Position numbers and translations under genes: made by a program | Shown: positions 1 to 64,000 of the stretch, piece after piece | Position numbering within the stretch: position 1 is the stretch's first letter | How the letters are laid out: each line of letters opens with the position of its first letter | The notes under the pieces: generated by a model | Seen by the model: the letters and a program-made list of their open reading frames with translations, nothing else | What the model was told of the DNA's origin: nothing | Databases searched by the model: none | NCBI RefSeq assembly: GCF_001748365.1 | Contig: NZ_BDHH01000006.1 | Coordinates: 124,001-188,000 of the forward strand | Source: Fusibacter sp. 3D3 | GTDB taxonomy: Bacteria; Bacillota; Clostridia; Peptostreptococcales; Acidaminobacteraceae | Direction: 5' to 3' | DNA: 64,000 bases

Positions 1-94
1 TTTCAGCACTATATGCGGCCATTTTATAAAATTCATAGCCTTCTACTTCGTTTATAATCGCCTGTTTAAAAATTTGAATATCTTTTTCAACCAT
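1..94 (-). CDS. Ferritin-like/rubrerythrin-family protein, N-terminal part (runs off the left edge)
   Basis: The visible 31 residues start MVEKDIQIFKQAIINEVEGY and continue EFYKMAA. This is the first helix of a ferritin-like di-iron fold, in which the Glu of the EVEGYEFY stretch would be an iron ligand. The ATG at 94 has a good ribosome-binding site (AGAAGGGAG) about six bases upstream. The gene follows pepA on the same strand with a gap of only 14 bases, so they are probably co-transcribed. The rest lies outside the window, so a rubredoxin domain (true rubrerythrin) cannot be confirmed. Family level only. Confidence 0.6.
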   Translation of the reverse strand, partial: MVEKDIQIFKQAIINEVEGYEFYKMAAYSAE

Positions 95-108
95 GATTTT
101 CTCCCTTC

Positions 109-1584
109 TTATTTTGCAGCAAATTTTTTTGCCACATAGTAAAGTGGTCTCACCGCAACACCAGTACCACCTTTTGTATAAATACCCACTTGTTTATCTG
201 TAAAAGCCGTTCCCGCGATATCCAGATGCACCCAAGGCTTATCTTGAACGAACTCACCGATAAAAAGCCCTGCCGTTATAGTCCCAGGGGATCCTGCCGT
301 ATTGGTCAAATCCGCTTCGTGATGTTTTAAAAGTGCTTTATATTCATCAAATATAGGTAATCTCCAAACATGCTCATTGGCTTTAGCAAAACTTTTACTC
401 ACTACTTCATAATAATCATCATTGTTGGAAATCGCACAAGTCGCATCATGCCCTAAACAATGAATCGCTGCACCTGTGAGAGTTGCCACATCTATAACTG
501 CTGAAACATCCTCTTTTTCAACAATATAATGCACTGCATCAACCAATGTCAACCTGCCCTCGGCATCTGTATTGCCTATAAAAATACTTTTTTTAGCCAT
601 TGATGAGATAATATCCCCAGGCTTGTAACTCGCTCCAGAGATCATGTTCTCACAGGCCGCTATAACTGCGGTGACATTGACTTTTAAATTCAATTTGGAG
701 ATGGCGATCATGGCGCCAATAACTGCCGCTGCTCCGCCCATATCGTCTTTCATTGTCACCATACCTGAAGTGGGTTTTATAGACAAGCCGCCTGAATCAT
801 AAGTCAATCCTTTACCAACATAGCCCAGTCTGTGATCTGATCCTGGATTTCCAGTATATTTCATAATAATGAGCACTGGAGGTTGCGATGAACCCTTTGC
901 TACTTCTAAGAACGCATTCATTTCAAGTGCTTCAATCTCACTTTTGTTTTTTAAAATCACTTCAAACCCATTGATGTTTCCATATGATTTTACAAGTTCC
1001 GCCAAATGGAGTGGCGTGAGTTTGTTCGCTGGTAAATTGATCAAGTGACGCGCAATCTTGTTGGATTCGCCTAAGATAACCCCCTCTTCTAAAGCGCCCT
1101 TTTCAAAATCACCCAAAAGATAAATATGCTCAACTTGTTTTGCTTCAAAATCACTTTTATATTCTGAAAATTCATAATCTGCCATTATAAGTGATTCAGA
1201 CATCAAGACGGTTCTTTTCCTTGAAGAATCCATGTATTGCGTGATCAACCTTGCCATGATTAGAATAGACTTCGAGCACTTTGTCTTTAAACTTCTAAAA
1301 ATGTCCGCTAAGCCATTTTGTAATTTAATTGTAGAAAAAGTATCATTGTTACCAAGACCTAAAATAGCAATATTTAAATAATCATTTTTCACTTTGATTG
1401 TGCCATAATTGATTTCACCAATCTTGCCTTTATACGATGCTTTATCCTTTAATCCCTTCATATAGCTCATCAGCTCAGAACTCAAATCTGCGGGAAGCTC
1501 TGAGGGCAACTCTAACGACTCATCCACTAACAAGACCATTGCATCCTCAAGACTTGTTATATTATCAACAATTTCTAACTTCAT
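109..1584 (-). CDS. pepA: Leucyl aminopeptidase (M17 family)
   Basis: A 491-residue cytosolic di-metal aminopeptidase that removes N-terminal residues from peptides. The M17 catalytic core is complete: GKGLTYDSGGLSIKP, KDDMGGAAAV and the signature NTDAEGRLTLVDA, which supply the Lys, Asp and Glu metal ligands and the catalytic Arg. The N-terminal third (about 1-165) is the divergent macro-like domain of the family, and total length is normal. I chose the ATG at 1584 because a GGAGG lies seven to eight bases upstream; an in-frame start 27 bases earlier has no such site. It is divergent from hutG across about 285 bases and is followed closely by the ferritin-like gene. Confidence 0.93.
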   Translation of the reverse strand: MKLEIVDNITSLEDAMVLLVDESLELPSELPADLSSELMSYMKGLKDKASYKGKIGEINYGTIKVKNDYLNIAILGLGNNDTFSTIKLQNGLADIFRSLKTKCSKSILIMARLITQYMDSSRKRTVLMSESLIMADYEFSEYKSDFEAKQVEHIYLLGDFEKGALEEGVILGESNKIARHLINLPANKLTPLHLAELVKSYGNINGFEVILKNKSEIEALEMNAFLEVAKGSSQPPVLIIMKYTGNPGSDHRLGYVGKGLTYDSGGLSIKPTSGMVTMKDDMGGAAAVIGAMIAISKLNLKVNVTAVIAACENMISGASYKPGDIISSMAKKSIFIGNTDAEGRLTLVDAVHYIVEKEDVSAVIDVATLTGAAIHCLGHDATCAISNNDDYYEVVSKSFAKANEHVWRLPIFDEYKALLKHHEADLTNTAGSPGTITAGLFIGEFVQDKPWVHLDIAGTAFTDKQVGIYTKGGTGVAVRPLYYVAKKFAAK

Positions 1585-1869
1585 TTCGCGCCTCCTATTT
1601 ATTTTGTACACTACTTTATTTATTCCATCATATCATTTAATTTAAACAATTATTGCATTAATTATTTTTTAAACGATTCTTAATAACTCAAATTCATTTT
1701 CCTGCGTTTAAAAGTTCAATTCTTGGGTATAAAGTTTTCCGAAAAAAATAGACGCATAAAAGATGCAAGTCTGCTAGTATTTAGTTTGGTAAACGCATCA
1801 TATGGTAAAGGGTTGCTCAACTTTTTATTTTTGACACTCTGATCTTATATCTTTAAATAAGGAGTTCTT
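1585..1869. other. pepA-hutG divergent intergenic region
   Basis: This 285-base AT-rich stretch must hold promoters for both neighbours, but I could not assign them confidently. A TTGACA at 1832 has a TAAATA 17 bases later, but transcription would then start inside the hutG ribosome-binding site, so I do not call it. The right half holds the repeat described at 1789-1840. A small hairpin (GCAT-aaaag-ATGC) lies near 1753. No ORF is supported. Confidence 0.5.
1789..1840 (+). repeat. Dispersed repeat, copy 1
   Basis: The 22-mer beginning GTAAACGCATCATATGG and ending TAAAG is followed by a T-rich stretch and TTTTGACACTCT. A second copy with one mismatch in the 22-mer and the same downstream layout lies at 44970-45021. 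The terminal TTTTGACACTCT also occurs alone near 28521 and 60766, always in the same orientation. Function unknown. It precedes hutG here and a GGDEF-EAL gene at the second site. Confidence 0.55.
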
Positions 1870-2874
1870 ATGCAAAATTACACAAAACCAGATATGTCCA
1901 AATGGACAGGTAGAATTGACCATACAGAAAACTATGACGCTTTTAGATGGCATCAATGGGTTAAACCACTTGACTTAAAAGACTGTTTAAAAACACATAG
2001 TGAATTTACTGTTGGAATTGCTTTTCTCGGCTTTTGCAGCGATGAAGGTGTTAGAAGAAACTTAGGAAGAACCGGTGCTGCAAAGGGCCCTAATACGATC
2101 CGTAAAGAACTTTGTAATATGCCCTGTAGTTTTTCACCTACACTAAAACTCTTTGATGCGGGCGATATCCATTGTATCGAGGGTGATCTTGAAACCGCTC
2201 AGCATGATTTGGCCTTGGCCGTTTCTCAAATAATAGAACTCGGTCTTTTTCCGATTGTCTTGGGAGGAGGGCATGAAGTTGCCCTTGGGACTTATAACGG
2301 TCTTATAAGCCAGAGCCATTTTGACGCACTAAACCCACTGGGGATTATTAACTTTGATGCTCATTTTGATATAAGACCTTATGAAACTCAAGGCTCATCT
2401 GGCACTATGTTTAGACAGATTTCAGATCAATGCATCCGAAATCAAACGCCTTTCAATTACTTTTGTATCGGCATTCAAAAAAGAGGCAATACCATTGATC
2501 TCTTTAAAACCGCTAGAAACCTTAATATTCAATATTTGATGGCCAAAGATATCGGTGAAGGTGATTTGATTAAAGCTTTTGAACAATTGGATCACTTTAT
2601 AGAAGCGCAAAGTAATCTTTATGTCACCATTTGCACAGATGTTTTTTCTTCTGCATTTGCTCCAGGAGTAAGCGCCAGCCAACCTTTGGGATTACATCCC
2701 GAACGTCTGCTAAAATTTTTCAAACATATTTTTAGAAGCAACAAGGTCATCGCATTTGATATTGCAGAGGTCTCGCCACGTTTTGACCACGACAATATCA
2801 CTGCAAACTTAGCGGCGACCTTTATTTTTTCAGCTGTTAATGCAATTGCACACAATCATAATATTGCGCTATAG
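1870..2874 (+). CDS. hutG: Formimidoylglutamase-like ureohydrolase
   Basis: A 334-residue arginase/agmatinase-superfamily enzyme, most like HutG, which hydrolyses N-formimino-glutamate to glutamate and formamide in histidine breakdown. The N-terminal KWTGRIDH and the GFCSDEGVRRNLGRTGAAKG block are HutG-like. Manganese ligands are visible in GGGHEVALG, NFDAHFDIRP and CTDVFSSAFAPG. The start has GGAGT six bases upstream. No other hut genes are in the window, so histidine catabolism is inferred from family only; a guanidine- or agmatine-type substrate cannot be excluded. It stands alone, divergent from pepA, and ends at a strong bidirectional terminator. Confidence 0.82.
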   Translation: MQNYTKPDMSKWTGRIDHTENYDAFRWHQWVKPLDLKDCLKTHSEFTVGIAFLGFCSDEGVRRNLGRTGAAKGPNTIRKELCNMPCSFSPTLKLFDAGDIHCIEGDLETAQHDLALAVSQIIELGLFPIVLGGGHEVALGTYNGLISQSHFDALNPLGIINFDAHFDIRPYETQGSSGTMFRQISDQCIRNQTPFNYFCIGIQKRGNTIDLFKTARNLNIQYLMAKDIGEGDLIKAFEQLDHFIEAQSNLYVTICTDVFSSAFAPGVSASQPLGLHPERLLKFFKHIFRSNKVIAFDIAEVSPRFDHDNITANLAATFIFSAVNAIAHNHNIAL

Positions 2875-2875
2875 A

Positions 2876-2928
2876 AAAAGCACGACTTTCTTTTGGAGAT
2901 TTACTCCAATTCGAAAATCGTGCTTTTT
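2876..2928. terminator. Bidirectional terminator between convergent hutG and gatB
   Basis: AAAAGCACGA and TCGTGCTTTTTT form the outer stem, with a nested TTGGAG/CTCCAA hairpin. There is an A-run on the left and a T-run on the right, so it can serve hutG on the plus strand and gatB on the minus strand. Confidence 0.85.
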
Positions 2929-2948
2929 TAACTCAAATAGCTTTCACT

Positions 2949-4385
2949 CTATTTAAACTTTTCGACGAGGACTTTAAAGACCTTTTCTGTCTGCTCTGGA
3001 TCTGCTTTGCCTTCTGTCCTTTTCATCATTTGTCCCATAAAAGCACCCATTGCTTTTTCTTTTCCACCTAAGAAATCTTTAATAATCATCGGTTTTTCCT
3101 TTAATATAATTTCAGCCTCAGCCGTTAATCTTTCAACATCTTTTAGAACTTCTAAATCATACTTTTTAAGGATGTCTTTAACAGCGCCTTGTTCTTCAAC
3201 TAAATAGCCCATGGCTCTCTTTGCAAGCGAGGGATTAAGCGTTCCCTTTTCAATGCACATCACAAGCTCTGACAATGCTTCAGGCTTAATTTTAAAGATT
3301 ATTGCTTCATCATCACCATAACTGTTTTTGAAACTATCTGTCATCATCAGATTCGCAAGTGTAGAGGGTGTCTCCACATGATTGACGCCAATCTCAAAAT
3401 AGTCAGACAGTTGTTTTTGAGCGGTTAACTGTTCAGCTGCATCAGCTGCGAGTTTATATTTTTCCATATAAGTTCTTTTGCGTTCATCTGGTAATATAGG
3501 AAGCTCTGATTGAATTTGATCCATTTTCGCATCGCTTATCACGATAGTTGCAAGATCTGGATCTGGAAAATATCTATAATCATGAGCGTCTTCTTTGGTT
3601 CTCATGGAATAGGACTCCCCTTTGATCGCATCCCATCTCCTGGTCTCTTGAATGATGACTTCACCCGACTCAACCGCTCTTATTTGTCTTTTCGTCTCAT
3701 GTTCTATGGCATTTTTAATAAAGGCAAAAGAGTTGAGGTTCTTCATCTCTGTACGCGTTCCAAATTCAGGCTCTCCCTTTTTGCGTACAGACAAGTTCAC
3801 ATCGCATCTAAAAGAACCTTCATTGAGCTTGCAGTCTGAAATCTCAGTATAGAGTAAGATCGATCTCAACTTCTTAAGATAGGCGATGGCTTCATCTGCA
3901 TTTCTCATATCGGGTTCAGATACAATTTCAACAAGTGGCACACCACATCTGTTATAGTCAATCAAAGTGCCCTCATTTAAATCATGCATGAGCTTACCCG
4001 CATCTTCTTCTATGTGAATTCTGGTGATCCCAATGCGCTTATCCTTACCCTGAACGCTGATGTCCACGAACCCTTCTTTACAAAGTGGCAAATCGTATTG
4101 AGAAATCTGATATGCCTTTGGTAAATCGGGATAGAAATAGTTTTTACGATCTTGTCTGCCGATTCTCGTGATATCACAATGTGTTGCAAGACCTGCTTTT
4201 ACAGCATAATCTACCACGGTTTCATTGAGCACAGGAAGTGTTCCCGGAAAGCCCATACAAATCGGACAACACTGTGTGTTCGGTTTTGCACCAAAAACCG
4301 TAGAGCAACCACAAAAGATTTTACTCTTGGTTTTCAGCTCAACATGGACTTCAAGTCCTATGACGACTTCATATTTATTTAACAT
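2949..4385 (-). CDS. gatB: Asp-tRNA(Asn)/Glu-tRNA(Gln) amidotransferase subunit B
   Basis: A 478-residue GatB of normal length. It binds the mischarged tRNA and phosphorylates the acyl group before amidation. N-terminal hallmarks are VIGLEVHVELKT, the zinc-site cysteines of FCGC and CPICMGFPGTLP, and FYPDLPKAYQISQ. SFRCDVNLSV and the HDYRYFPDPDL motif follow, and the C-terminal GatB/YqeY helical domain ends the protein. The ATG at 4385 overlaps the gatA stop by 11 bases and has AAAGGGGG upstream, so the two are translationally coupled. It is the last gene of the aspS::gatC-gatA-gatB operon. Confidence 0.97.
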   Translation of the reverse strand: MLNKYEVVIGLEVHVELKTKSKIFCGCSTVFGAKPNTQCCPICMGFPGTLPVLNETVVDYAVKAGLATHCDITRIGRQDRKNYFYPDLPKAYQISQYDLPLCKEGFVDISVQGKDKRIGITRIHIEEDAGKLMHDLNEGTLIDYNRCGVPLVEIVSEPDMRNADEAIAYLKKLRSILLYTEISDCKLNEGSFRCDVNLSVRKKGEPEFGTRTEMKNLNSFAFIKNAIEHETKRQIRAVESGEVIIQETRRWDAIKGESYSMRTKEDAHDYRYFPDPDLATIVISDAKMDQIQSELPILPDERKRTYMEKYKLAADAAEQLTAQKQLSDYFEIGVNHVETPSTLANLMMTDSFKNSYGDDEAIIFKIKPEALSELVMCIEKGTLNPSLAKRAMGYLVEEQGAVKDILKKYDLEVLKDVERLTAEAEIILKEKPMIIKDFLGGKEKAMGAFMGQMMKRTEGKADPEQTEKVFKVLVEKFK

Positions 4386-5838
4386 ATAATTGCCCCCTTT
4401 CTTTAGCTTCTAATTCATAGGCATGTCCCACTCTTAAAAGCATGCCTTCATCAAAGTGTTTCCCTATAAGCTGCATACCGATTGGCATACCGTCTTTATC
4501 AAAACCACAATTGATGGAAATAGCCGGCAAACCTGCGATGTTAACAGGTACAGTGTAGATATCCCCAAGGTACATTTTAAGGGCGTCTTCTGAGCAATCA
4601 TCAAATCCATATGCTGTAGTGGGTGCCACTGGGGCAAGCACCACATCGTAATGTTGAAAGAGCATCTCAAACTCATTCATGATCAAGGTCTTTACTTTTA
4701 AAGCTTTCTTATAATACGCATCATAATAACCAGAACTGAGTGCATAAGTGCCTAGGAGAATTCTACGCTTGACTTCATCGCCAAATCCATAACGTCTTGA
4801 ACGCGAATACAAAGTATCAAGAGAGTCAAACTCGGGATGTCTATAACCATATTTAATCCCATCAAAACGTGCTAAGTTTGAAGACGCTTCGGCAGATGAA
4901 ATGATGTAGTAAGCAGGAAGTGCATGCTTTAACGATTTTAAAGAAACCGTTTCCACAACTGCCCCCATAGCTTCTAGTGTCTTCGCTGATTTTAAAATCG
5001 CCGCTTTGACTTCTTCATCTATGCCTTCTTCCATGAAGTCAACTGGCAGTGCCACTCTGATGCCTTTGATATCGCGTTTGCGAATTTGATCTAATGAAAA
5101 CTCAGGCGATGTTAATGAAGTAGAATCCATAGGATCTTTTTTCATCAGATGCGGTAAAACAAGTGCCATGTCCTCCACCGTTTTTGTAAAAGGGCCGATT
5201 TGATCAAGTGACGATGCGAATGCGATTAAACCATATCTGGAGATACTACCATAAGTAGGTTTCATACCCACTACGCCACAAAAACTCGCTGGCTGTCTGA
5301 TGGAACCACCGGTGTCTGATCCAAGTGTGTACAGTGCTTCATCACTGGCAACTGCTGCTGCTGATCCACCACTACTGCCTCCAGGTACTCTATCTAAATT
5401 AACTGGATTTTTTGTCTTTTTAAAGTAAGAATGCTCTGTAGTAGAACCCATTGCAAATTCATCCATGTTGAGTTTGCCTAAAACAACTGCTCTTGACGAT
5501 TTTAACTGTTTTACCACAGTGGCATCAAAAGGGGCGTGATAATTTTCAAGCATCTTACTGCCGCAAGTGGTGGGCATTTCAAGTGTGGACATATTGTCCT
5601 TAATCGCCATTGGAATTCCCGCTAGGGTCCCCAATTTTTCGCCACTTGCTCTGAGTTGATCCACAGTTCTTGCCGTTTCACCTGCAGTTTCAAATGCAAA
5701 ATGCAGATAGGCATTGATTTCATTATCGCTCTCTTTAATTTTTGCTATATAAGCATTCGTGAGTTCTTCACTACTGATTTGTTTTTGATTGAGAAGCACA
5801 TTCGCTTCAGCCAGTGTTAGTTTTGTTAAAGTGCTCAT
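4375..5838 (-). CDS. gatA: Asp-tRNA(Asn)/Glu-tRNA(Gln) amidotransferase subunit A
   Basis: A 487-residue glutaminase/amidase subunit that releases ammonia from glutamine and channels it to GatB. The amidase-signature Ser-cisSer-Lys triad is intact by position: Lys80 in AIKDNMS, Ser155 in GGSSGGSAAAVA and Ser179 in DTGGSIRQPAS. The start has AGGAGG about six bases upstream. It lies 10 bases after the aspS::gatC fusion and overlaps gatB, so subunits A, B and the fused C are made from one transcript under the T-box. Confidence 0.97.
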   Translation of the reverse strand: MSTLTKLTLAEANVLLNQKQISSEELTNAYIAKIKESDNEINAYLHFAFETAGETARTVDQLRASGEKLGTLAGIPMAIKDNMSTLEMPTTCGSKMLENYHAPFDATVVKQLKSSRAVVLGKLNMDEFAMGSTTEHSYFKKTKNPVNLDRVPGGSSGGSAAAVASDEALYTLGSDTGGSIRQPASFCGVVGMKPTYGSISRYGLIAFASSLDQIGPFTKTVEDMALVLPHLMKKDPMDSTSLTSPEFSLDQIRKRDIKGIRVALPVDFMEEGIDEEVKAAILKSAKTLEAMGAVVETVSLKSLKHALPAYYIISSAEASSNLARFDGIKYGYRHPEFDSLDTLYSRSRRYGFGDEVKRRILLGTYALSSGYYDAYYKKALKVKTLIMNEFEMLFQHYDVVLAPVAPTTAYGFDDCSEDALKMYLGDIYTVPVNIAGLPAISINCGFDKDGMPIGMQLIGKHFDEGMLLRVGHAYELEAKERGQLYVK

Positions 5839-5848
5839 GTGTTTCCTC

Positions 5849-7930
5849 CTATTCTACTGTTTTAGGGACAAAAATACAGTTTTCTGTGACTTGAGCTGCG
5901 TTTTTGAGTAGCGCTTTGGAATCTTCAAAAGTAATCACTGAATCGACTCTAAATACATTTTCTGCATTTGAAAGGCTTTCTTTCATATGGACACTTGAAG
6001 TGTCCACATCGCTGAGTTGATCTGCAAAAGCGATGATTTTCATCAAGTCACTTGTAAGGGTCTCTTTCTCAGCTTCATCCAGCTCAATTCTAGATAACTT
6101 CGCCACATGTTCTATAACTTCATGTGTCATTTGTGGTGCTTCATGCTTTGGCGCATGTGTTCCTTCTAAATAGATTGAAAGCTCATCTAACTGTGTCCTG
6201 TTCACTTCTGATGGTGATTGTGTCATGGCACAAGAAGCATCTTTCATCTTAGGAAATGCGATGACATCTCTGATACTTTCGGCACCTACCATGAGCATGA
6301 TCAAGCGGTCAAGTCCAAATGCAAAGCCACCATGTGGCGGTACGCCATATTCAAATGCGCTGAGTAAAAAGCCAAATCGCTCTTTGGCTTCCTCTTCGGA
6401 AAAACCAAGCAGTTTAAACATTCTCGACTGAATACCGCTATCATGAATCCGAATACTGCCACTGCCGAGTTCCACGCCGTTGAGCACAATATCATAAGCT
6501 TTTGCACGTACTTTTTCTGGTGCGGTTTCGAACAGCTCCAAATCTTCATCTTTAGGCATTGTAAAGGGATGATGCATAGCCACATATCTTTTTTCTTCCT
6601 CAGACCATTCTAGTAATGGAAAATCAGTCACCACGACGAAAGCATAATCCTTGTCGTTTCTAAGACCCATCATATCTCCAATCATTAGCCTTAAACTACC
6701 AAGGACACTCAGTGCCAACTCTTTTTTATCCGCTGAGAAGATGAGTAAATCCCCTGGTTTCGCTTCTGTTTTTTCCAAGATCGCCTCAATATCAGCTTCT
6801 TTGAAGAATTTGGTGATGACAGATTTCAAACTGCCATCTGCTTCAACCGCAATCCACGCCATCCCTTTGCCACCTAGAGACATCGCGTGATGTGTCAGCG
6901 CTTCTATTTGAGTTCTTGTAAAAGACGCACCACCCTTAATATTAAGCGCCTTAACGATTCCTCCACGATTTACCACCGATCTAAACACTTCGAACTCACA
7001 CGCTCTACAGATTTCTGTTAAATCAATCATTGGAAAGCCAAATCTTAAATCGGGCTTATCAACACCATAGAGTGACATGGATTCCGCGTATGTGATGCGA
7101 TTAAATGGCGTCTTAAGGGTAAGCCCTTTAACTTTTTGAAATAATTCTGCAAAGAGGCCTTCGAGAAGTTCAATAATATCTTCTTCATCCACAAAAGAAA
7201 GTTCCATGTCGATTTGAGTAAATTCGGGCTGTCTATCCGCTCTTAAATCCTCATCTCTAAAACATTTTGCCACTTGAAAATAACGATCAATTCCACCGAC
7301 CATCAATAATTGCTTGTAAATTTGTGGTGACTGCGGCAGACCATAGAATGTCCCTTTTTTAAGGCGACTTGGCACTAAGAAATCGCGTGCGCCCTCAGGT
7401 GTACTCTTGCTTAAAATTGGGGTTTCAACTTCCATGAACTCTTTGTTTTCGAGAAAAGATCTCGCTGCATTGGTCACTTGTTGTCTCAATTTTAAGTTTC
7501 TGAGTATATCGGGTCTTCTCAGGTCTAAAAATCTATATTTTAATCTCAATTCTTCCCTTACATTTGAGTTTTCCTCGATCATAAAAGGCGGCGTATGTGC
7601 TTTTGAAAGAATCGTCAATTCATCTGCTCTAACATCTATTTTGCCTGTTGGAATCAATGGATTAATCGTATCTTCCGATCGCTTCTCAACCAAACCTTTC
7701 ACTTGAATCACATATTCACTTCTAATGCCCTCAGCATGATTAAACATCTCCACTGGCAAATCTTTTTGATCTAATATGATCTGAGTAATCCCTGTTTTAT
7801 CCCTTAAATCTAGAAATATCACACCACCTAGGTCTCTTCTTCTTTGAACCCATCCAGATAGTGCCACAGATTCATCAATATTAGATTCACTTAACCTACC
7901 GCAATAATGCGTTCTTTCAAATTTCTTCAT
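5849..7930 (-). CDS. aspS-gatC: Aspartyl-tRNA synthetase fused to amidotransferase subunit GatC
   Basis: A 693-residue protein. Residues 1 to about 590 form a bacterial AspRS: OB-fold anticodon domain (SGWVQRRRDLGGVIFLDLRD), class II motif 2 (FRDEDLRADRQPEFTQ), GAD insertion, and motif 3 (GGFAFGLDRLIMLM). From about residue 601 to the end it is a complete GatC: THEVIEHVAKLSRIELDEAE, then FADQLSDVDTS, then FRVD. A short linker joins them; no stop or frameshift separates the parts. AspRS normally ends near 590 residues and GatC is normally about 95 residues, so this is a full-length fusion. It should tether the synthetase that makes Asp-tRNA to the amidotransferase. The start has AAAGGAGG seven bases upstream; transcription is under a T-box. 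Whether this AspRS also charges tRNA-Asn is inferred from context. Confidence 0.96.
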   Translation of the reverse strand: MKKFERTHYCGRLSESNIDESVALSGWVQRRRDLGGVIFLDLRDKTGITQIILDQKDLPVEMFNHAEGIRSEYVIQVKGLVEKRSEDTINPLIPTGKIDVRADELTILSKAHTPPFMIEENSNVREELRLKYRFLDLRRPDILRNLKLRQQVTNAARSFLENKEFMEVETPILSKSTPEGARDFLVPSRLKKGTFYGLPQSPQIYKQLLMVGGIDRYFQVAKCFRDEDLRADRQPEFTQIDMELSFVDEEDIIELLEGLFAELFQKVKGLTLKTPFNRITYAESMSLYGVDKPDLRFGFPMIDLTEICRACEFEVFRSVVNRGGIVKALNIKGGASFTRTQIEALTHHAMSLGGKGMAWIAVEADGSLKSVITKFFKEADIEAILEKTEAKPGDLLIFSADKKELALSVLGSLRLMIGDMMGLRNDKDYAFVVVTDFPLLEWSEEEKRYVAMHHPFTMPKDEDLELFETAPEKVRAKAYDIVLNGVELGSGSIRIHDSGIQSRMFKLLGFSEEEAKERFGFLLSAFEYGVPPHGGFAFGLDRLIMLMVGAESIRDVIAFPKMKDASCAMTQSPSEVNRTQLDELSIYLEGTHAPKHEAPQMTHEVIEHVAKLSRIELDEAEKETLTSDLMKIIAFADQLSDVDTSSVHMKESLSNAENVFRVDSVITFEDSKALLKNAAQVTENCIFVPKTVE

Positions 7931-8043
7931 AACTGCCTCCTTTGCTTATGCTGTATCGAAAATCAGCCTAGAATCGATATCATGTTTGACATTTACGTTG
8001 CTTAAAATCAAAATTTTAAACCTTATTTCTTGAAAAACAACGT

Positions 8044-8316
8044 AAAAAAAGCCTTCATCCCTATAAAAGGGACGAAAGCTACTTCCGCGGTACCACCCAG
8101 ATTGATCTAAAAAGATCCTGCTCATCGATACGGACTTAAAGTCGATATCTACTGACGATAACGTGTCAGGAAACGTCTAATCCTACTGTTAGTTCGGTTA
8201 GAAACTCAGAGATGTTCTTCTTTCAAAAATCCGTACTGATCTTTCACCATCATCAGCTCGCTTCCACTACCATTTTGAAATACTCTTCTCGTCCTCGTTT
8301 TTAATTTGATTATTTT
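8044..8316 (-). promoter_or_regulatory. T-box riboswitch leader of the aspS::gatC-gatA-gatB operon
   Basis: On the minus strand the T-box sequence TGGGTGGTACCGCGGAAG lies at 8082-8099. It is followed by an intrinsic terminator (GCTTTCGTCCC/GGGATGAAGGC plus a T-run) at 8044-8079. Stem I has the AGTA element near its base. The 3' side of the specifier loop reads GAAGAACA before TCTCTGAG, placing AAC (Asn) at 8214-8216, with GAA (Glu) overlapping it at 8215-8217. An Asn, or Asn plus Glu, specifier fits an operon that makes Asn-tRNA by transamidation. Codon assignment is by eye from the expected stem I layout. Confidence 0.92.
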
Positions 8317-8322
8317 CTTGTG

Positions 8323-8351
8323 ATTATAATATGTCTTAAGGCTCTTGTCAA
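8323..8351 (-). promoter_or_regulatory. Consensus sigma-A promoter of the T-box operon
   Basis: TTGACA at 8346-8351 and TATAAT at 8323-8328, minus strand, separated by exactly 17 bases. This is a perfect consensus that places the transcript start near 8316, just ahead of T-box stem I. Confidence 0.92.
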
Positions 8352-8365
8352 TATATTTCATTAAA

Positions 8366-9475
8366 TTAATTTTTAAGTTCTACCACTTCACCATCTTTAA
8401 TATAGCTTTGCCCCTTCACTATAATCTGTTTATCCAAAAGTTCCTTATCGCTTTTAATTTCAACGTATTCGCCTTTTGTAAGTCCCAGTTCAACGGGCAC
8501 TTTAACTGCGCTATTTGCCTCTAATAAAAACACAAAAGTTTTTGACCCTTCATATATAATTGCTGTATTCGGCGCTAATGTCGCTTTATATTCATCTGTA
8601 ATAAATTTAACCTCAACATAATCTCCAATAAAGACTGAATCCGTTTTATTTTTGAGCTCAACCTCTACTTTATAAAGTTTGTTAACAGGATCTGGAATAA
8701 GTTCCATGTTAGTCACTACCCCTTCAATCACATCCCTTTGATCATTCGAAAATGTAATGATCGCACGTGTGCCAATGCTAAGTTCCTGCAAGGTAGAACT
8801 GGTGACCATTGTTTTCACATAAAGTATATCGCGATTCACTATGCTAATGGCCTTCTGATTTGAAATCTTCTGTCCCTTTTTCACGTAGATGCCTGCAATT
8901 TCGCCCTCAATTGTACTGGTTAGCAATCGATCGTCCACTGCTTTTTTTAGATTTTGAACTTGATTATTGTAGTTGTTGCGCGCGTCATCATACTGCATTT
9001 CTAAGGTTTCCATTTGTGTTTTTAAGGTATCCACACTGGATTGCGTGGCGAAACCATTTTCTAGAAGCTCTGATTGCTTTAAAAAATTATCGCGCAAAGC
9101 ATTCAGTTGTATTTTAAAATTATCTCTAATCGTTCTAAGTTGGCTTTCCTGTGCATTATAAGTGGTTTTAACTTGGTCTGTGCTCAATTTAATAAGCGGT
9201 GTATCCATCGAAACCACATCGCCTGCTTTTACTAAAATTGAATCGACCTCGCCTGTCCCGCTTAAGAACAAATCCACTTGATTTTGTGGGCTTATCTCTC
9301 CAAAACTAGAGTAAAAAGCCTGCACATCGTCATTGATAACAGACATGGTCTCCACCACTGTAAGTTGCGGTTTTAATGCTTGGGTAACCTCTTCTGCTTG
9401 ACTTTGACATCCTGCCAATAATAATACTACTAAGAACATCATAGCCAGTATGCCTTTATTGTATTTACTTTTCAT
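8366..9475 (-). CDS. RND efflux adaptor (membrane-fusion) lipoprotein
   Basis: A 369-residue HlyD/AcrA-type adaptor with a signal peptide ending in the lipobox LLLAGC, so it is probably a lipid-anchored extracellular protein. The family order is visible: beta-barrel/lipoyl half (GTGEVDSILVKAGDVVSMDTPLIKL), a coiled-coil hairpin (about 100-160), a second lipoyl half (STIEGEIAGIYVKKGQKISN) and C-terminal beta domains. The ATG at 9475 is preferred because AAAGGGGG lies nine bases upstream; an earlier in-frame TTG abuts that site. It overlaps the permease stop by 11 bases. Last gene of a three-gene operon with the permease and the XRE/B12-like regulator. Confidence 0.88.
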   Translation of the reverse strand: MKSKYNKGILAMMFLVVLLLAGCQSQAEEVTQALKPQLTVVETMSVINDDVQAFYSSFGEISPQNQVDLFLSGTGEVDSILVKAGDVVSMDTPLIKLSTDQVKTTYNAQESQLRTIRDNFKIQLNALRDNFLKQSELLENGFATQSSVDTLKTQMETLEMQYDDARNNYNNQVQNLKKAVDDRLLTSTIEGEIAGIYVKKGQKISNQKAISIVNRDILYVKTMVTSSTLQELSIGTRAIITFSNDQRDVIEGVVTNMELIPDPVNKLYKVEVELKNKTDSVFIGDYVEVKFITDEYKATLAPNTAIIYEGSKTFVFLLEANSAVKVPVELGLTKGEYVEIKSDKELLDKQIIVKGQSYIKDGEVVELKN

Positions 9476-12400
9476 AGGGCTCAACCCCCTTTCTGTCTTT
9501 GAAGGACTCCATTAAATGATAAATTGTGGGTATAAAAATCAAAGTCATTAAAGTTGTCATCATGAGTCCAAAGATGAGCGCAAAGCTAAACTGAGCATAA
9601 TAGGCTTCTTTAAATGCAAGCGGTAAAACACCACTGATCGTCGTCAGGGTTGTGGCAAGTACTGGATTAAATCGAGTTAGTCCTGCTTCTTTAATGGCCA
9701 CTTTAAGTGGCGTGCCTTCTTGGCGCAAATAATTCATATAGTCTATAAGCACAATGGCATCGTTTACTGCAATGCCAACGAGTGCCACCAATCCCATGAA
9801 GGCATAAAATCCAAAATCGTTTCCTGTGATAACGAGCCCCCAAATGACGCCTATTATTGCCATTGGTATTGTGGATAAAATGACAAAGGGTTGTATGATG
9901 GACCGAAATTGTATTGTCAATATGATGAAGACTAAAAATACAGCTAATATCATACTTTGAAAAAGATATCCAAAATTTTCTTGAATGCCCTCAGAATCTC
10001 CAGAATATATAATGCGAATGCCTTTTGGCAACTTGTTTTCATCATAATCGGATTTGATTTTGCGCGTCATATCATTGCTGTTATAACCTGATTTTAAATC
10101 TGCACTCACTGAGATCACGCGTTCACCATCTTCTCTTGAAATATTAGAAATACCCTGTTCAATTTGAATATCACTTATGCTATGAAGCGGAATCATCATG
10201 CCATTTTGAGTGGCTATAAAGAGACTTTTAAGAGATCCTAAATCATCTATTTCTTCTGATTCCCTCTTTATAATCACATCCACTTCATCATTATTGACAC
10301 GCATCGTCGTCGCTTCAACGCCACTAAGTTCACCTCTGAGCTGTAGCGCAACGGTACTTACATTTGTGCCAAGTTGTGTTGCTTTTAATTTATCAATACC
10401 AATTTTAATCTGAGGCACACCTACGGAAACAGAGGCCTCTATATTATAAACCCCCTCTGTATTTTTCAAGTAATTGCTTACTTCTTTTGAAAAACTATAA
10501 GTTTCTTCAAGATTTTCACCTTGTATCTTGAGTACGATCGGTTTACCTACAGGAGGCCCAGATGCAATCCCATTGATTGAAATCTTAGCACCACTTATTT
10601 TTGACGTCTGTTCCTGTAATGCCTCTAAAACTTCATACCCATTGCGAATGCTATTATCTATCGCCACACTAAATTTAATATAATCGATTTCAGTACCCCC
10701 AACGGTCACATTATAAGACTTTACAGCATCGTTGCTCACCAACATGGCCTCAATTTCTGAAGCAACTTTCTCATTTTGCACAAGTGTTGTACCACCGGGT
10801 GTATCCACCAAAATCTCCAGTGTATCAGGTTCATTCTTAGGGAAAAACGAGACTTTTAGAAGACCCGTTCCAAAAGCAGAAACGCTTATGACAAGAAGTA
10901 ATAGCCCCACAAGGATCACCAGAAAACTTCTTCTTTTTTTAGAGACAATCCATGCCACAATACGGCCATATAACCTTGTTAAGCGCGTATCTTCAAACCC
11001 TTCATCTCCAATTGTTATTACTTTTAGTGCCATGAGCCCCGTGAAAATAAACATCATTACAAGTGCTAAAAGCCTATTGCCTGCAAAACTAAAAGCATAA
11101 TAACTGAGTCCTGCGACCAAAAAAATAGCCGCACTATTTTTGAGCCATTTTATTTTGCCTGTACTGTGTTTTTTTTGATCTTTTAAAAGCCTTGAAGCAA
11201 TACTCGGTGTAATCACTAGGGAAATAAATAAAGAAACCGTAAGTGTGATCATAATCGTAAGAGGAATTGTCGATACAAAAGCACCTAGTATGCCCGGCAG
11301 AATAACCAGTGGAAAAAAGGCTGCTAAAGTGGTCAGTGTAGCCGACACGATTGGAAAACCTACTTGATTTGTCCCTAAAAAAGCGGCCTCTTTTCGGTTA
11401 AATCCAAGTTTCTTAATCCGATCTATGTTTTCCATGACGATTATGGAGTTATCCACAAGTAGGCCAAGTGCAACGATCAAACCTAAAATCGCAAAAGTGT
11501 TAAATGTAATGCCAAACAGATTTAGAAGCCCTAAAGTACCCAGTAGACTCAAGGGAATGGTAATCGAAACAATTAAAGATTCTCTGATCCCAATAAATAA
11601 AAATAAGACTATGATAACAACGATTAAGCCCGATAAAGCACTCGATTGAATATTGGATAAATCTTCACCCACACGTTTTGCCATGTTATCGGAGATGTAA
11701 ATCGTTGCATCCTCTGGGTAAGCACTGCCTTTTAAAGCTTGTATCTTAGACTCTACGGCTTCACTTGTGCCAATGACATCACTATTTACTTTGCGATTTA
11801 CTTTCATAAAAATAGAATTCTGTGAAAGCGCCGTTTGACCCTTTATAAAAGTTTTGTTGATGACATCGACAGGTGCTACACCAAAAGTAACCTGACCTAA
11901 GTCCTTAATGAAAACCTGTTGGCCAGACCGACCGATCACAACGACGTTTTTGATTTCATCCAAGACCTTAAAGGATTCATCTATCCTTATTGTGTATCTG
12001 ACGCCATTGAGTTCAGAATCTCCAATGGGCAAACTTACATTAGAAGCTTTAATCGCATTTTTAATATCGGATAGCGTTATATTATAAGTCAACATTTTAC
12101 TTTCACTGGTAACGATGTGAATTTCCTTAACCGTTGTACCAAACAAATCTACACTGTCTACGCCTTTTATGCTTTCAAGTTCACCTTTAAGAGTCTCTGC
12201 AATTTGCGTGAGAGCTTCGGCATCATAGGCCCCGTTGACACTGATGTTCATAAGTGGTATCTCAGAAGTTTTAAAAATGACACTTTTGGGTACTTGAACA
12301 CCTTCAGAGAATTCAATTTCTCTTAGCGCATTATCCACTTCTATTTTCTTGTTTTCAATATCAACACTTTCTTTAAAAGATACGCTAATCACCGAAAAGC

Positions 12401-12710
12401 CAAAAGTTGAATCTGACTGAATTGTATCTATATCTTCGAAGTCTTTCACCTTATTCTCAATCTTTTCTGTCACGAGCAGTTCAACATCTTCAGGACTTGC
12501 ACCTGGATAAACCGTCTGTATTGTGATCGCTGGAAATACAATCTCTGGCAATGACTCCTTGGGTAAGGCGATAAGGCCCACCACCCCAATACTGATGATC
12601 ATAACCATTAACAGAATTGACAATTGAAATTGGTTTATAAAAACATTTGATAATTTTCCGATGATATTGATCTTCATTTTGCTTTCTCTCAAATCTTTAT
12701 TTGAACTCAT
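9465..12710 (-). CDS. RND-family efflux permease (AcrB/SwrC-like)
   Basis: A 1081-residue inner-membrane proton-driven exporter of full RND length. It has one N-terminal helix, a large porter loop, a helix bundle with GLIVALGLLVDNSIIVMENI (the proton-relay Asp/Asn region), a second loop, and a second bundle with GLVALVGIAVNDAIVLIDY. It is closest to the HAE1-type pumps of Firmicutes such as SwrC/YerP; the substrate is unknown. The start has GGAGGTGATTAA immediately upstream and overlaps the regulator stop (ATGA), so it is translationally coupled to both neighbours. A paralogue lies at 20533-23817. Confidence 0.93.
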   Translation of the reverse strand: MSSNKDLRESKMKINIIGKLSNVFINQFQLSILLMVMIISIGVVGLIALPKESLPEIVFPAITIQTVYPGASPEDVELLVTEKIENKVKDFEDIDTIQSDSTFGFSVISVSFKESVDIENKKIEVDNALREIEFSEGVQVPKSVIFKTSEIPLMNISVNGAYDAEALTQIAETLKGELESIKGVDSVDLFGTTVKEIHIVTSESKMLTYNITLSDIKNAIKASNVSLPIGDSELNGVRYTIRIDESFKVLDEIKNVVVIGRSGQQVFIKDLGQVTFGVAPVDVINKTFIKGQTALSQNSIFMKVNRKVNSDVIGTSEAVESKIQALKGSAYPEDATIYISDNMAKRVGEDLSNIQSSALSGLIVVIIVLFLFIGIRESLIVSITIPLSLLGTLGLLNLFGITFNTFAILGLIVALGLLVDNSIIVMENIDRIKKLGFNRKEAAFLGTNQVGFPIVSATLTTLAAFFPLVILPGILGAFVSTIPLTIMITLTVSLFISLVITPSIASRLLKDQKKHSTGKIKWLKNSAAIFLVAGLSYYAFSFAGNRLLALVMMFIFTGLMALKVITIGDEGFEDTRLTRLYGRIVAWIVSKKRRSFLVILVGLLLLVISVSAFGTGLLKVSFFPKNEPDTLEILVDTPGGTTLVQNEKVASEIEAMLVSNDAVKSYNVTVGGTEIDYIKFSVAIDNSIRNGYEVLEALQEQTSKISGAKISINGIASGPPVGKPIVLKIQGENLEETYSFSKEVSNYLKNTEGVYNIEASVSVGVPQIKIGIDKLKATQLGTNVSTVALQLRGELSGVEATTMRVNNDEVDVIIKRESEEIDDLGSLKSLFIATQNGMMIPLHSISDIQIEQGISNISREDGERVISVSADLKSGYNSNDMTRKIKSDYDENKLPKGIRIIYSGDSEGIQENFGYLFQSMILAVFLVFIILTIQFRSIIQPFVILSTIPMAIIGVIWGLVITGNDFGFYAFMGLVALVGIAVNDAIVLIDYMNYLRQEGTPLKVAIKEAGLTRFNPVLATTLTTISGVLPLAFKEAYYAQFSFALIFGLMMTTLMTLIFIPTIYHLMESFKDRKGVEPYEK

Positions 12711-13558
12711 TTAATCACCTCCAAAAGTTCCTCATATTCTGAAACAACTGTAAGATCAATGCTTTTATTTGAAATTTTAATTTTTAAAGCTGCTTTTCCC
12801 CCGACTACAAATCGTTTTTGAGCTAAAATAATATCATTTTGAACCCTGTCCATATATGCATTTAAGTCGACCTCAAATTCTTGCATCGTTATTGATAAGA
12901 TAACCATGTCAATTTCATTTTTACGAACAAATTCGGATAAAGCTTCCACTGGCACTGATGTCCCAATAAAAAAGGTCTCCACGCCCGCAAAACTCAATAA
13001 ATGCATAATCATCTTTATGGGCATCGTATGCGCTTCTTGAGGCACGGCCATTCCAACTACTCTGATAGCTTTAACGCTTTTAGCTTTAACGCCCTCATAC
13101 TCGACCTTATGATAAACTTCATCCATAATGATGTCGATTTTTCGGGTTATAAAGTGCTCATCTGCCGAAGTAATCATCCCCGTTTCCCAAAGCCAACCAA
13201 TCTTTGCCAGTGCATATCTAAACACTTTTAGATAGATTTCATTAGGTGAGATGCCATTATCAAGCATATGCGCAAGAATTACATAGGCTGCTTTATACTC
13301 TTCTTTCATGACACTTTTGAGAAAAATATCCGAAATCTCAATCCAATCCGTTTTTTCATGAACTCTACACAGGAGTTCATCTAGCGTTACATCAAAATGA
13401 TCTGCAAGCTTGATCAAAATTTCACGATTAGGTACGCGATAACCACTTTCGTAATTGGCAACTGCTGACTGTGCAATCCCTATATTTTCGGCAAGTGTCT
13501 TTTGACTCAGTTTAGATGTCTTTCTCAATTTTTTTAATTGTTCTCCCAAAGATGCCAT
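12707..13558 (-). CDS. XRE-type HTH regulator with a B12-binding-like C-terminal domain
   Basis: A 283-residue protein. Residues about 5-60 form a clear XRE helix-turn-helix (LRKTSKLSQKTLAENIGIAQ, then SAVANYESGYRVP). The middle (about 75-150) resembles the helical cap domain of CarH/LitR-type B12 regulators (GISPNEIYLKVFRYALAKIG, then WLWETGMITSADEHF). The C-terminal part has the Rossmann-like B12-binding layout: VGMAVPQEAHTMPIKM followed by GVETFFIGTSVP. The His aligned with the cobalt-binding DxHxxG His is kept, but the Gly is Pro. It heads the RND operon and overlaps the permease, so it probably controls the pump. I chose the ATG at 13558 because AAAAGGAG lies nine to ten bases upstream. 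Confidence 0.8.
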   Translation of the reverse strand: MASLGEQLKKLRKTSKLSQKTLAENIGIAQSAVANYESGYRVPNREILIKLADHFDVTLDELLCRVHEKTDWIEISDIFLKSVMKEEYKAAYVILAHMLDNGISPNEIYLKVFRYALAKIGWLWETGMITSADEHFITRKIDIIMDEVYHKVEYEGVKAKSVKAIRVVGMAVPQEAHTMPIKMIMHLLSFAGVETFFIGTSVPVEALSEFVRKNEIDMVILSITMQEFEVDLNAYMDRVQNDIILAQKRFVVGGKAALKIKISNKSIDLTVVSEYEELLEVIK

Positions 13559-13595
13559 AGCGACTAATCTCCTTTTTAGCTTAATACCCACAGCC

Positions 13596-13619
13596 GTGAT
13601 ATTGAAACATAAATATCAC
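13596..13619. promoter_or_regulatory. Inverted repeat ahead of the XRE/B12-like regulator
   Basis: GTGATATT, an eight-base spacer, then AATATCAC: a perfect 8+8 palindrome about 40 bases upstream of the regulator start. Its position suggests an operator for autoregulation of the efflux operon, but no promoter elements are clear around it. Confidence 0.4.
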
Positions 13620-13667
13620 ACCGCGAGATTATTGTTTTTTTTCGTGATTTTTCACCTGCCATCTCCA

Positions 13668-13720
13668 TAAAAAAAAGCGTTCAAACAATAATTGATCTAC
13701 AAAATTATTGTTTAATCGCT
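13668..13720 (-). terminator. Terminator after the orphan receiver gene
   Basis: On the minus strand, AGCGATTAAACAATAATT pairs with AATTATTGTTTGAACGCT (two internal mismatches) and is followed by eight or more T. It ends the transcript of the gene at 13780-14163. Confidence 0.8.
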
Positions 13721-13779
13721 CTTTGAAGTTGCATATGAAATTTGAACACCTGTAAGTAATAGTCTACTCTTTATAAGGC

Positions 13780-14163
13780 TTACAAAGTATTGTCTAACAT
13801 CCTATTGATGATTTGATGAACATCTTTTCGAAACCACGGTTTAGAAATGAAATAGTCAATATTCTGCTGATTGAAATTATGCACGAGCAAATCCGTATCA
13901 TCATGAGCGGACATAAGCACTCTAATAATATAGGGTTTTCTTTTTTTACAAAAGCGAATAATCTCTACGCCAGAAATCGAGGGCATCCGTTGATCACAAA
14001 TCACCATTGAAAAATCATTTTGCTCTATAAGGTCCATAGCATACATGGGATTGATAGTCGTTGTCACTTCAATTGGTAACTTCAGCCAATCTATCTCTCT
14101 TTTTAGTGCACCTACTATCTGAGATTCATCATCCACTATTAAAATTTTCTTATTTATACACAT
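13780..14163 (-). CDS. Single-domain response regulator (CheY-like receiver)
   Basis: 127 residues forming only a receiver domain: ILIVDDESQ acidic pocket, phospho-acceptor Asp in MVICDQRMPSISG, conserved Ser in RVLMSAHDD, and Lys in YFISKPW. The CDQRMP and SAHDD wording is like receivers attached to HD-GYP or output modules (RpfG type), but no output domain follows. No kinase gene is adjacent, so the partner is unknown. The ATG at 14163 has GTGGTGAA upstream; in-frame GTG codons just before it are possible alternative starts. It is followed by a strong terminator. Confidence 0.82.
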   Translation of the reverse strand: MCINKKILIVDDESQIVGALKREIDWLKLPIEVTTTINPMYAMDLIEQNDFSMVICDQRMPSISGVEIIRFCKKRKPYIIRVLMSAHDDTDLLVHNFNQQNIDYFISKPWFRKDVHQIINRMLDNTL

Positions 14164-14295
14164 ATTCTTCACCACTCTCTTTCATCAATAAAAAATCTGA
14201 CATTATAATATTTTTACCCTATATAAAAATGTAAAAACACCAAACGTCATAATTTTCACAAATACTTGAGTCGTTTTACTTCAGGCCCTGTGTTT

Positions 14296-14622
14296 TTAAA
14301 ACCAAAGTTCAAATTTTTGAATAAATTTTATCGGATGATATGAAAGTTTTGATTTGCGCAGACCTTCAATACCGAGATCCTGCTCACGATTGATAAAGAT
14401 CAACGCATCGAGTTCATTATACAAAGTGTAGCCCACCATAGAAAAGATCCCCTCATAAGAAATATCAGCTTTCTCGATATGAATGAGTACGGTCGTATGG
14501 TTGATAATTTCACCTATGATAAATCCTGCGATGTTTTGATTTACATAGACCAGTCCGATTTTAAGGTCAAAAAAGCCTTTATGTTCAAGAATATCTATAA
14601 TGCCTCTGTATTCAAACTTCAA
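14296..14622 (-). pseudogene. C-terminal remnant of a DUF2156 (phosphatidylglycerol lysyltransferase-like) protein
   Basis: About 108 codons match only the last third of DUF2156 proteins, the second GNAT-like lobe: VLIHIEKADISYEGIF, then INREQDLGIEGLRKSKLSYHP. Full members are about 300 residues. There is no ATG; the best start is a TTG at 14622 inside the 3' end of the antiporter gene, without a well-placed ribosome-binding site. The reading frame itself is open to the end, so a short expressed protein coupled to the antiporter is possible, but a truncated remnant is more likely. Confidence 0.55.
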
Positions 14623-15796
14623 CAGTGAGCCATTTTTTTGCCCCCCAATTGATCAACATGGCCCCTAGAGGTGCTGTAACAACGATGGCTAAAACCGCAA
14701 TCGCAAGCATGACATCTCCAGATTCGACGCCTAACATTAAAGGCACACCACCTATTGCCGCCTGTACCGTTGCTTTTGGAATATAGGCGAGCACACAAAA
14801 TAGCTGCTCTTTAAAAGTAAGCCCTGTTTTAAATGTCGAAATCATTACACCAATACTTCTCCCAATGAGTCCAATTGCGATAATAATAAGGCCTTTTAAA
14901 CCTGCATGGAATGCCACCGCAACATCAACCTGAGCCCCTACAAGGACAAACAATAATATTTCTGCGAAAATCCATATTTTCCCGAATTTAACGGCTAATC
15001 TCTTGGCAACAACTTGTCTTTTTTCAAGTAAGATAAACCCAATCGTCATGACTCCTAATAATCCGGCAATTTCAATCTTACTTTTGAGTGCCGTTTCAAG
15101 TGCTGTTAGCAATATGGCTACACCCAAAATCATCAATACCTTCTTGGTGTCTCTAATGTGATATTTCTCAAACACTTTTACTAAGACAAGTCCCAATAGA
15201 ACGCCTGACAATATCCCTAAAATGATGGAAAGTGGAATTGAAAACAATTCAATCCCAACATTGACATGTTGTCCGCTGTATAGTCCTAAAAACGCTGAGA
15301 AAAATGTAATCGCAACCACATCATCAATGGATGCACTTGCCAGTATCAACGTGGGAATCGCTTTTTGTGTGCCCACTCTTTTCTCTTGAAAAATGATCAT
15401 TTGAGGGACGACCACCGCTGGTGAAACCGCAGCAATTATAAACCCTAATATCCCGCCTTGAATCCACGAAAACCCTAAAACGAAATGCGCTGCGGTCATT
15501 ATGGTTAGACCTTCTATAATGCCTGGGATAAAACTCATCTTAAGTGCCGTTTTCCCCACTTGATTGAGTTCTTCTTTACTGATTCCCAACCCTGCTCTTA
15601 AAAGAATAACGATCAAAGCCATTTTTCTAAAATCAGCAGAGACCAAAAGCAAATTATCATCTAACACATCCAAGCAATAGGGGCCAAGTAAAACACCTAA
15701 TAAAAGCATGCCCAATAATCCTGGCAACTTCATTTTCATAAATAGCACATTAAATAACAAACCAAATAATATGACAATACCCAAACTTGTAATCAT
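14612..15796 (-). CDS. Cation/proton antiporter (CPA2/Kef-NhaP-like)
   Basis: A 394-residue integral membrane protein with about 12 helices and no cytoplasmic RCK domain. Family features are the first helices (GLLFNVLFMKMKLPGLLGML), the AVSPAVVVP unwound helix and the ASASIDDVVAI segment holding the ion-binding Asp pair. It probably exchanges Na+ or K+ for H+; the ion cannot be read from sequence. The ATG at 15796 is chosen because AAAGGAG lies five bases upstream; the longer in-frame start lacks one. It lies 38 bases after the pepP-like gene on the same strand. Confidence 0.85.
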   Translation of the reverse strand: MITSLGIVILFGLLFNVLFMKMKLPGLLGMLLLGVLLGPYCLDVLDDNLLLVSADFRKMALIVILLRAGLGISKEELNQVGKTALKMSFIPGIIEGLTIMTAAHFVLGFSWIQGGILGFIIAAVSPAVVVPQMIIFQEKRVGTQKAIPTLILASASIDDVVAITFFSAFLGLYSGQHVNVGIELFSIPLSIILGILSGVLLGLVLVKVFEKYHIRDTKKVLMILGVAILLTALETALKSKIEIAGLLGVMTIGFILLEKRQVVAKRLAVKFGKIWIFAEILLFVLVGAQVDVAVAFHAGLKGLIIIAIGLIGRSIGVMISTFKTGLTFKEQLFCVLAYIPKATVQAAIGGVPLMLGVESGDVMLAIAVLAIVVTAPLGAMLINWGAKKWLTVEV

Positions 15797-15834
15797 AAAA
15801 ACTCCTTTAAAATCTGGGAACATCTCCCCAAGGG

Positions 15835-17061
15835 TTATCGCATTAAAGCTTCAATTTCATCTATTGATTTAGGAATCATGGCTGATAGATTCTCATTGCC
15901 TGATTCTGTAATCAAAATATCATCTTCAATTCGAATCCCAATATTTTCTTCAGCAATATAGAGCCCAGGTTCCACCGTCAACACCATACCTGGCTGCAAG
16001 ACCACATCACGACTGCCCAAATCATGAACATCAAGCCCTAGGTAGTGGCTAACGCCATGATAGAAATATTTAGAAAGCTCTTCGTCCTTTTGAATTAAGC
16101 CTATAGCTTTGAGCTCTGCAATTAGTGTTGTCTTACAGACCTCATTTAACGTTTCAAATTTAACCCCTAGTTTCATCGCTTCAATCGTCGCAGTTTGGGC
16201 CTTAAGGACGATATTGTAAATCGTGCTCTGTCTTTCGCTAAATTTTCCAGAAACAGGGTATGTCCTCGTAATATCCGCGGCGTATTGCTTATACTGAGCA
16301 CCTAGATCTAGCAATATCAAATCATCCGCTTTAACCACTTTGTTATTTTCTACATAATGTAGAATCACAGCGTCTGTGCCCGATGCCGCAATTGTTGGAA
16401 AAGAGTTGCCATCAGCACCAATCATTCGAATTGAATGCGCAAAAGTTGCCTCTACTTGATACTCCATTACATCAGGCTTAAGCATTTTAAGAATACTTCT
16501 AAGCCCCTGGTCTGTCATCTCAATGGCAGTTTTAATGCGCTCGATTTCTTCAGTTGATTTAAACATTCGCATTTCACTCACAATCGGATGTAATGTTTTC
16601 AGCTCAATAAAGGGATATCTTGCTTTAAATTCTCTCGAAAATTTTAAAGAAGTCCCCGCCTCTTCATCCCACGATCGCTTCTCTAAATCTAGGTAAACAT
16701 TTTGGATCAGATTATTGTCTATAAGGCGATTTAGAGTTTCTCTAAATTCATCTAAATATTTAACCGACTGAATCCCTGAAACAGACGTTGCGACTTCTTT
16801 AGTCATCTTTCTTCCGATCCATTTTTCGATGTCATAATCGGGTTTTTCAATGAATAAAGACACTTCAAATGCACTTTTTGTCTTATGCATCAGCACGATG
16901 AAGTTTTCATTTGTAAGTCCAGTCAAATAATAAAAATTCTTGTTTGGTAAAAAGGCATAGTGAGCATCGGCTGTACTCTTTGGCGCCTTTCCTGAGAAGA
17001 GCATCACCGCATCTCCTGTGCTTAATGTTTGACCTAATTTCTCTCTGAATGTTTTATGCAT
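15835..17061 (-). CDS. pepP: Xaa-Pro aminopeptidase (M24B, aminopeptidase P family)
   Basis: A 408-residue creatinase-fold metallopeptidase that removes an N-terminal residue preceding proline. The N-terminal AMP_N domain (about 1-130) precedes the catalytic pita-bread domain. Metal ligands are visible: LLDLGAQYKQYAADITRTY (two Asp), HGVSHYLGLDVHD (His), VLTVEPGLY and IRIEDDILIT (two Glu). The ATG at 17061 is preferred over an upstream in-frame start because TAGGAGG lies seven bases before it. Probably co-transcribed with the antiporter downstream. Confidence 0.9.
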   Translation of the reverse strand: MHKTFREKLGQTLSTGDAVMLFSGKAPKSTADAHYAFLPNKNFYYLTGLTNENFIVLMHKTKSAFEVSLFIEKPDYDIEKWIGRKMTKEVATSVSGIQSVKYLDEFRETLNRLIDNNLIQNVYLDLEKRSWDEEAGTSLKFSREFKARYPFIELKTLHPIVSEMRMFKSTEEIERIKTAIEMTDQGLRSILKMLKPDVMEYQVEATFAHSIRMIGADGNSFPTIAASGTDAVILHYVENNKVVKADDLILLDLGAQYKQYAADITRTYPVSGKFSERQSTIYNIVLKAQTATIEAMKLGVKFETLNEVCKTTLIAELKAIGLIQKDEELSKYFYHGVSHYLGLDVHDLGSRDVVLQPGMVLTVEPGLYIAEENIGIRIEDDILITESGNENLSAMIPKSIDEIEALMR

Positions 17062-17083
17062 CTTAAGCCTCCTAAAATTGTCT

Positions 17084-17130
17084 AAAAAAAATAACCCTTC
17101 TATACTTTTCATTATAGAAGAGTTATTTTT
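17084..17130. terminator. Terminator between the OmpR-type regulator and pepP
   Basis: AATAACCCTTCTATA and TATAGAAGAGTTATT form a 15-bp stem with one mismatch, with an A/T run on each side. On the minus strand it ends the RND-kinase-regulator transcript before pepP. Confidence 0.8.
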
Positions 17131-17159
17131 AGAATACAAATATTATTTCGTATGCCTAT

Positions 17160-17852
17160 TTATTTTTTTAGTTTATACCCCACTCCCCAAACCGTTTGTA
17201 TATATTCAGGATTGCTGGGATCAAATTCAATCTTCTCTCTTAATTTTCTCACATGTACTGTCAGGGTTGAAGTATCTATTTCCACCTCATAGCCCCACAC
17301 TTTTGCAAAAATTTCATCTTTTGAAAAAACCTTATTGGGTGCTGAAGATAGCAACGCCAAAAGATCGTATTCTTTTACGGTGAGTTCCACAATTTCTCCA
17401 TTTACAAATACTTCACGCGTTTCAAAATCGATGAGTATACCACGGAGCTCAAAACTTTTATGTTGAGCACCCGTAGTGCCACTCTTTAGCATTTCATATC
17501 TTTTCAAATGCGCTTTAACTCTTGCAACCAATTCATGTGGACTAAAGGGCTTCGTCAAATAATCATCAATACCAAGGCTTAGCCCTTTTAATTTATCAAC
17601 TTCCGTATTTTTAGCAGAAACAATCATAATGGGAATATCTTTATAGTGCCTAATGGCTTCAGCAATTTTAAAGCCATCCAGCCCAGGTAACATAATATCC
17701 AGAACAACCATGTCAAAAGGTTCTTTTAATGCGATTTCTTTACCTTTCATGCCATTTTTTTCTACAGTAACTTGAAAACCCGAAATTTCAAGATAGGCTT
17801 TTTCTACTTCACCTATTTCGATATCATCTTCAATCAATAAAATTCTTTTCAT
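17160..17852 (-). CDS. OmpR/PhoB-family response regulator
   Basis: A 230-residue two-domain regulator. The receiver (1-115) has ILLIEDD, the phospho-acceptor Asp in MVVLDIMLPGLDG and Lys in DDYLTKPFSP. The C-terminal winged helix (about 130-230) has ELTVKEYDLLALL, TLTVHVRKLREKI and QTVWGVGYKL. It overlaps the sensor-kinase gene by 23 bases and has its own AGGAG. Together they follow an RND pump and adaptor, so it probably controls that pump in response to envelope stress or a toxic compound. Confidence 0.93.
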   Translation of the reverse strand: MKRILLIEDDIEIGEVEKAYLEISGFQVTVEKNGMKGKEIALKEPFDMVVLDIMLPGLDGFKIAEAIRHYKDIPIMIVSAKNTEVDKLKGLSLGIDDYLTKPFSPHELVARVKAHLKRYEMLKSGTTGAQHKSFELRGILIDFETREVFVNGEIVELTVKEYDLLALLSSAPNKVFSKDEIFAKVWGYEVEIDTSTLTVHVRKLREKIEFDPSNPEYIQTVWGVGYKLKK

Positions 17853-19374
17853 CAAACGCTCCTAACTGAGGTAAGGTAATTCGAATACCGAACCCACTTT
17901 GTGTATCCGTAAAAGCAGTGATCTTACCACTATGTCTACTCACTATGGATCGGCATATCGCTAAACCGAGCCCTGACCCAGCAACTTGTTGATTTCTAGC
18001 TGGATCAATCCGATAATATTGCGTAAAAATATTTTCAAGCTCATCCACTGGTACACCAACACCGTTGTCAATCATTTCAATCTCTATCAAATCATCAACT
18101 GCCTTTAGTGTAATTTTAAAGATCAAGTGTGCCTGTTTTGAATACTTCATTGAGTTCATTAAGACATTGGTTATAACCCGCTTAAGTTTTGAAGGGTCAA
18201 TCCATGCAAAAAGAGGTTCTTTCTCATCTACCTTATAATCAAAGTGAACCCCTTTATAAGAAGGGTCAAATTGTAATTCATCGACAACATCTTTAAAGAA
18301 AAATTTTAAATCTACCGTTTCAAGTTCAAAGGTCATTGATTCTGTTTCAAGTTCATTATAAAGCTGTAGTTCATTCATCATTTTATCAATCTCAGATAAT
18401 TTCTTTCGAATGTTGTTATAATAATTTGATATTTGATGAGGTTCCTTTACAACCCCATCATTTAATGCTTCTATTTGAACTCTTATAGATGTCAAAGGTG
18501 TCTTGATGTCATGCGTCATGTTGGAAATAAAATCATTCCGATTATTTTCTATCGAAGCTCTGTATTCTTTGGATTCGGCCAATTTTTCAATCATTGCATT
18601 TAAAGGATGAGTGATATAAACAAGGGGTTCATCCGTTATATCCAATCGATTAGTAAAATTTTCTTTACTGACTTCATCAATAATCGTGACCACTTTATTG
18701 AAATTCTTAGTTAATTTTTCTGCACTATACAAGAAAAACACAATCATAAATATAATCAAAATAATAAAGAGCGCAATAAAATAATTGACGACAAATTTCC
18801 CAATTTGACTGGGTATATTGATTACTTTTGTGAGAAAGAATACACTCCCTTTTCCCCCATCTTTAAAATAAAAGTCAAGTTGTCTTGCGACTATGTAGCC
18901 TGTCTTATTAAAGAGTTCTTCGTTTTTAGTTGTATAATAGCCTCCAAATTCAGGCAGAATTGGCCCTGTCACTTTATTAAACCCACTCACAATTTTCCGA
19001 CCTTCATCCGTCTCAAAATTATTAATGGCCTTGACATCCTCATCTTTCCTAATTAGGATAATGGCATCCTCAGGTTTAATTGAATGATTTCGAATAATGG
19101 GCTTATATGTGGACTCAATCAACAATCGTTCAGGATCTTCTAGTATAACACTGTTGATGTATCTAAAAGAAGTCTCATCTGGATTCCACTTTTGAAGCTG
19201 CCATATGCGTTCGTTTACAGATTGAGGATCCGTTAAAAAATTCAGGAACTCAGAACCCGTAATAATCGCAACATAGATTACCAGCACTACAATCGGCAAT
19301 AAAGTCATCACAAACCAGACAAGAACAGCTCTATTTTTGAATCTGTACGCATATTTTTTTTTAGAAAAAAACAT
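17830..19374 (-). CDS. Sensor histidine kinase (HAMP-HisKA-HATPase)
   Basis: 514 residues with transmembrane helices near 16-40 and 192-216 flanking an extracytoplasmic sensor of about 150 residues without a recognised fold. HAMP follows, then the dimerisation helix with phospho-acceptor His in NMTHDIKTPLTSIR, the N box MNSMKYSKQA, G1 IDNGVGVPVDEL and G2 GSGLGLAICRS. The start has GGAGG six bases upstream. It is the third gene of a four-gene operon (pump, adaptor, kinase, regulator). Confidence 0.92.
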   Translation of the reverse strand: MFFSKKKYAYRFKNRAVLVWFVMTLLPIVVLVIYVAIITGSEFLNFLTDPQSVNERIWQLQKWNPDETSFRYINSVILEDPERLLIESTYKPIIRNHSIKPEDAIILIRKDEDVKAINNFETDEGRKIVSGFNKVTGPILPEFGGYYTTKNEELFNKTGYIVARQLDFYFKDGGKGSVFFLTKVINIPSQIGKFVVNYFIALFIILIIFMIVFFLYSAEKLTKNFNKVVTIIDEVSKENFTNRLDITDEPLVYITHPLNAMIEKLAESKEYRASIENNRNDFISNMTHDIKTPLTSIRVQIEALNDGVVKEPHQISNYYNNIRKKLSEIDKMMNELQLYNELETESMTFELETVDLKFFFKDVVDELQFDPSYKGVHFDYKVDEKEPLFAWIDPSKLKRVITNVLMNSMKYSKQAHLIFKITLKAVDDLIEIEMIDNGVGVPVDELENIFTQYYRIDPARNQQVAGSGLGLAICRSIVSRHSGKITAFTDTQSGFGIRITLPQLGAFDEKNFID

Positions 19375-19424
19375 AATGCCTCCATATGAGAGTAAGGGAT
19401 GGTTTACACCATCCCTATTGATCT

Positions 19425-20552
19425 CTATTTTATCACGACTTTGCTATTTTCTGAAAGATATTCTTTACCAAGTACAACAACTTGATCTCCTAAATATAAA
19501 TTTTGAAGGATTTCAACTTTGTCATCACTTTCGCCTCCAGTAATTACCGAAACTTGCTCCACTGTATTATCTGCTTTGATTCGGTAAACATAATGAGATT
19601 CTCCCTCTAGAAGCAACGCACTTTTGGAAACAACTAGAACTTGCTCTAATCGATGCGTGGTTATTTTTATTTCACTATATAGCCCCGACATCAAATCTTC
19701 ATCGCCTTGAATACTGATTTCAATTGGATAGGACCCTTGTTGCCCTACCTCTGAAACTGAAATGACTTCACCTGCGTAAGTTTTATCCAGCGTATTGACA
19801 TAAATAGAAACAGATTGACCCTTTTTAACACTTTTCACATACTTTGAAGTAACCGATGTATTTACTATAAATTGACTTTCTGGTATGATTGTATACCCAT
19901 TCTGAGCCGTTGCATAAATATCTTTTGAAATATTCTTATTCACAACAATACCGTCTACTGGACTTCTTTGAACATAATTATCAAGCTGTTCATTAATCGT
20001 TGATAACGTGCTATTATAACTTGCCGTCGCATTTTCATAAGCTCTTTGCTCATTTTCAAGCGCTGTTTTTGCATTATCTAAAGTCGACTGAGATGTCGCG
20101 CCAGATTCAAACAATTGTTTTTGATCATTATAATCATCTTCAGCTTTTTTTAAACTATCTTTAGACTGATCCAGCGCATTTTTTTGCTGTGTTAATGTTT
20201 GATTTTTAGAAACGTCAAACGTATCTCGATTTATTTCAAACAACACATCATTTTTACTTACGCGATCTCCCACTTCAAAATAGATTGCTTTAACATCTCC
20301 AGCCATTTTAGCGGTGACATTAAACGTTTCAACGGGATCAATTGATCCTATTGTGAACACAGTTTCATCTATATCCCCTTTAGCAACTATTTCAGAACTT
20401 ACAGTGGTCGCAACTTCTGATTCTAATCCCACTTGTAGTGCTGAACGATCATTGCTTATTGCCTTTTTAGGTTTGGGGATAAATATAACGACCAAGATTG
20501 CAATGATTGCTACGCCAACTATAATCCATTTTTTATTCATTTTCATTTTCAT
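19425..20552 (-). CDS. RND efflux adaptor (membrane-anchored HlyD/AcrA type)
   Basis: A 375-residue adaptor. Unlike the adaptor at 8366-9475 it has no lipobox: residues about 8-26 (WIIVGVAIIAILVVIFI) are an uncleaved N-terminal anchor. Lipoyl half KMAGDVKAIYFEVGDRVSKN, a long coiled-coil hairpin (about 95-165), second half RSPVDGIVVNKNISKD and beta domains follow. It overlaps the pump gene. The ATG at 20552 is favoured because AAGGG is about eight bases upstream; in-frame GTG and ATG codons next to it are alternatives. Confidence 0.87.
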   Translation of the reverse strand: MKMKMNKKWIIVGVAIIAILVVIFIPKPKKAISNDRSALQVGLESEVATTVSSEIVAKGDIDETVFTIGSIDPVETFNVTAKMAGDVKAIYFEVGDRVSKNDVLFEINRDTFDVSKNQTLTQQKNALDQSKDSLKKAEDDYNDQKQLFESGATSQSTLDNAKTALENEQRAYENATASYNSTLSTINEQLDNYVQRSPVDGIVVNKNISKDIYATAQNGYTIIPESQFIVNTSVTSKYVKSVKKGQSVSIYVNTLDKTYAGEVISVSEVGQQGSYPIEISIQGDEDLMSGLYSEIKITTHRLEQVLVVSKSALLLEGESHYVYRIKADNTVEQVSVITGGESDDKVEILQNLYLGDQVVVLGKEYLSENSKVVIK

Positions 20553-23500
20553 TTTCTTCACCCTTCCACCATTTCATCGTTCTTTTTTCTATACTATAGT
20601 AAATCATCGGAATTATAAGCAAGGTTAAAACAGTTGACACAATAAGTCCGAAGATAAGCGCAAATCCCAACTGACTAAAAGTTGAATTATAAAGCGCTAA
20701 CGGCAAAACACCGCCTATTGTTGTTAATGAAGTTGCAAGTACAGGCTGAACTCTTGTTTTTACAGCTTCTGCTACAGCATCTCTAAGTGCTACACCAGTA
20801 TTTCTGAGATAATTGATATAATCAATCAAGACGATCGCATCATTAACTGCAATTCCAACCAGAGCCACGATTCCAAACATTGCGTAAAATCCAAGGCTAT
20901 TTTGTGTAATAATAAGACCTAATATGACACCTATCAACGCAAATGGAATGGATAGCAATATAATCATCGGTTGAACAAAGGAATTGAACTGAAGCACTAA
21001 AATAATATAGACCACAAGAAGTGCAATGCCAAAATTTCTGCCCATATTGCCGATTTGTTCATTTAAGTCATTCATACCACCACTTACTGCTGTCGTTATA
21101 TTTTGAGGTAATTCTATATGCTTTACTGCCTCAGAATAAGCCGTACTGACTTCACGAACATTGTAACCCTCCTTTAAATCCCCTTCAATGGAGACAATGA
21201 CTTCGCCATCCTCTTTATTAATGCTGCCTATCCCTGTCTGTATTTTAAGCGTTGCCACATCGTCGAAATAGATTTTATTGCCCGCATTGTTCATAAAGAA
21301 AATGCGATCAAAATCCTTAACGCTATTGATTTGATCCTCAGAATAATAAACTGAGATATCGTATTCCTCCGAACTTTCTACATAAGTGCCCACTGTTGAG
21401 CCTGAAATATATTTTCTAAGCTCTGAAGAAATTTGTGCAACAGTCAACCCATAATAAGTGGCTCTGTTGCCATCGATATTAATGATCATTTCTTTTTTGC
21501 CACCATCTGTTGAGATTCTAGGTTCAACAATCCCTTCAATCTTAGACAATTCCGCTAAATACTGCTCAGCCACTGGACGGATTTCGTCCAAATTATCGCC
21601 TTTTAAGCTCAAACTTACATCTGCCCCGCTTGACATGGGCGACATAGTACTTTGTTGATCTAGTTGGAACTCTGCACCCGGAATAATATTAATCCGACTC
21701 CTGATCTGATTTTCAATTTCTGAGCCGCTTAGAATTCGATCGTCTTTATCGATTAACTCGACTACGATCTCTGCTTTATTGAAACCATCTGAACCCACTT
21801 TAGAAGTAAAAGATTCCAGATCCACAATATCATATAGATTCGACTCAACTTGTTTTACGATACGATCTGTATCATCAAGTGGTGTTCCCACGGGCGCTTC
21901 AATATTGATTTTAAGCGCTGTGGGTTCTTCATAAGGGAATAATTCGACCTTTAGAATCCCCAGTGGTATCGTCATAACTGAACCGATAAACATGACCACT
22001 GCAAGTAGAATAATGATGAATTTTTTGCCTCTTGAAATCAGCACCGTAAAGATAAATTGCTTGTATTTTTCCATCATCCCCGGTGCGTTACTTTTTTCAG
22101 CCCTTTTAGAAGCAAAGGTTTTTATCGCATAAACAGCTGTAAAAACAAACGCCAAAAGGATACTTGCATTCGTTATTTTCCATTGATCGGAAAACGCCAC
22201 GAGCGACAATAAAAATATAACAATCCCTGCTGTTACATTTCTAATTTTATCTGAAAAAAGATGATGGCTGTTTTTCTTTTTATAAGGCGTTAGAAATTTG
22301 GCAGAAAGTGTTGGCGTAATCACAATGGAAACAAAGAAAGAGGCTGCAATAATATATATGATCGTCTTAGGAATATTTGAGATAAATTGTCCCATTACCC
22401 CCGGTGTCATGGCAACAGGCACAAAAGCACCTAATGTTGTCAAAGTTGCTGCTAAAACTGCTGGTGCAACTTGATTCGTCCCAAATTTAGAAGCCGTTAT
22501 GCGATCTACACCTTCATCCCTAAGCCGATCTATATTTTCCATGACCACGATAGCATTATCGACTAAGAGCCCTAAGGCGATGATAAACCCTGCCAGTGAT
22601 AATGTATTAAAGGTAACACCTGTGAATGTCATGACGATAAAACTTATAAATAACGATATGGGTATTACCGTGGCAACAATGAGTGCTTCATTGAGACCAA
22701 TAAAGATATAGAGCACAATGACAACACATATCAATCCCCCAAGAGCATTATTGATAACCGTACTTAAATCTTTAACCACATCCACACTCATGTCGCTGGT
22801 TACAATAAAATCGACATCTTCTGGAATGGCGTGTTCAGGTTTATTTTCTATAATCGCTCTAATCTCACTGGCTGGTCCAACGATATCATTACCATCTTCT
22901 CTATAAACCGTTAAATATATCGCTGGGGTCGATACTTTTTCAGCATCATCATTATTTACAAATACCCTAGAGTAGTTGTCTGGATCTTTATGTGCATCCT
23001 CAACAGTTGCCACATCCTTTAAAAAGATCGTCCTAGAGGCAGACGTTTCAATCGCTAAATTACGAATATCCTCTACATTTGTAAAACGCTCATCCACGCG
23101 AATATTAACGGTTGTATTATCAATATTTTTTTCACCAGCAGGCATATTCATATTCGAACTTTGAAGTGCAGATGTAATGTTCTGATAAGACAATCCATAT
23201 TCAAGGAGTCTTACTTGATCCACAACGACTTTTATTTCTCGATCATACCCCCCCGAAAGGTCCACTTGTTTGATACCAGGAATGTTCTCAATTTCATCCT
23301 GAATTCTCTCGCCATATTTTTTGAGCTCTGCTAAGTTATAATTCCCTGTCATCGTAATCGAAAATATAGGGATATCTCCCGTTTTAAATACGCCAACTGT
23401 AGCATCATCAGAAGCCCCCTCTGGAAAACTGATTTTAGCGAGTTCATTTCGAACCGTTTGCTCTGCATCATCCATATCGGTGTCATCACTATACTCCAAT

Positions 23501-23817
23501 ATGATTCTTACAAAGCCACTTTGAACAGTGGCATTAACTTTGTCGACACCCTCCAAACTCTTTACTTTTTTTTCAATTGGATCTGAAACCAACGTGTTCA
23601 CATCATCTGCTGATGCCCCAGGATATGTTTTAAAAATATAAAGCATATTGGTAGAGACATCTGGTACAGTCTCTTTTGGCAAACTGTTATATGCATTATA
23701 GCCAAGTATAAGGACCGCAAAAATGATTAAAAAAACAATTTTGTAGCGATCTATAAACCCTGATGCTATCTTTCCAAGTATATTCTTGGGCATTTTGAGT
23801 TCTGGTAAATCTTTCAT
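20533..23817 (-). CDS. RND-family efflux permease (second paralogue)
   Basis: A 1094-residue full-length RND pump and a distant paralogue of the one at 9465-12710. It shares the layout: N-terminal helix, two porter loops, GFIIALGLLVDNAIVVMENI and GIVALVGIAVNDAIVLIDY in the helix bundles, and the C-terminal run LATSLTTIGGVLPLAL. Substrate unknown. It is the first gene of an operon with an adaptor, kinase and response regulator. The ribosome-binding site (AGGAGG, 8 bases before ATG 23817) lies inside a hairpin. Confidence 0.93.
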   Translation of the reverse strand: MKDLPELKMPKNILGKIASGFIDRYKIVFLIIFAVLILGYNAYNSLPKETVPDVSTNMLYIFKTYPGASADDVNTLVSDPIEKKVKSLEGVDKVNATVQSGFVRIILEYSDDTDMDDAEQTVRNELAKISFPEGASDDATVGVFKTGDIPIFSITMTGNYNLAELKKYGERIQDEIENIPGIKQVDLSGGYDREIKVVVDQVRLLEYGLSYQNITSALQSSNMNMPAGEKNIDNTTVNIRVDERFTNVEDIRNLAIETSASRTIFLKDVATVEDAHKDPDNYSRVFVNNDDAEKVSTPAIYLTVYREDGNDIVGPASEIRAIIENKPEHAIPEDVDFIVTSDMSVDVVKDLSTVINNALGGLICVVIVLYIFIGLNEALIVATVIPISLFISFIVMTFTGVTFNTLSLAGFIIALGLLVDNAIVVMENIDRLRDEGVDRITASKFGTNQVAPAVLAATLTTLGAFVPVAMTPGVMGQFISNIPKTIIYIIAASFFVSIVITPTLSAKFLTPYKKKNSHHLFSDKIRNVTAGIVIFLLSLVAFSDQWKITNASILLAFVFTAVYAIKTFASKRAEKSNAPGMMEKYKQFIFTVLISRGKKFIIILLAVVMFIGSVMTIPLGILKVELFPYEEPTALKINIEAPVGTPLDDTDRIVKQVESNLYDIVDLESFTSKVGSDGFNKAEIVVELIDKDDRILSGSEIENQIRSRINIIPGAEFQLDQQSTMSPMSSGADVSLSLKGDNLDEIRPVAEQYLAELSKIEGIVEPRISTDGGKKEMIINIDGNRATYYGLTVAQISSELRKYISGSTVGTYVESSEEYDISVYYSEDQINSVKDFDRIFFMNNAGNKIYFDDVATLKIQTGIGSINKEDGEVIVSIEGDLKEGYNVREVSTAYSEAVKHIELPQNITTAVSGGMNDLNEQIGNMGRNFGIALLVVYIILVLQFNSFVQPMIILLSIPFALIGVILGLIITQNSLGFYAMFGIVALVGIAVNDAIVLIDYINYLRNTGVALRDAVAEAVKTRVQPVLATSLTTIGGVLPLALYNSTFSQLGFALIFGLIVSTVLTLLIIPMIYYSIEKRTMKWWKGEENENENE

Positions 23818-23826
23818 AGAAAAAGC

Positions 23827-23860
23827 CTCCTGTTGTATTCTTAATACTAGAATACAGGAG
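23827..23860 (-). promoter_or_regulatory. Hairpin sequestering the ribosome-binding site of the second RND operon
   Basis: On the minus strand CTCC-TGTATTC and GAATACA-ACA-GGAG form an 11-bp stem with a three-base bulge and a nine-base loop. The 3' arm contains the AGGAG that serves the ATG at 23817. Formation of this stem should lower translation of the pump. Confidence 0.55.
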
Positions 23861-23924
23861 ACTCTCTAAAATAGACCTTATAAACTATTAATTTTTTCCT
23901 AATTAAACGCTAATCTGCACTTAA

Positions 23925-24365
23925 CTATAGATCCATATGACACCATTTCTTGCAAAATTGAGCCTTTTTCTGACAATTGACTTGTAAAGAACCACATTTA
24001 GGACAAACTTGATGATCCTGTTTAAAATCAATTGCATAACGATGGTCACAACTTTCACATACGAATTGACATTGTTCAGTGGTATAATGGCCACCCTTAA
24101 TGGAGATCGCTTTGCCTTCCAATAAGGCACTGGTTAATTTAGTACGTCCAGATTCAATGATCAATTGAAAGGTTTGTCTTGATATGCCCATTTGCGCCGC
24201 ACAGTCTTCTTGAGATAAGGCTTCAACATCTTTTAATCGCATTGCTTCAAGTTCTTCAACCGTAAGATTGATCTCATCCAGTTTGCACTTTGGAATACCA
24301 TAGGGTACAAAATAGCTTTCTTTTGGAAATTGTGAGACGCGTCTAAATCGCTTTGGTCTTGCCAT
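23925..24365 (-). CDS. DUF134-family DNA-binding-like protein with C-terminal zinc ribbon
   Basis: 146 residues. The N-terminal half is DUF134: MARPKRFRRV, then LTVEELEAMRLKDVEALSQE, then DCAAQMGISRQTFQ, a sigma-70 region 4-like helix-turn-helix. The C-terminal half has four cysteines in a zinc-ribbon spacing (CESC and CPKC) followed by further cysteines (NCQ, FCKKWCH). The start has GAGGAGG five bases upstream. Its targets are unknown; relatives often sit near dinitrogenase-cofactor or NifX-like genes, absent here. Confidence 0.85.
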   Translation of the reverse strand: MARPKRFRRVSQFPKESYFVPYGIPKCKLDEINLTVEELEAMRLKDVEALSQEDCAAQMGISRQTFQLIIESGRTKLTSALLEGKAISIKGGHYTTEQCQFVCESCDHRYAIDFKQDHQVCPKCGSLQVNCQKKAQFCKKWCHMDL

Positions 24366-24430
24366 AGTGCCTCCTCATTAATATTCATCTGTAAATTGTA
24401 TCATAAAATGAACTCACTTTTATAGTAATT

Positions 24431-26314
24431 TTATAAATTTAACTTATAGTAAACTTGATATAGCGCTTCTAAATCCACTACCAGATTACCATACATCTGG
24501 TAGAAATCAAGATCTGTACTGTTGTTTTCAGAGCTGTTCAACTTTGAGATTTTATCCTCTAGAGCCAAGATTTCATTTTCAACTCTATCTTTTTTCTGTT
24601 GGTCTAGTACTTTTTGAATCTGAGCCTCGTTTAATTGATTTTCTTTAGATATCTCATTTTTTACCAACGACTTTGACGACACTGAATTTGGCTGCACGAT
24701 ATGAGCCCTGCAATATTGATCATAATTGCCATTAAAGCTCATCATTTCCCCGTTTTTAAGTTCAAGAATACGGGTGACACATTGGTTGAGATAAAACCGA
24801 TCATGAGAAACGGCTATAACCGTCCCTTTAAAACTTAAAATCGCATTTTCAATGGCCTCTCTGGATTCAAGATCTAAATGATTTGTTGGCTCATCCAAGA
24901 TTAAGCAATGTGGCTGGTAGAGCATAATTTTTGCAAGCTCTACCCTTGCTTTTTCGCCACCACTGAGCACTTCTATCGCTTTGTATACTTCATCACCATA
25001 GAAATTAAAAAGTGCCAAATGTTTTTTTATATCTTTTTCTTCTAATTTTGTAAAACAAGTTTCAAATTCTTCAAATACACTTCTGGACTCATCTTCAAAG
25101 TTAATCTCTTGTCCTAAATAAGCGTAGTTTACCCACTTTCCAAAGTTAACATGTCCCTTGAAGTGAGCGTCGTTTCCTAAAATGATATTGAGCAGTGTCG
25201 TTTTCCCACATCCATTTGGACCAATAAGGCCTATGCGCTCGCCCCCATGTATCTTAAACGAAATATTTTTAAAAATACAGTAATCTTCAAATTGCTTTGT
25301 AAGATGCTCCACCAACACGATATCTTTACTCATATGTCCCGCGGGTTTGAAGCTTAACTTTGGTTTTGACTTTTGCGCTAAATTCTCATTCTTTCTCATT
25401 TCCACAAGCAACTTTTGTGATCTCGTTTTAAGTTTTTCGACTTCCTTTTCTGAACTTTTAGATTGCTTAATTTTTTTATATTTTCTAAGCTTTTGAACTT
25501 TTTCTTCTCCATCTCTAATCTGCTTTTTCAAATTAGAATGTTCTTTTAAATAAAAACTCGTGATTCTTGTTTTTTGATCTATATAGCTTGTATAATTACA
25601 CTTCTTAACAGTCAGATGGCCATGATTCAGCTCTGCTATTCTCGTCGTTACTCGATCTAAAAAATAGCGATCATGTGATACGATTAAAACGCCTCCCGAA
25701 AACTTTTTAATAAATTCTTCGAGCCATTCTATAGCCTTAATATCAAGGTGATTCGTCGGCTCATCCAAGATAAGCAAATCTGGCTCATCTAATAAAATTC
25801 GAGCAAGTGCAACCCGCATCTTCTCGCCGCCACTAAGTCTCTCGATTGGGAGTTCAAGCGCACCTGCTCTCAAACCCAAACCCATTAATATTTTTTTAAT
25901 TTTACTTTGTAAATTATAGCCATCTATTGCCTCAAATTTCTCGTAAAGCTTTTCATATCGCCGCATGCATTCCGCATACGCTTTTGGATCAAGGTCGCTT
26001 TCAAGCTTCTTAAACACTTCACTCATTTGAGTTTCAATCTGAAAAAGTGCTTCATGATGCAAAGCATTTTTCCCATTTTCCTGCTCATCACTATTTTGCG
26101 ACAAATAACCCACTTTAATACCACTTGAAAAATAATGTTGCCCAAAGTCTGGCGTCTCAATCCCCATGGCAATTTTCAACAAAGTTGACTTACCAGAACC
26201 ATTGGCGCCCACAAGTGAAACACATTCGCCGCTCTCAACCATGAGTGAAACCTCATCTAATACAATCTTGTTTTGATACGCTTTACCTATGCTTTGTAAC
26301 GTTAATAAACCCAT
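24431..26314 (-). CDS. ABC-F ATPase, candidate ribosome-protection antibiotic resistance protein
   Basis: A 627-residue soluble protein with two ABC domains and no membrane segment. Domain 1 has Walker A GANGSGKST, signature LSGGEKMRVALARILL and Walker B LLILDEPTNHLD. A charged linker of about 80 residues follows (LKEHSNLKKQIRDGEEKVQK), which would reach the ribosomal P/E site. Domain 2 has GPNGCGKTT, LSGGEKARVELAKIML and CLILDEPTNHLD. A C-terminal coiled extension ends the protein. ABC-F proteins either tune translation or displace ribosome-targeting antibiotics. The long leader with an upstream ORF and two terminators argues for the inducible resistance type. Start has AGGAGG upstream. Confidence 0.88.
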   Translation of the reverse strand: MGLLTLQSIGKAYQNKIVLDEVSLMVESGECVSLVGANGSGKSTLLKIAMGIETPDFGQHYFSSGIKVGYLSQNSDEQENGKNALHHEALFQIETQMSEVFKKLESDLDPKAYAECMRRYEKLYEKFEAIDGYNLQSKIKKILMGLGLRAGALELPIERLSGGEKMRVALARILLDEPDLLILDEPTNHLDIKAIEWLEEFIKKFSGGVLIVSHDRYFLDRVTTRIAELNHGHLTVKKCNYTSYIDQKTRITSFYLKEHSNLKKQIRDGEEKVQKLRKYKKIKQSKSSEKEVEKLKTRSQKLLVEMRKNENLAQKSKPKLSFKPAGHMSKDIVLVEHLTKQFEDYCIFKNISFKIHGGERIGLIGPNGCGKTTLLNIILGNDAHFKGHVNFGKWVNYAYLGQEINFEDESRSVFEEFETCFTKLEEKDIKKHLALFNFYGDEVYKAIEVLSGGEKARVELAKIMLYQPHCLILDEPTNHLDLESREAIENAILSFKGTVIAVSHDRFYLNQCVTRILELKNGEMMSFNGNYDQYCRAHIVQPNSVSSKSLVKNEISKENQLNEAQIQKVLDQQKKDRVENEILALEDKISKLNSSENNSTDLDFYQMYGNLVVDLEALYQVYYKLNL

Positions 26315-26348
26315 CTTATCCTCCTATTAAATCAAAAATTTCATTTTG

Positions 26349-26421
26349 GGAGGTTAATATTCAGTCGCATTGGGACACATCGCATTTAGGCGTTTTGGGT
26401 CCAAATGGCATCAGTTAATAG
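26349..26421. repeat. Long imperfect palindrome in the ABC-F leader
   Basis: The left arm starting GGTTAATATTCAGTCGCATT and the right arm ending GGCATCAGTTAATAGCC are imperfectly complementary across about 70 bases. AATGCGA is also directly repeated within it. It may be part of an antiterminator, or a relic of an inserted element. Confidence 0.35.
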
Positions 26422-26435
26422 CCTTTATTTTTTAC

Positions 26436-26467
26436 AAAAAAAGCTCTATTCTGAACGAATAGAGCTC
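26436..26467 (-). terminator. Leader terminator 2 ahead of the ABC-F gene
   Basis: AGCTCTATTC and GAATAGAGCT form a perfect 10-bp stem with a five-base loop, followed on the minus strand by seven T. It lies about 120 bases before the ABC-F start, so read-through is needed for expression. Confidence 0.85.
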
Positions 26468-26601
26468 TTGCGTTTACAAATATTATAACAGCATTATAAA
26501 CAGGCTTGTGACACCCCTCCATAACACCTTCAAATTTGCACTAAAATACAACCATCGAACAGGGATCATGGTCTAAACATTATTGACACAACAAAAACCA
26601 T

Positions 26602-26634
26602 CTGTAAAAAAAGCATTTCTCACAGAAACTTGCT
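26602..26634 (-). terminator. Leader terminator 1 ahead of the ABC-F gene
   Basis: On the minus strand AGCAAGTTTCT and AGAAATGCT pair with a two-base bulge around a GTG loop, followed by seven T. It lies about 80 bases after the short upstream ORF stops. Confidence 0.65.
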
Positions 26635-26716
26635 GTATAATATAATATTTTTCTTGATCCCGGCTACTGAGATGTTAGCTCCGCATAAAGCTCACCGAAT
26701 ATTAACCTTATTGTCT

Positions 26717-26773
26717 CTATTCGAAGCAAACTCCACTACCAGCAGCCGGTACGTTATGTGCAAATCTTTTCAT
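26717..26773 (-). CDS. 18-residue leader peptide upstream of the ABC-F gene
   Basis: ATG at 26773 to TAG at 26717 encodes MKRFAHNVPAAGSGVCFE. AGGAGTG lies six bases upstream, a better site than many long genes here have. The codons for Pro-Ala-Ala (CCGGCTGCTG) form one arm of a 10-bp stem with a downstream segment, so a ribosome stalled or slowed there would change the fold. I do not recognise the peptide from known leaders. Too short for homology; the argument is position, ribosome-binding site and structure. Confidence 0.55.
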   Translation of the reverse strand: MKRFAHNVPAAGSGVCFE

Positions 26774-26811
26774 GATAAACACTCCTGTACCTTCGTATTT
26801 TATGCAACTCA

Positions 26812-26820
26812 ATTATAACA
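26812..26820 (-). promoter_or_regulatory. Extended -10 promoter for the ABC-F leader
   Basis: TGT-TATAAT on the minus strand is an extended -10 (TGn TATAAT); the -35 region is weak (TGGTAA). It places the transcript start near 26805, about 32 bases before the short leader ORF. Confidence 0.5.
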
Positions 26821-26961
26821 CCTCATTTTTAAGATTACCATTACAAATACTTTACAAAAGAAAGTCAATCTCTTGACATAATAAGCAATATTTTATCGCA
26901 ACCAATCTGTCCCTATCGAATACACGATATCTGTTCGTTTACTTAGTGCAGATAAAATGAC

Positions 26962-26967
26962 TATAAT
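26962..26967 (+). promoter_or_regulatory. Probable -10 of the pdxS-pdxT promoter
   Basis: TATAAT at 26962-26967 with a weak -35 (TTACTT, 17-base spacing) puts the start near 26974, about 50 bases before pdxS. Confidence 0.4.
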
Positions 26968-27023
26968 CTAATGAGCTCACAAATCGAATCCCTAAAATAA
27001 AATCACAAATTAGGAGGTCAATC

Positions 27024-27902
27024 ATGAATGAAAGATATCAACTCAATAAAAATCTAGCACAAATGTTAAAGGGCGGCGTCATTATGGATGTCACCTCAGC
27101 GGCTGAAGCCAAAATCGCAGAAGAAGCTGGTGCTTGTGCAGTCATGGCACTGGAAAGAGTGCCCGCAGACATCCGAAAAGATGGCGGCGTTGCACGTGCC
27201 TCTGATCCTAAGATGATCAAAGAAATCCAAGCCGCTGTGTCTATTCCCGTCATGGCAAAAGTCCGTATCGGTCACTTCGTAGAAGCTCAAATTCTCGAAG
27301 CTCTTGAAGTCGATTATATCGATGAAAGTGAAGTTTTGACGCCTGCTGATCCCACTCTACACATCAATAAAAAGAACTTTAAAACCCCTTTTGTCTGTGG
27401 CGCTAAAAATTTAGGCGAGGCCCTCAGAAGAATCTCAGAAGGCGCTTCTATGATTCGCACTAAAGGTGAACCTGGCACAGGCGATGTCATCGAAGCTGTA
27501 AGACATATGCGTTTAATGACTTCTGAAATAAACCGCATTAAAAGCCTTGATAAAAATGCACTCTACCATGCTGCTAAAGAACTCATGGTTCCTATAGAAC
27601 TTTTAACCTATGTCCATGAAAACGGTTCACTTCCTGTGGTTAATTTTGCAGCAGGCGGTGTTGCTACGCCTGCTGATGCCGCTATGATGATGCAACTCGG
27701 ATGTGATGGTGTCTTTGTGGGGTCTGGCATTTTTAAGTCCGGTGATCCTCGAAAGAGAGCCGCAGCAATTGTCAAAGCAGTGACACACTATCAGGACGCC
27801 GTCATACTTGCCGAAATATCTGAAGACCTTGGCGAACCCATGGTAGGCATCAATGTTTATGAAATCTCGGCCAAAGATCGAATGTCTGAAAGAGGCTACT
27901 AA
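27024..27902 (+). CDS. pdxS: Pyridoxal 5'-phosphate synthase, PdxS (synthase) subunit
   Basis: A 292-residue (beta/alpha)8 enzyme that makes PLP from ribose 5-phosphate, glyceraldehyde 3-phosphate and ammonia. Family blocks are near-invariant: [56 protein letters not shown] (Schiff-base Lys), and the phosphate site [19 protein letters not shown]. The start has TTAGGAGG six bases upstream. It is followed after one base by pdxT, with which it forms the 12+12 synthase complex. Confidence 0.98.
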
Positions 27903-27903
27903 G

Positions 27904-28479
27904 ATGCTTACTATTGGCATTCTGGCACTTCAAGGTGCTTTTATAGAGCATTCAATGCCTATTGAACGGCTTGGACATCTCTCAAAAGAAATAAAACAGC
28001 CCAAGGACCTAGAAGGTATCGATGGCATTATACTCCCAGGTGGTGAAAGCACTACAATCTCTAGGCTCCTTGATTCAACTGGTTTAAGAGTCCCGATTCA
28101 GAATCTATTAACCGCTGGGCTCCCTTGCATGGGCACCTGTGCGGGCATGATTTTGCTTGCTAAATCTATTGAAGCAGATTCTGTGCCTACACTTGGCATG
28201 ATGAATATTGAGGTAAAGCGCAACGCATACGGGAGACAGCTTGGCAGTTTCACAAGAATGGAAGTCGTCGAAAAAATCTCTGATGCACCAATTCCACTGG
28301 TATTTATTAGAGCACCTTATGTCATAAAAGTTGCTGAAACTGTAGAAGTCCTACATCGAGTAGATCAGCATATTGTTGCTGTCAAAGAACAAAATTTATT
28401 AGCCCTTGCTTTTCATCCTGAACTCACTGATGATCTCACTTTTCACAAGTATTTTATAGAGATGATCCAACAAAATTAA
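27904..28479 (+). CDS. pdxT: Pyridoxal 5'-phosphate synthase glutaminase subunit PdxT
   Basis: A 191-residue class I glutaminase that feeds ammonia to PdxS. It shows IGILALQGAFIEH, GIILPGGESTTISRLL, the nucleophile Cys in GTCAGMILLAK, and the His/Glu pair in AFHPELTDD. The start one base after the pdxS stop is preferred over an in-frame upstream codon because it matches the family N terminus (MLTIGILALQG) and has AGAGG in the pdxS tail. The operon ends at a bidirectional terminator. Confidence 0.97.
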   Translation: MLTIGILALQGAFIEHSMPIERLGHLSKEIKQPKDLEGIDGIILPGGESTTISRLLDSTGLRVPIQNLLTAGLPCMGTCAGMILLAKSIEADSVPTLGMMNIEVKRNAYGRQLGSFTRMEVVEKISDAPIPLVFIRAPYVIKVAETVEVLHRVDQHIVAVKEQNLLALAFHPELTDDLTFHKYFIEMIQQN

Positions 28480-28485
28480 AAAAAG

Positions 28486-28524
28486 AAATCACGAACAATA
28501 AAATGGACATTGTTCGTGATTTTT
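28486..28524. terminator. Bidirectional terminator between pdxT and the YibE/F gene
   Basis: AAATCACGAACAAT and ATTGTTCGTGATTTTT form a 14-bp stem with T-runs on both strands. It separates two convergent genes and is immediately followed by the dispersed TTTTGACACTCT motif. Confidence 0.88.
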
Positions 28525-28530
28525 GACACT

Positions 28531-29700
28531 CTAGCTCTTGTGTTTAAATAAAAAAGCTGATGCAATCGCCGTAAGTGGAATTGTAAACAAAATACCAAAA
28601 CTCCCCACCAATGCTTGTAAAATTTCCACCACCACAAGTTCTCTGTTGAGCACATCAAGCAGGGAGGTGTTATATGAAATAAGCAAGAGTACAACACCAA
28701 GGGAACCTCCAATATAGGCTAAAACTAATGTATTGGCCATGGTGCCCATGATATCTCTCCCAATGTTAATGCCTGATGATAAAATCATTTTAAAAGTCAT
28801 TTTATCCGACTGTGATTTGACCTCATATAAAGAGGAAGCAATAGACATTGCAACATCCATAATGGCGCCAAGGGCACCAATGATAATTGCTGCAAATACA
28901 ATCGCCTTTAAATCAATCGGCTGGTCTTTATTGAGCAAGAGTAAAAATGCAGAATCTTCATCTACCATCCCTGTAAGTTTTAAAACATGATCCATGATCA
29001 TCGTTAGGCCACCTGCAACGAGTATACCTCCAAAACAGCCAATTCCAGCAACTAAGCTCTTCTTATTCAATCCACTAACCACTAAAAACGTCATCAAAAT
29101 AATGAATACACAGGTGAGAATCGACCAGTAGTATATATTTTTACCCGACAAAATTGCGGGAATAAACACAATAAAGATTGCAAGTCCAGTATAGATCAAA
29201 GAGATAATCGTTTGAAAGCCCTGCTGTCTACCAAATACGATGAGTAGCACCATAAAAGCCACTCCTAATAGCAAAAGCGCATCTGTTCTTACATATTCAC
29301 CCAGTGTCCATTCTGTGCCATAATCTTCATTTGGAATATTATAAAGTAAAACCGTATCGCCAACCTTAACGGGTTTTAATTGAACCACAGCATATGTGTT
29401 CAAATTTTGCTCGCCCTTTAATATCGACCCTTTGCGTTCGCCAGTCATCGCCTCAGCATTAAAAATAATTTCCTCAATGACTAAAGTTTCTGTTTCGCTC
29501 AGTGGATGCTCTTCCTTAAGACGATCCACAATTTCAGTAATTTTTGCCTTTTGTACCTCCGTATAATTTCTACCATCAAAGAGCGTCATCCCTTGAACTG
29601 CTATCTTATGACCTACAAAAATATAGAGAGTCGATAATATAATTGTAATTGCGATGACCCATCTTCTCTTTGCACTATCTGTTTTCATTTTATCTTTCAT
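28531..29700 (-). CDS. YibE/F-family multi-pass membrane protein
   Basis: 389 residues with an N-terminal helix (about 13-30), an extracytoplasmic domain (about 30-140), then seven to eight helices including LLGVAFMVLLIVFGRQQGFQ and GALGAIMDVAMSIASSLYEV, the YibE/F signature region. Streptococcal and lactococcal relatives are of unknown biochemical role. The start has AGGAG seven bases upstream. It stands as the last gene of a minus-strand run with DUF523 and C_GCAxxG_C_C genes; linkage to them may be incidental. Confidence 0.85.
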   Translation of the reverse strand: MKDKMKTDSAKRRWVIAITIILSTLYIFVGHKIAVQGMTLFDGRNYTEVQKAKITEIVDRLKEEHPLSETETLVIEEIIFNAEAMTGERKGSILKGEQNLNTYAVVQLKPVKVGDTVLLYNIPNEDYGTEWTLGEYVRTDALLLLGVAFMVLLIVFGRQQGFQTIISLIYTGLAIFIVFIPAILSGKNIYYWSILTCVFIILMTFLVVSGLNKKSLVAGIGCFGGILVAGGLTMIMDHVLKLTGMVDEDSAFLLLLNKDQPIDLKAIVFAAIIIGALGAIMDVAMSIASSLYEVKSQSDKMTFKMILSSGINIGRDIMGTMANTLVLAYIGGSLGVVLLLISYNTSLLDVLNRELVVVEILQALVGSFGILFTIPLTAIASAFLFKHKS

Positions 29701-29733
29701 CCTTTTCTCCTAAGGTCATTATAAAACAGACCT

Positions 29734-30660
29734 TTATGTCTTAGACTTTTGCTTTCTATTAATTATTGGAGATGCTCCAAATAAATAATCCGCTGACATC
29801 GCCCCAAGTTCCATTTTCAAGAGTTCTTCGGCAAGGTCCGTCATATTCCTAAGTTCTGTTGGTCTTTTAATACCTTCTATAGATTTGCCTGTATATTTTC
29901 TATAATGCGAGTAGTGTTTCCATAGTCTATTTTTAATTTTTTGTGGACTTGAAGGAAGGCGAAGTACATCCAGTATAGACTTTCTAATGGCTTCAAGACC
30001 ACCCATTTCAGCAACCGTAGAATCTGCTAGTGTTTTTCCAAGTGCTCTCGCCCATTTTTCATCTATCTCTTGGCATAAAAATTTGAGAACATGCCAAATA
30101 TTATAAAGATCTGCTTTTGTCTCTAACGGTTGCTTTTTTAGCCATAAGAAGGCAAGCATTCTTCTTCGCCAATCCCACCATTTAACCGGACTGGTTAATT
30201 CATCTGCCGGAATTAAGAAAAAGCCATTTTCAAGCAGTAAATGACCAAATACGCCAGGCGGTTTTCCAAGGCGTTTATTCTTAAGCGTTGTCCTATAAAC
30301 CCCACAGGAAGGACTACCTTCCATATAGATATACACAGAAACACCTGCACTAAGAAGTTGGTTTAAGCATGCTTCTGAGCTATTCATCAAAGCTTTGCTC
30401 AAATTTTTCCCCGATCCAGACATTACCTTTCCAGCGTTTTCCCAAACAGCACTTCCACTTTCACCTGTTATTTTAATGGCTTCTCTGGGCACCCCAAAAC
30501 CTGCATTTACTTCTGGACACACTGGGAACCAGACAAAACTAGAAGCATCTCTTCCAATCGCTTCGAGTTGATTCCATCCTTTTGCATTGTACCTGAACTT
30601 ACATCCATACATACAAGCACTAATGCCTACTTTAATGCGTTCTTCAAGATATACATCCAT
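29734..30660 (-). CDS. DUF523-family protein with an unrecognised C-terminal extension
   Basis: 308 residues. The first 160 are DUF523-like: VGISACMYGCKFRYNAKG, then VCPEVNAGFGVPREAIKI, and the SPSCGVYRTT motif. The last 140 or so (WWDWRRRMLAFLWLKKQP to the end) are helical and basic. In the well-known DUF523-DUF1722 fusions the second domain looks different, so this may be a diverged DUF1722 or something else. The function is unknown; the cysteines in SACMYGC and SPSCG suggest redox or metal chemistry. Start has AAAGGAG upstream. Twenty-three bases separate it from the C_GCAxxG_C_C gene. Confidence 0.7.
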   Translation of the reverse strand: MDVYLEERIKVGISACMYGCKFRYNAKGWNQLEAIGRDASSFVWFPVCPEVNAGFGVPREAIKITGESGSAVWENAGKVMSGSGKNLSKALMNSSEACLNQLLSAGVSVYIYMEGSPSCGVYRTTLKNKRLGKPPGVFGHLLLENGFFLIPADELTSPVKWWDWRRRMLAFLWLKKQPLETKADLYNIWHVLKFLCQEIDEKWARALGKTLADSTVAEMGGLEAIRKSILDVLRLPSSPQKIKNRLWKHYSHYRKYTGKSIEGIKRPTELRNMTDLAEELLKMELGAMSADYLFGASPIINRKQKSKT

Positions 30661-30683
30661 AAGTTACACTCCTTTCTTAGAAA

Positions 30684-31091
30684 TTAGAGCCGTTTATTTT
30701 CTTGCATAACTTTATCTAAAACTTCTGCGGCTTTAACGATGACATGCACACACCCTTCTGCTTCAGTTCTATAAGCCAGTTTAAGCGGTGCACACATAAT
30801 GCTCTGCATTTTCTTTTCATATTCAGAAATGAACGATTGGACAATCGGTTTCAGATCATCTGACTGGTGAGCTACTGTTTCCGTAACTTTAAGCCCTAAC
30901 ACCATAATAGAGGCCGTGACTGCACCGCATGCATTTTCTGTCATCATACCACCACCAAATCCAGATGCTATTTTTAATACTTCATTTGGAAGGCCTAAAG
31001 AATAAACCTTATTCGCACCGTATAAAATTTTTTCAGCACAATTGTAATCTTCTGCCTCGCCAAATCCTTGTTCTATCAAATTTTTAAGCAT
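30684..31091 (-). CDS. C_GCAxxG_C_C-family redox protein
   Basis: 135 residues with the family's cysteine pattern: DYNCAEKIL, a GFGGGM loop, CGAVTASIMVLG (the GCAxxG-like core), then IMCAPL and EGCVHVIVKA toward the C terminus. It is probably a small cytosolic iron-sulfur or thiol redox protein; no activity is established. The ATG at 31091 is chosen because AGGAG is seven bases upstream; a GTG two codons earlier is too close to that site. It follows ftsX by ten bases and precedes the DUF523 gene. Confidence 0.83.
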   Translation of the reverse strand: MLKNLIEQGFGEAEDYNCAEKILYGANKVYSLGLPNEVLKIASGFGGGMMTENACGAVTASIMVLGLKVTETVAHQSDDLKPIVQSFISEYEKKMQSIMCAPLKLAYRTEAEGCVHVIVKAAEVLDKVMQENKRL

Positions 31092-31101
31092 ATGCACTCT
31101 C

Positions 31102-31989
31102 CTATTTTTCTTTTACTGAATACCAGCCAAACAGACTACCGACAATACCAAGTCCTAAAGCCACAAGGATTAATAGTCCACTGGAAATACTGATCAACTT
31201 ACTCATTTCAGGCATGGGCACAAACGGTAACGGTGAATCCATCTTCGAATACAGAATTTTAATACATTGTATATTGACAACCATTGCAATTAGACCACTT
31301 GAAAGTGTGATCCAGAGTCCCTCTATCAAATAGGGAATCATCATAAACGCAGTAGGCGCTCCCAATAAAGTCATCGTTGTAATCTGCTCTCTGTTATTAT
31401 AAATCCCTTGACGAATGATATGGCCTGTGAGTACCACTGTGGAAATGCCCATCGCGATACTCACAAAGGCAAAAGCAAAAGTAACCACATGAATAAAGCG
31501 TCTTACACCAGTGAGGATATCTATATTATCTCTTACGGTGTCCACATTTTCAAGAGTCCTTATATGCGCTGTGATGCTCTCAACTCGGTTTAAATCTATC
31601 TCTATTTCTAAAAACGCTAAAAAGGGATTCGTTTCTAAGTAATTCAATACGGTTGCATCATCTCCAAGCACAGATTTCATGCGCTCATATGCTTCAGTGA
31701 CAGAAATTTCTTGAACTGATTTTACGCCTTCTATCACTTTTATAGCATCAATCAATTGCAAGCGCGCATCACTTGATAGATTTTCGTCATAATAAACACT
31801 GATCTCCGCTTGCTCAGAGAGGGCACTTGCAAAGGTATTGCCCACTTCACGACTGGATGCCAACACTGAAAAAATAAAAAAAATCAGTGTAAGACTTAAA
31901 ATAGAAAGTAAGTTGGATACTTTGTTGGTTTTAAAAATGGTGATTGCTTCTTTAATAAAATAATGTAATCGCTCAATCTGCCTACTCAT
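31102..31989 (-). CDS. ftsX: Cell-division ABC permease FtsX
   Basis: 295 residues with the FtsX topology: one helix near 24-45, an extracellular loop of about 115 residues (AEISVYYDENLSSDAR to about 160), then three helices near 170-290. With FtsE it transmits cytoplasmic ATP hydrolysis to an extracellular cell-wall hydrolase regulator. It overlaps ftsE by eight bases and has GGGAG upstream. The gene for a secreted coiled-coil protein lies immediately upstream of ftsE. Confidence 0.93.
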   Translation of the reverse strand: MSRQIERLHYFIKEAITIFKTNKVSNLLSILSLTLIFFIFSVLASSREVGNTFASALSEQAEISVYYDENLSSDARLQLIDAIKVIEGVKSVQEISVTEAYERMKSVLGDDATVLNYLETNPFLAFLEIEIDLNRVESITAHIRTLENVDTVRDNIDILTGVRRFIHVVTFAFAFVSIAMGISTVVLTGHIIRQGIYNNREQITTMTLLGAPTAFMMIPYLIEGLWITLSSGLIAMVVNIQCIKILYSKMDSPLPFVPMPEMSKLISISSGLLILVALGLGIVGSLFGWYSVKEK

Positions 31990-32659
31990 AGCACTTTTTC
32001 TCCCACAATAACTGACCTTGATTCATGGTGATAAGATGATGCCGTTCCCTAGTCTCAATAAGATGTGTCGCATGTGTGGTAATCAACACCGTCGTTTCTT
32101 CATCTTTAAAGGACGTTAAAAGCTCCAAAATATTGATTGCATTTGCATGGTCTAAATTTCCTGTAGGTTCATCGGCAATAATAAGTTTTGGATTTCTAGC
32201 CACTGCCCGAGCAATAGCGACCCTCTGAGATTCACCCCAAGACAAATGGTCTACATCTGAATGAATTTTATGTTCTAAGCCTACTCTAACCAGTGCCTTT
32301 TCTGATTGGTCACGCATTTCCTTTAAATTATAATTAAGAAATCGCATACCCATCATCACATTTTCCAGTGTCGTTCGGCCCTCTAATAATCTAAATTCTT
32401 GAAAAACTGGACCAATAGATTGCCTAATCTTTTGAATGTTGGAGGCGTGTACTTTCTCTCCCAAGATAGACAACTCCCCCTGAGAAGGTTGTTCAATTCC
32501 CATAAAGAGCTTTAATAAACTTGTTTTCCCAGATCCACTTGGGCCCACTATAAAAACAATCTCTCCTTTATCACACTCGAAGCCAATATCTTTGAGCGCA
32601 ATATTGCCATTGGGATATTTTAATGTAATATTTTTTGCTTGAATAACTGACTGATTCAT
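31982..32659 (-). CDS. ftsE: Cell-division ABC ATPase FtsE
   Basis: A 225-residue ATPase with Walker A GPSGSGKTSL, an LSWGESQRVAIARA signature (one change from the common LSGGEQ), Walker B LIIADEPTGNLD and switch His in TTHATHL. FtsE-specific wording includes NIQKIRQSIGPVFQEFRLL. The start has AGGGAGG upstream, nine bases from the stop of the coiled-coil gene. It works with FtsX at the division septum or in wall elongation. Confidence 0.93.
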   Translation of the reverse strand: MNQSVIQAKNITLKYPNGNIALKDIGFECDKGEIVFIVGPSGSGKTSLLKLFMGIEQPSQGELSILGEKVHASNIQKIRQSIGPVFQEFRLLEGRTTLENVMMGMRFLNYNLKEMRDQSEKALVRVGLEHKIHSDVDHLSWGESQRVAIARAVARNPKLIIADEPTGNLDHANAINILELLTSFKDEETTVLITTHATHLIETRERHHLITMNQGQLLWEKKCYE

Positions 32660-32668
32660 ATGCCTCCC

Positions 32669-33769
32669 TTAAAACAATCCTGATTTTACATAGAGTTCTA
32701 AAATATTTTCTTTTAAAGTTACAGTATCGATCTTATAACCTTCAAGTAAATAGGTTAAATCTATCGACATGTAACCTTCGCTAAAGAGTTCATCCATTGA
32801 ATCTTGTTCAAGTGGCAAACCATAAAAAGTGCCCTCAGTAACTATAAACTTCAAAATGTGACCTTCCACAATTTCAAAATGTCCTAAAAGGTTTATTTTT
32901 TTTTCTGGAATACTGAGGCTCATGAGGTCTGTGTGAAACTCAAATACTAATTTTGGCAACTCCGTTTGATGTGCCAATATCCCGTTAAAAACAGATTCTT
33001 CTAGTCTGCCCTTAACCCCTTTTAAAGAAAATTCTAAGTCAATTGCATCATAAGGCAAACCATCGGATACCACTAGCCTAGAAAACGCATCAACAGTTTC
33101 TCGAAATAAAGGTTTTAAGGTATTCCAAGTCTCCTGTACCTCTGTGAGATACGCCTCATATTGAACGCGTTCTGTTTTTAAATTTTCAAGAGAAGCCTCA
33201 AGAGTAGCTTTTGTCTCCATTTTATTCTGAATCGTCATTTTTAGATCAAACTCACTCTGTTCGAGTGCCTGTAAGTCTTTTGCCTTATTCTGTTTTGCTG
33301 TATCCAGACTTTTTTTACGCGCTTCTATTTCATCCATAAGCTTCTTATTGCTATTTGTATAATCTCTCAATATATTTAATTTTTGAACAAAGGTCTTTAC
33401 GCTATCTGAGCTAAAAACAAGCTCAAAATAACTATTTGCGCCTCTCTTTTGATAATCTTTAAGCGTTTCACCGAGTTTTATGAGCATCTCTTGATAGGCT
33501 TTGTTATGAGTTTCTATGGTCACCTCCATTGCTTTTATTTCTATCTTTATATGCTCTATGTCTTGATTTAACTGATCTTCTTTGAGCGTTAAATTATCAA
33601 TTTCTTGTGACAACAAGAAAAGTTGTTCTAAAACATTTTTTTCGTCACTTGAAATGCCATTGAGTTTACTTTCAGCCTCTTCTACTATAACTTCTGGCTC
33701 TGAATAACCCATAAACATTTGCATCCATAGAATCAATACTATTATAAGACAAATTGTACTTTTGCGCAT
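32669..33769 (-). CDS. Secreted coiled-coil protein, probable FtsEX partner without a hydrolase domain
   Basis: 366 residues with an N-terminal signal or anchor segment (about 3-20). Two long coiled-coil stretches follow, near 40-110 (LTLKEDQLNQDIEHIKIEIK) and 130-215 (IEARKKSLDTAKQNKAKDLQ). The pattern recalls the regulatory coiled coil of EnvC/PcsB/CwlO, including ANSYFELVFSSDSVKTFVQK, common in that family. The C-terminal 150 residues are a beta-rich domain I do not recognise; no M23, CHAP or NlpC motif is present. Nine bases upstream of ftsE, it is probably the extracellular effector of FtsEX. Confidence 0.72.
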   Translation of the reverse strand: MRKSTICLIIVLILWMQMFMGYSEPEVIVEEAESKLNGISSDEKNVLEQLFLLSQEIDNLTLKEDQLNQDIEHIKIEIKAMEVTIETHNKAYQEMLIKLGETLKDYQKRGANSYFELVFSSDSVKTFVQKLNILRDYTNSNKKLMDEIEARKKSLDTAKQNKAKDLQALEQSEFDLKMTIQNKMETKATLEASLENLKTERVQYEAYLTEVQETWNTLKPLFRETVDAFSRLVVSDGLPYDAIDLEFSLKGVKGRLEESVFNGILAHQTELPKLVFEFHTDLMSLSIPEKKINLLGHFEIVEGHILKFIVTEGTFYGLPLEQDSMDELFSEGYMSIDLTYLLEGYKIDTVTLKENILELYVKSGLF

Positions 33770-33815
33770 CCTACCACACTCTCAAAATATTATTTGCTGA
33801 TGACTTTTGATGGAG

Positions 33816-33856
33816 AAAAAGATACAGCTCAACTCATATGAGTTGAATTGTATCTT
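33816..33856. terminator. Terminator after the SIMPL-domain gene
   Basis: GATACAGCTCAACTCAT pairs with ATGAGTTGAATTGTATC, a long near-perfect palindrome. On the minus strand it is followed by TTTTT, ending the SIMPL transcript before the coiled-coil-ftsEX operon. Confidence 0.78.
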
Positions 33857-33885
33857 CTAGTATTCATCATTGGTTATTGTGTTTG

Positions 33886-34623
33886 CTATTTCACTTCAAA
33901 TTCACACGTTACAACAGATGTTATTTCCTTCTCGTATGATCCCGTATCATTTATACCGTAATCATCCACTTCGTTGGAATAAAGTGGTGTAATTTGAAAA
34001 ACACCTACTCTAGCAGATTGAAGCATCCCAATTTTATTTCCAGTGACAGTCACCATCGCTTCAGCTCTTGCCTTAGAATCTTCTGTTGCAAGCCCAATCA
34101 TCTCAATTTTCAAATCTGCCAATTTAGAATAAAAATACTGCGGATTATTTGAGGTGAAATTGACGCCATCCTCAATCAATTCAGTCGAATTTCTACCAAT
34201 CTCAGCAACTTCAAGCACACGTGTTGAATTGATATTAACGGTTTGAGATAGATTATAACTGTCTACAATGTTGGTATAGACACCATTATCCAAAATTCGG
34301 TTACGCGTAAATGTATTCACTGAAGAAAAAGTAATTTCCTCTGGCTTAATACCTTTTGCTTCAAAATATTTTTTGACAGTTTCAGCATTTTCTTTTAAAA
34401 TTGCATATCCAGATGTCATATCGGCAGCATCCACACTGAAGGAGCCTTCCCAAACGATTACATCTGATTGTATTACTTTTTTCGCCGAACCTGTTACTGA
34501 TAAAGCATTGGACTCACTTTTTATACTTTTGACACCTTCAACTGCCATATAAGCTGATAATACTAATCCTAAACTTAAGATAATGGATATGACAATTAAC
34601 GTTATTCCATTGATTTTTTGCAT
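33886..34623 (-). CDS. SIMPL-domain (DUF541) exported protein
   Basis: 245 residues with an N-terminal membrane anchor or signal segment (about 7-28, ITLIVISIILSLGLVLSAYM) and a SIMPL domain from about 40 to the end: ALSVTGSAKKVIQSDVIVWE near the start, and DSKARAEAMVTVTGNKIG near the C terminus. Such proteins are envelope-associated with no firm biochemical role; some relatives counter oxidative damage. Start has AGGAGGGC upstream. It lies 12 bases after the FMN enzyme gene, probably co-transcribed. Confidence 0.82.
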   Translation of the reverse strand: MQKINGITLIVISIILSLGLVLSAYMAVEGVKSIKSESNALSVTGSAKKVIQSDVIVWEGSFSVDAADMTSGYAILKENAETVKKYFEAKGIKPEEITFSSVNTFTRNRILDNGVYTNIVDSYNLSQTVNINSTRVLEVAEIGRNSTELIEDGVNFTSNNPQYFYSKLADLKIEMIGLATEDSKARAEAMVTVTGNKIGMLQSARVGVFQITPLYSNEVDDYGINDTGSYEKEITSVVTCEFEVK

Positions 34624-34635
34624 AATGCCCTCCTC

Positions 34636-35658
34636 TTATAAAGTACATTTAATCTTCGATTTTGTAATGTCCTTTAAGGATTCACACCCAGTCATAATCA
34701 TTGCATTTTCTAGTTCTTCCCTGATTTTGTTAACATAAAGTGACACACCGGATTCACCACCACCAAAGACTGCAGTGACAAAAGGTCTGGCTATAATCAC
34801 CGCGTCTGCACCAATCGCCAGAGCTTTAAATACATCAATTCCAGATCTAAAACCACCGTCTATGATAATTTTAATTTGACCTTTAACCGCCTCCACAATA
34901 TCGTCGAGAACAGATATCGTAGAAGGTGTCTCATCAAGAACTCTTCCGCCATGATTGGATACAACGATCGCATATGCGCCCGCATCTACTGCTTTTCTCG
35001 CACCTTCAACAGTCATAATACCCTTAATCACAAAAGGCAATTTTGTGCTCGAAATAATAGACTTGAGCATCTCCACCGTCATGGGTGAAACCGGTTTTCC
35101 CTGCGCCGCTAAAATTGACAAACCCGCAGCATCAATATCCATTGCCACTGCAATTGCATTTGCCCGTTCAGCCAATCTAATTTTCTCTATAACCTCCTCT
35201 TTTCTCCAAGGTTTAATTGTTGGTATACCGTGACCGCCTAATGCCTTCGTGGCATCTACCGTCCCGATATAAACCTCATCTTTTACGCCATCACCTGTGA
35301 ACGCAATACTTCCAGCTGCTTTACACCCTTTGAGTAAGGCTTCTGAGAAGGTCATGTCATCATATAAATCACTATAATGCATTTGTACAGCACCTATTGG
35401 CCCTGCAAAAACAGGCAAATCAAATTCAAAATCAAATAATGTCTTCTTAGTACAAATCTCCATTTTATCGTGAATTGTATCCATATGAAGCCATATTTTT
35501 TTCAGATCACTGTAATTGCGGATAAAACCAAGTCCAGTGCTTTTACCTCCTGGTCCGGGAATTCTGCCTTTACAAGCAATACCGTTGCATTCAGGACACA
35601 CTTTGCAATGTGGCCCAATAACCTCTTTTGCATTTTTTATGAGTTCTTGATAATTCAT
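34636..35658 (-). CDS. FMN-dependent alpha-hydroxy-acid dehydrogenase-family protein
   Basis: A 340-residue TIM-barrel flavoprotein related to lactate/glycolate oxidases. FMN-site blocks include KLPFVIKGIMTVEGARKAVD and the catalytic-His region VVSNHGGRVLDETPST, with IIIDGGFRSGIDVFKALAIG binding phosphate. An N-terminal cysteine cluster (CKVCPECNGIACKGR), shared with clostridial relatives, is unusual for the classic oxidases and may bind a cluster or metal. In an anaerobe it probably acts as a dehydrogenase; the substrate is unknown. The ATG at 35658 has AGGAG six bases upstream. Confidence 0.85.
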   Translation of the reverse strand: MNYQELIKNAKEVIGPHCKVCPECNGIACKGRIPGPGGKSTGLGFIRNYSDLKKIWLHMDTIHDKMEICTKKTLFDFEFDLPVFAGPIGAVQMHYSDLYDDMTFSEALLKGCKAAGSIAFTGDGVKDEVYIGTVDATKALGGHGIPTIKPWRKEEVIEKIRLAERANAIAVAMDIDAAGLSILAAQGKPVSPMTVEMLKSIISSTKLPFVIKGIMTVEGARKAVDAGAYAIVVSNHGGRVLDETPSTISVLDDIVEAVKGQIKIIIDGGFRSGIDVFKALAIGADAVIIARPFVTAVFGGGESGVSLYVNKIREELENAMIMTGCESLKDITKSKIKCTL

Positions 35659-35697
35659 CACACACTCCTATTATACACCTTAATTATTAAAATCTGC

Positions 35698-36390
35698 TTA
35701 AAGTTCAAAAGAAACACTCAAACATTTTCCAATCACACTAAATGCTCTCTGATCCACGATTTCAGCTTCTGTAGCACCACCTTGAATCAGAGAAAATTCA
35801 CGATTATTGATTTTCATCACTTGTCTGATGATGCGTTTATTTTGATATTCTAATAAATAGATCCCATTTTTATTCACTTCATGCGCTTCCAACACAAAAA
35901 CGAGATCATTCATTTTGATTCTCAACCCACTTACTTGATTATTGGTCACTTTGACATATAGCAATTTTTCACCATTATAGCCCTCAACCTTATTGTCTAT
36001 AACGGGATGTTCCTTATAACCAATAGTTTCCCATCTTACGAGATCATAAATCGGTACTCTTTTCACAATTCCAGATAGGGCATCTTGCCATTGACCTGTG
36101 GGCGTGATATGAATCTTCCCTTTGCTCTGTTCCTGTGTATTTACTATTTTTTTGGTTTCCAAAGGACTTTTTACAGGCTCTGATTTCACCTCTAAATCAG
36201 GATCAATAAATTCAATTTTCTCTCCTAAAGAAGACAGAATTTGATCTGCAATTTTTTCGTTGATTACTTTTTTTCCAGATTCAACTTGCAATAAATAGCT
36301 CAGCGCAACGCCACTTTTTTGTGCCAATTCCTTTTCAGTTAACTTTGCAGCGATTCTCGCATTTTTTATTTTTTCTGCTAATCGATTCAT
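35698..36390 (-). CDS. XRE-family regulator with an S24-like C-terminal domain
   Basis: 230 residues. An XRE helix-turn-helix occupies about 1-60 (AKLTEKELAQKSGVALSYLL, QVESGKK). A linker follows, then about 110-225 resembles the LexA/CI S24 beta fold (VSGLRIKMNDLVFVLEAHEV, NGIYLLEY). The usual catalytic Ser-Met-x-Pro and Lys are not visible, so self-cleavage is unlikely. No phage genes adjoin it. It lies 40 bases upstream of the FMN enzyme gene on the same strand and may regulate that gene. Start has GAGGTGAG upstream. Confidence 0.72.
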   Translation of the reverse strand: MNRLAEKIKNARIAAKLTEKELAQKSGVALSYLLQVESGKKVINEKIADQILSSLGEKIEFIDPDLEVKSEPVKSPLETKKIVNTQEQSKGKIHITPTGQWQDALSGIVKRVPIYDLVRWETIGYKEHPVIDNKVEGYNGEKLLYVKVTNNQVSGLRIKMNDLVFVLEAHEVNKNGIYLLEYQNKRIIRQVMKINNREFSLIQGGATEAEIVDQRAFSVIGKCLSVSFEL

Positions 36391-36514
36391 GTGCTCACCT
36401 CATTAATGCTGTCATTATTTAGTTCTAAGCCTATTATATCAAATGTTTATAATAAGCAAACGATTTATACACAAATGTATCCATTATAAATTCAAAAAAT
36501 GCTGGCAAACGCTA

Positions 36515-36560
36515 AAAATGACTAGATCAGACCCTCTTTAGGCTAATCTAGTCATTTTTT
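36515..36560. terminator. Terminator after lpdA
   Basis: AAAATGACTAGAT and ATCTAGTCATTTT form a perfect 13-bp stem with T-runs on both strands. It closes the lplA-pdh-lpdA operon on the minus strand. Confidence 0.85.
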
Positions 36561-36622
36561 AAAAGTGCGCTTCAAACATTGTGTTCCAATTCTAACGTTG
36601 AAACCATCGGTTACCTTTTGGC

Positions 36623-38008
36623 TCACTTCTTGATGATATGAATAGGTTTATCCACTGCACCGTGTGCCGCTTCCATGACGATTTCCGATAAAGTCGGATG
36701 CGGATGCACCGTTTTAGCCAAATCATAAATGGTGCCTTCAAGCTCTAAAGAGACAGCAGCTTCAGCGATCATATCAGTGGCATGTGAGGCCACAATGTGA
36801 ACGCCTAGAACCTCTCCATACTTCTTGTCATGTACTATTTTAACAAATCCTGTGGTTTCCCCTTCAGCCATGGCTTTTCCATTAGCACTGAGTGGAAATA
36901 AACTCGTGCCTACATCAAAACCTGCTTTTTTAGCCTCTTCTTCGGAATAGCCAATCACGCCAACCTCTGGGAAACTGTAGATACAAGCAGGGACTTTATT
37001 ATAATCAATTTCTGTTTTAGTCCCCATAATGGCTTCAGCCGCCACAATGCCCTCAGCCGATGCCACATGTGCCAACATCATCTTCCCCACCATGTCGCCA
37101 ATCGCATAGATGCCTTTTACATTGGTTTCCATATGTCGATCCACTTCAACACCTTTACGCCCTACTTTTAGTTTCAAGTTTTCAATGCCTTTAAGATTAG
37201 GGGCTCGACCAAGACTCGCTAAAATAAAATCACTCGTCACTGTCTTAACTTCACCTTCCAGTTCGTAATAGGTCGTTTGTCCTGAAATCGATTTAAGCGT
37301 GGTATTGGTTAAAATTTCAACACCTTCAGTGATTAGATGCCTTTGTATCGTATTTCTTACATCCTCATCTAAATTCTTTAAAATCACATCTGAACGTTGT
37401 AGCATGGTGACTTTTGTACCTAAACTATTAAATAGCGTTGCAAATTCCACCGCAATGACGCCCCCACCTAATATGGTAATGCTTTTAGGATGTTTTTTAA
37501 GGGCTATAGCGCCAGTGCTATCAATAACAACACCATTTTTGTACCCCTCTTCTATACCTTCAATCTCTGGGAGTTTAACCGACGAACCCGTGGCTAAAAT
37601 TAAATTTTTTGCAGATATCTTTTCTCCATTTACTTCGATGGTATGTGCATCGATTGCAGTTCCAAATCCATTCATAACTTCTATGCCATTATATTTCATA
37701 AGTTGCTGAACGCCACTTACCATCTTTTTAACGACTGAATCCTTACGATTCATGAGATTTTCCCAGTTGATCGTAACGTCTGCTATATCTGGAATATCAA
37801 TTCCAAATGATGCCGAAGCTAATAAATCTTGATAGAGTTTTGCACTCCTCAGCAGTGTTTTTGTGGGGATACACCCCACGTTTAAACAAACACCCCCTAA
37901 TTTATCCACTTCAATCAGCGCCACTTTTGCGCCAAGTTGGGACGCTTTTATAGCCGCTACATATCCTCCAGGTCCACCACCGAGTATGGCTATATCAAAT
38001 TGTTTCAT
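36623..38008 (-). CDS. lpdA: Dihydrolipoyl dehydrogenase (E3)
   Basis: A 461-residue flavoprotein that reoxidises the dihydrolipoyl group of E2 with NAD+. FAD site GGGPGGYVAAIKASQLG, redox disulfide GGVCLNVGCIPTK, NAD site ILGGGVIAVEFATLFNSLG, second FAD site YAIGDMVGK, and the C-terminal His/Glu pair in TVHPHPTLSE are all present. There is no N-terminal lipoyl domain. Start has TTGGAGG seven bases upstream. Last gene of the PDH operon, 27 bases after E2. Confidence 0.97.
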   Translation of the reverse strand: MKQFDIAILGGGPGGYVAAIKASQLGAKVALIEVDKLGGVCLNVGCIPTKTLLRSAKLYQDLLASASFGIDIPDIADVTINWENLMNRKDSVVKKMVSGVQQLMKYNGIEVMNGFGTAIDAHTIEVNGEKISAKNLILATGSSVKLPEIEGIEEGYKNGVVIDSTGAIALKKHPKSITILGGGVIAVEFATLFNSLGTKVTMLQRSDVILKNLDEDVRNTIQRHLITEGVEILTNTTLKSISGQTTYYELEGEVKTVTSDFILASLGRAPNLKGIENLKLKVGRKGVEVDRHMETNVKGIYAIGDMVGKMMLAHVASAEGIVAAEAIMGTKTEIDYNKVPACIYSFPEVGVIGYSEEEAKKAGFDVGTSLFPLSANGKAMAEGETTGFVKIVHDKKYGEVLGVHIVASHATDMIAEAAVSLELEGTIYDLAKTVHPHPTLSEIVMEAAHGAVDKPIHIIKK

Positions 38009-38035
38009 ACATTTACCTCCAAGTGGTATCTCACT

Positions 38036-39427
38036 TTATAACATAACGAGTAATTTGGGATTAGCGAGTAGCATTTTTACGTAGCCCACAAACCGGCCTG
38101 CATTTGCGCCATCGATGATGCGATGATCAAACGACAACGAAAGTGGCAATATCGAGCGTATGACGATTTCATCATCTACCACTACAGGTTTTTTGACAAT
38201 AGCACCTACGCCTAGTATGCCCGCTTCAGGAAACTTGATAATCGGAGCACCAAAACTCGCCCCAACAGCACCATAATTCGTAATCGTAAACGTGCCACCT
38301 GATAGATCGCCAAATCCAATAGTCTTATTTCTCGCCTTTTCAGTGAGTTCCTCTATTTTTTTAGCGATTTCGAAAAGGCTCATATGGTCCGCGCTCTTGA
38401 TGACAGGCACCATGAGTCCATCTGGCGTATCTACTGCAATGCCTATATTGAAATCCTTTTTCAAAATGATTTCATCTTTTTCAGAATCCAGTGATGCATT
38501 GAGATAATCATACTGCTTAAGACCTAAAACCACAGCTTTTATAAAAAAAGCCAAATACGTCAATTTGATCTCTTGAGCCTCGGCCATTGCTTTTGTTTCA
38601 GCTTTAAAAGTCACAAGATCTGAAACGTCTGCTTCATCCATCACCAAGGTATGTGGAATCGTATATTTTGAAAGTGTCATATTTTGTGCAATGGTCTTTC
38701 TGAGCATGGTCATTGGTATGCGCTGAACGCGATCTTCCTCTACCTTCACCTGCGGGTGAGAGGCACGAACTGGTTCAGGGGATTGAACTTCAAAATGAGG
38801 TGCACTTGGTTTTGGCTCTAAACCACTGGAAGCTGTTTGAATATCTGCTTTCATAACACGACCCTGTGGCCCTGTTCCAACGACTTTCTGTATATCTACC
38901 CCTAAATCTTTTGCCATCTTCCGAGCAACTGGCGTCGCCAGTATTCTGCTTGTCATGTGTTTTTGAACCGTTTCTGATCCGCGGCCTTCACCACTGGAAG
39001 CGATTAGATCCGACGAAACTTCAATCTGCCCTACGACGCTGGCACCATTTGCTTCTTTAACAGCCACTTTCACGGGTTGATTTGACTGTTCTTGCGGTTC
39101 AGATTGCACTTCGGATTTTGACTCAGATTGTACTTCGGATTTTGATTCCGGAATAGTCTCTCCACCTTCCATGTTACTGCGAACGCCCTCTTTACCATCA
39201 TCCAATATAATGATGACATCCCCGACATTGACTTTATCGCCTACCTTAAAACGTATTGTTTTCACCACGCCATCCGTTGGAGAGGGTATTTCAGCATTGA
39301 CCTTATCCGTCTCTATCGTAAATAGATCTTCCCCCTCTTTTATGGCTTGATCTTCTTGTACTAATATTTTTAGCAATACACCTTCATGTATGCCTTCACC
39401 TATATCTGCAAATTTCACATGGAACAT
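38036..39427 (-). CDS. pdhC: Dihydrolipoamide acyltransferase (E2) of the pyruvate dehydrogenase complex
   Basis: 463 residues in the standard order. One lipoyl domain (1-78) has its acceptor Lys at about 42 in ETDKVNAEIP. A Ser/Glu/Gln-rich linker repeats SKSEVQSE. The peripheral subunit-binding domain lies near 150-195 (ATPVARKMAKDLGVDIQKV), followed by a second linker. The catalytic domain (about 235-463) has the active-site DHRIIDGA. Context with E1 of the PdhA type suggests acetyltransfer, although branched-chain acyl groups cannot be excluded from E2 alone. Start has AGGAGATG upstream. Confidence 0.93.
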   Translation of the reverse strand: MFHVKFADIGEGIHEGVLLKILVQEDQAIKEGEDLFTIETDKVNAEIPSPTDGVVKTIRFKVGDKVNVGDVIIILDDGKEGVRSNMEGGETIPESKSEVQSESKSEVQSEPQEQSNQPVKVAVKEANGASVVGQIEVSSDLIASSGEGRGSETVQKHMTSRILATPVARKMAKDLGVDIQKVVGTGPQGRVMKADIQTASSGLEPKPSAPHFEVQSPEPVRASHPQVKVEEDRVQRIPMTMLRKTIAQNMTLSKYTIPHTLVMDEADVSDLVTFKAETKAMAEAQEIKLTYLAFFIKAVVLGLKQYDYLNASLDSEKDEIILKKDFNIGIAVDTPDGLMVPVIKSADHMSLFEIAKKIEELTEKARNKTIGFGDLSGGTFTITNYGAVGASFGAPIIKFPEAGILGVGAIVKKPVVVDDEIVIRSILPLSLSFDHRIIDGANAGRFVGYVKMLLANPKLLVML

Positions 39428-39438
39428 TTTATCATCTC

Positions 39439-40416
39439 CTAGTATTCAATAACTTGTCTAAGTTCACTTGTGATCAATTCCACATTTGGACTGTAATGAT
39501 GTTCCCCTTTGGGAAGCGGAATGATCGTATCCACACTGGTGATTCTCATCGGAGGCGCCTCTAGATATAAAAATGCACCTTCATTTATAATCGTAATGAG
39601 TTCAGCACCAGGACCATAAGATTTGGCAGCTTCATGAACCACCGCAAAACGCCCTGTCTTTTGAACCGACTGAATCAAAGTTGCTTTGTCTATTGGTGAA
39701 ATCGTTCTCAAATCAATCAACTCAATGCTGTGTCCTTCTTTTTCAAGCACTTCAATTGCTTTTTGGGTTTCCTTGACCATTGCCCCCCACGCAACCACCG
39801 TTAAGTCCATGCCCTCTTTCACCACTTTTGCTTTTCCAATGGGAATTGTATAGATTTCTTCAGGCACTTCTTGTTTAAACGCTCTGTAAATGCGCTTAGG
39901 TTCCAAAAAAATCACAGGATCTGGGTCCATAATAGCCGAGAGTAACAATCCTTTTGCATCATACGGCGTCGATGGAATGACTACTTTTAACCCTGGTGTA
40001 TGCGCAAATAAAACCTCTAAGGATTCAGAGTGATGTTCAAGGGCTCTAACCCCACCACCATACGGCATTCTAATGACCATGGGCACTGTGTATAATCCTC
40101 TTGATCGGTTTCTCATCCGTGCAGCATGTGTCACGATTTGATTGAATCCTGGAAACATAAAACCTGAAAACTGCATTTCAACCACTGGTTTTAAGCCATT
40201 GATTGCCATCCCAATACCTGATCCTATAATAGAAGATTCAGCGAGAATACTATCAAAACATCTGTCCTCACCATATTTCGCTTGAAGTCCTTTTGTCGCT
40301 CTAAAAACACCACCTTCAAAGCCAACATCTTCACCAAAAACAACGACACTTTTATCGAAATCCATTGCAACATCAAGTGCGTTGGTAATCGCTTCAATTA
40401 AATTAAGTACTAACAT
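39439..40416 (-). CDS. pdhB: Pyruvate dehydrogenase E1 beta subunit
   Basis: A 325-residue TPP-enzyme beta subunit. Features are VFGEDVGFEGGVFRATKGLQ, AESSIIGSGIGMAINGLKPV, the MPYGGGVRALEHHSES loop and the C-terminal transketolase domain (VVAWGAMVKETQKAIEVLEK). The ATG at 40416 is chosen because AAAGGAGGG lies eight bases upstream; an in-frame ATG 21 bases earlier overlaps the E1 alpha gene and contains that site. It starts one base after the E1 alpha stop, so translation is coupled. Confidence 0.95.
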   Translation of the reverse strand: MLVLNLIEAITNALDVAMDFDKSVVVFGEDVGFEGGVFRATKGLQAKYGEDRCFDSILAESSIIGSGIGMAINGLKPVVEMQFSGFMFPGFNQIVTHAARMRNRSRGLYTVPMVIRMPYGGGVRALEHHSESLEVLFAHTPGLKVVIPSTPYDAKGLLLSAIMDPDPVIFLEPKRIYRAFKQEVPEEIYTIPIGKAKVVKEGMDLTVVAWGAMVKETQKAIEVLEKEGHSIELIDLRTISPIDKATLIQSVQKTGRFAVVHEAAKSYGPGAELITIINEGAFLYLEAPPMRITSVDTIIPLPKGEHHYSPNVELITSELRQVIEY

Positions 40417-40417
40417 A

Positions 40418-41503
40418 TTATTTACCCTCCTTTGCATAAAACGCTTTACGTTCTTGATATTGGGCTTCTAAAATAGGCGTCTTCTCTGCATAGACGTAGT
40501 CAAAGACATCTTCTAAAGGCGTCATTCCAGACTGTTCAACAGATTCAAAAGTCTCTTTCACAAATTCGGATTGTGCTTTGACATACGCTTCTTCTTCTGC
40601 CTCGCTCCAAAAACCTTGGCTGTATAAATAAATTCTAAAACGATCTAATGGATCTTTTTTGCGCCACTCTTCAACTTCTGATTCTTCTCTATAAACGGTT
40701 GGATCATCGGAAGTAGTATGCGCACCCAATCGATAAGTGTACGCTTCAATAAGAGTTGGTCCCTCTCCACGTCTTGCGCGATCCACTGCTTCTTTTGTCA
40801 CAGCATACATGGCGAAAACATCGTTGCCATCCACTTGAATCCCTGGCATGCTGTAACCCAAAGCTTTTTGTGCCATTGTACGCGTTTTGGATTGAATTGC
40901 ACGCCTTGTGGAAATGGCGAACTGATTATTTTGTATAATAAAGACATTTGCAGTATTCTTCACCGATGCAAAGTTAAGGGCTTCATGAAAATCGCCTTGA
41001 GAAGTGCCACCATCACCCACATATGCAACCGCCACATCATCCTCACCTTTTAAGCGTGACGCATAAGCAAGTCCAGTCGCATGTTGCATCTGGGACGCAA
41101 TAGGGACAGAAATGGGGAGTATTCTAACATCTTCAGACATCTTCATGCCCATTTCATTGCCGAACCAATATAAAAAAATATTATAAAGGGGTGCCCCTTT
41201 ATAGAGCCAAACGCCTAATTCTCTAAAAGAAGGTGCTACCCAATCCGTTTGACGAATAGCCGCAGCCGATCCCACTTGTGTTGCCTCTTGACCTAAATTT
41301 GGTGCATAGGTCAGCATTCGACCTTGACGTTGATACTGAAGTGTTTTTTCATCAATAATACGGCTTAACCTCATTGTCTTATACATCTTTAAAAGCACTT
41401 CTTTGGATAACTCTGGCATCCACTCTGGTTTGACGACCTCACCCTTTGGATTTAAAATTTGAATCATTTCATCCACTAATGGATTTGCATTTTCTAAAAA
41501 CAT
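40418..41503 (-). CDS. pdhA: Pyruvate dehydrogenase E1 alpha subunit
   Basis: A 361-residue TPP-binding subunit most like Bacillus PdhA. The N-terminal QILNPKGEV and the YAPNLGQEATQVGSA block match PDH E1 alpha rather than acetoin or branched-chain enzymes. The TPP motif GDGGTSQGDF to QNNQFAIST is complete, and the phosphorylation-loop-like region LGAHTTSDDPTVYR is present. Start has AAGGAGG upstream. It follows lplA by 17 bases and starts the E1-E1-E2-E3 order. PDH complexes are uncommon in strict clostridia, which usually use PFOR. Confidence 0.93.
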   Translation of the reverse strand: MFLENANPLVDEMIQILNPKGEVVKPEWMPELSKEVLLKMYKTMRLSRIIDEKTLQYQRQGRMLTYAPNLGQEATQVGSAAAIRQTDWVAPSFRELGVWLYKGAPLYNIFLYWFGNEMGMKMSEDVRILPISVPIASQMQHATGLAYASRLKGEDDVAVAYVGDGGTSQGDFHEALNFASVKNTANVFIIQNNQFAISTRRAIQSKTRTMAQKALGYSMPGIQVDGNDVFAMYAVTKEAVDRARRGEGPTLIEAYTYRLGAHTTSDDPTVYREESEVEEWRKKDPLDRFRIYLYSQGFWSEAEEEAYVKAQSEFVKETFESVEQSGMTPLEDVFDYVYAEKTPILEAQYQERKAFYAKEGK

Positions 41504-41520
41504 ACTTAAACCTCCTTAAA

Positions 41521-42420
41521 TTAATCGTTAAATTGATCCCTAAATTGATCCCTAAATTGATTCTTAAATTTTGAACTTGCCTCTAAATTGACTAACCGCT
41601 CTAATTTCAAACCCACCACTTCTTCTATAAGTCCATTTCTTACTTTAAGATGATTTGCCTCATCCAAATGATATATAAACGGTGGGGTTTCACCAAATGT
41701 CCACTGCCACGATTTCAATCGGTTCATAATAACATCATACTGAGTTTGAAACCCGCTCTGAATTTCATCCACCGTTAAGGTTTCCACTCTATATTGATGT
41801 GCTTTATAAAAAGTATTCACAATAGCATTTTGGACACGATCCATTTTAATACTAGGACTTGCAGATTCTAAAGTGGTCACTTTACTGGTCACTGAACTTA
41901 TGCCCTTGGATTCGATATTTTCATCTTTCTGTTTCAATACCTTCCATATGGCGGTTTCATCTGTATTCACTAGTAAGGTCCCATGATGAAGCCGTCTGTT
42001 TCCCTTTAAGTAAAAGGCATTCCCAGATACTTTTCGTCCGTCTAAAAGCAGGTCTTTGCGTTCGTTTTTAGCCAAGGTCACGCCCAGATCTAGGACGGAT
42101 TTGCAGATAATCTCATAATGTAACGCTTCATCATAATGACTTTGAGCTTCTAAAAAGCTATAGTTTAGATTGCCAAGGTCATGGAAGACAGTGCCACCCC
42201 CAGAAAGACGCCGGATAAGTGCAATTTCTTCTCCTTGAGCTCTTTGAACATTAATTTCTTTCCATGGATTTTGATTTCTGCCAAAGACTACAGAAGCTGA
42301 ATTAACCCATAAAAAGAGTATCCGAGTATAGGCACTATACGCCGTCAATAAAATTTCCTCTATGGCATGATTGGCATAGGGGTTGTGCGCTTTCGATATG
42401 ACAACAAGTGTTTTTTCCAT
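41521..42420 (-). CDS. lplA: Lipoate-protein ligase A
   Basis: A 299-residue ligase that activates lipoate with ATP and attaches it to the E2 lysine encoded downstream. Family motifs are SASVVFGRNQNPW, RRLSGGGTVFHDLGNLNYSF, the lipoyl-AMP Lys in DGRKVSGNAFYLKGNRRLHH, and GTLLVNTD. The C terminus ends in a tandem RDQF repeat made by a 12-base repeat. The ATG at 42420 (AGAGAGG about ten bases upstream) is preferred over a TTG three codons earlier. First gene of the PDH operon; a Fur-like palindrome lies about 70 bases upstream. Confidence 0.94.
   Translation of the reverse strand: MEKTLVVISKAHNPYANHAIEEILLTAYSAYTRILFLWVNSASVVFGRNQNPWKEINVQRAQGEEIALIRRLSGGGTVFHDLGNLNYSFLEAQSHYDEALHYEIICKSVLDLGVTLAKNERKDLLLDGRKVSGNAFYLKGNRRLHHGTLLVNTDETAIWKVLKQKDENIESKGISSVTSKVTTLESASPSIKMDRVQNAIVNTFYKAHQYRVETLTVDEIQSGFQTQYDVIMNRLKSWQWTFGETPPFIYHLDEANHLKVRNGLIEEVVGLKLERLVNLEASSKFKNQFRDQFRDQFND
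41530..41565. repeat. 12-base tandem repeat at the 3' end of lplA
   Basis: AAATTGATCCCT twice, then AAATTGATTCTT. The repeat keeps the lplA frame and yields the C-terminal series NQF-RDQF-RDQF, so copy number could vary by slippage without a frameshift. Confidence 0.8.
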
Positions 42421-42488
42421 ATAAGTCAAACCTCTCTATATTAATCTCTACTGACTATATACCCGAGTATTTTCAGTTTATGCGCTAT

Positions 42489-42503
42489 TGATAACTATTA
42501 TCA
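42489..42503. promoter_or_regulatory. Fur-like 7-1-7 palindrome upstream of lplA-pdh
   Basis: TGATAACTATTATCA differs in one position from the Fur-box core TGATAATnATTATCA and extends to TTGATAAC/ATTATCAA. It lies about 70 bases ahead of lplA. PerR or Zur could also read such a site. Confidence 0.55.
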
Positions 42504-42520
42504 ATTAAGTTTTTGTAAAT

Positions 42521-42554
42521 AAAAAACACCTCTTTTAGATACAAGGTGTTTTTT
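42521..42554. terminator. Terminator between lacI-type gene and lplA
   Basis: AAAAAACACCT and AGGTGTTTTTT form an 11-bp stem with a 12-base loop and T-runs on both strands. It follows the LacI-type gene on the minus strand and insulates the PDH operon. Confidence 0.8.
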
Positions 42555-42584
42555 CTATTTGCTTTAATGTTGATACGCTTAATT

Positions 42585-43610
42585 TTATGATTTAATTCTC
42601 TTTGTACTCTGTCTTATAACCAACTGATGTTCAAGCACTTCATCCCCAAACAGGTCATTGGAATTAACACCGTTTTCCTCATCTTCAATCATACGAATAA
42701 GTTTTACGATTGCGCGTTCTCCCTTCGCTTCAAAAGGTTGATGTACACTACTTAGAGAGGGATTATACATCTTGGCAATCGCAACATCATCAAATCCCAT
42801 TATGGACAGTTCTTCTGGGACACTGATTTCATTATCGAGTGCACATTTCAGCGCCCCCACTGCCATGACATCATTTGCACAGAATACTGCCGTTGGCATT
42901 TTAGACCCCGCAAGTAAATGGGTCATCATTTGGTAGCCATGCTCAAATGAATATTTGCCTTCTTTTACTAGGATTTCATCATAGAGATTATTTTCAATCA
43001 AAGCTTTTTTGTAGCCCTCAAATCTCAAATTACCTGAAAATCGGTCTGTTAAAGGCCCTCTAATCATGGCAATTCTTTTATGATTCAAATTAATCAAATA
43101 CTGTGTTGCCTCATAAGCCGCTTTGATATTGTCGATTTTGATAATCGGTATTTTCTCCAGATCACAATCTGAACCAATCATGATAATGGGCTTGTCAAAG
43201 TTTTCAAGTGTTTCATATAAGGCCTTATTAACATGATCTGTCAACAAAATTAACCCCTCAACCCCTTTATCACGAAATATTTTAATGTGATTAATTTCTA
43301 CATCTATATCAAAGTCCGTCGCTGTGATCATCAATGAATAATCATGTGCTCTTGTATAAGATTCAATGCCTGCAATAATGCGAGAAAACACGGGATTTGA
43401 AAGATCCGGAATAATAACGCCAATCACACTTGTCTTTTTAAGGGATAAACCTCGCGCAAGCGCGTTGGGTCGAAAATTAGTCTCCTCAATTACCTTTAGC
43501 ACCCTTTTCCTTAGAATATCCTTAACAGGCTTAGAATCATTGAGCACTCTAGAAACCGTCGCTTTCGAAACACCCGCTTGTTTTGCAATTTCGTTTATAG
43601 TTACTTTCAC
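42585..43610 (-). CDS. LacI-family transcriptional repressor
   Basis: 341 residues: N-terminal LacI helix-turn-helix and hinge (TINEIAKQAGVSKATVSRVL, then RPNALARGLS) and a periplasmic-binding-like effector domain (about 60-335). Central core elements are GVIIPDLSNPVFSRIIAGIE and FCANDVMAVGALKCAL; the ligand is unknown. It starts with GTG at 43610, with GGAAAGGAG about seven bases upstream. Its own promoter carries an excellent LacI-type operator in the spacer, so it is autoregulated. No sugar genes are adjacent, so its regulon lies elsewhere or includes the flanking genes. Confidence 0.93.
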   Translation of the reverse strand: MKVTINEIAKQAGVSKATVSRVLNDSKPVKDILRKRVLKVIEETNFRPNALARGLSLKKTSVIGVIIPDLSNPVFSRIIAGIESYTRAHDYSLMITATDFDIDVEINHIKIFRDKGVEGLILLTDHVNKALYETLENFDKPIIMIGSDCDLEKIPIIKIDNIKAAYEATQYLINLNHKRIAMIRGPLTDRFSGNLRFEGYKKALIENNLYDEILVKEGKYSFEHGYQMMTHLLAGSKMPTAVFCANDVMAVGALKCALDNEISVPEELSIMGFDDVAIAKMYNPSLSSVHQPFEAKGERAIVKLIRMIEDEENGVNSNDLFGDEVLEHQLVIRQSTKRIKS

Positions 43611-43640
43611 TTAACTACTCCTTTCCTTGCGCTCTTCTTT

Positions 43641-43669
43641 ATTATAGGAAACCGTTTTCCCTAAATCAA
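43641..43669 (-). promoter_or_regulatory. Promoter and embedded operator of the LacI-type gene
   Basis: Minus strand TTGATT (43664-43669), 17-base spacer, TATAAT (43641-43646). The spacer contains GGAAAACGGTTTCC (43647-43660), a palindrome with the central CG typical of LacI-family operators. Bound repressor would block its own promoter. Confidence 0.82.
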
Positions 43670-43787
43670 GTATTTTTTTCTTTTCTCATCTTGATTTAAT
43701 TTTAGCTTTATTCATTATTTAAAGGGGTATCAATAAAAAAAAGCACGATTAATCCTTTACACACTCTATTGTACACGGAGGATGGAT

Positions 43788-44906
43788 ATGAAAACTAAAA
43801 AGATGTCTTTTATAATCATTGCCATATTGCTCATAATTGCTATTGGATATCCATACAATAAACGCCAAAACAATCCCATACAAATTGGCTTTGTGTCCGC
43901 ACTTTCAGGACCCTCAGCAGATCTTGGTTTTGCTTGCCGAAATGCCTTAGAAATGTATATTGATGAAGTGAATTCAAATGGAGGCATTCACGGTCGCCCT
44001 ATTGAAATCCTTATTTTAGATGACCAAGGCAATCCCGAAATTGCATTGACTCATTTTGAAAAGCTTATAGCGGATGGTGTCCAACTGATTGTAGGACAAG
44101 TTACATCTGCATCTGCAACATTGACGGTTCCTTATGTCAATGAACACCATGCCCTTTTTATATCGCCTCTAGTCAGTTCAAATGCTTACAGAGGTCAGGA
44201 TGATCATTTTATTGCACTTGCTCCCTCCGCATCCGACCAAGGCAACACAATATCAAATTATATTATTTCTCAAAAAAAATCTAGCCGGGTGGCTATTCTT
44301 TATGATCAATCCAATTTTGTCTATTCAAATGCTGTTATCGAAGGTGCCATTGAACCTTTTACTCAAACAGAGCATTTTGAATTTCAACTTTATGCACTCA
44401 ATGAAAGTTCTGAAATTCCAGCAGTCATCAACGCTGCATCAGAATTTGTTCCAGATGATTTTATCGTCATCACAAACGTATCCGATTTGCTCTTAATTTC
44501 AAATCAAGTCAAAAAAACATTGGGGAATATTGATATTTACTCATCGATGTGGGGGATGGCACCTGAGGTTATTTCAGGTTATGGTGAAAGTATGGCAAAT
44601 GTTTACGGCGTTTATGCCATAAATCCAAATTCTGATTCTCCCCAATATTTAGACTTTAAAACAAGGTATTTAGAAAAATACCAAGTTGAAGCTAATTTTG
44701 GTGCAATCTACACCTATAATGCCGCATATTTATTGACTACCGCAATTAAAAATGTTAACTCAACTGATCCCGATATCATAAACACGTATATCAAGGACAC
44801 CCAATTTTTTGATGGTATCAATACGCCTTATGAAATAACAAGCACTGGTGATGCCGTGCGAAAATTATTCATCATACACGCAGAAGATGGTAAAACAATA
44901 AACTAA
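43788..44906 (+). CDS. Branched-chain-amino-acid-type ABC substrate-binding protein (orphan)
   Basis: A 372-residue type I periplasmic-binding fold with an N-terminal hydrophobic segment (about 7-22) but no lipobox Cys, so it may be membrane-anchored or signal-cleaved. The start of the mature part, IQIGFVSALSGPSADLGFAC, and NGGIHGRPIEILILDDQGNP match Leu/Ile/Val-binding proteins. No permease or ATPase genes adjoin it; the next gene encodes a GGDEF-EAL protein. It might deliver ligand information to that sensor, or serve a distant transporter. The ATG at 43788 is chosen over one six bases earlier, which touches the GGAGG. Confidence 0.8.
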   Translation: MKTKKMSFIIIAILLIIAIGYPYNKRQNNPIQIGFVSALSGPSADLGFACRNALEMYIDEVNSNGGIHGRPIEILILDDQGNPEIALTHFEKLIADGVQLIVGQVTSASATLTVPYVNEHHALFISPLVSSNAYRGQDDHFIALAPSASDQGNTISNYIISQKKSSRVAILYDQSNFVYSNAVIEGAIEPFTQTEHFEFQLYALNESSEIPAVINAASEFVPDDFIVITNVSDLLLISNQVKKTLGNIDIYSSMWGMAPEVISGYGESMANVYGVYAINPNSDSPQYLDFKTRYLEKYQVEANFGAIYTYNAAYLLTTAIKNVNSTDPDIINTYIKDTQFFDGINTPYEITSTGDAVRKLFIIHAEDGKTIN

Positions 44907-45035
44907 AGTTAGAGTATTAAAATTCAGCCTCGCACGAACGTTCTGCCATAGATGCATCACGGGCTTTCCGTAAACACATCATATGGTAAAGCATTGATCA
45001 TTTTTTAAATTTTAACACTCTAACCAACTAAGCAA
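44907..45035 (+). repeat. Dispersed repeat, copy 2, within an inverted-repeat-flanked spacer
   Basis: The 22-mer beginning GTAAACACATCATATGG (44970-44991) and the following T-rich block to AACACTCT (45021) match the element at 1789-1840. Here GTTAGAGTATTAAAATT at the left pairs imperfectly with AATTTTAACACTCTAAC at the right, so the whole 120-base spacer could form one stem. It lies between the substrate-binding gene and the GGDEF-EAL gene and could act as a terminator or as a regulatory leader. Confidence 0.5.
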
Positions 45036-45056
45036 TTTTTACGATCAGGGGGTCAC

Positions 45057-47396
45057 ATGCGCATTAGATATTCACTTAAGCAGTCTTTAATTGCATATTT
45101 TCTTTTAATCGCCATCCTGCCTATTATGGTTGTCAGCATTTTTTTAAACAGCATCATCGTGAATTATATGGTGAAAGATATACAAGAAAGCAATAGAACC
45201 CTTTCTAATTTTGTCATCAGTCAAACCCACACTTATTTCACTAAAGCTTCTGATTTTTTAAATCTTGTTGGTTTTATGCTCAGTGATGATGAAATTATAC
45301 ATGATCATGATACCAATCAGCTTTTAGGCGAACTGCTGGTAAAGCAAAATTATTTTGAAGCAATCGAACTGCTCGATAAAAATTTTACCGTAAAATCTAT
45401 AGCACCCTTCAATGAGGCTTACATTGGTATTAATCTAAAGAACGAATTTTTTCTCAATCCCGACGAAATGGATACCATGGGGATTTGGTCATCTACATTT
45501 AATTCTGTGTACACTCACAATTCAACGCTTTCTCATATTATCAAACTTGATGATGGCCGTTATATTATAGGCTATTTAAATCTTTCCAGCATCCGAGAGA
45601 TCAATAGTATTATCAACGATCCAACTATTAATATTACCATCTTAGATGACAAGGGCATCTACATCACGGACAATGATAAAGCATTAGTATCACAACGTGC
45701 TTATAATCCCGATTTTGATAAATTCAAACAAAGCCTAAAAACACACAAAACTTTTTTGGATATGCCCCATCTGGACAAACATGTCTACATTACAATTGAC
45801 CAAATTAAAGATACCAACTGGATTGTACTTGCAATTCAATCAGATGATGCCACAAGATCTGTCACTCGAGATATCGGTCTACTCTTTATATTGATCTTTC
45901 TAGGCATATTTGTTTTAGTAATTTTTCTTGCAATTCTCAGCTCAAGACAAATTATGATGCCAGTCATACAGCTCAATGACAAATTTTCAGAAATAATTGA
46001 AGGCGATTTTACCTCGCCTATCCTTTATAATGGTTATATAGAACTTCAAAATCTCATAATCGGCTTTAATCAAATGATTGATATTATTAAAAAACGGGAT
46101 TACAATATCAGTCGGCTCGCTTACTTTGATTCATTAACCCATTTACCAAACCGCGTGCAAATTAATGAATTTATCGATAAAACCATTGAAAAAAAACAGG
46201 TTCCATTCTTTGGAATCCTCTATATTGATATCGATAATTTTAAAAACATAAACGATACACTTGGACACGCCTTTGGTGATGCACTCATCAAGCAATTGTC
46301 TATTGAACTTCAAAGCCATCTACAAACTAACGACTTGATTTCGCGATATGGTGGTGATGAATTCGTCATCTATCTCAGACGAAACACCAGAGATCAGCTT
46401 TGGAAAGATACCAAATTATTTTTAGACGAAATCAAGGGTGCTCTACAAATTGATGATCTAAAAATTGAATTTACTTTAAGCGCTGGATTCGCTATCTATC
46501 CAGATCATGCCGATTCAAGAGACGAACTGATTAAAGCTGTGGATATGGCTACTAACTATGCCAAGGATCATGGTAAAAATCAGCTCACACTCTTTAGTTT
46601 TAAGATACTGGATGAATTTATGAATCGCATCAATTTAGAAAATGACTTAAAAAAAGCAGTTCAAAACAAAGAATTGCGACTTTATTATCAACCACAGGTA
46701 TTCTCTTCAGATGGTACAATAAGAGGTGCAGAAGCATTGGTCAGGTGGCAACATCCCAACGGGACACTCATCTCACCCGCTGTCTTTATTCCACTGGCAG
46801 AAGATTTAGGGATTATCCGCGAAATTGGCGATTGGGTTATCTCTGAAGCTTGTTCCCAAATGCATCTTTGGCATACACAGTACAGCACACCCCTTGTGAT
46901 TTCTATTAACATATCACCGGTTCAACTTTTATCTGAAGATTTTATCGATCGTGTGTTCACTTTAATCGCCGATACTCGGATATTGATCTCGAAAGTTGAA
47001 TTTGAAATCACAGAAAATGTCTTGATCCATTCTTTAGACCGTACGATCAAGAGCTTAAAAAAACTTTCCGAGCACGGACTCCAAATCAGCTTAGATGATT
47101 TTGGCATGGAATACTCTTCACTAAATTACCTTGGTGCCCTTGATATCAATGTTCTCAAAATTGATAAGGCTTTTGTGTCCACGATCATGAACGATCCTCG
47201 GCGCACTAAAATACTAGATGCCATCATTAAACTTTCACATCAATTGGGTTTAGAGATAATCGCCGAGGGGGTTGAGACGCAACAACAACTTAACTATCTC
47301 AAAGCTAAGAAATGTGATATTTTACAAGGCTATTATTATGATAAGCCCTTACCCCCAAATGAATTTGAAACACGCTACTTGAAAAACAGAGGTTAA
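45057..47396 (+). CDS. GGDEF-EAL cyclic-di-GMP enzyme with an extracytoplasmic sensor
   Basis: 779 residues. Helices near 10-33 and 275-300 flank an extracytoplasmic dCache-like sensor; HAMP follows. The GGDEF domain (about 355-515) has an intact RYGGDEFVIYL site but QTND in place of the RxxD inhibitory site. The EAL domain (about 530-770) has every catalytic element visible: EALVRWQHP, EITENVL, LDDFGMEYSSL, KIDKAF and AEGVETQQQL. It could make or degrade c-di-GMP; an intact EAL argues for phosphodiesterase activity. Start has AGGGGGT upstream. Its 3' end overlaps the convergent kinase gene by four bases. Confidence 0.92.
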   Translation: MRIRYSLKQSLIAYFLLIAILPIMVVSIFLNSIIVNYMVKDIQESNRTLSNFVISQTHTYFTKASDFLNLVGFMLSDDEIIHDHDTNQLLGELLVKQNYFEAIELLDKNFTVKSIAPFNEAYIGINLKNEFFLNPDEMDTMGIWSSTFNSVYTHNSTLSHIIKLDDGRYIIGYLNLSSIREINSIINDPTINITILDDKGIYITDNDKALVSQRAYNPDFDKFKQSLKTHKTFLDMPHLDKHVYITIDQIKDTNWIVLAIQSDDATRSVTRDIGLLFILIFLGIFVLVIFLAILSSRQIMMPVIQLNDKFSEIIEGDFTSPILYNGYIELQNLIIGFNQMIDIIKKRDYNISRLAYFDSLTHLPNRVQINEFIDKTIEKKQVPFFGILYIDIDNFKNINDTLGHAFGDALIKQLSIELQSHLQTNDLISRYGGDEFVIYLRRNTRDQLWKDTKLFLDEIKGALQIDDLKIEFTLSAGFAIYPDHADSRDELIKAVDMATNYAKDHGKNQLTLFSFKILDEFMNRINLENDLKKAVQNKELRLYYQPQVFSSDGTIRGAEALVRWQHPNGTLISPAVFIPLAEDLGIIREIGDWVISEACSQMHLWHTQYSTPLVISINISPVQLLSEDFIDRVFTLIADTRILISKVEFEITENVLIHSLDRTIKSLKKLSEHGLQISLDDFGMEYSSLNYLGALDINVLKIDKAFVSTIMNDPRRTKILDAIIKLSHQLGLEIIAEGVETQQQLNYLKAKKCDILQGYYYDKPLPPNEFETRYLKNRG

Positions 47397-49090
47397 ATTG
47401 GAATCACCAATTTAACCTCTGTCCCTTTGCCTTTTACAGATTCAATTTTAAGACCTGAGTTTTCTCCATAATACAGTTTCAATCTCTGATTGACATTTTG
47501 AAGACCTATGCCCCCAAGTTTTATATCTCCTCTTTGAATACGCTCAGCATCAAATCCAACACCGTTGTCTGTGATGAGAATAACCAAGTTCTGAATTTCT
47601 TGATACGTTTTAATTTGAATAAGACCTTCATTTTCCAAGTTGCGTATACCATGATAGATGGCATTCTCTACGATGGGCTGTATGATAATCTTAGGTACTT
47701 TTACATGGGATAAGGCTTCCGATTCAACAATTTCATATTGAAGCTGCTCTCCATAACGTTGTTTTTGGATAAACAAGTATTGTGCCACATGTGCTACTTC
47801 ATCTTTTAAAGTGATGAGTTCTTCACCTTTACTGAGTGATAATCTAAAAAATTGTGCCAAAGCCTTCGTTATTGCGATTACTTTTGCACTATCATTGAAT
47901 TCAGCCATCCAGACAATCGAATCCAAAGTATTATACAGAAAATGAGGATTGATTTGACTATGAAGTGCATTCAATTCATAAGTTCTCAAATATTTTTCAT
48001 TATTTTTAATATCCCTTAAAAGTTGTTCAATACGATCGGCCATTTGATTAAAGTGTCTGGTTAGATTCTCAACTTCATAACAGCCATTCTCGTCTAAGGG
48101 GACCTTTAAAAGACCTTTCTCCAGATCACTCATAGCATTTTCAAGGGCCTTAAACGGTCGTGTAATTTTAACCGCTATGAGCAAACCACTTCCAAGCGCT
48201 ATTAAGATTAAAATCAGTCCAATCAGCACCACTGTCTCAAATATCTGTCGCCTAACACGGCTTAAGCCCTCTAGCATAGAAGTACCCACCAGCATCCAAT
48301 TCGTGCCTTTAATAGGATAATGTTTGGTTAATAAATTTCGTTTGGAATCATAACCATCCTTCATATTTTTGAGTTCAATGAATGCATTCAATTTGTCTTG
48401 ATCTGTGAACACCGTTACATCGGGATAATACACCATTTTATTATCCGTATTTATGATGAACGCCCCCCCTTCCATCAAGTCTTGAAGATACCCTCCAATC
48501 ACATCATATTTAACATCGATGAGCATTACACCTATATTATCCCCTCTATCGTTTGTGATTTCTTGCCCCACTGAGATTACCCAAGTCTTTTGATCCATGG
48601 AAAACGCCTGTTGTCTTGCTGAGGTCAAGACGGGCATGCCTTCACTGTTAATTGCCGCCACATACCATGACTCTGACATCATATCATCTGAAGTGGTCAT
48701 ATCCAGTGCCTTCTCATTTGAAAGGATCTCACCTGTCTTACTGACTAAAATCACCGATGAAAAGTAATCATCCGTCTTAAGGATTGTATCGATCATTGAA
48801 ACGACACTTTCTCTTGCCTTTTTATCTCCTGTTTCTAAGTAGTGCTTCGTTTCAGCTGCATTTGAAAGTACATCTGTTAAAGCCTTTAGCTTCTCAATGT
48901 ATATTTCAATATATCGGCCACTCTGAACCACTGAATTGGCTGTTGTCTCCAATGTATCTGCTAGGATTATATTTGAAATACTGTAATAGAGCACGAGTGC
49001 AAAAATAAAAATCAGAGTGATACTCGTGACTAAATAATAACCTGCAATTTGAAATTTTAACGTCTTTACAATAGGCACCTTATTTTTCAT
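47393..49090 (-). CDS. LytS/YesM-type sensor histidine kinase
   Basis: 565 residues: helices near 15-37 and 283-305, an extracellular dCache sensor between them, HAMP (about 306-360), the His_kinase domain with HSQINPHFLYNTLDSIVWM and a C-terminal HATPase (IIQPIVENAIYHG, ITDNGVGFD, GIGLQNVNQRL). This architecture usually senses nutrients or peptides and acts through an AraC-type regulator, encoded just upstream here. The start lies inside the 3' end of that regulator gene (11-base overlap). Confidence 0.92.
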   Translation of the reverse strand: MKNKVPIVKTLKFQIAGYYLVTSITLIFIFALVLYYSISNIILADTLETTANSVVQSGRYIEIYIEKLKALTDVLSNAAETKHYLETGDKKARESVVSMIDTILKTDDYFSSVILVSKTGEILSNEKALDMTTSDDMMSESWYVAAINSEGMPVLTSARQQAFSMDQKTWVISVGQEITNDRGDNIGVMLIDVKYDVIGGYLQDLMEGGAFIINTDNKMVYYPDVTVFTDQDKLNAFIELKNMKDGYDSKRNLLTKHYPIKGTNWMLVGTSMLEGLSRVRRQIFETVVLIGLILILIALGSGLLIAVKITRPFKALENAMSDLEKGLLKVPLDENGCYEVENLTRHFNQMADRIEQLLRDIKNNEKYLRTYELNALHSQINPHFLYNTLDSIVWMAEFNDSAKVIAITKALAQFFRLSLSKGEELITLKDEVAHVAQYLFIQKQRYGEQLQYEIVESEALSHVKVPKIIIQPIVENAIYHGIRNLENEGLIQIKTYQEIQNLVILITDNGVGFDAERIQRGDIKLGGIGLQNVNQRLKLYYGENSGLKIESVKGKGTEVKLVIPI

Positions 49091-49871
49091 GCGCTTTTAT
49101 CCTCTGCTTATACTGTTTTGGTGATAATCCAAATTTATTTTTAAACCGCACACCAAAATAGTTTACATCATCTATGCCGATGGCCTCAGCGATTTCATAA
49201 TTCTTCATTTCTGTTGACAAAAGCAATATTTTCGCTCTTTCAAGCCTCATATTTAGAATATAATCTTGAAAGGGAATGCCAAAATTTGTTTTAAAGACAC
49301 TGCTGAGATAATTGGTATTCAGGCCCACATGATCTGCAAGTTCAGATAGAGAAAATGAAGCTTTAAAAGCATTTTGGAATACGTAATCCTGTATGATCAT
49401 TTTATAGGTGTCTTCTTTTTCTGTATTAGAAGTTGTTTTTAAAGCTTCACTTAAAATGGACGACAACGCATTTCGAAGTTCTCTCTGCTCCAACAGGGCT
49501 TCATAAGCTTTGATGAGCTTAAGGAGTACGTCCTGTACATCTTGCTTAGAAATGGGTTTTAGCATATAGTCTTCAACACCAATCTTTAAAGCCGTCACAG
49601 CATAATCAAAATAGTCATAGCCTGTAATAATGGCAATCTTCGTATCTGGTGCCTTTTGTTTTATGCGCTTTGCCACTTCAAGCCCGTTAAGTATCGGCAT
49701 ATTGATATCTAATAAAACAAGCTCTGGTATATGGGTTTCAAATAATTCGATTGCTTTTAAACCGCTGGAGGCTTCATAGACTTCGTCAATACCGAGTGAT
49801 TTGAAATCCACTAGTTTTCGAATGCCTTCTCTAATCAACGATTCATCATCTGCAATTAATAATTTATACAT
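49080..49871 (-). CDS. YesN-type response regulator (receiver plus AraC HTH)
   Basis: 263 residues: receiver (1-120) with IADDESLIREG, Asp in VLLDINMPILNG, Lys in YMLKPISKQD, and a C-terminal AraC/XylS double helix-turn-helix (about 165-260: SLSELADHVGLNTNYLSSVF, then IDDVNYFGVRFKNKFG). It pairs with the kinase overlapping it. The ATG at 49871 is preferred because GAGGTG is five bases upstream; the earlier ATG contains that site. Targets unknown; it may control neighbouring transport or c-di-GMP genes. Confidence 0.92.
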   Translation of the reverse strand: MYKLLIADDESLIREGIRKLVDFKSLGIDEVYEASSGLKAIELFETHIPELVLLDINMPILNGLEVAKRIKQKAPDTKIAIITGYDYFDYAVTALKIGVEDYMLKPISKQDVQDVLLKLIKAYEALLEQRELRNALSSILSEALKTTSNTEKEDTYKMIIQDYVFQNAFKASFSLSELADHVGLNTNYLSSVFKTNFGIPFQDYILNMRLERAKILLLSTEMKNYEIAEAIGIDDVNYFGVRFKNKFGLSPKQYKQRIKAHEK

Positions 49872-49914
49872 AACACACCTCATAATGATTCTATTAGTAT
49901 CAATATACCCTTTA

Positions 49915-51480
49915 TTATTTATTTAAATCTTCAACTGTAAATTTTAGATAACCATAACCGGTTTTGTCCATTTGATCATAAGGTATAAATTTAATAGAGG
50001 CACTGTTGATACAGAATCTCAAGCCCCCAAGCGCTTCCGGCCCATCGTTGAATACATGCCCTAGATGTGTATCCCCACTTCTACTCCTCACTTCAATTCT
50101 CACCATATTGTATTTATGATCTTCCTTGTAGGTAACCACTTCCTCTGAAATCGGTTTAGAGAAGCTTGGCCATCCACATCCTGAATCAAATTTATCTCTA
50201 GAGGAGAATAACGGTTCACCCGTTACAACATCCACATAGATGCCTGAATCAAAAGTTTCCCAATACTCATTTGAGAACGCATATTCCGTTTCATTTTCTT
50301 GTGTCACTTTATATTGAATTTCCGTTAAAGTCTTTTTCAAAACAGCATCACTTGGTTTTGGATATTTATCAACATCTATAAAGGGTTTGTAGGCAAGATT
50401 CAAATCGATATGGCAATAACCATTGGGATTCTTTTTCAAATAATCTTGATGATAGGGTTCCGCTAAATAATATTGTTTCAATGGTTCCACCTCCACAACG
50501 ATGGCTTTATCGTATTTTTTTTGTTGAATGGCCATCACTTCTTGTATTATTTTCAATTCTTTGTCGTTGGTATAATAGACCCCCGTTCTATATTGAGTGC
50601 CTTGATCATTACCTTGTTTATTTAGACTGGTGGGATCAATTACTCTGAAATAATAGTTGAGAAGGGTTTTTAAATCCACATATCTCGAATCGTAGAGTAC
50701 ATGAACCGTTTCTGCATGACCTGACTGATTATAGATTAGATCCTCATATTTTGGATTTTCAGTAAGACCATTGGCATAGCCAGAAGTCACATCATAGACA
50801 CCATAAAGTCTGCCCATATAGGCCTCTAACCCCCAAAAGCATCCCCCTGCGAGGTAAATTTCATCAAGTTGGTCCACGTGCCACTTTATATCTTCGTTTG
50901 GATCGATCACCACACCACGATTATCTTCACTCATCATTTTAACAATGCTCTCTTTATTCATATGACCCGGAATCGTTTTAAAAACATTGCCATCAGTGTC
51001 GATAAAAACAGAAGTTGGATAGGCTCTAATGCCATATGCTTGAGCCACTGATCCCTCTAAATCGAGTAAAGTTATCATATTTTCAAGCTCAAGCCCCTCA
51101 TACCAATTCACAAAATCGGATTCACTTTGTTCTCCATTGTAGTTTGGAGATACAACTGTCAAGACTACAAAATCGTTCATTTCACCTGAAAATCGATTCA
51201 TTTCATCCATTCCCGCCAAGCAAATAGAACACCATGAAGCCCAAAATTTAAGATATACTTTTTTGCCCTTAAAATCATTTAGTGTAACTGAATTGCCTTT
51301 AACATCTGTCAATGTAAACTGTTTAGGATCACTTTCCATCATCGGCTCTACCTCCATTGTGGGTTCTACCTCCATCGTGGGTTCTGAATCTATCATTTCA
51401 TCTGTTTTATTTATGATTGTAATGCCCCCGATAACGACGGCCATTACAATCCCTAATATTAATACAATCTTCATCTTCAT
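49915..51480 (-). CDS. msrAB: Trifunctional thioredoxin-like - MsrA - MsrB methionine sulfoxide reductase
   Basis: 521 residues, exported or membrane-anchored by an N-terminal helix (about 4-22). A TlpA/ResA-like thioredoxin domain (about 52-185) has the active site CSIC at 84-87. MsrA (about 205-360) has catalytic [12 protein letters not shown] and the family block [12 protein letters not shown]. MsrB (about 380-515) has CGWPSF with a resolving Cys and the catalytic Cys in RFCINSAS; the usual zinc CxxC pairs are absent. The fold resembles Neisseria PilB. A ccdA gene 24 bases upstream would supply electrons across the membrane. The ATG at 51480 has AAAGG ten bases upstream. A MEVEPT repeat links the anchor to the thioredoxin domain. 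Confidence 0.95.
51340..51397. repeat. 18-base tandem repeat in the msrAB linker
   Basis: Two to three imperfect copies encode [18 protein letters not shown] between the membrane anchor and the thioredoxin domain. Copy-number change would alter the tether length in frame. Confidence 0.7.
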
Positions 51481-51504
51481 ATAAAACACGCCTTTCTCTT
51501 TCCT

Positions 51505-52212
51505 CTAATTGAGCTTTTCAATAAATGCTGTGATTTGGTTTAGATTCTGTGTCATCAACAGTACACCCATAGCGACAACTAGCAATCCACCGATTATTTT
51601 AATGGTGTTCAGATGTGCTTCGATCCTTTCAAACTTACTCAAAATGAAATTGGTAAATACAGCGAAAATCATAAAGGGAAACGCCAGCCCCAATGTGTAA
51701 AGCAACATTAAAAACGCACCGTAGAACGCTTGTCCACCACCTGCAGAAATCACGAGCACAGCACCGAGCACCGGACCTACACAAGGCGTCCAAGCAAAAC
51801 TAAATGTCAGTCCCAGCAAATAAGTACTAAAATAGGCATTTTTTGACTGTTCTTTGAATCTCAGCACCTTATATTTTTCCAGAAATTTTATTCTAAATAC
51901 ACCCATTTGATGTAATCCTAACAAAATTACCAGTACCCCACTGATTTTATAAAAATAGCTCTGATGGATGATACTTCCCAGTGCACCAGCTCCAAATCCT
52001 AAAATCATAAAAGTAGTGGACAATCCTGCTATGAATAAAAGTGTCTTTAAAATAGGGGCTATTGCTATTTTTTTATTGAAAAACACCCTATATTTGCCGT
52101 CTTCTATTTGATCTGTTAAAACCCCTATATAAACTGGCAAAAGCGGAAAAGTACAGGGTGCAAAAAAAGATATGAAACCTGCTATAAATACTGTACTCAT
52201 ATAAACGACCAT
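51505..52212 (-). CDS. ccdA: CcdA/DsbD-type transmembrane thiol electron carrier
   Basis: 235 residues and about six helices. The two conserved membrane cysteines are in FFAPCTFPLLPVYIG and FAWTPCVGPVLGAV. CcdA passes electrons from cytosolic thioredoxin to extracytoplasmic thiol proteins. Being directly upstream of the Trx-MsrA-MsrB gene, it is the likely electron source for that enzyme rather than for cytochrome c maturation. Start has GAGGTGAG upstream. A Fur-like palindrome overlaps the probable -35 region. Confidence 0.93.
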   Translation of the reverse strand: MVVYMSTVFIAGFISFFAPCTFPLLPVYIGVLTDQIEDGKYRVFFNKKIAIAPILKTLLFIAGLSTTFMILGFGAGALGSIIHQSYFYKISGVLVILLGLHQMGVFRIKFLEKYKVLRFKEQSKNAYFSTYLLGLTFSFAWTPCVGPVLGAVLVISAGGGQAFYGAFLMLLYTLGLAFPFMIFAVFTNFILSKFERIEAHLNTIKIIGGLLVVAMGVLLMTQNLNQITAFIEKLN

Positions 52213-52237
52213 AAGCTCACCTCTCTTGTATAATCTT

Positions 52238-52276
52238 ATTATAGAAGGTCTTGATTGTAATTGATATCTATTATCA
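52238..52276 (-). promoter_or_regulatory. ccdA-msrAB promoter with Fur-like palindrome
   Basis: TATAAT at 52238-52243 (minus strand). The palindrome TGATATCTATTATCA at 52262-52276 differs in two positions from the 7-1-7 Fur core and overlaps where the -35 would be. A similar box lies ahead of lplA. Confidence 0.5.
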
Positions 52277-52297
52277 TTTGTATTTTCTTTGTTTTAA

Positions 52298-53614
52298 TCA
52301 GCCCTTTTCATATTTTTCGATTAATTCTATAATGCGCTCAATCCCCTGTGTGATCATCTTTTCATCCGCATTTGCAACAGAGATCCGAATCGCATGACTT
52401 GGGGTATTTTGGAACCAGTAAAAATAATCCCCACACGTCACGTCGATATGCGCTTCTTTTAGACATTCAACGAACCTAATACTGTCCACATTTTGTGAAA
52501 ATTCAAGCCATACAAATATGCCTGCATCGGGGATTATACATTGGATACCTTTATCCATAAACAGCTTTTGATATTGTTTCAACAATTTCATTTTTGCACG
52601 TACCGATCGTCTAACTTTCTGAATATGTTTGTCGTATATTTCTGCATCAAAATACTTTTGAAGGCCCATTTGAGAAAGCGTACATGTATTCAAATCGATC
52701 GATTTCTTATAAAATGTAAGCATTTCCATGTGTGTCGTTGGCGCTATCAATGCGCCGATGCGTATCCCTGGCAGAAATGTCTTAGAAAAACTTGTCACAT
52801 AAAATACGCGATTTTCAACATCCAAATAATGAAGTGTCTCCACTTTCAAATCTAAATTGAGATCCCCTAAATAATCATCCTCAATCACATAAAAATCATA
52901 CTGATATGCCAGCATCAAAAGCTTGTTTTTATCCTTGCTAGATAAACTTGTGCCCAATGGATTTTGAAAATTAGAGACGGTGTATAACCATCCCACTTTA
53001 TTTTGCTTCAGTTTTGCTTCTAAAGTCTTAAAATCAACCCCATTGTCTCCCCGATTAAAAGTTAAAACAGGGGCATCTGTCTTTTCAATAATTCTCTGAA
53101 AATCACCATATGTGGGCTGTTCAATCATTAAAATTTGCTTACTTTCTAAAACTAACTGTAATACTAAATAAAGTGCCTGCTGTGCACCTGTTGTCACCAG
53201 AATACGGTCTGCGCTTGTGTAGAGATGCCTCTTTTCAAAATGTTTCACTAAGCATCGTCTTAAGGACTCAAGACCCTCTGGAGGCGCATAGTTATAATGT
53301 TCACTCTGAAGCGCTTGTATCATACAGTGTTCAAAGTGTTTATGAGGTCTAAGCTTAGCTTCTAATCCCGCTGAAACAAAGTCAACGCGCTTTTGAAATA
53401 CTACTTTTGTTACAAGATTTTTCATTAAATAGGTACCGCTTTGTGGAATTGTGTACGCTAGATGTCTTTCTTCAAGGACCTCATACGCTTTTATAACAGT
53501 GCCTCTGCTACAGCTCATTTCATCCGCAAGGGTCCTAATAGGTGGCAATCGATCACCATCCACATACGTCGGATCACTTAACACTTTTTTTATAATCACT
53601 TCATATTTTAACAA
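52298..53614 (-). CDS. MocR-family regulator (GntR HTH fused to aminotransferase fold)
   Basis: 438 residues. The N-terminal GntR winged helix (about 1-70) has LPPIRTLADEMSCSRGTVIK, then AYEVLEERHLAYTIPQSGTY. The rest is a fold-type I aminotransferase domain with the PLP Lys in TSFSKTFLPGIRIGALI and the YTVSNFQNPLGTSLS block. Such proteins sense PLP or an amine adduct and usually control adjacent genes. Here the divergent aminotransferase and EamA genes are the natural targets; pdxST is an alternative. It appears to start with TTG at 53614 (GGAGG five bases upstream); no better-placed ATG exists. Confidence 0.9.
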   Translation of the reverse strand: MLKYEVIIKKVLSDPTYVDGDRLPPIRTLADEMSCSRGTVIKAYEVLEERHLAYTIPQSGTYLMKNLVTKVVFQKRVDFVSAGLEAKLRPHKHFEHCMIQALQSEHYNYAPPEGLESLRRCLVKHFEKRHLYTSADRILVTTGAQQALYLVLQLVLESKQILMIEQPTYGDFQRIIEKTDAPVLTFNRGDNGVDFKTLEAKLKQNKVGWLYTVSNFQNPLGTSLSSKDKNKLLMLAYQYDFYVIEDDYLGDLNLDLKVETLHYLDVENRVFYVTSFSKTFLPGIRIGALIAPTTHMEMLTFYKKSIDLNTCTLSQMGLQKYFDAEIYDKHIQKVRRSVRAKMKLLKQYQKLFMDKGIQCIIPDAGIFVWLEFSQNVDSIRFVECLKEAHIDVTCGDYFYWFQNTPSHAIRISVANADEKMITQGIERIIELIEKYEKG

Positions 53615-53653
53615 GACGACCTCCTCAAAACATTAAACTATAAAACTGGACTA

Positions 53654-53681
53654 GTACAATTCTGATTTAACAGTATTGTAC
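53654..53681. promoter_or_regulatory. Inverted repeat between mocR-type gene and aminotransferase operon
   Basis: GTACAAT and ATTGTAC, centre to centre 21 bases (two helical turns), a plausible site for the MocR regulator. The right arm overlaps the -35 of the plus-strand promoter. Confidence 0.5.
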
Positions 53682-53704
53682 CACACCGTCTTTTGTTTTA
53701 ATAT
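53676..53704 (+). promoter_or_regulatory. Probable promoter of the aminotransferase-EamA operon
   Basis: TTGTAC (53676-53681), exactly 17 bases, TAATAT (53699-53704). It would start transcription near 53711, at the left edge of the first tandem repeat, making the repeats a 300-base 5' leader. Confidence 0.6.
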
Positions 53705-53706
53705 AA

Positions 53707-53840
53707 CCCTTGAGGAGATGTCCTCCACTTCGTGGGGGACATCTCCCTAATTCAGGGGGAGTTCATCTCCCACTGAATGCAATCCAATAGGATTGTAAGG
53801 GTTACGAAGGTAGCAAAGCGGACTGAGTATACGCTTTTAT
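53707..53840 (+). repeat. Structured tandem repeat unit 1 in the aminotransferase leader
   Basis: A 134-base unit, nearly identical to the next. Hairpins by eye: GAGATGTCC/GGACATCTC, TTCAG-GGAG/CTCC-CTGAA, AATCC/GGATT, all closed by TAACCCTT/AAGGGTTA; then an AAAGCG/CGCTTT stem. It starts CCCTTGAGGAG and ends in the tail GACTGAGTATACGC. Confidence 0.85.
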
Positions 53841-53976
53841 CCCTTGAGGAGATGTCCTCCACTTCGTGGGGGACATCTCCCTAATTCAGGGGGAGTTCAT
53901 GCTCCCACTGAATGCTAATCCAATAGGATTGCAAGGGTTACGAAGGTAGCAACGCGGACTGAGTATACGCTTTGAT
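53841..53976 (+). repeat. Structured tandem repeat unit 2 in the aminotransferase leader
   Basis: 136 bases, directly abutting unit 1 and differing by two single-base insertions and three substitutions. The inserted G extends the GGGAG/CTCCC hairpin, consistent with maintained RNA structure. The unit ends 32 bases before the aminotransferase ATG. Confidence 0.85.
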
Positions 53977-54008
53977 CCTTAACCCAATCCCAACTAAATG
54001 GAGGTCAT

Positions 54009-55193
54009 ATGACAGTCTTTTATCCCCACCCAACCCTAGATATTACGCTTGTTTCAGCCAAAGAGAATACCTTTACAGATGATCAAAATAGAACCTATTT
54101 GGATTTTGAATCCGGTATATGGTGTGCGAATATTGGTCACAATCCAGAACCACTTGTTCAAATTTACACAAGCCAATCTCAAAAGTTAATACATCACCAT
54201 AGCTATTTTAAAAACCATGCTGTACAAAGACTATCCGCACAATTACTTGCCATTTCTAGTTTTGATGAGGGTGCTGCCCTATTTTTAAGTTCTGGAAGTG
54301 AAGCCGTTTTATTCGCAATCACAGTTGCCAAGACCTTACTCCAAAATGCAAAATGTGTTTCACTTGAAAACTCCTATTTGGGTGCTTATCCCACAATGGT
54401 TTCTGATGAATCTGATCACATTCAGATGCCCTTTACCAAATGTGATCCAAAATGCGATGAAAATAATGACATTGTTTGCGAATGTTGCCCTCATGTGCCA
54501 GATGCCTTAAAATATCTCAAAGAACCTTTTATTTTTATTTTAGAACTTGGTTCTCAAGAAGGTAAATTGATCTTTCCAACACAAAAGTTAATCCATTATA
54601 TCCATCAAAAAAATTGCATCCACAAAGGACTACTTGTATGTAATGAAATTACCAGTGGCTTTGGCAGGACATCGGAATGGTTTGCTTTTAATCATTACAA
54701 CCTAAAGCCTCATTTAATCGCACTCGGAAAAGGACTTGGCAATGGCTTCCCAATCAGCGCAATACTCATGGATCAACAAATTTACAAAGATCCAAAGTTG
54801 ATGCATTTAAAATACGCCCAGTCACATCAGAATGATCCTCTTGGTGCAGAAATTGCGTACTCGGCAACTCAAATGATCATTCAAAATAATTTGATTGCTA
54901 AAAGCAAAGATATCAGCTATTATTTTATTGATCGCTTAACTCAATTAATACATCAATACAGTTCGCTTGTTGAACTTAGAGGTAAAGGTTTAATGCTGGG
55001 ATTAGTCTGTGATCATTCTGCAACTGCAATAGCACTTCAGCAACATTTACTAGAGCATCAGATCTTTGTTGGATGCGTCTCCGTGCATGCAATTGTCCGT
55101 TTCTTTCCACCGATGACTATGAGCAAACAAGAAATTGATATACTAATTGACAAAATTCACCTTTTTTTAGCAAATAACAAATCATCTCTCTAA
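54009..55193 (+). CDS. Class III aminotransferase
   Basis: A 394-residue PLP-dependent enzyme. It shows YLDFESGIWCANIGHNPEPL, LFLSSGSEAVLFAITVAKT, the PLP aspartate replaced in VCNEITSGFGRTSEWFAF (class III proteins usually have DEV), and the Schiff-base Lys in IALGKGLGNGFPISAIL. A cysteine-rich insert (CDPKCDENNDIVCECC, about 140-157) is unusual and could bind metal. The substrate is unknown. Start has GGAGG about six bases upstream. It is divergent from the MocR regulator and is followed after 11 bases by an EamA transporter, suggesting uptake or export of its substrate or product. Confidence 0.87.
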   Translation: MTVFYPHPTLDITLVSAKENTFTDDQNRTYLDFESGIWCANIGHNPEPLVQIYTSQSQKLIHHHSYFKNHAVQRLSAQLLAISSFDEGAALFLSSGSEAVLFAITVAKTLLQNAKCVSLENSYLGAYPTMVSDESDHIQMPFTKCDPKCDENNDIVCECCPHVPDALKYLKEPFIFILELGSQEGKLIFPTQKLIHYIHQKNCIHKGLLVCNEITSGFGRTSEWFAFNHYNLKPHLIALGKGLGNGFPISAILMDQQIYKDPKLMHLKYAQSHQNDPLGAEIAYSATQMIIQNNLIAKSKDISYYFIDRLTQLIHQYSSLVELRGKGLMLGLVCDHSATAIALQQHLLEHQIFVGCVSVHAIVRFFPPMTMSKQEIDILIDKIHLFLANNKSSL

Positions 55194-55204
55194 GGCAGGT
55201 TTTT

Positions 55205-56047
55205 ATGAATCGATTACAAGCTGTTACACTATTAGTCCTTACAAGTATCCTCTGGAGTTTTGGAGGCGTTTTCATCAAATTGATTCCTTGGTCCCCCCTA
55301 GTTATTGCGGGACTCAGAAGCATTATCTCAGCAGGTGTTTTTTTCATTTTTCTAAAAGGAAAGGTACGAAAACCCAACCAAAAGGTGATTCTAGGTGCTA
55401 TTGCCTATACCGCTACGCTCATTCTATATGTCACTGCGACTAAAACCACCACTGCAGCTAATGCCATACTGCTTCAGTACACAGCACCCATATGGCTTCT
55501 GCTAATCTCTCATTTTTTTCTAAAAGAATCCATCCGCAAATATGATGTACTTTCAATTATTGCTGTGTTTATTGGCATTTCAATCTTTTTTACAGCCAAT
55601 ATTGGTATTGGCCAAATGTTTGGAAACCTTCTCGCCATTTTAAGCGGTATATGCATGGCCTTGATGATTCTCTGCCTTAAACATTCTGCTGATCAAGATG
55701 AGATGCAAATCATATTTTGGGGCAATATGCTCACCTTTTTTACCTGTCTGCCTTTTATGCAGCACATAGAGGTTACCAAGCTTTCCATTGGGGCAATTTT
55801 ATTTCTTGGCATTTTCCAACTGGGCATTTCCTACATTTTATATGCAAAGGCAATAAAACACGTCTCTGCAATTGATGCCGTGTTAATTCCAATCATCGAA
55901 CCCCTTTTTAATCCAGTTTGGGTGATGTTATTTGTTCATGAAATACCTTCATCGCAAGCGATTATGGGTGGTATTATAGTAGTCTTTGCCATAGTAAGCC
56001 GCAATATATACCTTACGAGAGCCGCAAAAAAACAATTGGCACTTTAG
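55205..56047 (+). CDS. EamA/DMT-family transporter
   Basis: 280 residues with ten predicted helices in two EamA repeats (TSILWSFGGVFIKLIPWSPL at the start; LFLGIFQLGISYILYAKAIK in the second half). Such proteins move amino acids, amines or other metabolites. It lies 11 bases after the aminotransferase gene and probably belongs to the same operon and MocR regulon. The gene is intact, but its last 124 bases also occur beyond the neighbouring IS as part of the 195-bp duplication. Confidence 0.9.
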   Translation: MNRLQAVTLLVLTSILWSFGGVFIKLIPWSPLVIAGLRSIISAGVFFIFLKGKVRKPNQKVILGAIAYTATLILYVTATKTTTAANAILLQYTAPIWLLLISHFFLKESIRKYDVLSIIAVFIGISIFFTANIGIGQMFGNLLAILSGICMALMILCLKHSADQDEMQIIFWGNMLTFFTCLPFMQHIEVTKLSIGAILFLGIFQLGISYILYAKAIKHVSAIDAVLIPIIEPLFNPVWVMLFVHEIPSSQAIMGGIIVVFAIVSRNIYLTRAAKKQLAL

Positions 56048-56118
56048 TTGAAAGAAAATAAACTGGATGTGATTGTTTTGGCAACTTTTCTTGTGTTATG
56101 CACTATGAATTGTTATAA
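55924..56118. repeat. 195-bp target duplication, left copy
   Basis: Identical base for base to 58085-58279. It covers the end of the EamA gene, its stop codon and the following spacer up to TATAA, where the IS begins. IS1634-type elements are known for long, variable target duplications. Confidence 0.95.
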
Positions 56119-56141
56119 CTTGACTTTTGCAGCAAAACAAC

Positions 56142-56196
56142 AAAAAAACACCCTTGATCCCATTGCAAACAGTGGGATTCAAGGGTTTCTTTTTTT
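56142..56196. terminator. Terminator at the 3' side of the IS transposase
   Basis: ACCCTTGATCCC pairs with GGGATTCAAGGGT (one mismatch), with a T-run on each strand. It ends transposase transcription and blocks incoming EamA transcription. Confidence 0.8.
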
Positions 56197-56217
56197 GCGT
56201 TTTTTTGTAGCGTAAAT

Positions 56218-57930
56218 CTATCTCGTTTTGGTTTCTGAAATATTTTTTTTAATCTGTTGAAGTGTTCTTATCTTCGTTGAAAAATCAACATTTGTCACGT
56301 CTCCGATATCCTTTAAAACTTCATCGTAATAATCAAACAAGTAATAGTTTTGATCTACATTTGTACATGTACATTTGCTTAAACTGTCGATGATGCGTGT
56401 GATGGTGTGTTTGCCATCCATTTTAAACTCTAAAATCCTAGCAAGCACCAAAGCTATGAAGCATGTTAAGAAATGTGCTTTGATGTGGTCTTGTGTTGAA
56501 ACATATACAGGTCTCGTTTCAAGATCACTTTTGGTAACCTTAAAGGATTCTTCTATCTTCCAAAGGCCTCTGTAGATTTCAATCACTTCACTGGCACTCT
56601 TCTTGTATTCGCTTGTGATGAGCACGTAGTAGCCATCAAGAGCCTCTTGCGCTTTTATTTTCTCCTCATCAAGGCTTAAAGCAGTTATATCAGCAATTTC
56701 GCCAGTATCTTTTACAAAACTAAGGTTCTTCACATATCCAGCAGCCCCATAGGATGTAGAGCGATTATAGTTTGAAGGTGTTTTTATAAGCTTCTTAGCT
56801 TTTTCAATGGCTTTAGCGCGTTCCATCCTAGCTTTCTTCGCATATTTTTCGCTATAGAAAACCACTTGCTTGGCATCGATGGTTTTCTTTTGCTTTTTTC
56901 CAGAAGTCATGGTAACCCAAATTTCAGTCGGGTAAATGCGTTCCTTCCACTTATAGTCATCCCCTTTAAAAACATAGCCCTCTTCATCTAAAATATAGTC
57001 TTTTAAAGCTTTGTTGGCGCCTCTAGCGGAGTAACTAAAAACAAAGCCATCGTTTGCTGAAAGTGTGTACTGAATGTTGTCACCTGTGGACATCCCTTTG
57101 TCAGCAACCACGATGACTTTTCCTAAATCAAACTCTTTTTTCATTCTAGAAAAAGTGGGTCTGTAGGTGAGACAGTCATTGGTATTGCCTGAATAAAGAT
57201 CGTAGGTAATGGGGATGCCGTTGGTGTCCATGAAAAGGCCCATTTGAACAATGGGGTTTGGACGATGCTCTTTGCTGACGCCTTTGCACCTAAAAGCATC
57301 TTCACAATCCGATTCAAAATAATAATTGGTGACATCGTAGTAAACAAGGCTGGTATCTCGTCCGTAGTTTTCTTTGACTTTTTCATTCATCCATAGCTGC
57401 AACTCATTGCCTTTTTCATTGAAAAAACTCAGTGCGCGGTAGACGTCATCAAGAGAGTAATGAGCGTTTTCAAAAAAATCATTTCGCTGATCATAGGCTT
57501 TCTTTTTAGAGCCTGGGTTAAGGAGTCTTGAAAAAACAAGGAGCTTCATGATGTTATTGGTGCTCGCCTCAATCTTCGTTGAACGTTGGCGATTGATGAG
57601 AAACTTGTCAATTTCAAGTGTGTGGTAGATGGCGCTGAAAGCGGCATAGCCAAAGTTTTTACGGTTGTTGGTGCCGACTTCTAATTTGTCATTAGATTTG
57701 TACTTAACAAGAATATCTGAATTTTCAAAAGCTTTTTTTTGATTCATTTCGCAGATGATTTTTTCGTAATAAGCAATGGGATCTTTAAACTTTTTTTCTA
57801 GTTCATCTAAATAGCCTAGACTTTCAATGGTTCTTGATTTAGTTTTTTTAGTTGTTTTATCTCGATAGCTTTCAACAATAGAAAGATAGACACGTCCTGT
57901 GTGTTTTTGATTAATTTTACGTAGAAACAT
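56218..57930 (-). CDS. IS1634-family (IS4 group) DDE transposase
   Basis: A 570-residue full-length transposase. An N-terminal region (FLRKINQKHTGRVYLSIVES) is followed by the DDE core: D in YYDVTNYYFE, D in VVADKGMSTGDN, and E in GLWKIEESFKVTKSDL (YREK-like region). A beta-strand insertion separates the second D and E. The ATG at 57930 has AGGAG seven bases upstream. The reading frame is intact, so the element may be active. Confidence 0.95.
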   Translation of the reverse strand: MFLRKINQKHTGRVYLSIVESYRDKTTKKTKSRTIESLGYLDELEKKFKDPIAYYEKIICEMNQKKAFENSDILVKYKSNDKLEVGTNNRKNFGYAAFSAIYHTLEIDKFLINRQRSTKIEASTNNIMKLLVFSRLLNPGSKKKAYDQRNDFFENAHYSLDDVYRALSFFNEKGNELQLWMNEKVKENYGRDTSLVYYDVTNYYFESDCEDAFRCKGVSKEHRPNPIVQMGLFMDTNGIPITYDLYSGNTNDCLTYRPTFSRMKKEFDLGKVIVVADKGMSTGDNIQYTLSANDGFVFSYSARGANKALKDYILDEEGYVFKGDDYKWKERIYPTEIWVTMTSGKKQKKTIDAKQVVFYSEKYAKKARMERAKAIEKAKKLIKTPSNYNRSTSYGAAGYVKNLSFVKDTGEIADITALSLDEEKIKAQEALDGYYVLITSEYKKSASEVIEIYRGLWKIEESFKVTKSDLETRPVYVSTQDHIKAHFLTCFIALVLARILEFKMDGKHTITRIIDSLSKCTCTNVDQNYYLFDYYDEVLKDIGDVTNVDFSTKIRTLQQIKKNISETKTR

Positions 57931-58017
57931 ATTATTACTCCTAAACAAAGATATTACAATTATACCATAATAAATCACTTTAATCCATAATAAAATGAAA
58001 GAAAAATAAAATAAAAA

Positions 58018-58054
58018 ATCCCTAGACCAGTTAAAACAACTTTAGTCTAGGGAT
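58018..58054. terminator. Hairpin upstream of the transposase inside the IS
   Basis: ATCCCTAGAC and GTCTAGGGAT form a perfect 10-bp stem with an A/T run on the left. It probably shields the transposase from outside transcription. Confidence 0.65.
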
Positions 58055-58084
58055 ACCTATGTATTATTTTGCTGCAAAACTCGG

Positions 58085-58279
58085 GATGTTATTTGTTCAT
58101 GAAATACCTTCATCGCAAGCGATTATGGGTGGTATTATAGTAGTCTTTGCCATAGTAAGCCGCAATATATACCTTACGAGAGCCGCAAAAAAACAATTGG
58201 CACTTTAGTTGAAAGAAAATAAACTGGATGTGATTGTTTTGGCAACTTTTCTTGTGTTATGCACTATGAATTGTTATAA
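58085..58279. repeat. 195-bp target duplication, right copy
   Basis: Identical to 55924-56118. It contains a promoterless, startless copy of the last 124 bases of the EamA gene. Its right end completes the -10 box of the U32-peptidase promoter. Confidence 0.95.
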
Positions 58280-58280
58280 T
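58252..58280 (+). promoter_or_regulatory. Promoter of the U32 peptidase operon
   Basis: TTGTGT (58252-58257), 17 bases, TATAAT (58275-58280). The last T is the first base outside the duplication; the left copy reads TATAAC. The IS therefore inserted at the end of this -10, and the long duplication kept the promoter whole. Confidence 0.65.
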
Positions 58281-58328
58281 GCTACTGTGACAAATTTAGA
58301 CATTTTTTTAGAATAGAGGTTCACAAAA

Positions 58329-58406
58329 ATGATCCAAACAGAAAAAATTTGCAACCCAATAGAAACACTTAGCCTAAGTATCGAAAAATATGGAGGAAAA
58401 AAATGA
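58329..58406 (+). CDS. 25-residue ORF translationally coupled to the U32 peptidase
   Basis: ATG at 58329 encodes MIQTEKICNPIETLSLSIEK, then YGGKK, and stops at TGA overlapping the U32 start (ATGA). AGAGG lies nine bases upstream. Its last codons supply the GGAGG used by the U32 gene. It may be a leader that sets U32 translation, or a small protein. No homology claim is possible. Confidence 0.45.
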   Translation: MIQTEKICNPIETLSLSIEKYGGKK

Positions 58407-60646
58407 CTGAATTATTAGCACCAGCAGGAAATATGGAAGCTTTAAAAGCTGCAATTTCTAATGGTTGTGATGCAATATACTTAGGTATGCAAAAATTTGG
58501 TGCACGTGCATACTCCTCTAATTTTGATTTAGAATCGTTAAAAGAAGCGGTTACGTACGCGCACCTGAGGCATGTTAAAATCTATGTTACAATGAATACC
58601 ATCGTTTTCGAAAATGAAGTTCTAGAAATGAAATCACAGATGCACGCTTTAAATGAAATCGGTGTGGATGGCATTATCGTCCAAGATCTGGCCGCTTTTG
58701 ATTATATCGTTAAAAACTTTCTCGATATGGAAGCGCATTGTTCAACTCAAATGGGAATAGACGATTTAGACGGCACTTTACTCTTTAAAGAACTGGGTGC
58801 TAAAAGAGTTGTTCTATCCCGTGAGGTTGAGATTGAAAAAGTAAAAGAGATCAAAAGAATTGCTAAAATACCACTTGAAATTTTTGTTCACGGTGCTCTA
58901 TGTGTCTCTTATTCTGGTAACTGTCTCATGTCTGGATTAATCGGCTATCGAAGCGGAAATCGAGGAAGATGTGTGGGGTCATGTCGTAAAGAATACGAAC
59001 TGATTGATAAGACAACCAATACGGTTTTAGGGAAGAACTATATTCTATCGACTAAGGACCTAAACACAATTGATCATATTGATGATTTAAAAGAAATTGA
59101 TTCTTTAAAAATAGAAGGTCGAATGAAAGAGCCTGCGTATGTTGCTAATGTTGTATCCAGATATCGCATGGCCTTAGATCATACCATAACAGAAGAAGAT
59201 AAAGAACATCTGAACAAAACATTCAACAGGACCTATACGAAAGGCTATTTGTTTCACGAGGATGTGAAAGAGATTACAAACGTCTTAAGACCCAATAACT
59301 TTGGTTATGAGATTGGCAGAATTAGCAAAATCGTTAAAAACATGTATGAAATAACACTCAACAGACCCTTAAATCAAAACGATATCATCCGAATTAGTCA
59401 TAACAATGAAGATGTTATTTTAAATGTTGTAAAACTGTATGATAAAGAGGGCAATTTAATCAATAAAGCAGATGATGTGTGCTATATCAAACTCAAAGAA
59501 AAGATGTCTAAAGGCGATTTGGTCTATATAACGAAGGATAATCTCTATTACAAGGCTTTAGAATCATCACTGGAAAAGGAATTTAAGCGTTTTAACCTAG
59601 ATATTAAAGTGTATGCACATCCAGATTCAAAACTGATCATAGAGGCATCTGGCTTAGGCTTCACTTATTTATATGAAAATGACGAAATACTAGGCGAAGC
59701 AATTAATAATCCAACGACTAAAGAGCAAGTCATAAAGCAATTTTCAAGATTGAATGATACGATATTCGAACTTAAATCTGTCGATTATGAAGCCTTTGGT
59801 GCATTTATTCCCGCTAAACTGTTAAATGCAGCAAGAAGAGATATTGTACAAGGCTTATATGATTTAAAGCTTAACAGCCAAAAGAAAAGAACCAAGGCGA
59901 TAAAATCAAAAGAAAAAATATGCTTTCCTCCTAAAAAACCATACTTTACGGCTTCTGTAACAACTCAGGTACAGTATGAGGCTTGCGTGAGCTGTGGCAT
60001 TGAAGAAATCTATTTTGAAAACATTGTTAGAAGAAACCAAAACGATTACGAGCAAAAAGAAGGTCAACTCCTCATTGGCGGATATGGCGGAATTCATCAC
60101 TACAGAGAATCAAATCCTTTTATTACGGACTATTCACTAAATGTTGTCAATGCTACGAGTTGCTATGAACTCTATAGATTAGGTGCGAAACGTGTTACTA
60201 TGTCTTATGAGCTCAATAAGCACCAAATAGACGATTTAACAAATGCCTACTTTGAAGAAAATGATGGCTATCCTGCACTGGAGATGATCGTATACGGCAG
60301 AGCACCTTTGATGTTTACAAAATATTGTCCCCTTAAAAAAATGAATTTATGCGGTGTTTGCAAATCAAATCACTATGAGCTAAAAGATGAGCACGGCACT
60401 TTCCCAATCATATCTCATGACGATTGTACCGCAACGATTCTCAACGGGAAGACGCTTAACCTCTTAGATGAGCTACAAAACATAAAAGGTGTCGAGGCAT
60501 TTAGATTAAACTTCACAGTTGAATCTAAAGAACAGGTTGTTAACACGATTAATAACGCCTTAAGCAAATTAAATGGTATCGCGAGTAAATCTGTCTTTAA
60601 TCCAGAAACGGACACAAGAGGACATTTTAATAAAGAGATTTTGTAA
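58403..60646 (+). CDS. Peptidase U32 family protein (RlhA/collagenase-like)
   Basis: 747 residues. The N-terminal U32 domain (1 to about 310) has LLAPAGNMEALKAAISNGCD, the signature FVHGALCVSYSGNCLMSGLI and the cysteine block NRGRCVGSCRKEYEL. A central beta domain (about 310-420) and a C-terminal DUF3656-like region with further cysteines (KYCPLKKMNLCGVCKSNH) follow. Some relatives act on rRNA C5 hydroxylation, with iron-sulfur cysteines, rather than as proteases; which applies here is unknown. GGAGG lies eight bases upstream, inside a 25-codon ORF overlapping the start. Confidence 0.92.
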   Translation: MTELLAPAGNMEALKAAISNGCDAIYLGMQKFGARAYSSNFDLESLKEAVTYAHLRHVKIYVTMNTIVFENEVLEMKSQMHALNEIGVDGIIVQDLAAFDYIVKNFLDMEAHCSTQMGIDDLDGTLLFKELGAKRVVLSREVEIEKVKEIKRIAKIPLEIFVHGALCVSYSGNCLMSGLIGYRSGNRGRCVGSCRKEYELIDKTTNTVLGKNYILSTKDLNTIDHIDDLKEIDSLKIEGRMKEPAYVANVVSRYRMALDHTITEEDKEHLNKTFNRTYTKGYLFHEDVKEITNVLRPNNFGYEIGRISKIVKNMYEITLNRPLNQNDIIRISHNNEDVILNVVKLYDKEGNLINKADDVCYIKLKEKMSKGDLVYITKDNLYYKALESSLEKEFKRFNLDIKVYAHPDSKLIIEASGLGFTYLYENDEILGEAINNPTTKEQVIKQFSRLNDTIFELKSVDYEAFGAFIPAKLLNAARRDIVQGLYDLKLNSQKKRTKAIKSKEKICFPPKKPYFTASVTTQVQYEACVSCGIEEIYFENIVRRNQNDYEQKEGQLLIGGYGGIHHYRESNPFITDYSLNVVNATSCYELYRLGAKRVTMSYELNKHQIDDLTNAYFEENDGYPALEMIVYGRAPLMFTKYCPLKKMNLCGVCKSNHYELKDEHGTFPIISHDDCTATILNGKTLNLLDELQNIKGVEAFRLNFTVESKEQVVNTINNALSKLNGIASKSVFNPETDTRGHFNKEIL

Positions 60647-60708
60647 GGACATCCCAGTCCAAATCTAGGATTCCAAATAAAAGACTTTAATCGCTATTTT
60701 TAAAAATT

Positions 60709-60749
60709 AAAGCGCTCCTTTGGGTGAATCCATCCAAAGGAGCGCTTTT
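60709..60749. terminator. Bidirectional terminator between U32 and nitroreductase genes
   Basis: AAAGCGCTCCTTTG and CAAAGGAGCGCTTTT form a perfect 14-bp stem with T-runs on both strands. The dispersed TTTTGACACTCT motif follows at 60766. Confidence 0.9.
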
Positions 60750-60783
60750 CCCATATTCAGTCTACTTTTGACACTCTAGTGCT

Positions 60784-61395
60784 CTATACGATTTCGAGGA
60801 CTTCATCGAGTTCTCTTCTTGCTCTTCTTGGATAAAGTGCTTTACTTTCGTCATAATGACCCAATCCAATAAGCATAACCACTTCTTCATTTGCTTTTAA
60901 GTTAAAGGCTTTTTTGATCCCTTCAAAATCAACTCCACTCATTGCGTGACTGTCCACGCCGAGCTCTTTTGCCGCCAACATAATGGACATCGCATAGAGC
61001 CCTGCATTGCTCTCTGCAAACTTAATTTTGCGCTCTTCTGAACTGCCATATAAAAATCCAGCTGCATCTATTGCACCTTTCGCTTGCTCATCTCCGATCA
61101 TTGCCTTTAACTCTGCCCACATTGAATTATCTGGACTATACCCTTCTCGATCACCCACTATAATTAAAGTCATAGGTGCTTCTTTGATCTTAGGCTGTTT
61201 ATTGGCATTTTCAAATAACATTTCTTTTTGAGCATCCGATTTTACTGCAACAACACGCCAAGGTTGTAAGTTGAAAGCAGATGGCGCAAGGCCAGCAAGT
61301 TCAATAATTTCTTTTAATGTCTCTGTTGAAACCTCTTTTTCTGGATTGAAAAAGTTGACCGATCTTCTCTGTGTGAATACTTCTCTTAATAACAT
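60784..61395 (-). CDS. Nitroreductase-family flavoprotein
   Basis: 203 residues with the FMN-dependent nitroreductase fold: N-terminal RRSVNFFNPEKEVSTE, GLAPSAFNLQPWRVVAV, and the C-terminal VVMLIGLGHYDESKALYPRR. Such enzymes reduce quinones, nitroaromatics or flavins with NAD(P)H. The ATG at 61395 has AAGGAGG eight bases upstream; a longer in-frame start has none. A MarR operator-like palindrome lies about 170 bases upstream, and the MarR gene is the next gene upstream on the same strand, so it probably belongs to that regulon. Confidence 0.92.
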   Translation of the reverse strand: MLLREVFTQRRSVNFFNPEKEVSTETLKEIIELAGLAPSAFNLQPWRVVAVKSDAQKEMLFENANKQPKIKEAPMTLIIVGDREGYSPDNSMWAELKAMIGDEQAKGAIDAAGFLYGSSEERKIKFAESNAGLYAMSIMLAAKELGVDSHAMSGVDFEGIKKAFNLKANEEVVMLIGLGHYDESKALYPRRARRELDEVLEIV

Positions 61396-61598
61396 AATAT
61401 TGCCTCCTTGTTTGATTAAAATCATTAGTTTTCGTCCAGTTTAGAGGCAGGAGTGTTTAACCTGCTCTAAGCGGTTAGACGAGAACGGGTCAGGCGAAAC
61501 GAAGTTTCGACGGACAATGATTAATGTAATGGGTGTTTTGCATGTCTATACGACATCGTTTTATTACTAATTAGTGATATCAGTTTAAAAAAAAGGGC
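61396..61598 (-). promoter_or_regulatory. Nitroreductase leader with hairpins and operator
   Basis: No ORF. Minus strand, in order: the near-palindrome TCACTAATTAGTAA (61564-61577), within a possible TTAAAC-17-AATAAA promoter, then hairpins ATGTC/GACAT, CGAAAC-ttc-GTTTCG and GCAGG/CCTGC before the ribosome-binding site. The leader is about 165 bases; its hairpins do not match a riboswitch class I know. Confidence 0.5.
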
Positions 61599-61650
61599 AA
61601 TCCCCCCGATTGATGCCTCGGGGGGAATCTTTCGGCTCAAATCTTGTTGT
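61599..61650 (-). repeat. Duplicated marR 3' end and terminator, distal copy
   Basis: This is nearly identical to 61701-61754: the last 14 bases of marR, GAGCCGAAAGATT, and the CCCCCCGAGGCATCAATCGGG hairpin, here followed by CCCTTTTTTTT. It is probably the functional terminator. Confidence 0.85.
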
Positions 61651-61700
61651 AAGGACAACATTTGATGCATCTTTCGATGCCTCAAACCGATTTTCGCTTA

Positions 61701-61754
61701 CAATTCCCCCCGACTGATGCCTCGGGGGGAATCTTTCGGCTCAAATCTTGTTGT
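61701..61754 (-). repeat. Duplicated marR 3' end and terminator, proximal copy
   Basis: It covers the last 14 coding bases of marR and a GC-rich hairpin (CCCCCCGAGG/CGGGGGG) without a T-run. The two copies flank a further hairpin (GCATC-gaaa-GATGC). Confidence 0.85.
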
Positions 61755-62199
61755 CTACCAATCCATTTAATTTTTTTAGTAAGTGGTGAAGTTGGTGTTT
61801 TTCTGCTTCGGTGAGTAACTTGAAAAAACGATTCAATTCCATGAGATGTAAATTGAAAACGGCTTCAATCAAGGTCTCCCCTTTCGATGTCAACTGTATC
61901 CAAAAAGCTCTACGGTCTTCCGGATTAGACTGTCTGGTCACAAGACCTTCTTTTTCAAGATTTCTAATGACCACGGTCATGTTTCCACTGGTGGATAAAG
62001 TCTTCTCAATCAACTCACAGATCTTCATATCCCCTTTGTGATATAAAGCTTCCAGAACACCAAACTGTGCTACTGTCAATTTATAAGGCGTAAGAAAATT
62101 TTGAAGGTCTCGTCCAAGTGATAATTGAGTTCTTGATAATGCAATGACCAGTTTTAAGTTAGTATCGTTTTCTTCACCATAAGTGTTTATCCTCTTCAT
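61741..62199 (-). CDS. MarR-family transcriptional regulator
   Basis: 152 residues, a winged-helix MarR repressor: LTVAQFGVLEALYHKGDMKI, then ELIEKTLSTSGNMTVVIRNL, EKEGLVTRQSNPEDRRAFWI (the DxR wing) and a C-terminal dimer helix. The ATG at 62199 has no ribosome-binding site; the predicted transcript start coincides with the A of the ATG, so the mRNA is probably leaderless. Its own promoter contains a perfect palindrome, and a one-mismatch copy lies ahead of the nitroreductase gene. It probably senses an electrophile or aromatic compound. Confidence 0.92.
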   Translation of the reverse strand: MKRINTYGEENDTNLKLVIALSRTQLSLGRDLQNFLTPYKLTVAQFGVLEALYHKGDMKICELIEKTLSTSGNMTVVIRNLEKEGLVTRQSNPEDRRAFWIQLTSKGETLIEAVFNLHLMELNRFFKLLTEAEKHQLHHLLKKLNGLVDNKI

Positions 62200-62205
62200 G
62201 AAAAT

Positions 62206-62234
62206 AATATATCACTAATTAGTGACATTGTCAA
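62206..62234 (-). promoter_or_regulatory. marR promoter with embedded operator
   Basis: TTGACA (62229-62234), 17 bases, TATATT (62206-62211) on the minus strand. The spacer holds TCACTAATTAGTGA (62212-62225), a perfect 14-base palindrome, so repressor binding would block the promoter. Confidence 0.9.
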
Positions 62235-62238
62235 TACG

Positions 62239-62658
62239 TTAATGCCCTTTCTTTTTTTCTTTTTTTTGCATTTGTTTTTTTTCAAATTTTATTTTTTCCT
62301 GCTGTTCTCTAAATGCCTTTGATTTAAAATGTCTCAGTTTTTTTTGGGAATCTCTTTCTGCTCTTATGGCATCTTGAGCTTTGGTTGAAATACCAACCTT
62401 GCTCACTTCTTTTGAAACCAATCGCTGTAATCGTTTTGGATTTATTCGTTTAGATGCACTCTGTATAAATTCTGCGTCCTCGTTATAAAAGCCACTGAAT
62501 TTTAGTTTAAAATAATACCGAGTGATAAAGTTCAGCAGTTCTTCTCCTTTGGGCTCCGCTCCAAAAGTTACCTTGCAAATACTGATTTTCCCATCAATTG
62601 TCTCTTCAAAAACACCAATCCAAAAAGAATTTTCATAAAAAACGGTTAATTGATTCAT
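62239..62658 (-). CDS. yjdF: YjdF-family protein (DUF2992)
   Basis: 139 residues: N-terminal LTVFYENSFWIGVFEE and ICKVTFGAEPKGEELLNFI, the family core, then a basic Lys/Glu-rich tail (FREQQEKIKFEKKQMQKKEK). The function is unknown. In other Firmicutes the gene is controlled by the yjdF RNA, which responds to azaaromatic compounds, and a matching leader is present here. It sits with MarR and nitroreductase genes, consistent with aromatic-toxin response. Start has AGGAGG upstream. Confidence 0.9.
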   Translation of the reverse strand: MNQLTVFYENSFWIGVFEETIDGKISICKVTFGAEPKGEELLNFITRYYFKLKFSGFYNEDAEFIQSASKRINPKRLQRLVSKEVSKVGISTKAQDAIRAERDSQKKLRHFKSKAFREQQEKIKFEKKQMQKKEKKKGH

Positions 62659-62667
62659 AATGCCTCC

Positions 62668-62769
62668 TGTTTTTTGTGCATTTTTTGAGAAGGGACAACC
62701 CCAGGAGGGCAGGTTACTGACAGCATAGCTGCATCCGGACTACCTACCGGATCGTGTTTTTATCTCTGC
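62668..62769 (-). promoter_or_regulatory. Probable yjdF riboswitch
   Basis: The 100-base leader of yjdF is compactly structured: ATCCGG/CCGGAT, GCAGC/GCTG, and GGTAGGT/ACCTGCC (one wobble), followed by GGGGTTGTCCC near the 3' end. The gene it precedes and the size fit the known yjdF RNA. I assign it by context and structure, not by a covariance-model search. Confidence 0.65.
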
Positions 62770-62775
62770 AATCTT

Positions 62776-62804
62776 ATGTTATCTAATTTTATTAACTTTG
62801 TCCA
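62776..62804 (-). promoter_or_regulatory. yjdF promoter
   Basis: TGGACA (62799-62804), 17-base spacer, TAACAT (62776-62781). It places the transcript start near 62769, at the left edge of the structured leader. Confidence 0.6.
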
Positions 62805-62821
62805 TATGAGATTTCAGTCGA

Positions 62822-62858
62822 CAAAAACAGGTAAGCGCCCTAAATACGAACGCTTATC
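62822..62858 (-). terminator. Weak terminator after clpB
   Basis: TAAGCG and CGCTTA pair across a 13-base loop on the minus strand and are followed by CCTGTTTTTG. Between it and the clpB stop a 15-base segment (TTATTTAATTCAACC) is almost exactly duplicated. Confidence 0.4.
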
Positions 62859-62899
62859 ATGTCTTCTATTTAATTCAACCTCTTATTTAATTCAACCCC

Positions 62900-64000
62900 T
62901 TAAGCTTTAAAAATCAATTGGTCTCCTTCATGATTTAAATCAATCAAAATATTACTATAATCCGAAACTTCCCCAGATAGCAATTTTCGACCCATTTGAG
63001 TTTCCAAATGTTTTTGTAAATAACGTTTGAGCGGTCTTGCACCAAACTCTGGTACATAGGCCTTGTCAATAATGTAATCTTTAGCGGCATCTGTAAGGGA
63101 GAGTTCAATATGGCGTTCTGTTAAAAGACCTTGTAATTGACGTATTGTCAAATCAATGATCTGTCTAACTTGAATTTTACTAAGTGGTGTAAACAATACA
63201 ATTTCATCCATTCGATTGATAAATTCTGGTTTAAAGTATCTGAAGAGCATCTGATGCACTTCGTTTCGAGTCATCTCATCTAATTGACCCTGTTTAATCT
63301 TTTCAAGCAAGAGTTCACTGCCAATATTAGAAGTCATAATGATAATCGTATTTTTGAAACTGACGGTTTTACCTTGATTATCCGTTAATCTACCCTCATC
63401 CAATAACTGAAGCAATATATTAAATACATCTGGATGTGCTTTCTCTATTTCATCAAAGAGCAAAACCGAATAAGGTTTCCGTCTGACGGCTTCTGTAAGT
63501 TGCCCACCTTCGTCATAACCCACATATCCTGGAGGCGCGCCAATCAACCTTGAAACAGAGTGTTTTTCCATATATTCACTCATATCAAGCCGCACGAGAT
63601 TGTGTTCATCATCAAAAAGGGATTCCGCTAGCGCTTTTGCGAGTTCCGTTTTGCCAACACCTGTTGGCCCAAGAAAAATAAATGAGCCAATTGGTTTTTC
63701 TGGATCTTTAAGGCCTGCTCTTGCCCTTATAACCGACTCGGAAACAGCATTAACGGCTTCATCTTGTCCCACCACACGTTTGTGAAGATGAAATTCTAGA
63801 TTTAAAAGTTTTTCTTTTTCAGTTTCGTTGAGCTTGCTGAGCGGAATTCCCGTCCATTTAGAAATGATTTCAGCAATCTCCACTTCAGTGACCTCCTCTT
63901 TGAGCAATGTCATTTCATGCGTTTCGGATTTATTCTGAGCTTCTTCAAGTTGTTTTTCAAGTGCAGGGAGTTTCCCATATTTTAAACTGGCCAACTTTTC
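62900..64000 (-). CDS. clpB: Chaperone ClpB, C-terminal part (5' end beyond the window)
   Basis: About 367 residues of the second half of ClpB. The reading frame continues past the right edge. Visible are [12 protein letters not shown] at the end of the middle domain, the D2 Walker [15 protein letters not shown], pore loop [15 protein letters not shown], Walker [15 protein letters not shown], sensor 1 TSNIGSELL, and sensor 2 [11 protein letters not shown]. ClpB, with DnaK, dissolves protein aggregates. Full ClpB is about 860 residues, so roughly 57% is missing from the window. Confidence 0.96.

Follow-up and report, generated by a model that had tools for sequence, protein, structure and literature searches.

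Tandem structured units in an aminotransferase leader of Fusibacter sp. 3D3 are a dimeric insertion of a dispersed mobile repeat

Introduction

In the genome of Fusibacter sp. 3D3, two near-identical, strongly folded units lie head to tail between a promoter and a class III aminotransferase gene. Is this pair a tandem riboswitch-like leader, as a preliminary description of the locus had proposed, or a mobile or REP-like palindromic repeat, which that description named as its main alternative? The locus was analyzed within a window of 64,000 nucleotides, meaning the whole stretch of contig sequence under study, to which all coordinates without a genome label refer.

Results

The two units were confirmed as direct repeats on the forward strand, unit 1 (CCCTTGAGG...CGCTTTTAT, 134 nt) at 53707 to 53840 and unit 2 (CCCTTGAGG...CGCTTTGAT, 136 nt) at 53841 to 53976, with bounds set by empty sites and covariance model scores of 119.6 and 119.2 bits, respectively. 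The five differences counted between them earlier comprise two 1-nt insertions and three substitutions, and at their joint ...CTTTTAT is followed directly by CCCTTGAGG. Pattern searches and alignment located a near-invariant 29-nt core module, GTTACGAAGGTAGCAAAGCGGACTGAGTA, in each unit (53801 to 53829 and 53937 to 53965, forward strand). The promoter-like boxes TTGTAC (53676 to 53681) and TAATAT (53699 to 53704), separated by a 17-nt spacer, and the ribosome-binding site TGGAGG (53999 to 54004) were found on the forward strand as described, and the sequence supports placement of the units in a 5' leader, immediately after a good promoter. A host TATAA pentamer (53702 to 53706, forward strand), which also occurs in an empty IS605 site described below, is directly 5' of unit 1 and overlaps the -10 box.

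Downstream on the forward strand are the class III aminotransferase gene (54009 to 55193; PF00202, E 2e-51) and a gene for an EamA-family transporter (55205 to 56047; PF00892, E 1e-33). Divergent to this operon is a gene for a GntR/MocR-like, PdxR-like regulator (52298 to 53614, reverse strand; NF052282, 251.8 bits, under the cut-off of 320). An inverted repeat, GTACAAT-N14-ATTGTAC (53654 to 53681), overlaps the -35 box and stands between the regulator and the aminotransferase gene; it is conserved in Fusibacter ferrireducens and is a possible operator of the MocR/PdxR-type regulator. Elsewhere in the window, an IS1634-family transposase gene (56218 to 57978, reverse strand) follows the EamA transporter, and a T-box leader (8065 to 8304, reverse strand) and an azaaromatic (yjdF) riboswitch (62675 to 62773, reverse strand) exceed their Rfam gathering scores.

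The fold proposed earlier by eye was supported by RNA folding of unit 1 with its flank, which gave -66.6 kcal/mol compared with -36.7 +/- 3.7 for shuffled sequences (z -8.1) and a predicted outer stem around three hairpins, followed by a tail hairpin. The family consensus folded as single-stranded DNA adopted the same arrangement (z -8.4), while a minimal, shortened copy gave z -2.9. Across the alignment, base pairs were kept in 96.0% of cells, compared with 31 to 48% when the pairing was slid, and 14 pairs had changed on both sides. Both units carry CCTCCA, as had been noted, but in the minimum-energy fold of the leader this motif is not paired with TGGAGG, and folding thus gave no support for sequestration of the ribosome-binding site. 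In both units the first hairpin, which is very stable, encloses CCTCCA; across the family, the consensus there is CCCCCA.

Copy numbers were determined by pattern searches of the assembly (5,111,250 bases, or 5.11 Mb, in 57 contigs; PMC5525254) with up to 3 mismatches. The 40-nt tail gave 112 matches (57 forward and 55 reverse), the 22-nt head 92 and the 24-nt core 186, with no match for any of the reversed controls. A search of the same assembly listed 44 matches and gave 165 first-look candidates. Copies adjoin unrelated genes throughout the genome and thus occupy many unrelated intergenic positions, the very observation that the preliminary description had named as telling against a leader function.

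Outside this strain, 39 core motifs were present in F. ferrireducens (G002) and none in a third Fusibacter genome (G001). The 29-nt core was absent, at up to 3 mismatches, from genomes outside the genus among 394 genomes of the order, and a covariance model run on 41 genomes of the family found nothing beyond Fusibacter sp. 3D3 (G000) and F. ferrireducens. An exact-pattern scan of genome contigs, which may leave out the window's own genome, returned F. ferrireducens only; the corresponding scan of viral contigs matched one contig. Two copies of the element were observed on the viral-catalogued contig IMGVR_UViG_2751185701_000001 (L099). No published description of the family was found in the literature searched, which is a weak negative. 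The preliminary description had recognized no riboswitch class in the units. No Rfam family matched above its gathering score, and a sub-threshold match to BTnc231 was confined to one old copy. The repeat is a new, Fusibacter-restricted family that is common to two species and recently active in one strain.

The orthologous locus in F. ferrireducens carries an aminotransferase gene with 74% identity, preceded by the same promoter and inverted repeat without any unit. The window reads TTTTAATATAA, then the two units, then CCTTA..., while F. ferrireducens reads TTTTAATATGG followed directly by CCTTA..., and the covariance model found no unit in this orthologous leader. Since the promoter is conserved in a leader that lacks the units, it is host sequence older than the insertion. 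The position of the units directly after a good promoter and their strong fold would suit a riboswitch, or another cis-regulatory leader native to the aminotransferase-transporter operon. However, given the dispersal of copies beside unrelated genes, the empty ortholog and the lack of an Rfam match, this explanation was ruled out for practical purposes and retains almost no probability. The window pair is instead one dimeric insertion of a genus-restricted, transposase-less mobile repeat that landed between promoter and gene, and not a switch built for the aminotransferase gene.

In 77 intact copies, the five bases preceding CCC were TATAA, with a minority of TTTAA (T at -5 in 74, A at -4 in 70, T at -3 in 74, A at -2 in 77 and A at -1 in 71). 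The full element, 5'-CCCTTGAGG...GTTACGAAGGTAGCGAAGCGGACTGAGTATACGCTTTGAT-3', is about 143 nt long, and its ends, CCCTTG... and ...CTTTGAT, do not form inverted repeats. Insertions into IS copies resolved the junctions to the base. An empty IS605-type site reads ...TTAGTTGTATAA joined to CTTTTGTTATT..., and its filled counterpart reads ...TTAGTTGTATAA, then CCCTTG...CTTTGAT, then CTTTTGTTATT.... At this filled site (L176), TTGTATAA and CTTTTG are split exactly after TATAA by CCCTTG...CTTTGAT, with 0 target bases duplicated and 0 lost. In a second IS copy, the right junction is CTTTGAT followed by CATTGTTAGAG, where the intact IS has ACAATATAA followed by CATTGTTAGAG. Several other sites filled in Fusibacter sp. 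3D3 are empty in F. ferrireducens, and one of these keeps TATAA. Thus, the element enters directly 3' of TATAA without duplication or loss of the target. A classical MITE was ruled out by the lack of both terminal inverted repeats and target-site duplication. Insertion aimed at promoters, with the target serving as a -10 box, was also rejected, as 69 sites showed no enrichment of a -35 box at a spacing of 15 to 19 nt; the overlap with the -10 box in the window is therefore a single case.

Short copies of the element keep only TATAA followed by CCCTTG...CAAGGGTTACGAAGGTAGCGAAGCGGACTGAGTATACGCTTTGAT (e.g., L126, L121, L103 and L136), comprising the outer stem and tail, which shows that the element can do without its central hairpins. 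Among the matches listed for this assembly, five places hold tandem copies; at their joints, CTTT(G/T)AT of the first unit abuts (C/T)CCTTG of the next, with no TATAA in between. Such a joint is expected if an excised right end is joined to a left end, which accounts for the head-to-tail arrangement. In the window, the two units are much more similar to each other than to the family consensus, and hence one arose from the other; they did not arrive independently. The dimer could have formed from the joint of an excised circle or by re-insertion at the element's own end. It lies between the older promoter and the aminotransferase gene, and any effect on that gene would be incidental, through a long, very structured 5' leader.

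Discussion

IS200/IS605 elements have no terminal inverted repeats, and they enter 3' of a target of four or five nucleotides that they do not duplicate (PMC7290912); PATEs are transposase-less derivatives of elements of this type (PMC3119063). As the insertion rule matches these traits, we infer single-strand transposition by a Y1-type enzyme acting in trans. In this model, the element would move as single-stranded DNA, with an IS200/IS605-type (HUH Y1) transposase supplied in trans and the hairpins of the element serving as end-recognition structures. With a probability of roughly three in four, we read the pair as neighboring copies of a non-autonomous mobile DNA element, about 143 nt long, that is present in well over 100 copies and moved by such transposition.

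Several observations bear on this model. About 26 matches to Y1 transposases were found in the Fusibacter sp. 3D3 genome. In 43 aligned copies, TTACG is invariant and the preceding G nearly so, and the TTA of this motif pairs with the target TAA in predicted folds that include the target. This predicted pairing suggests that the conserved GTTA may recognize TAA by base pairing. Relative to both flanking genes, 65 copies are co-directional and 15 opposed by crude open reading frame calls, and 78 copies follow the GC skew of their contig while 26 do not, a bias expected for single-strand transposition. Selection at the transcript level could also produce such a bias; discordant cases (4 versus 3) are too few to separate it from replication-strand bias.

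The search for an autonomous element sharing both ends with the repeat was negative, and the resident Y1 elements differ in their targets and ends (TTTAA followed by CC...GTCAC). These elements were rejected as the parent after the ends of three IS types were inspected without a match. Like the repeat, the resident IS605-type IS (L164 and about ten others) has a T(T/A)TAA target followed by CC. Of the hairpins of the element, only hairpin 1 resembles one in this IS, CCCCCACTTCT...AAGTGG, with agreement at 19 of 22 nt (p 0.003, uncorrected for the 12 tests made); the hairpin lies in the right end of the IS and the left end of the element. The IS differs in its TTTAA target, its GTCAC right end and the 133-aa TnpA that it encodes. 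Beyond its final tail hairpin the element continues for only about 2 nt, compared with about 10 nt in the right end of the resident IS605 element, which counts against the mobile-element reading.

The repeat can be read as a transposase-less element resembling PATEs, BOX and bcr1. In common with the PATEs of Haloquadratum (PMC3119063), it lacks a transposase and terminal inverted repeats, has near-terminal palindromes that can fold in single-stranded DNA, and inserts beside a short targeting oligonucleotide without duplicating it. PATEs are tied to IS605-type transposons, whereas no IS605 parent with matching ends was detected in Fusibacter sp. 3D3, and the Fusibacter element is further distinguished by up to three internal hairpins, expandable tail arrays and a Bacillota host. 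The BOX elements of Streptococcus pneumoniae (PMC3049150) are alike in architecture, being modular, intergenic and strongly folded, and the copy number of an internal module ranges from none to many; insertion of the Fusibacter element 3' of TATAA is base-exact. Like bcr1 of the Bacillus cereus group (PMC6542083), the repeat is short, group-restricted and present in tens to more than 100 copies. The mobility of bcr1 is linked to the short motif TTTAT; the Fusibacter repeat instead targets TATAA, and its right end, CTTTGAT, carries no second copy of that pentamer. A layout resembling that of bcr1 was observed in a genome of another genus of the same family (G015, L063-L089), which contains a dispersed hairpin repeat of about 130 nt that has TTTAT at each end and also occurs in tandem (15 matches listed, 68 first-look candidates).

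A REP/RAYT-type repeat, in which a GTAG-tagged tail hairpin is mobilized by a domesticated, REP-associated Y1 transposase, would account for the GTAG before the tail hairpin CGAAGCG...CGCTTTG. REP/RAYT systems (PMC2817692) likewise combine GTAG before a hairpin with Y1-type enzymes in the genome, and long Y1-domain genes are present in the repeat-rich genomes G000, G002 and G015 and absent from the repeat-less G001. However, the 143-nt unit, with its fixed ends, is longer and more complex than REP, no RAYT gene is linked to it, and neither long Y1 gene of G000 is flanked by the repeat, so that these RAYT-like genes were rejected as partners; palindromes of another family border one of them. 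Mobilization of the REP/RAYT type is therefore unlikely. The long Y1 gene at C9:27455-27778 of G000 (L189, L285) has GTTTC...GTACGTGGTAC...GAAAC palindromes on both sides, and these recur near L143, L169, L182 and L184 as a separate REP-like family. An orthologous Y1-like gene with repeat-free flanks, beside an ABC transporter ATPase gene in both species (L280, G000 C4:154071; L281, G002 C40:96591), appears to be domesticated.

Retro-type mobility, by target-primed reverse transcription as in group II introns, is very improbable. The absence of target duplication, the structured RNA and the existence of some copies with a 3' end and no 5' part are all in its favor, but other copies retain the head and lack the tail (e.g., L245 and L249).

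The older copies of this mobile repeat present a further question. Their hairpins differ in sequence yet pair well, and they carry core modules in tandem arrays with a period of 45 to 130 nt and locus-specific spacers. Old copies that are orthologous between the two species include those upstream of nrdR and purE. Summed over five loci common to both species, both partners had changed in 16 base pairs and a single partner in 8, although this count took in only pairs formed in both folds and so favors paired changes. These compensatory changes hint at constraint in place; a dead insertion should not retain its fold in this way, which also counts against the mobile-element reading. The family may be, or may partly have become, a functional structured RNA: old copies in leaders and between genes would act in cis, a protein or RNA would bind the repeated 29-nt module, and mobility would have been the means of spread. 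The kept fold, the well-paired hairpins of unrelated sequence, the near-invariant module arrays and the mostly co-directional copies would fit such a role. In addition to the bias of the count, palindromes could stay perfect through repair on a hairpin template or through conversion among copies, and the empty orthologous loci indicate that many copies are dispensable; we consider an RNA role unlikely, though not remote. A combined reading, that a mobile element delivers structured RNA and that old copies were kept as cis-acting RNAs, with a four-way-junction fold held by compensatory change and the 29-nt module multiplied per locus to tune binding of a partner, would be less probable again.

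A suspected riboswitch is thus a mobile repeat with a base-exact insertion rule, and its annotation as an orphan riboswitch should be avoided. A large family with recent activity in one strain and two host species provides natural before-and-after pairs, in which to test how hairpin-rich insertions into leaders affect expression and why old copies hold their fold. At L240, L241, L242, L243, L250 and L257 in Fusibacter sp. 3D3 and at L091-L098 in F. ferrireducens, the 29-nt core forms tandem arrays whose spacers are homogeneous and specific to each locus, and these could pass for questionable CRISPRs.
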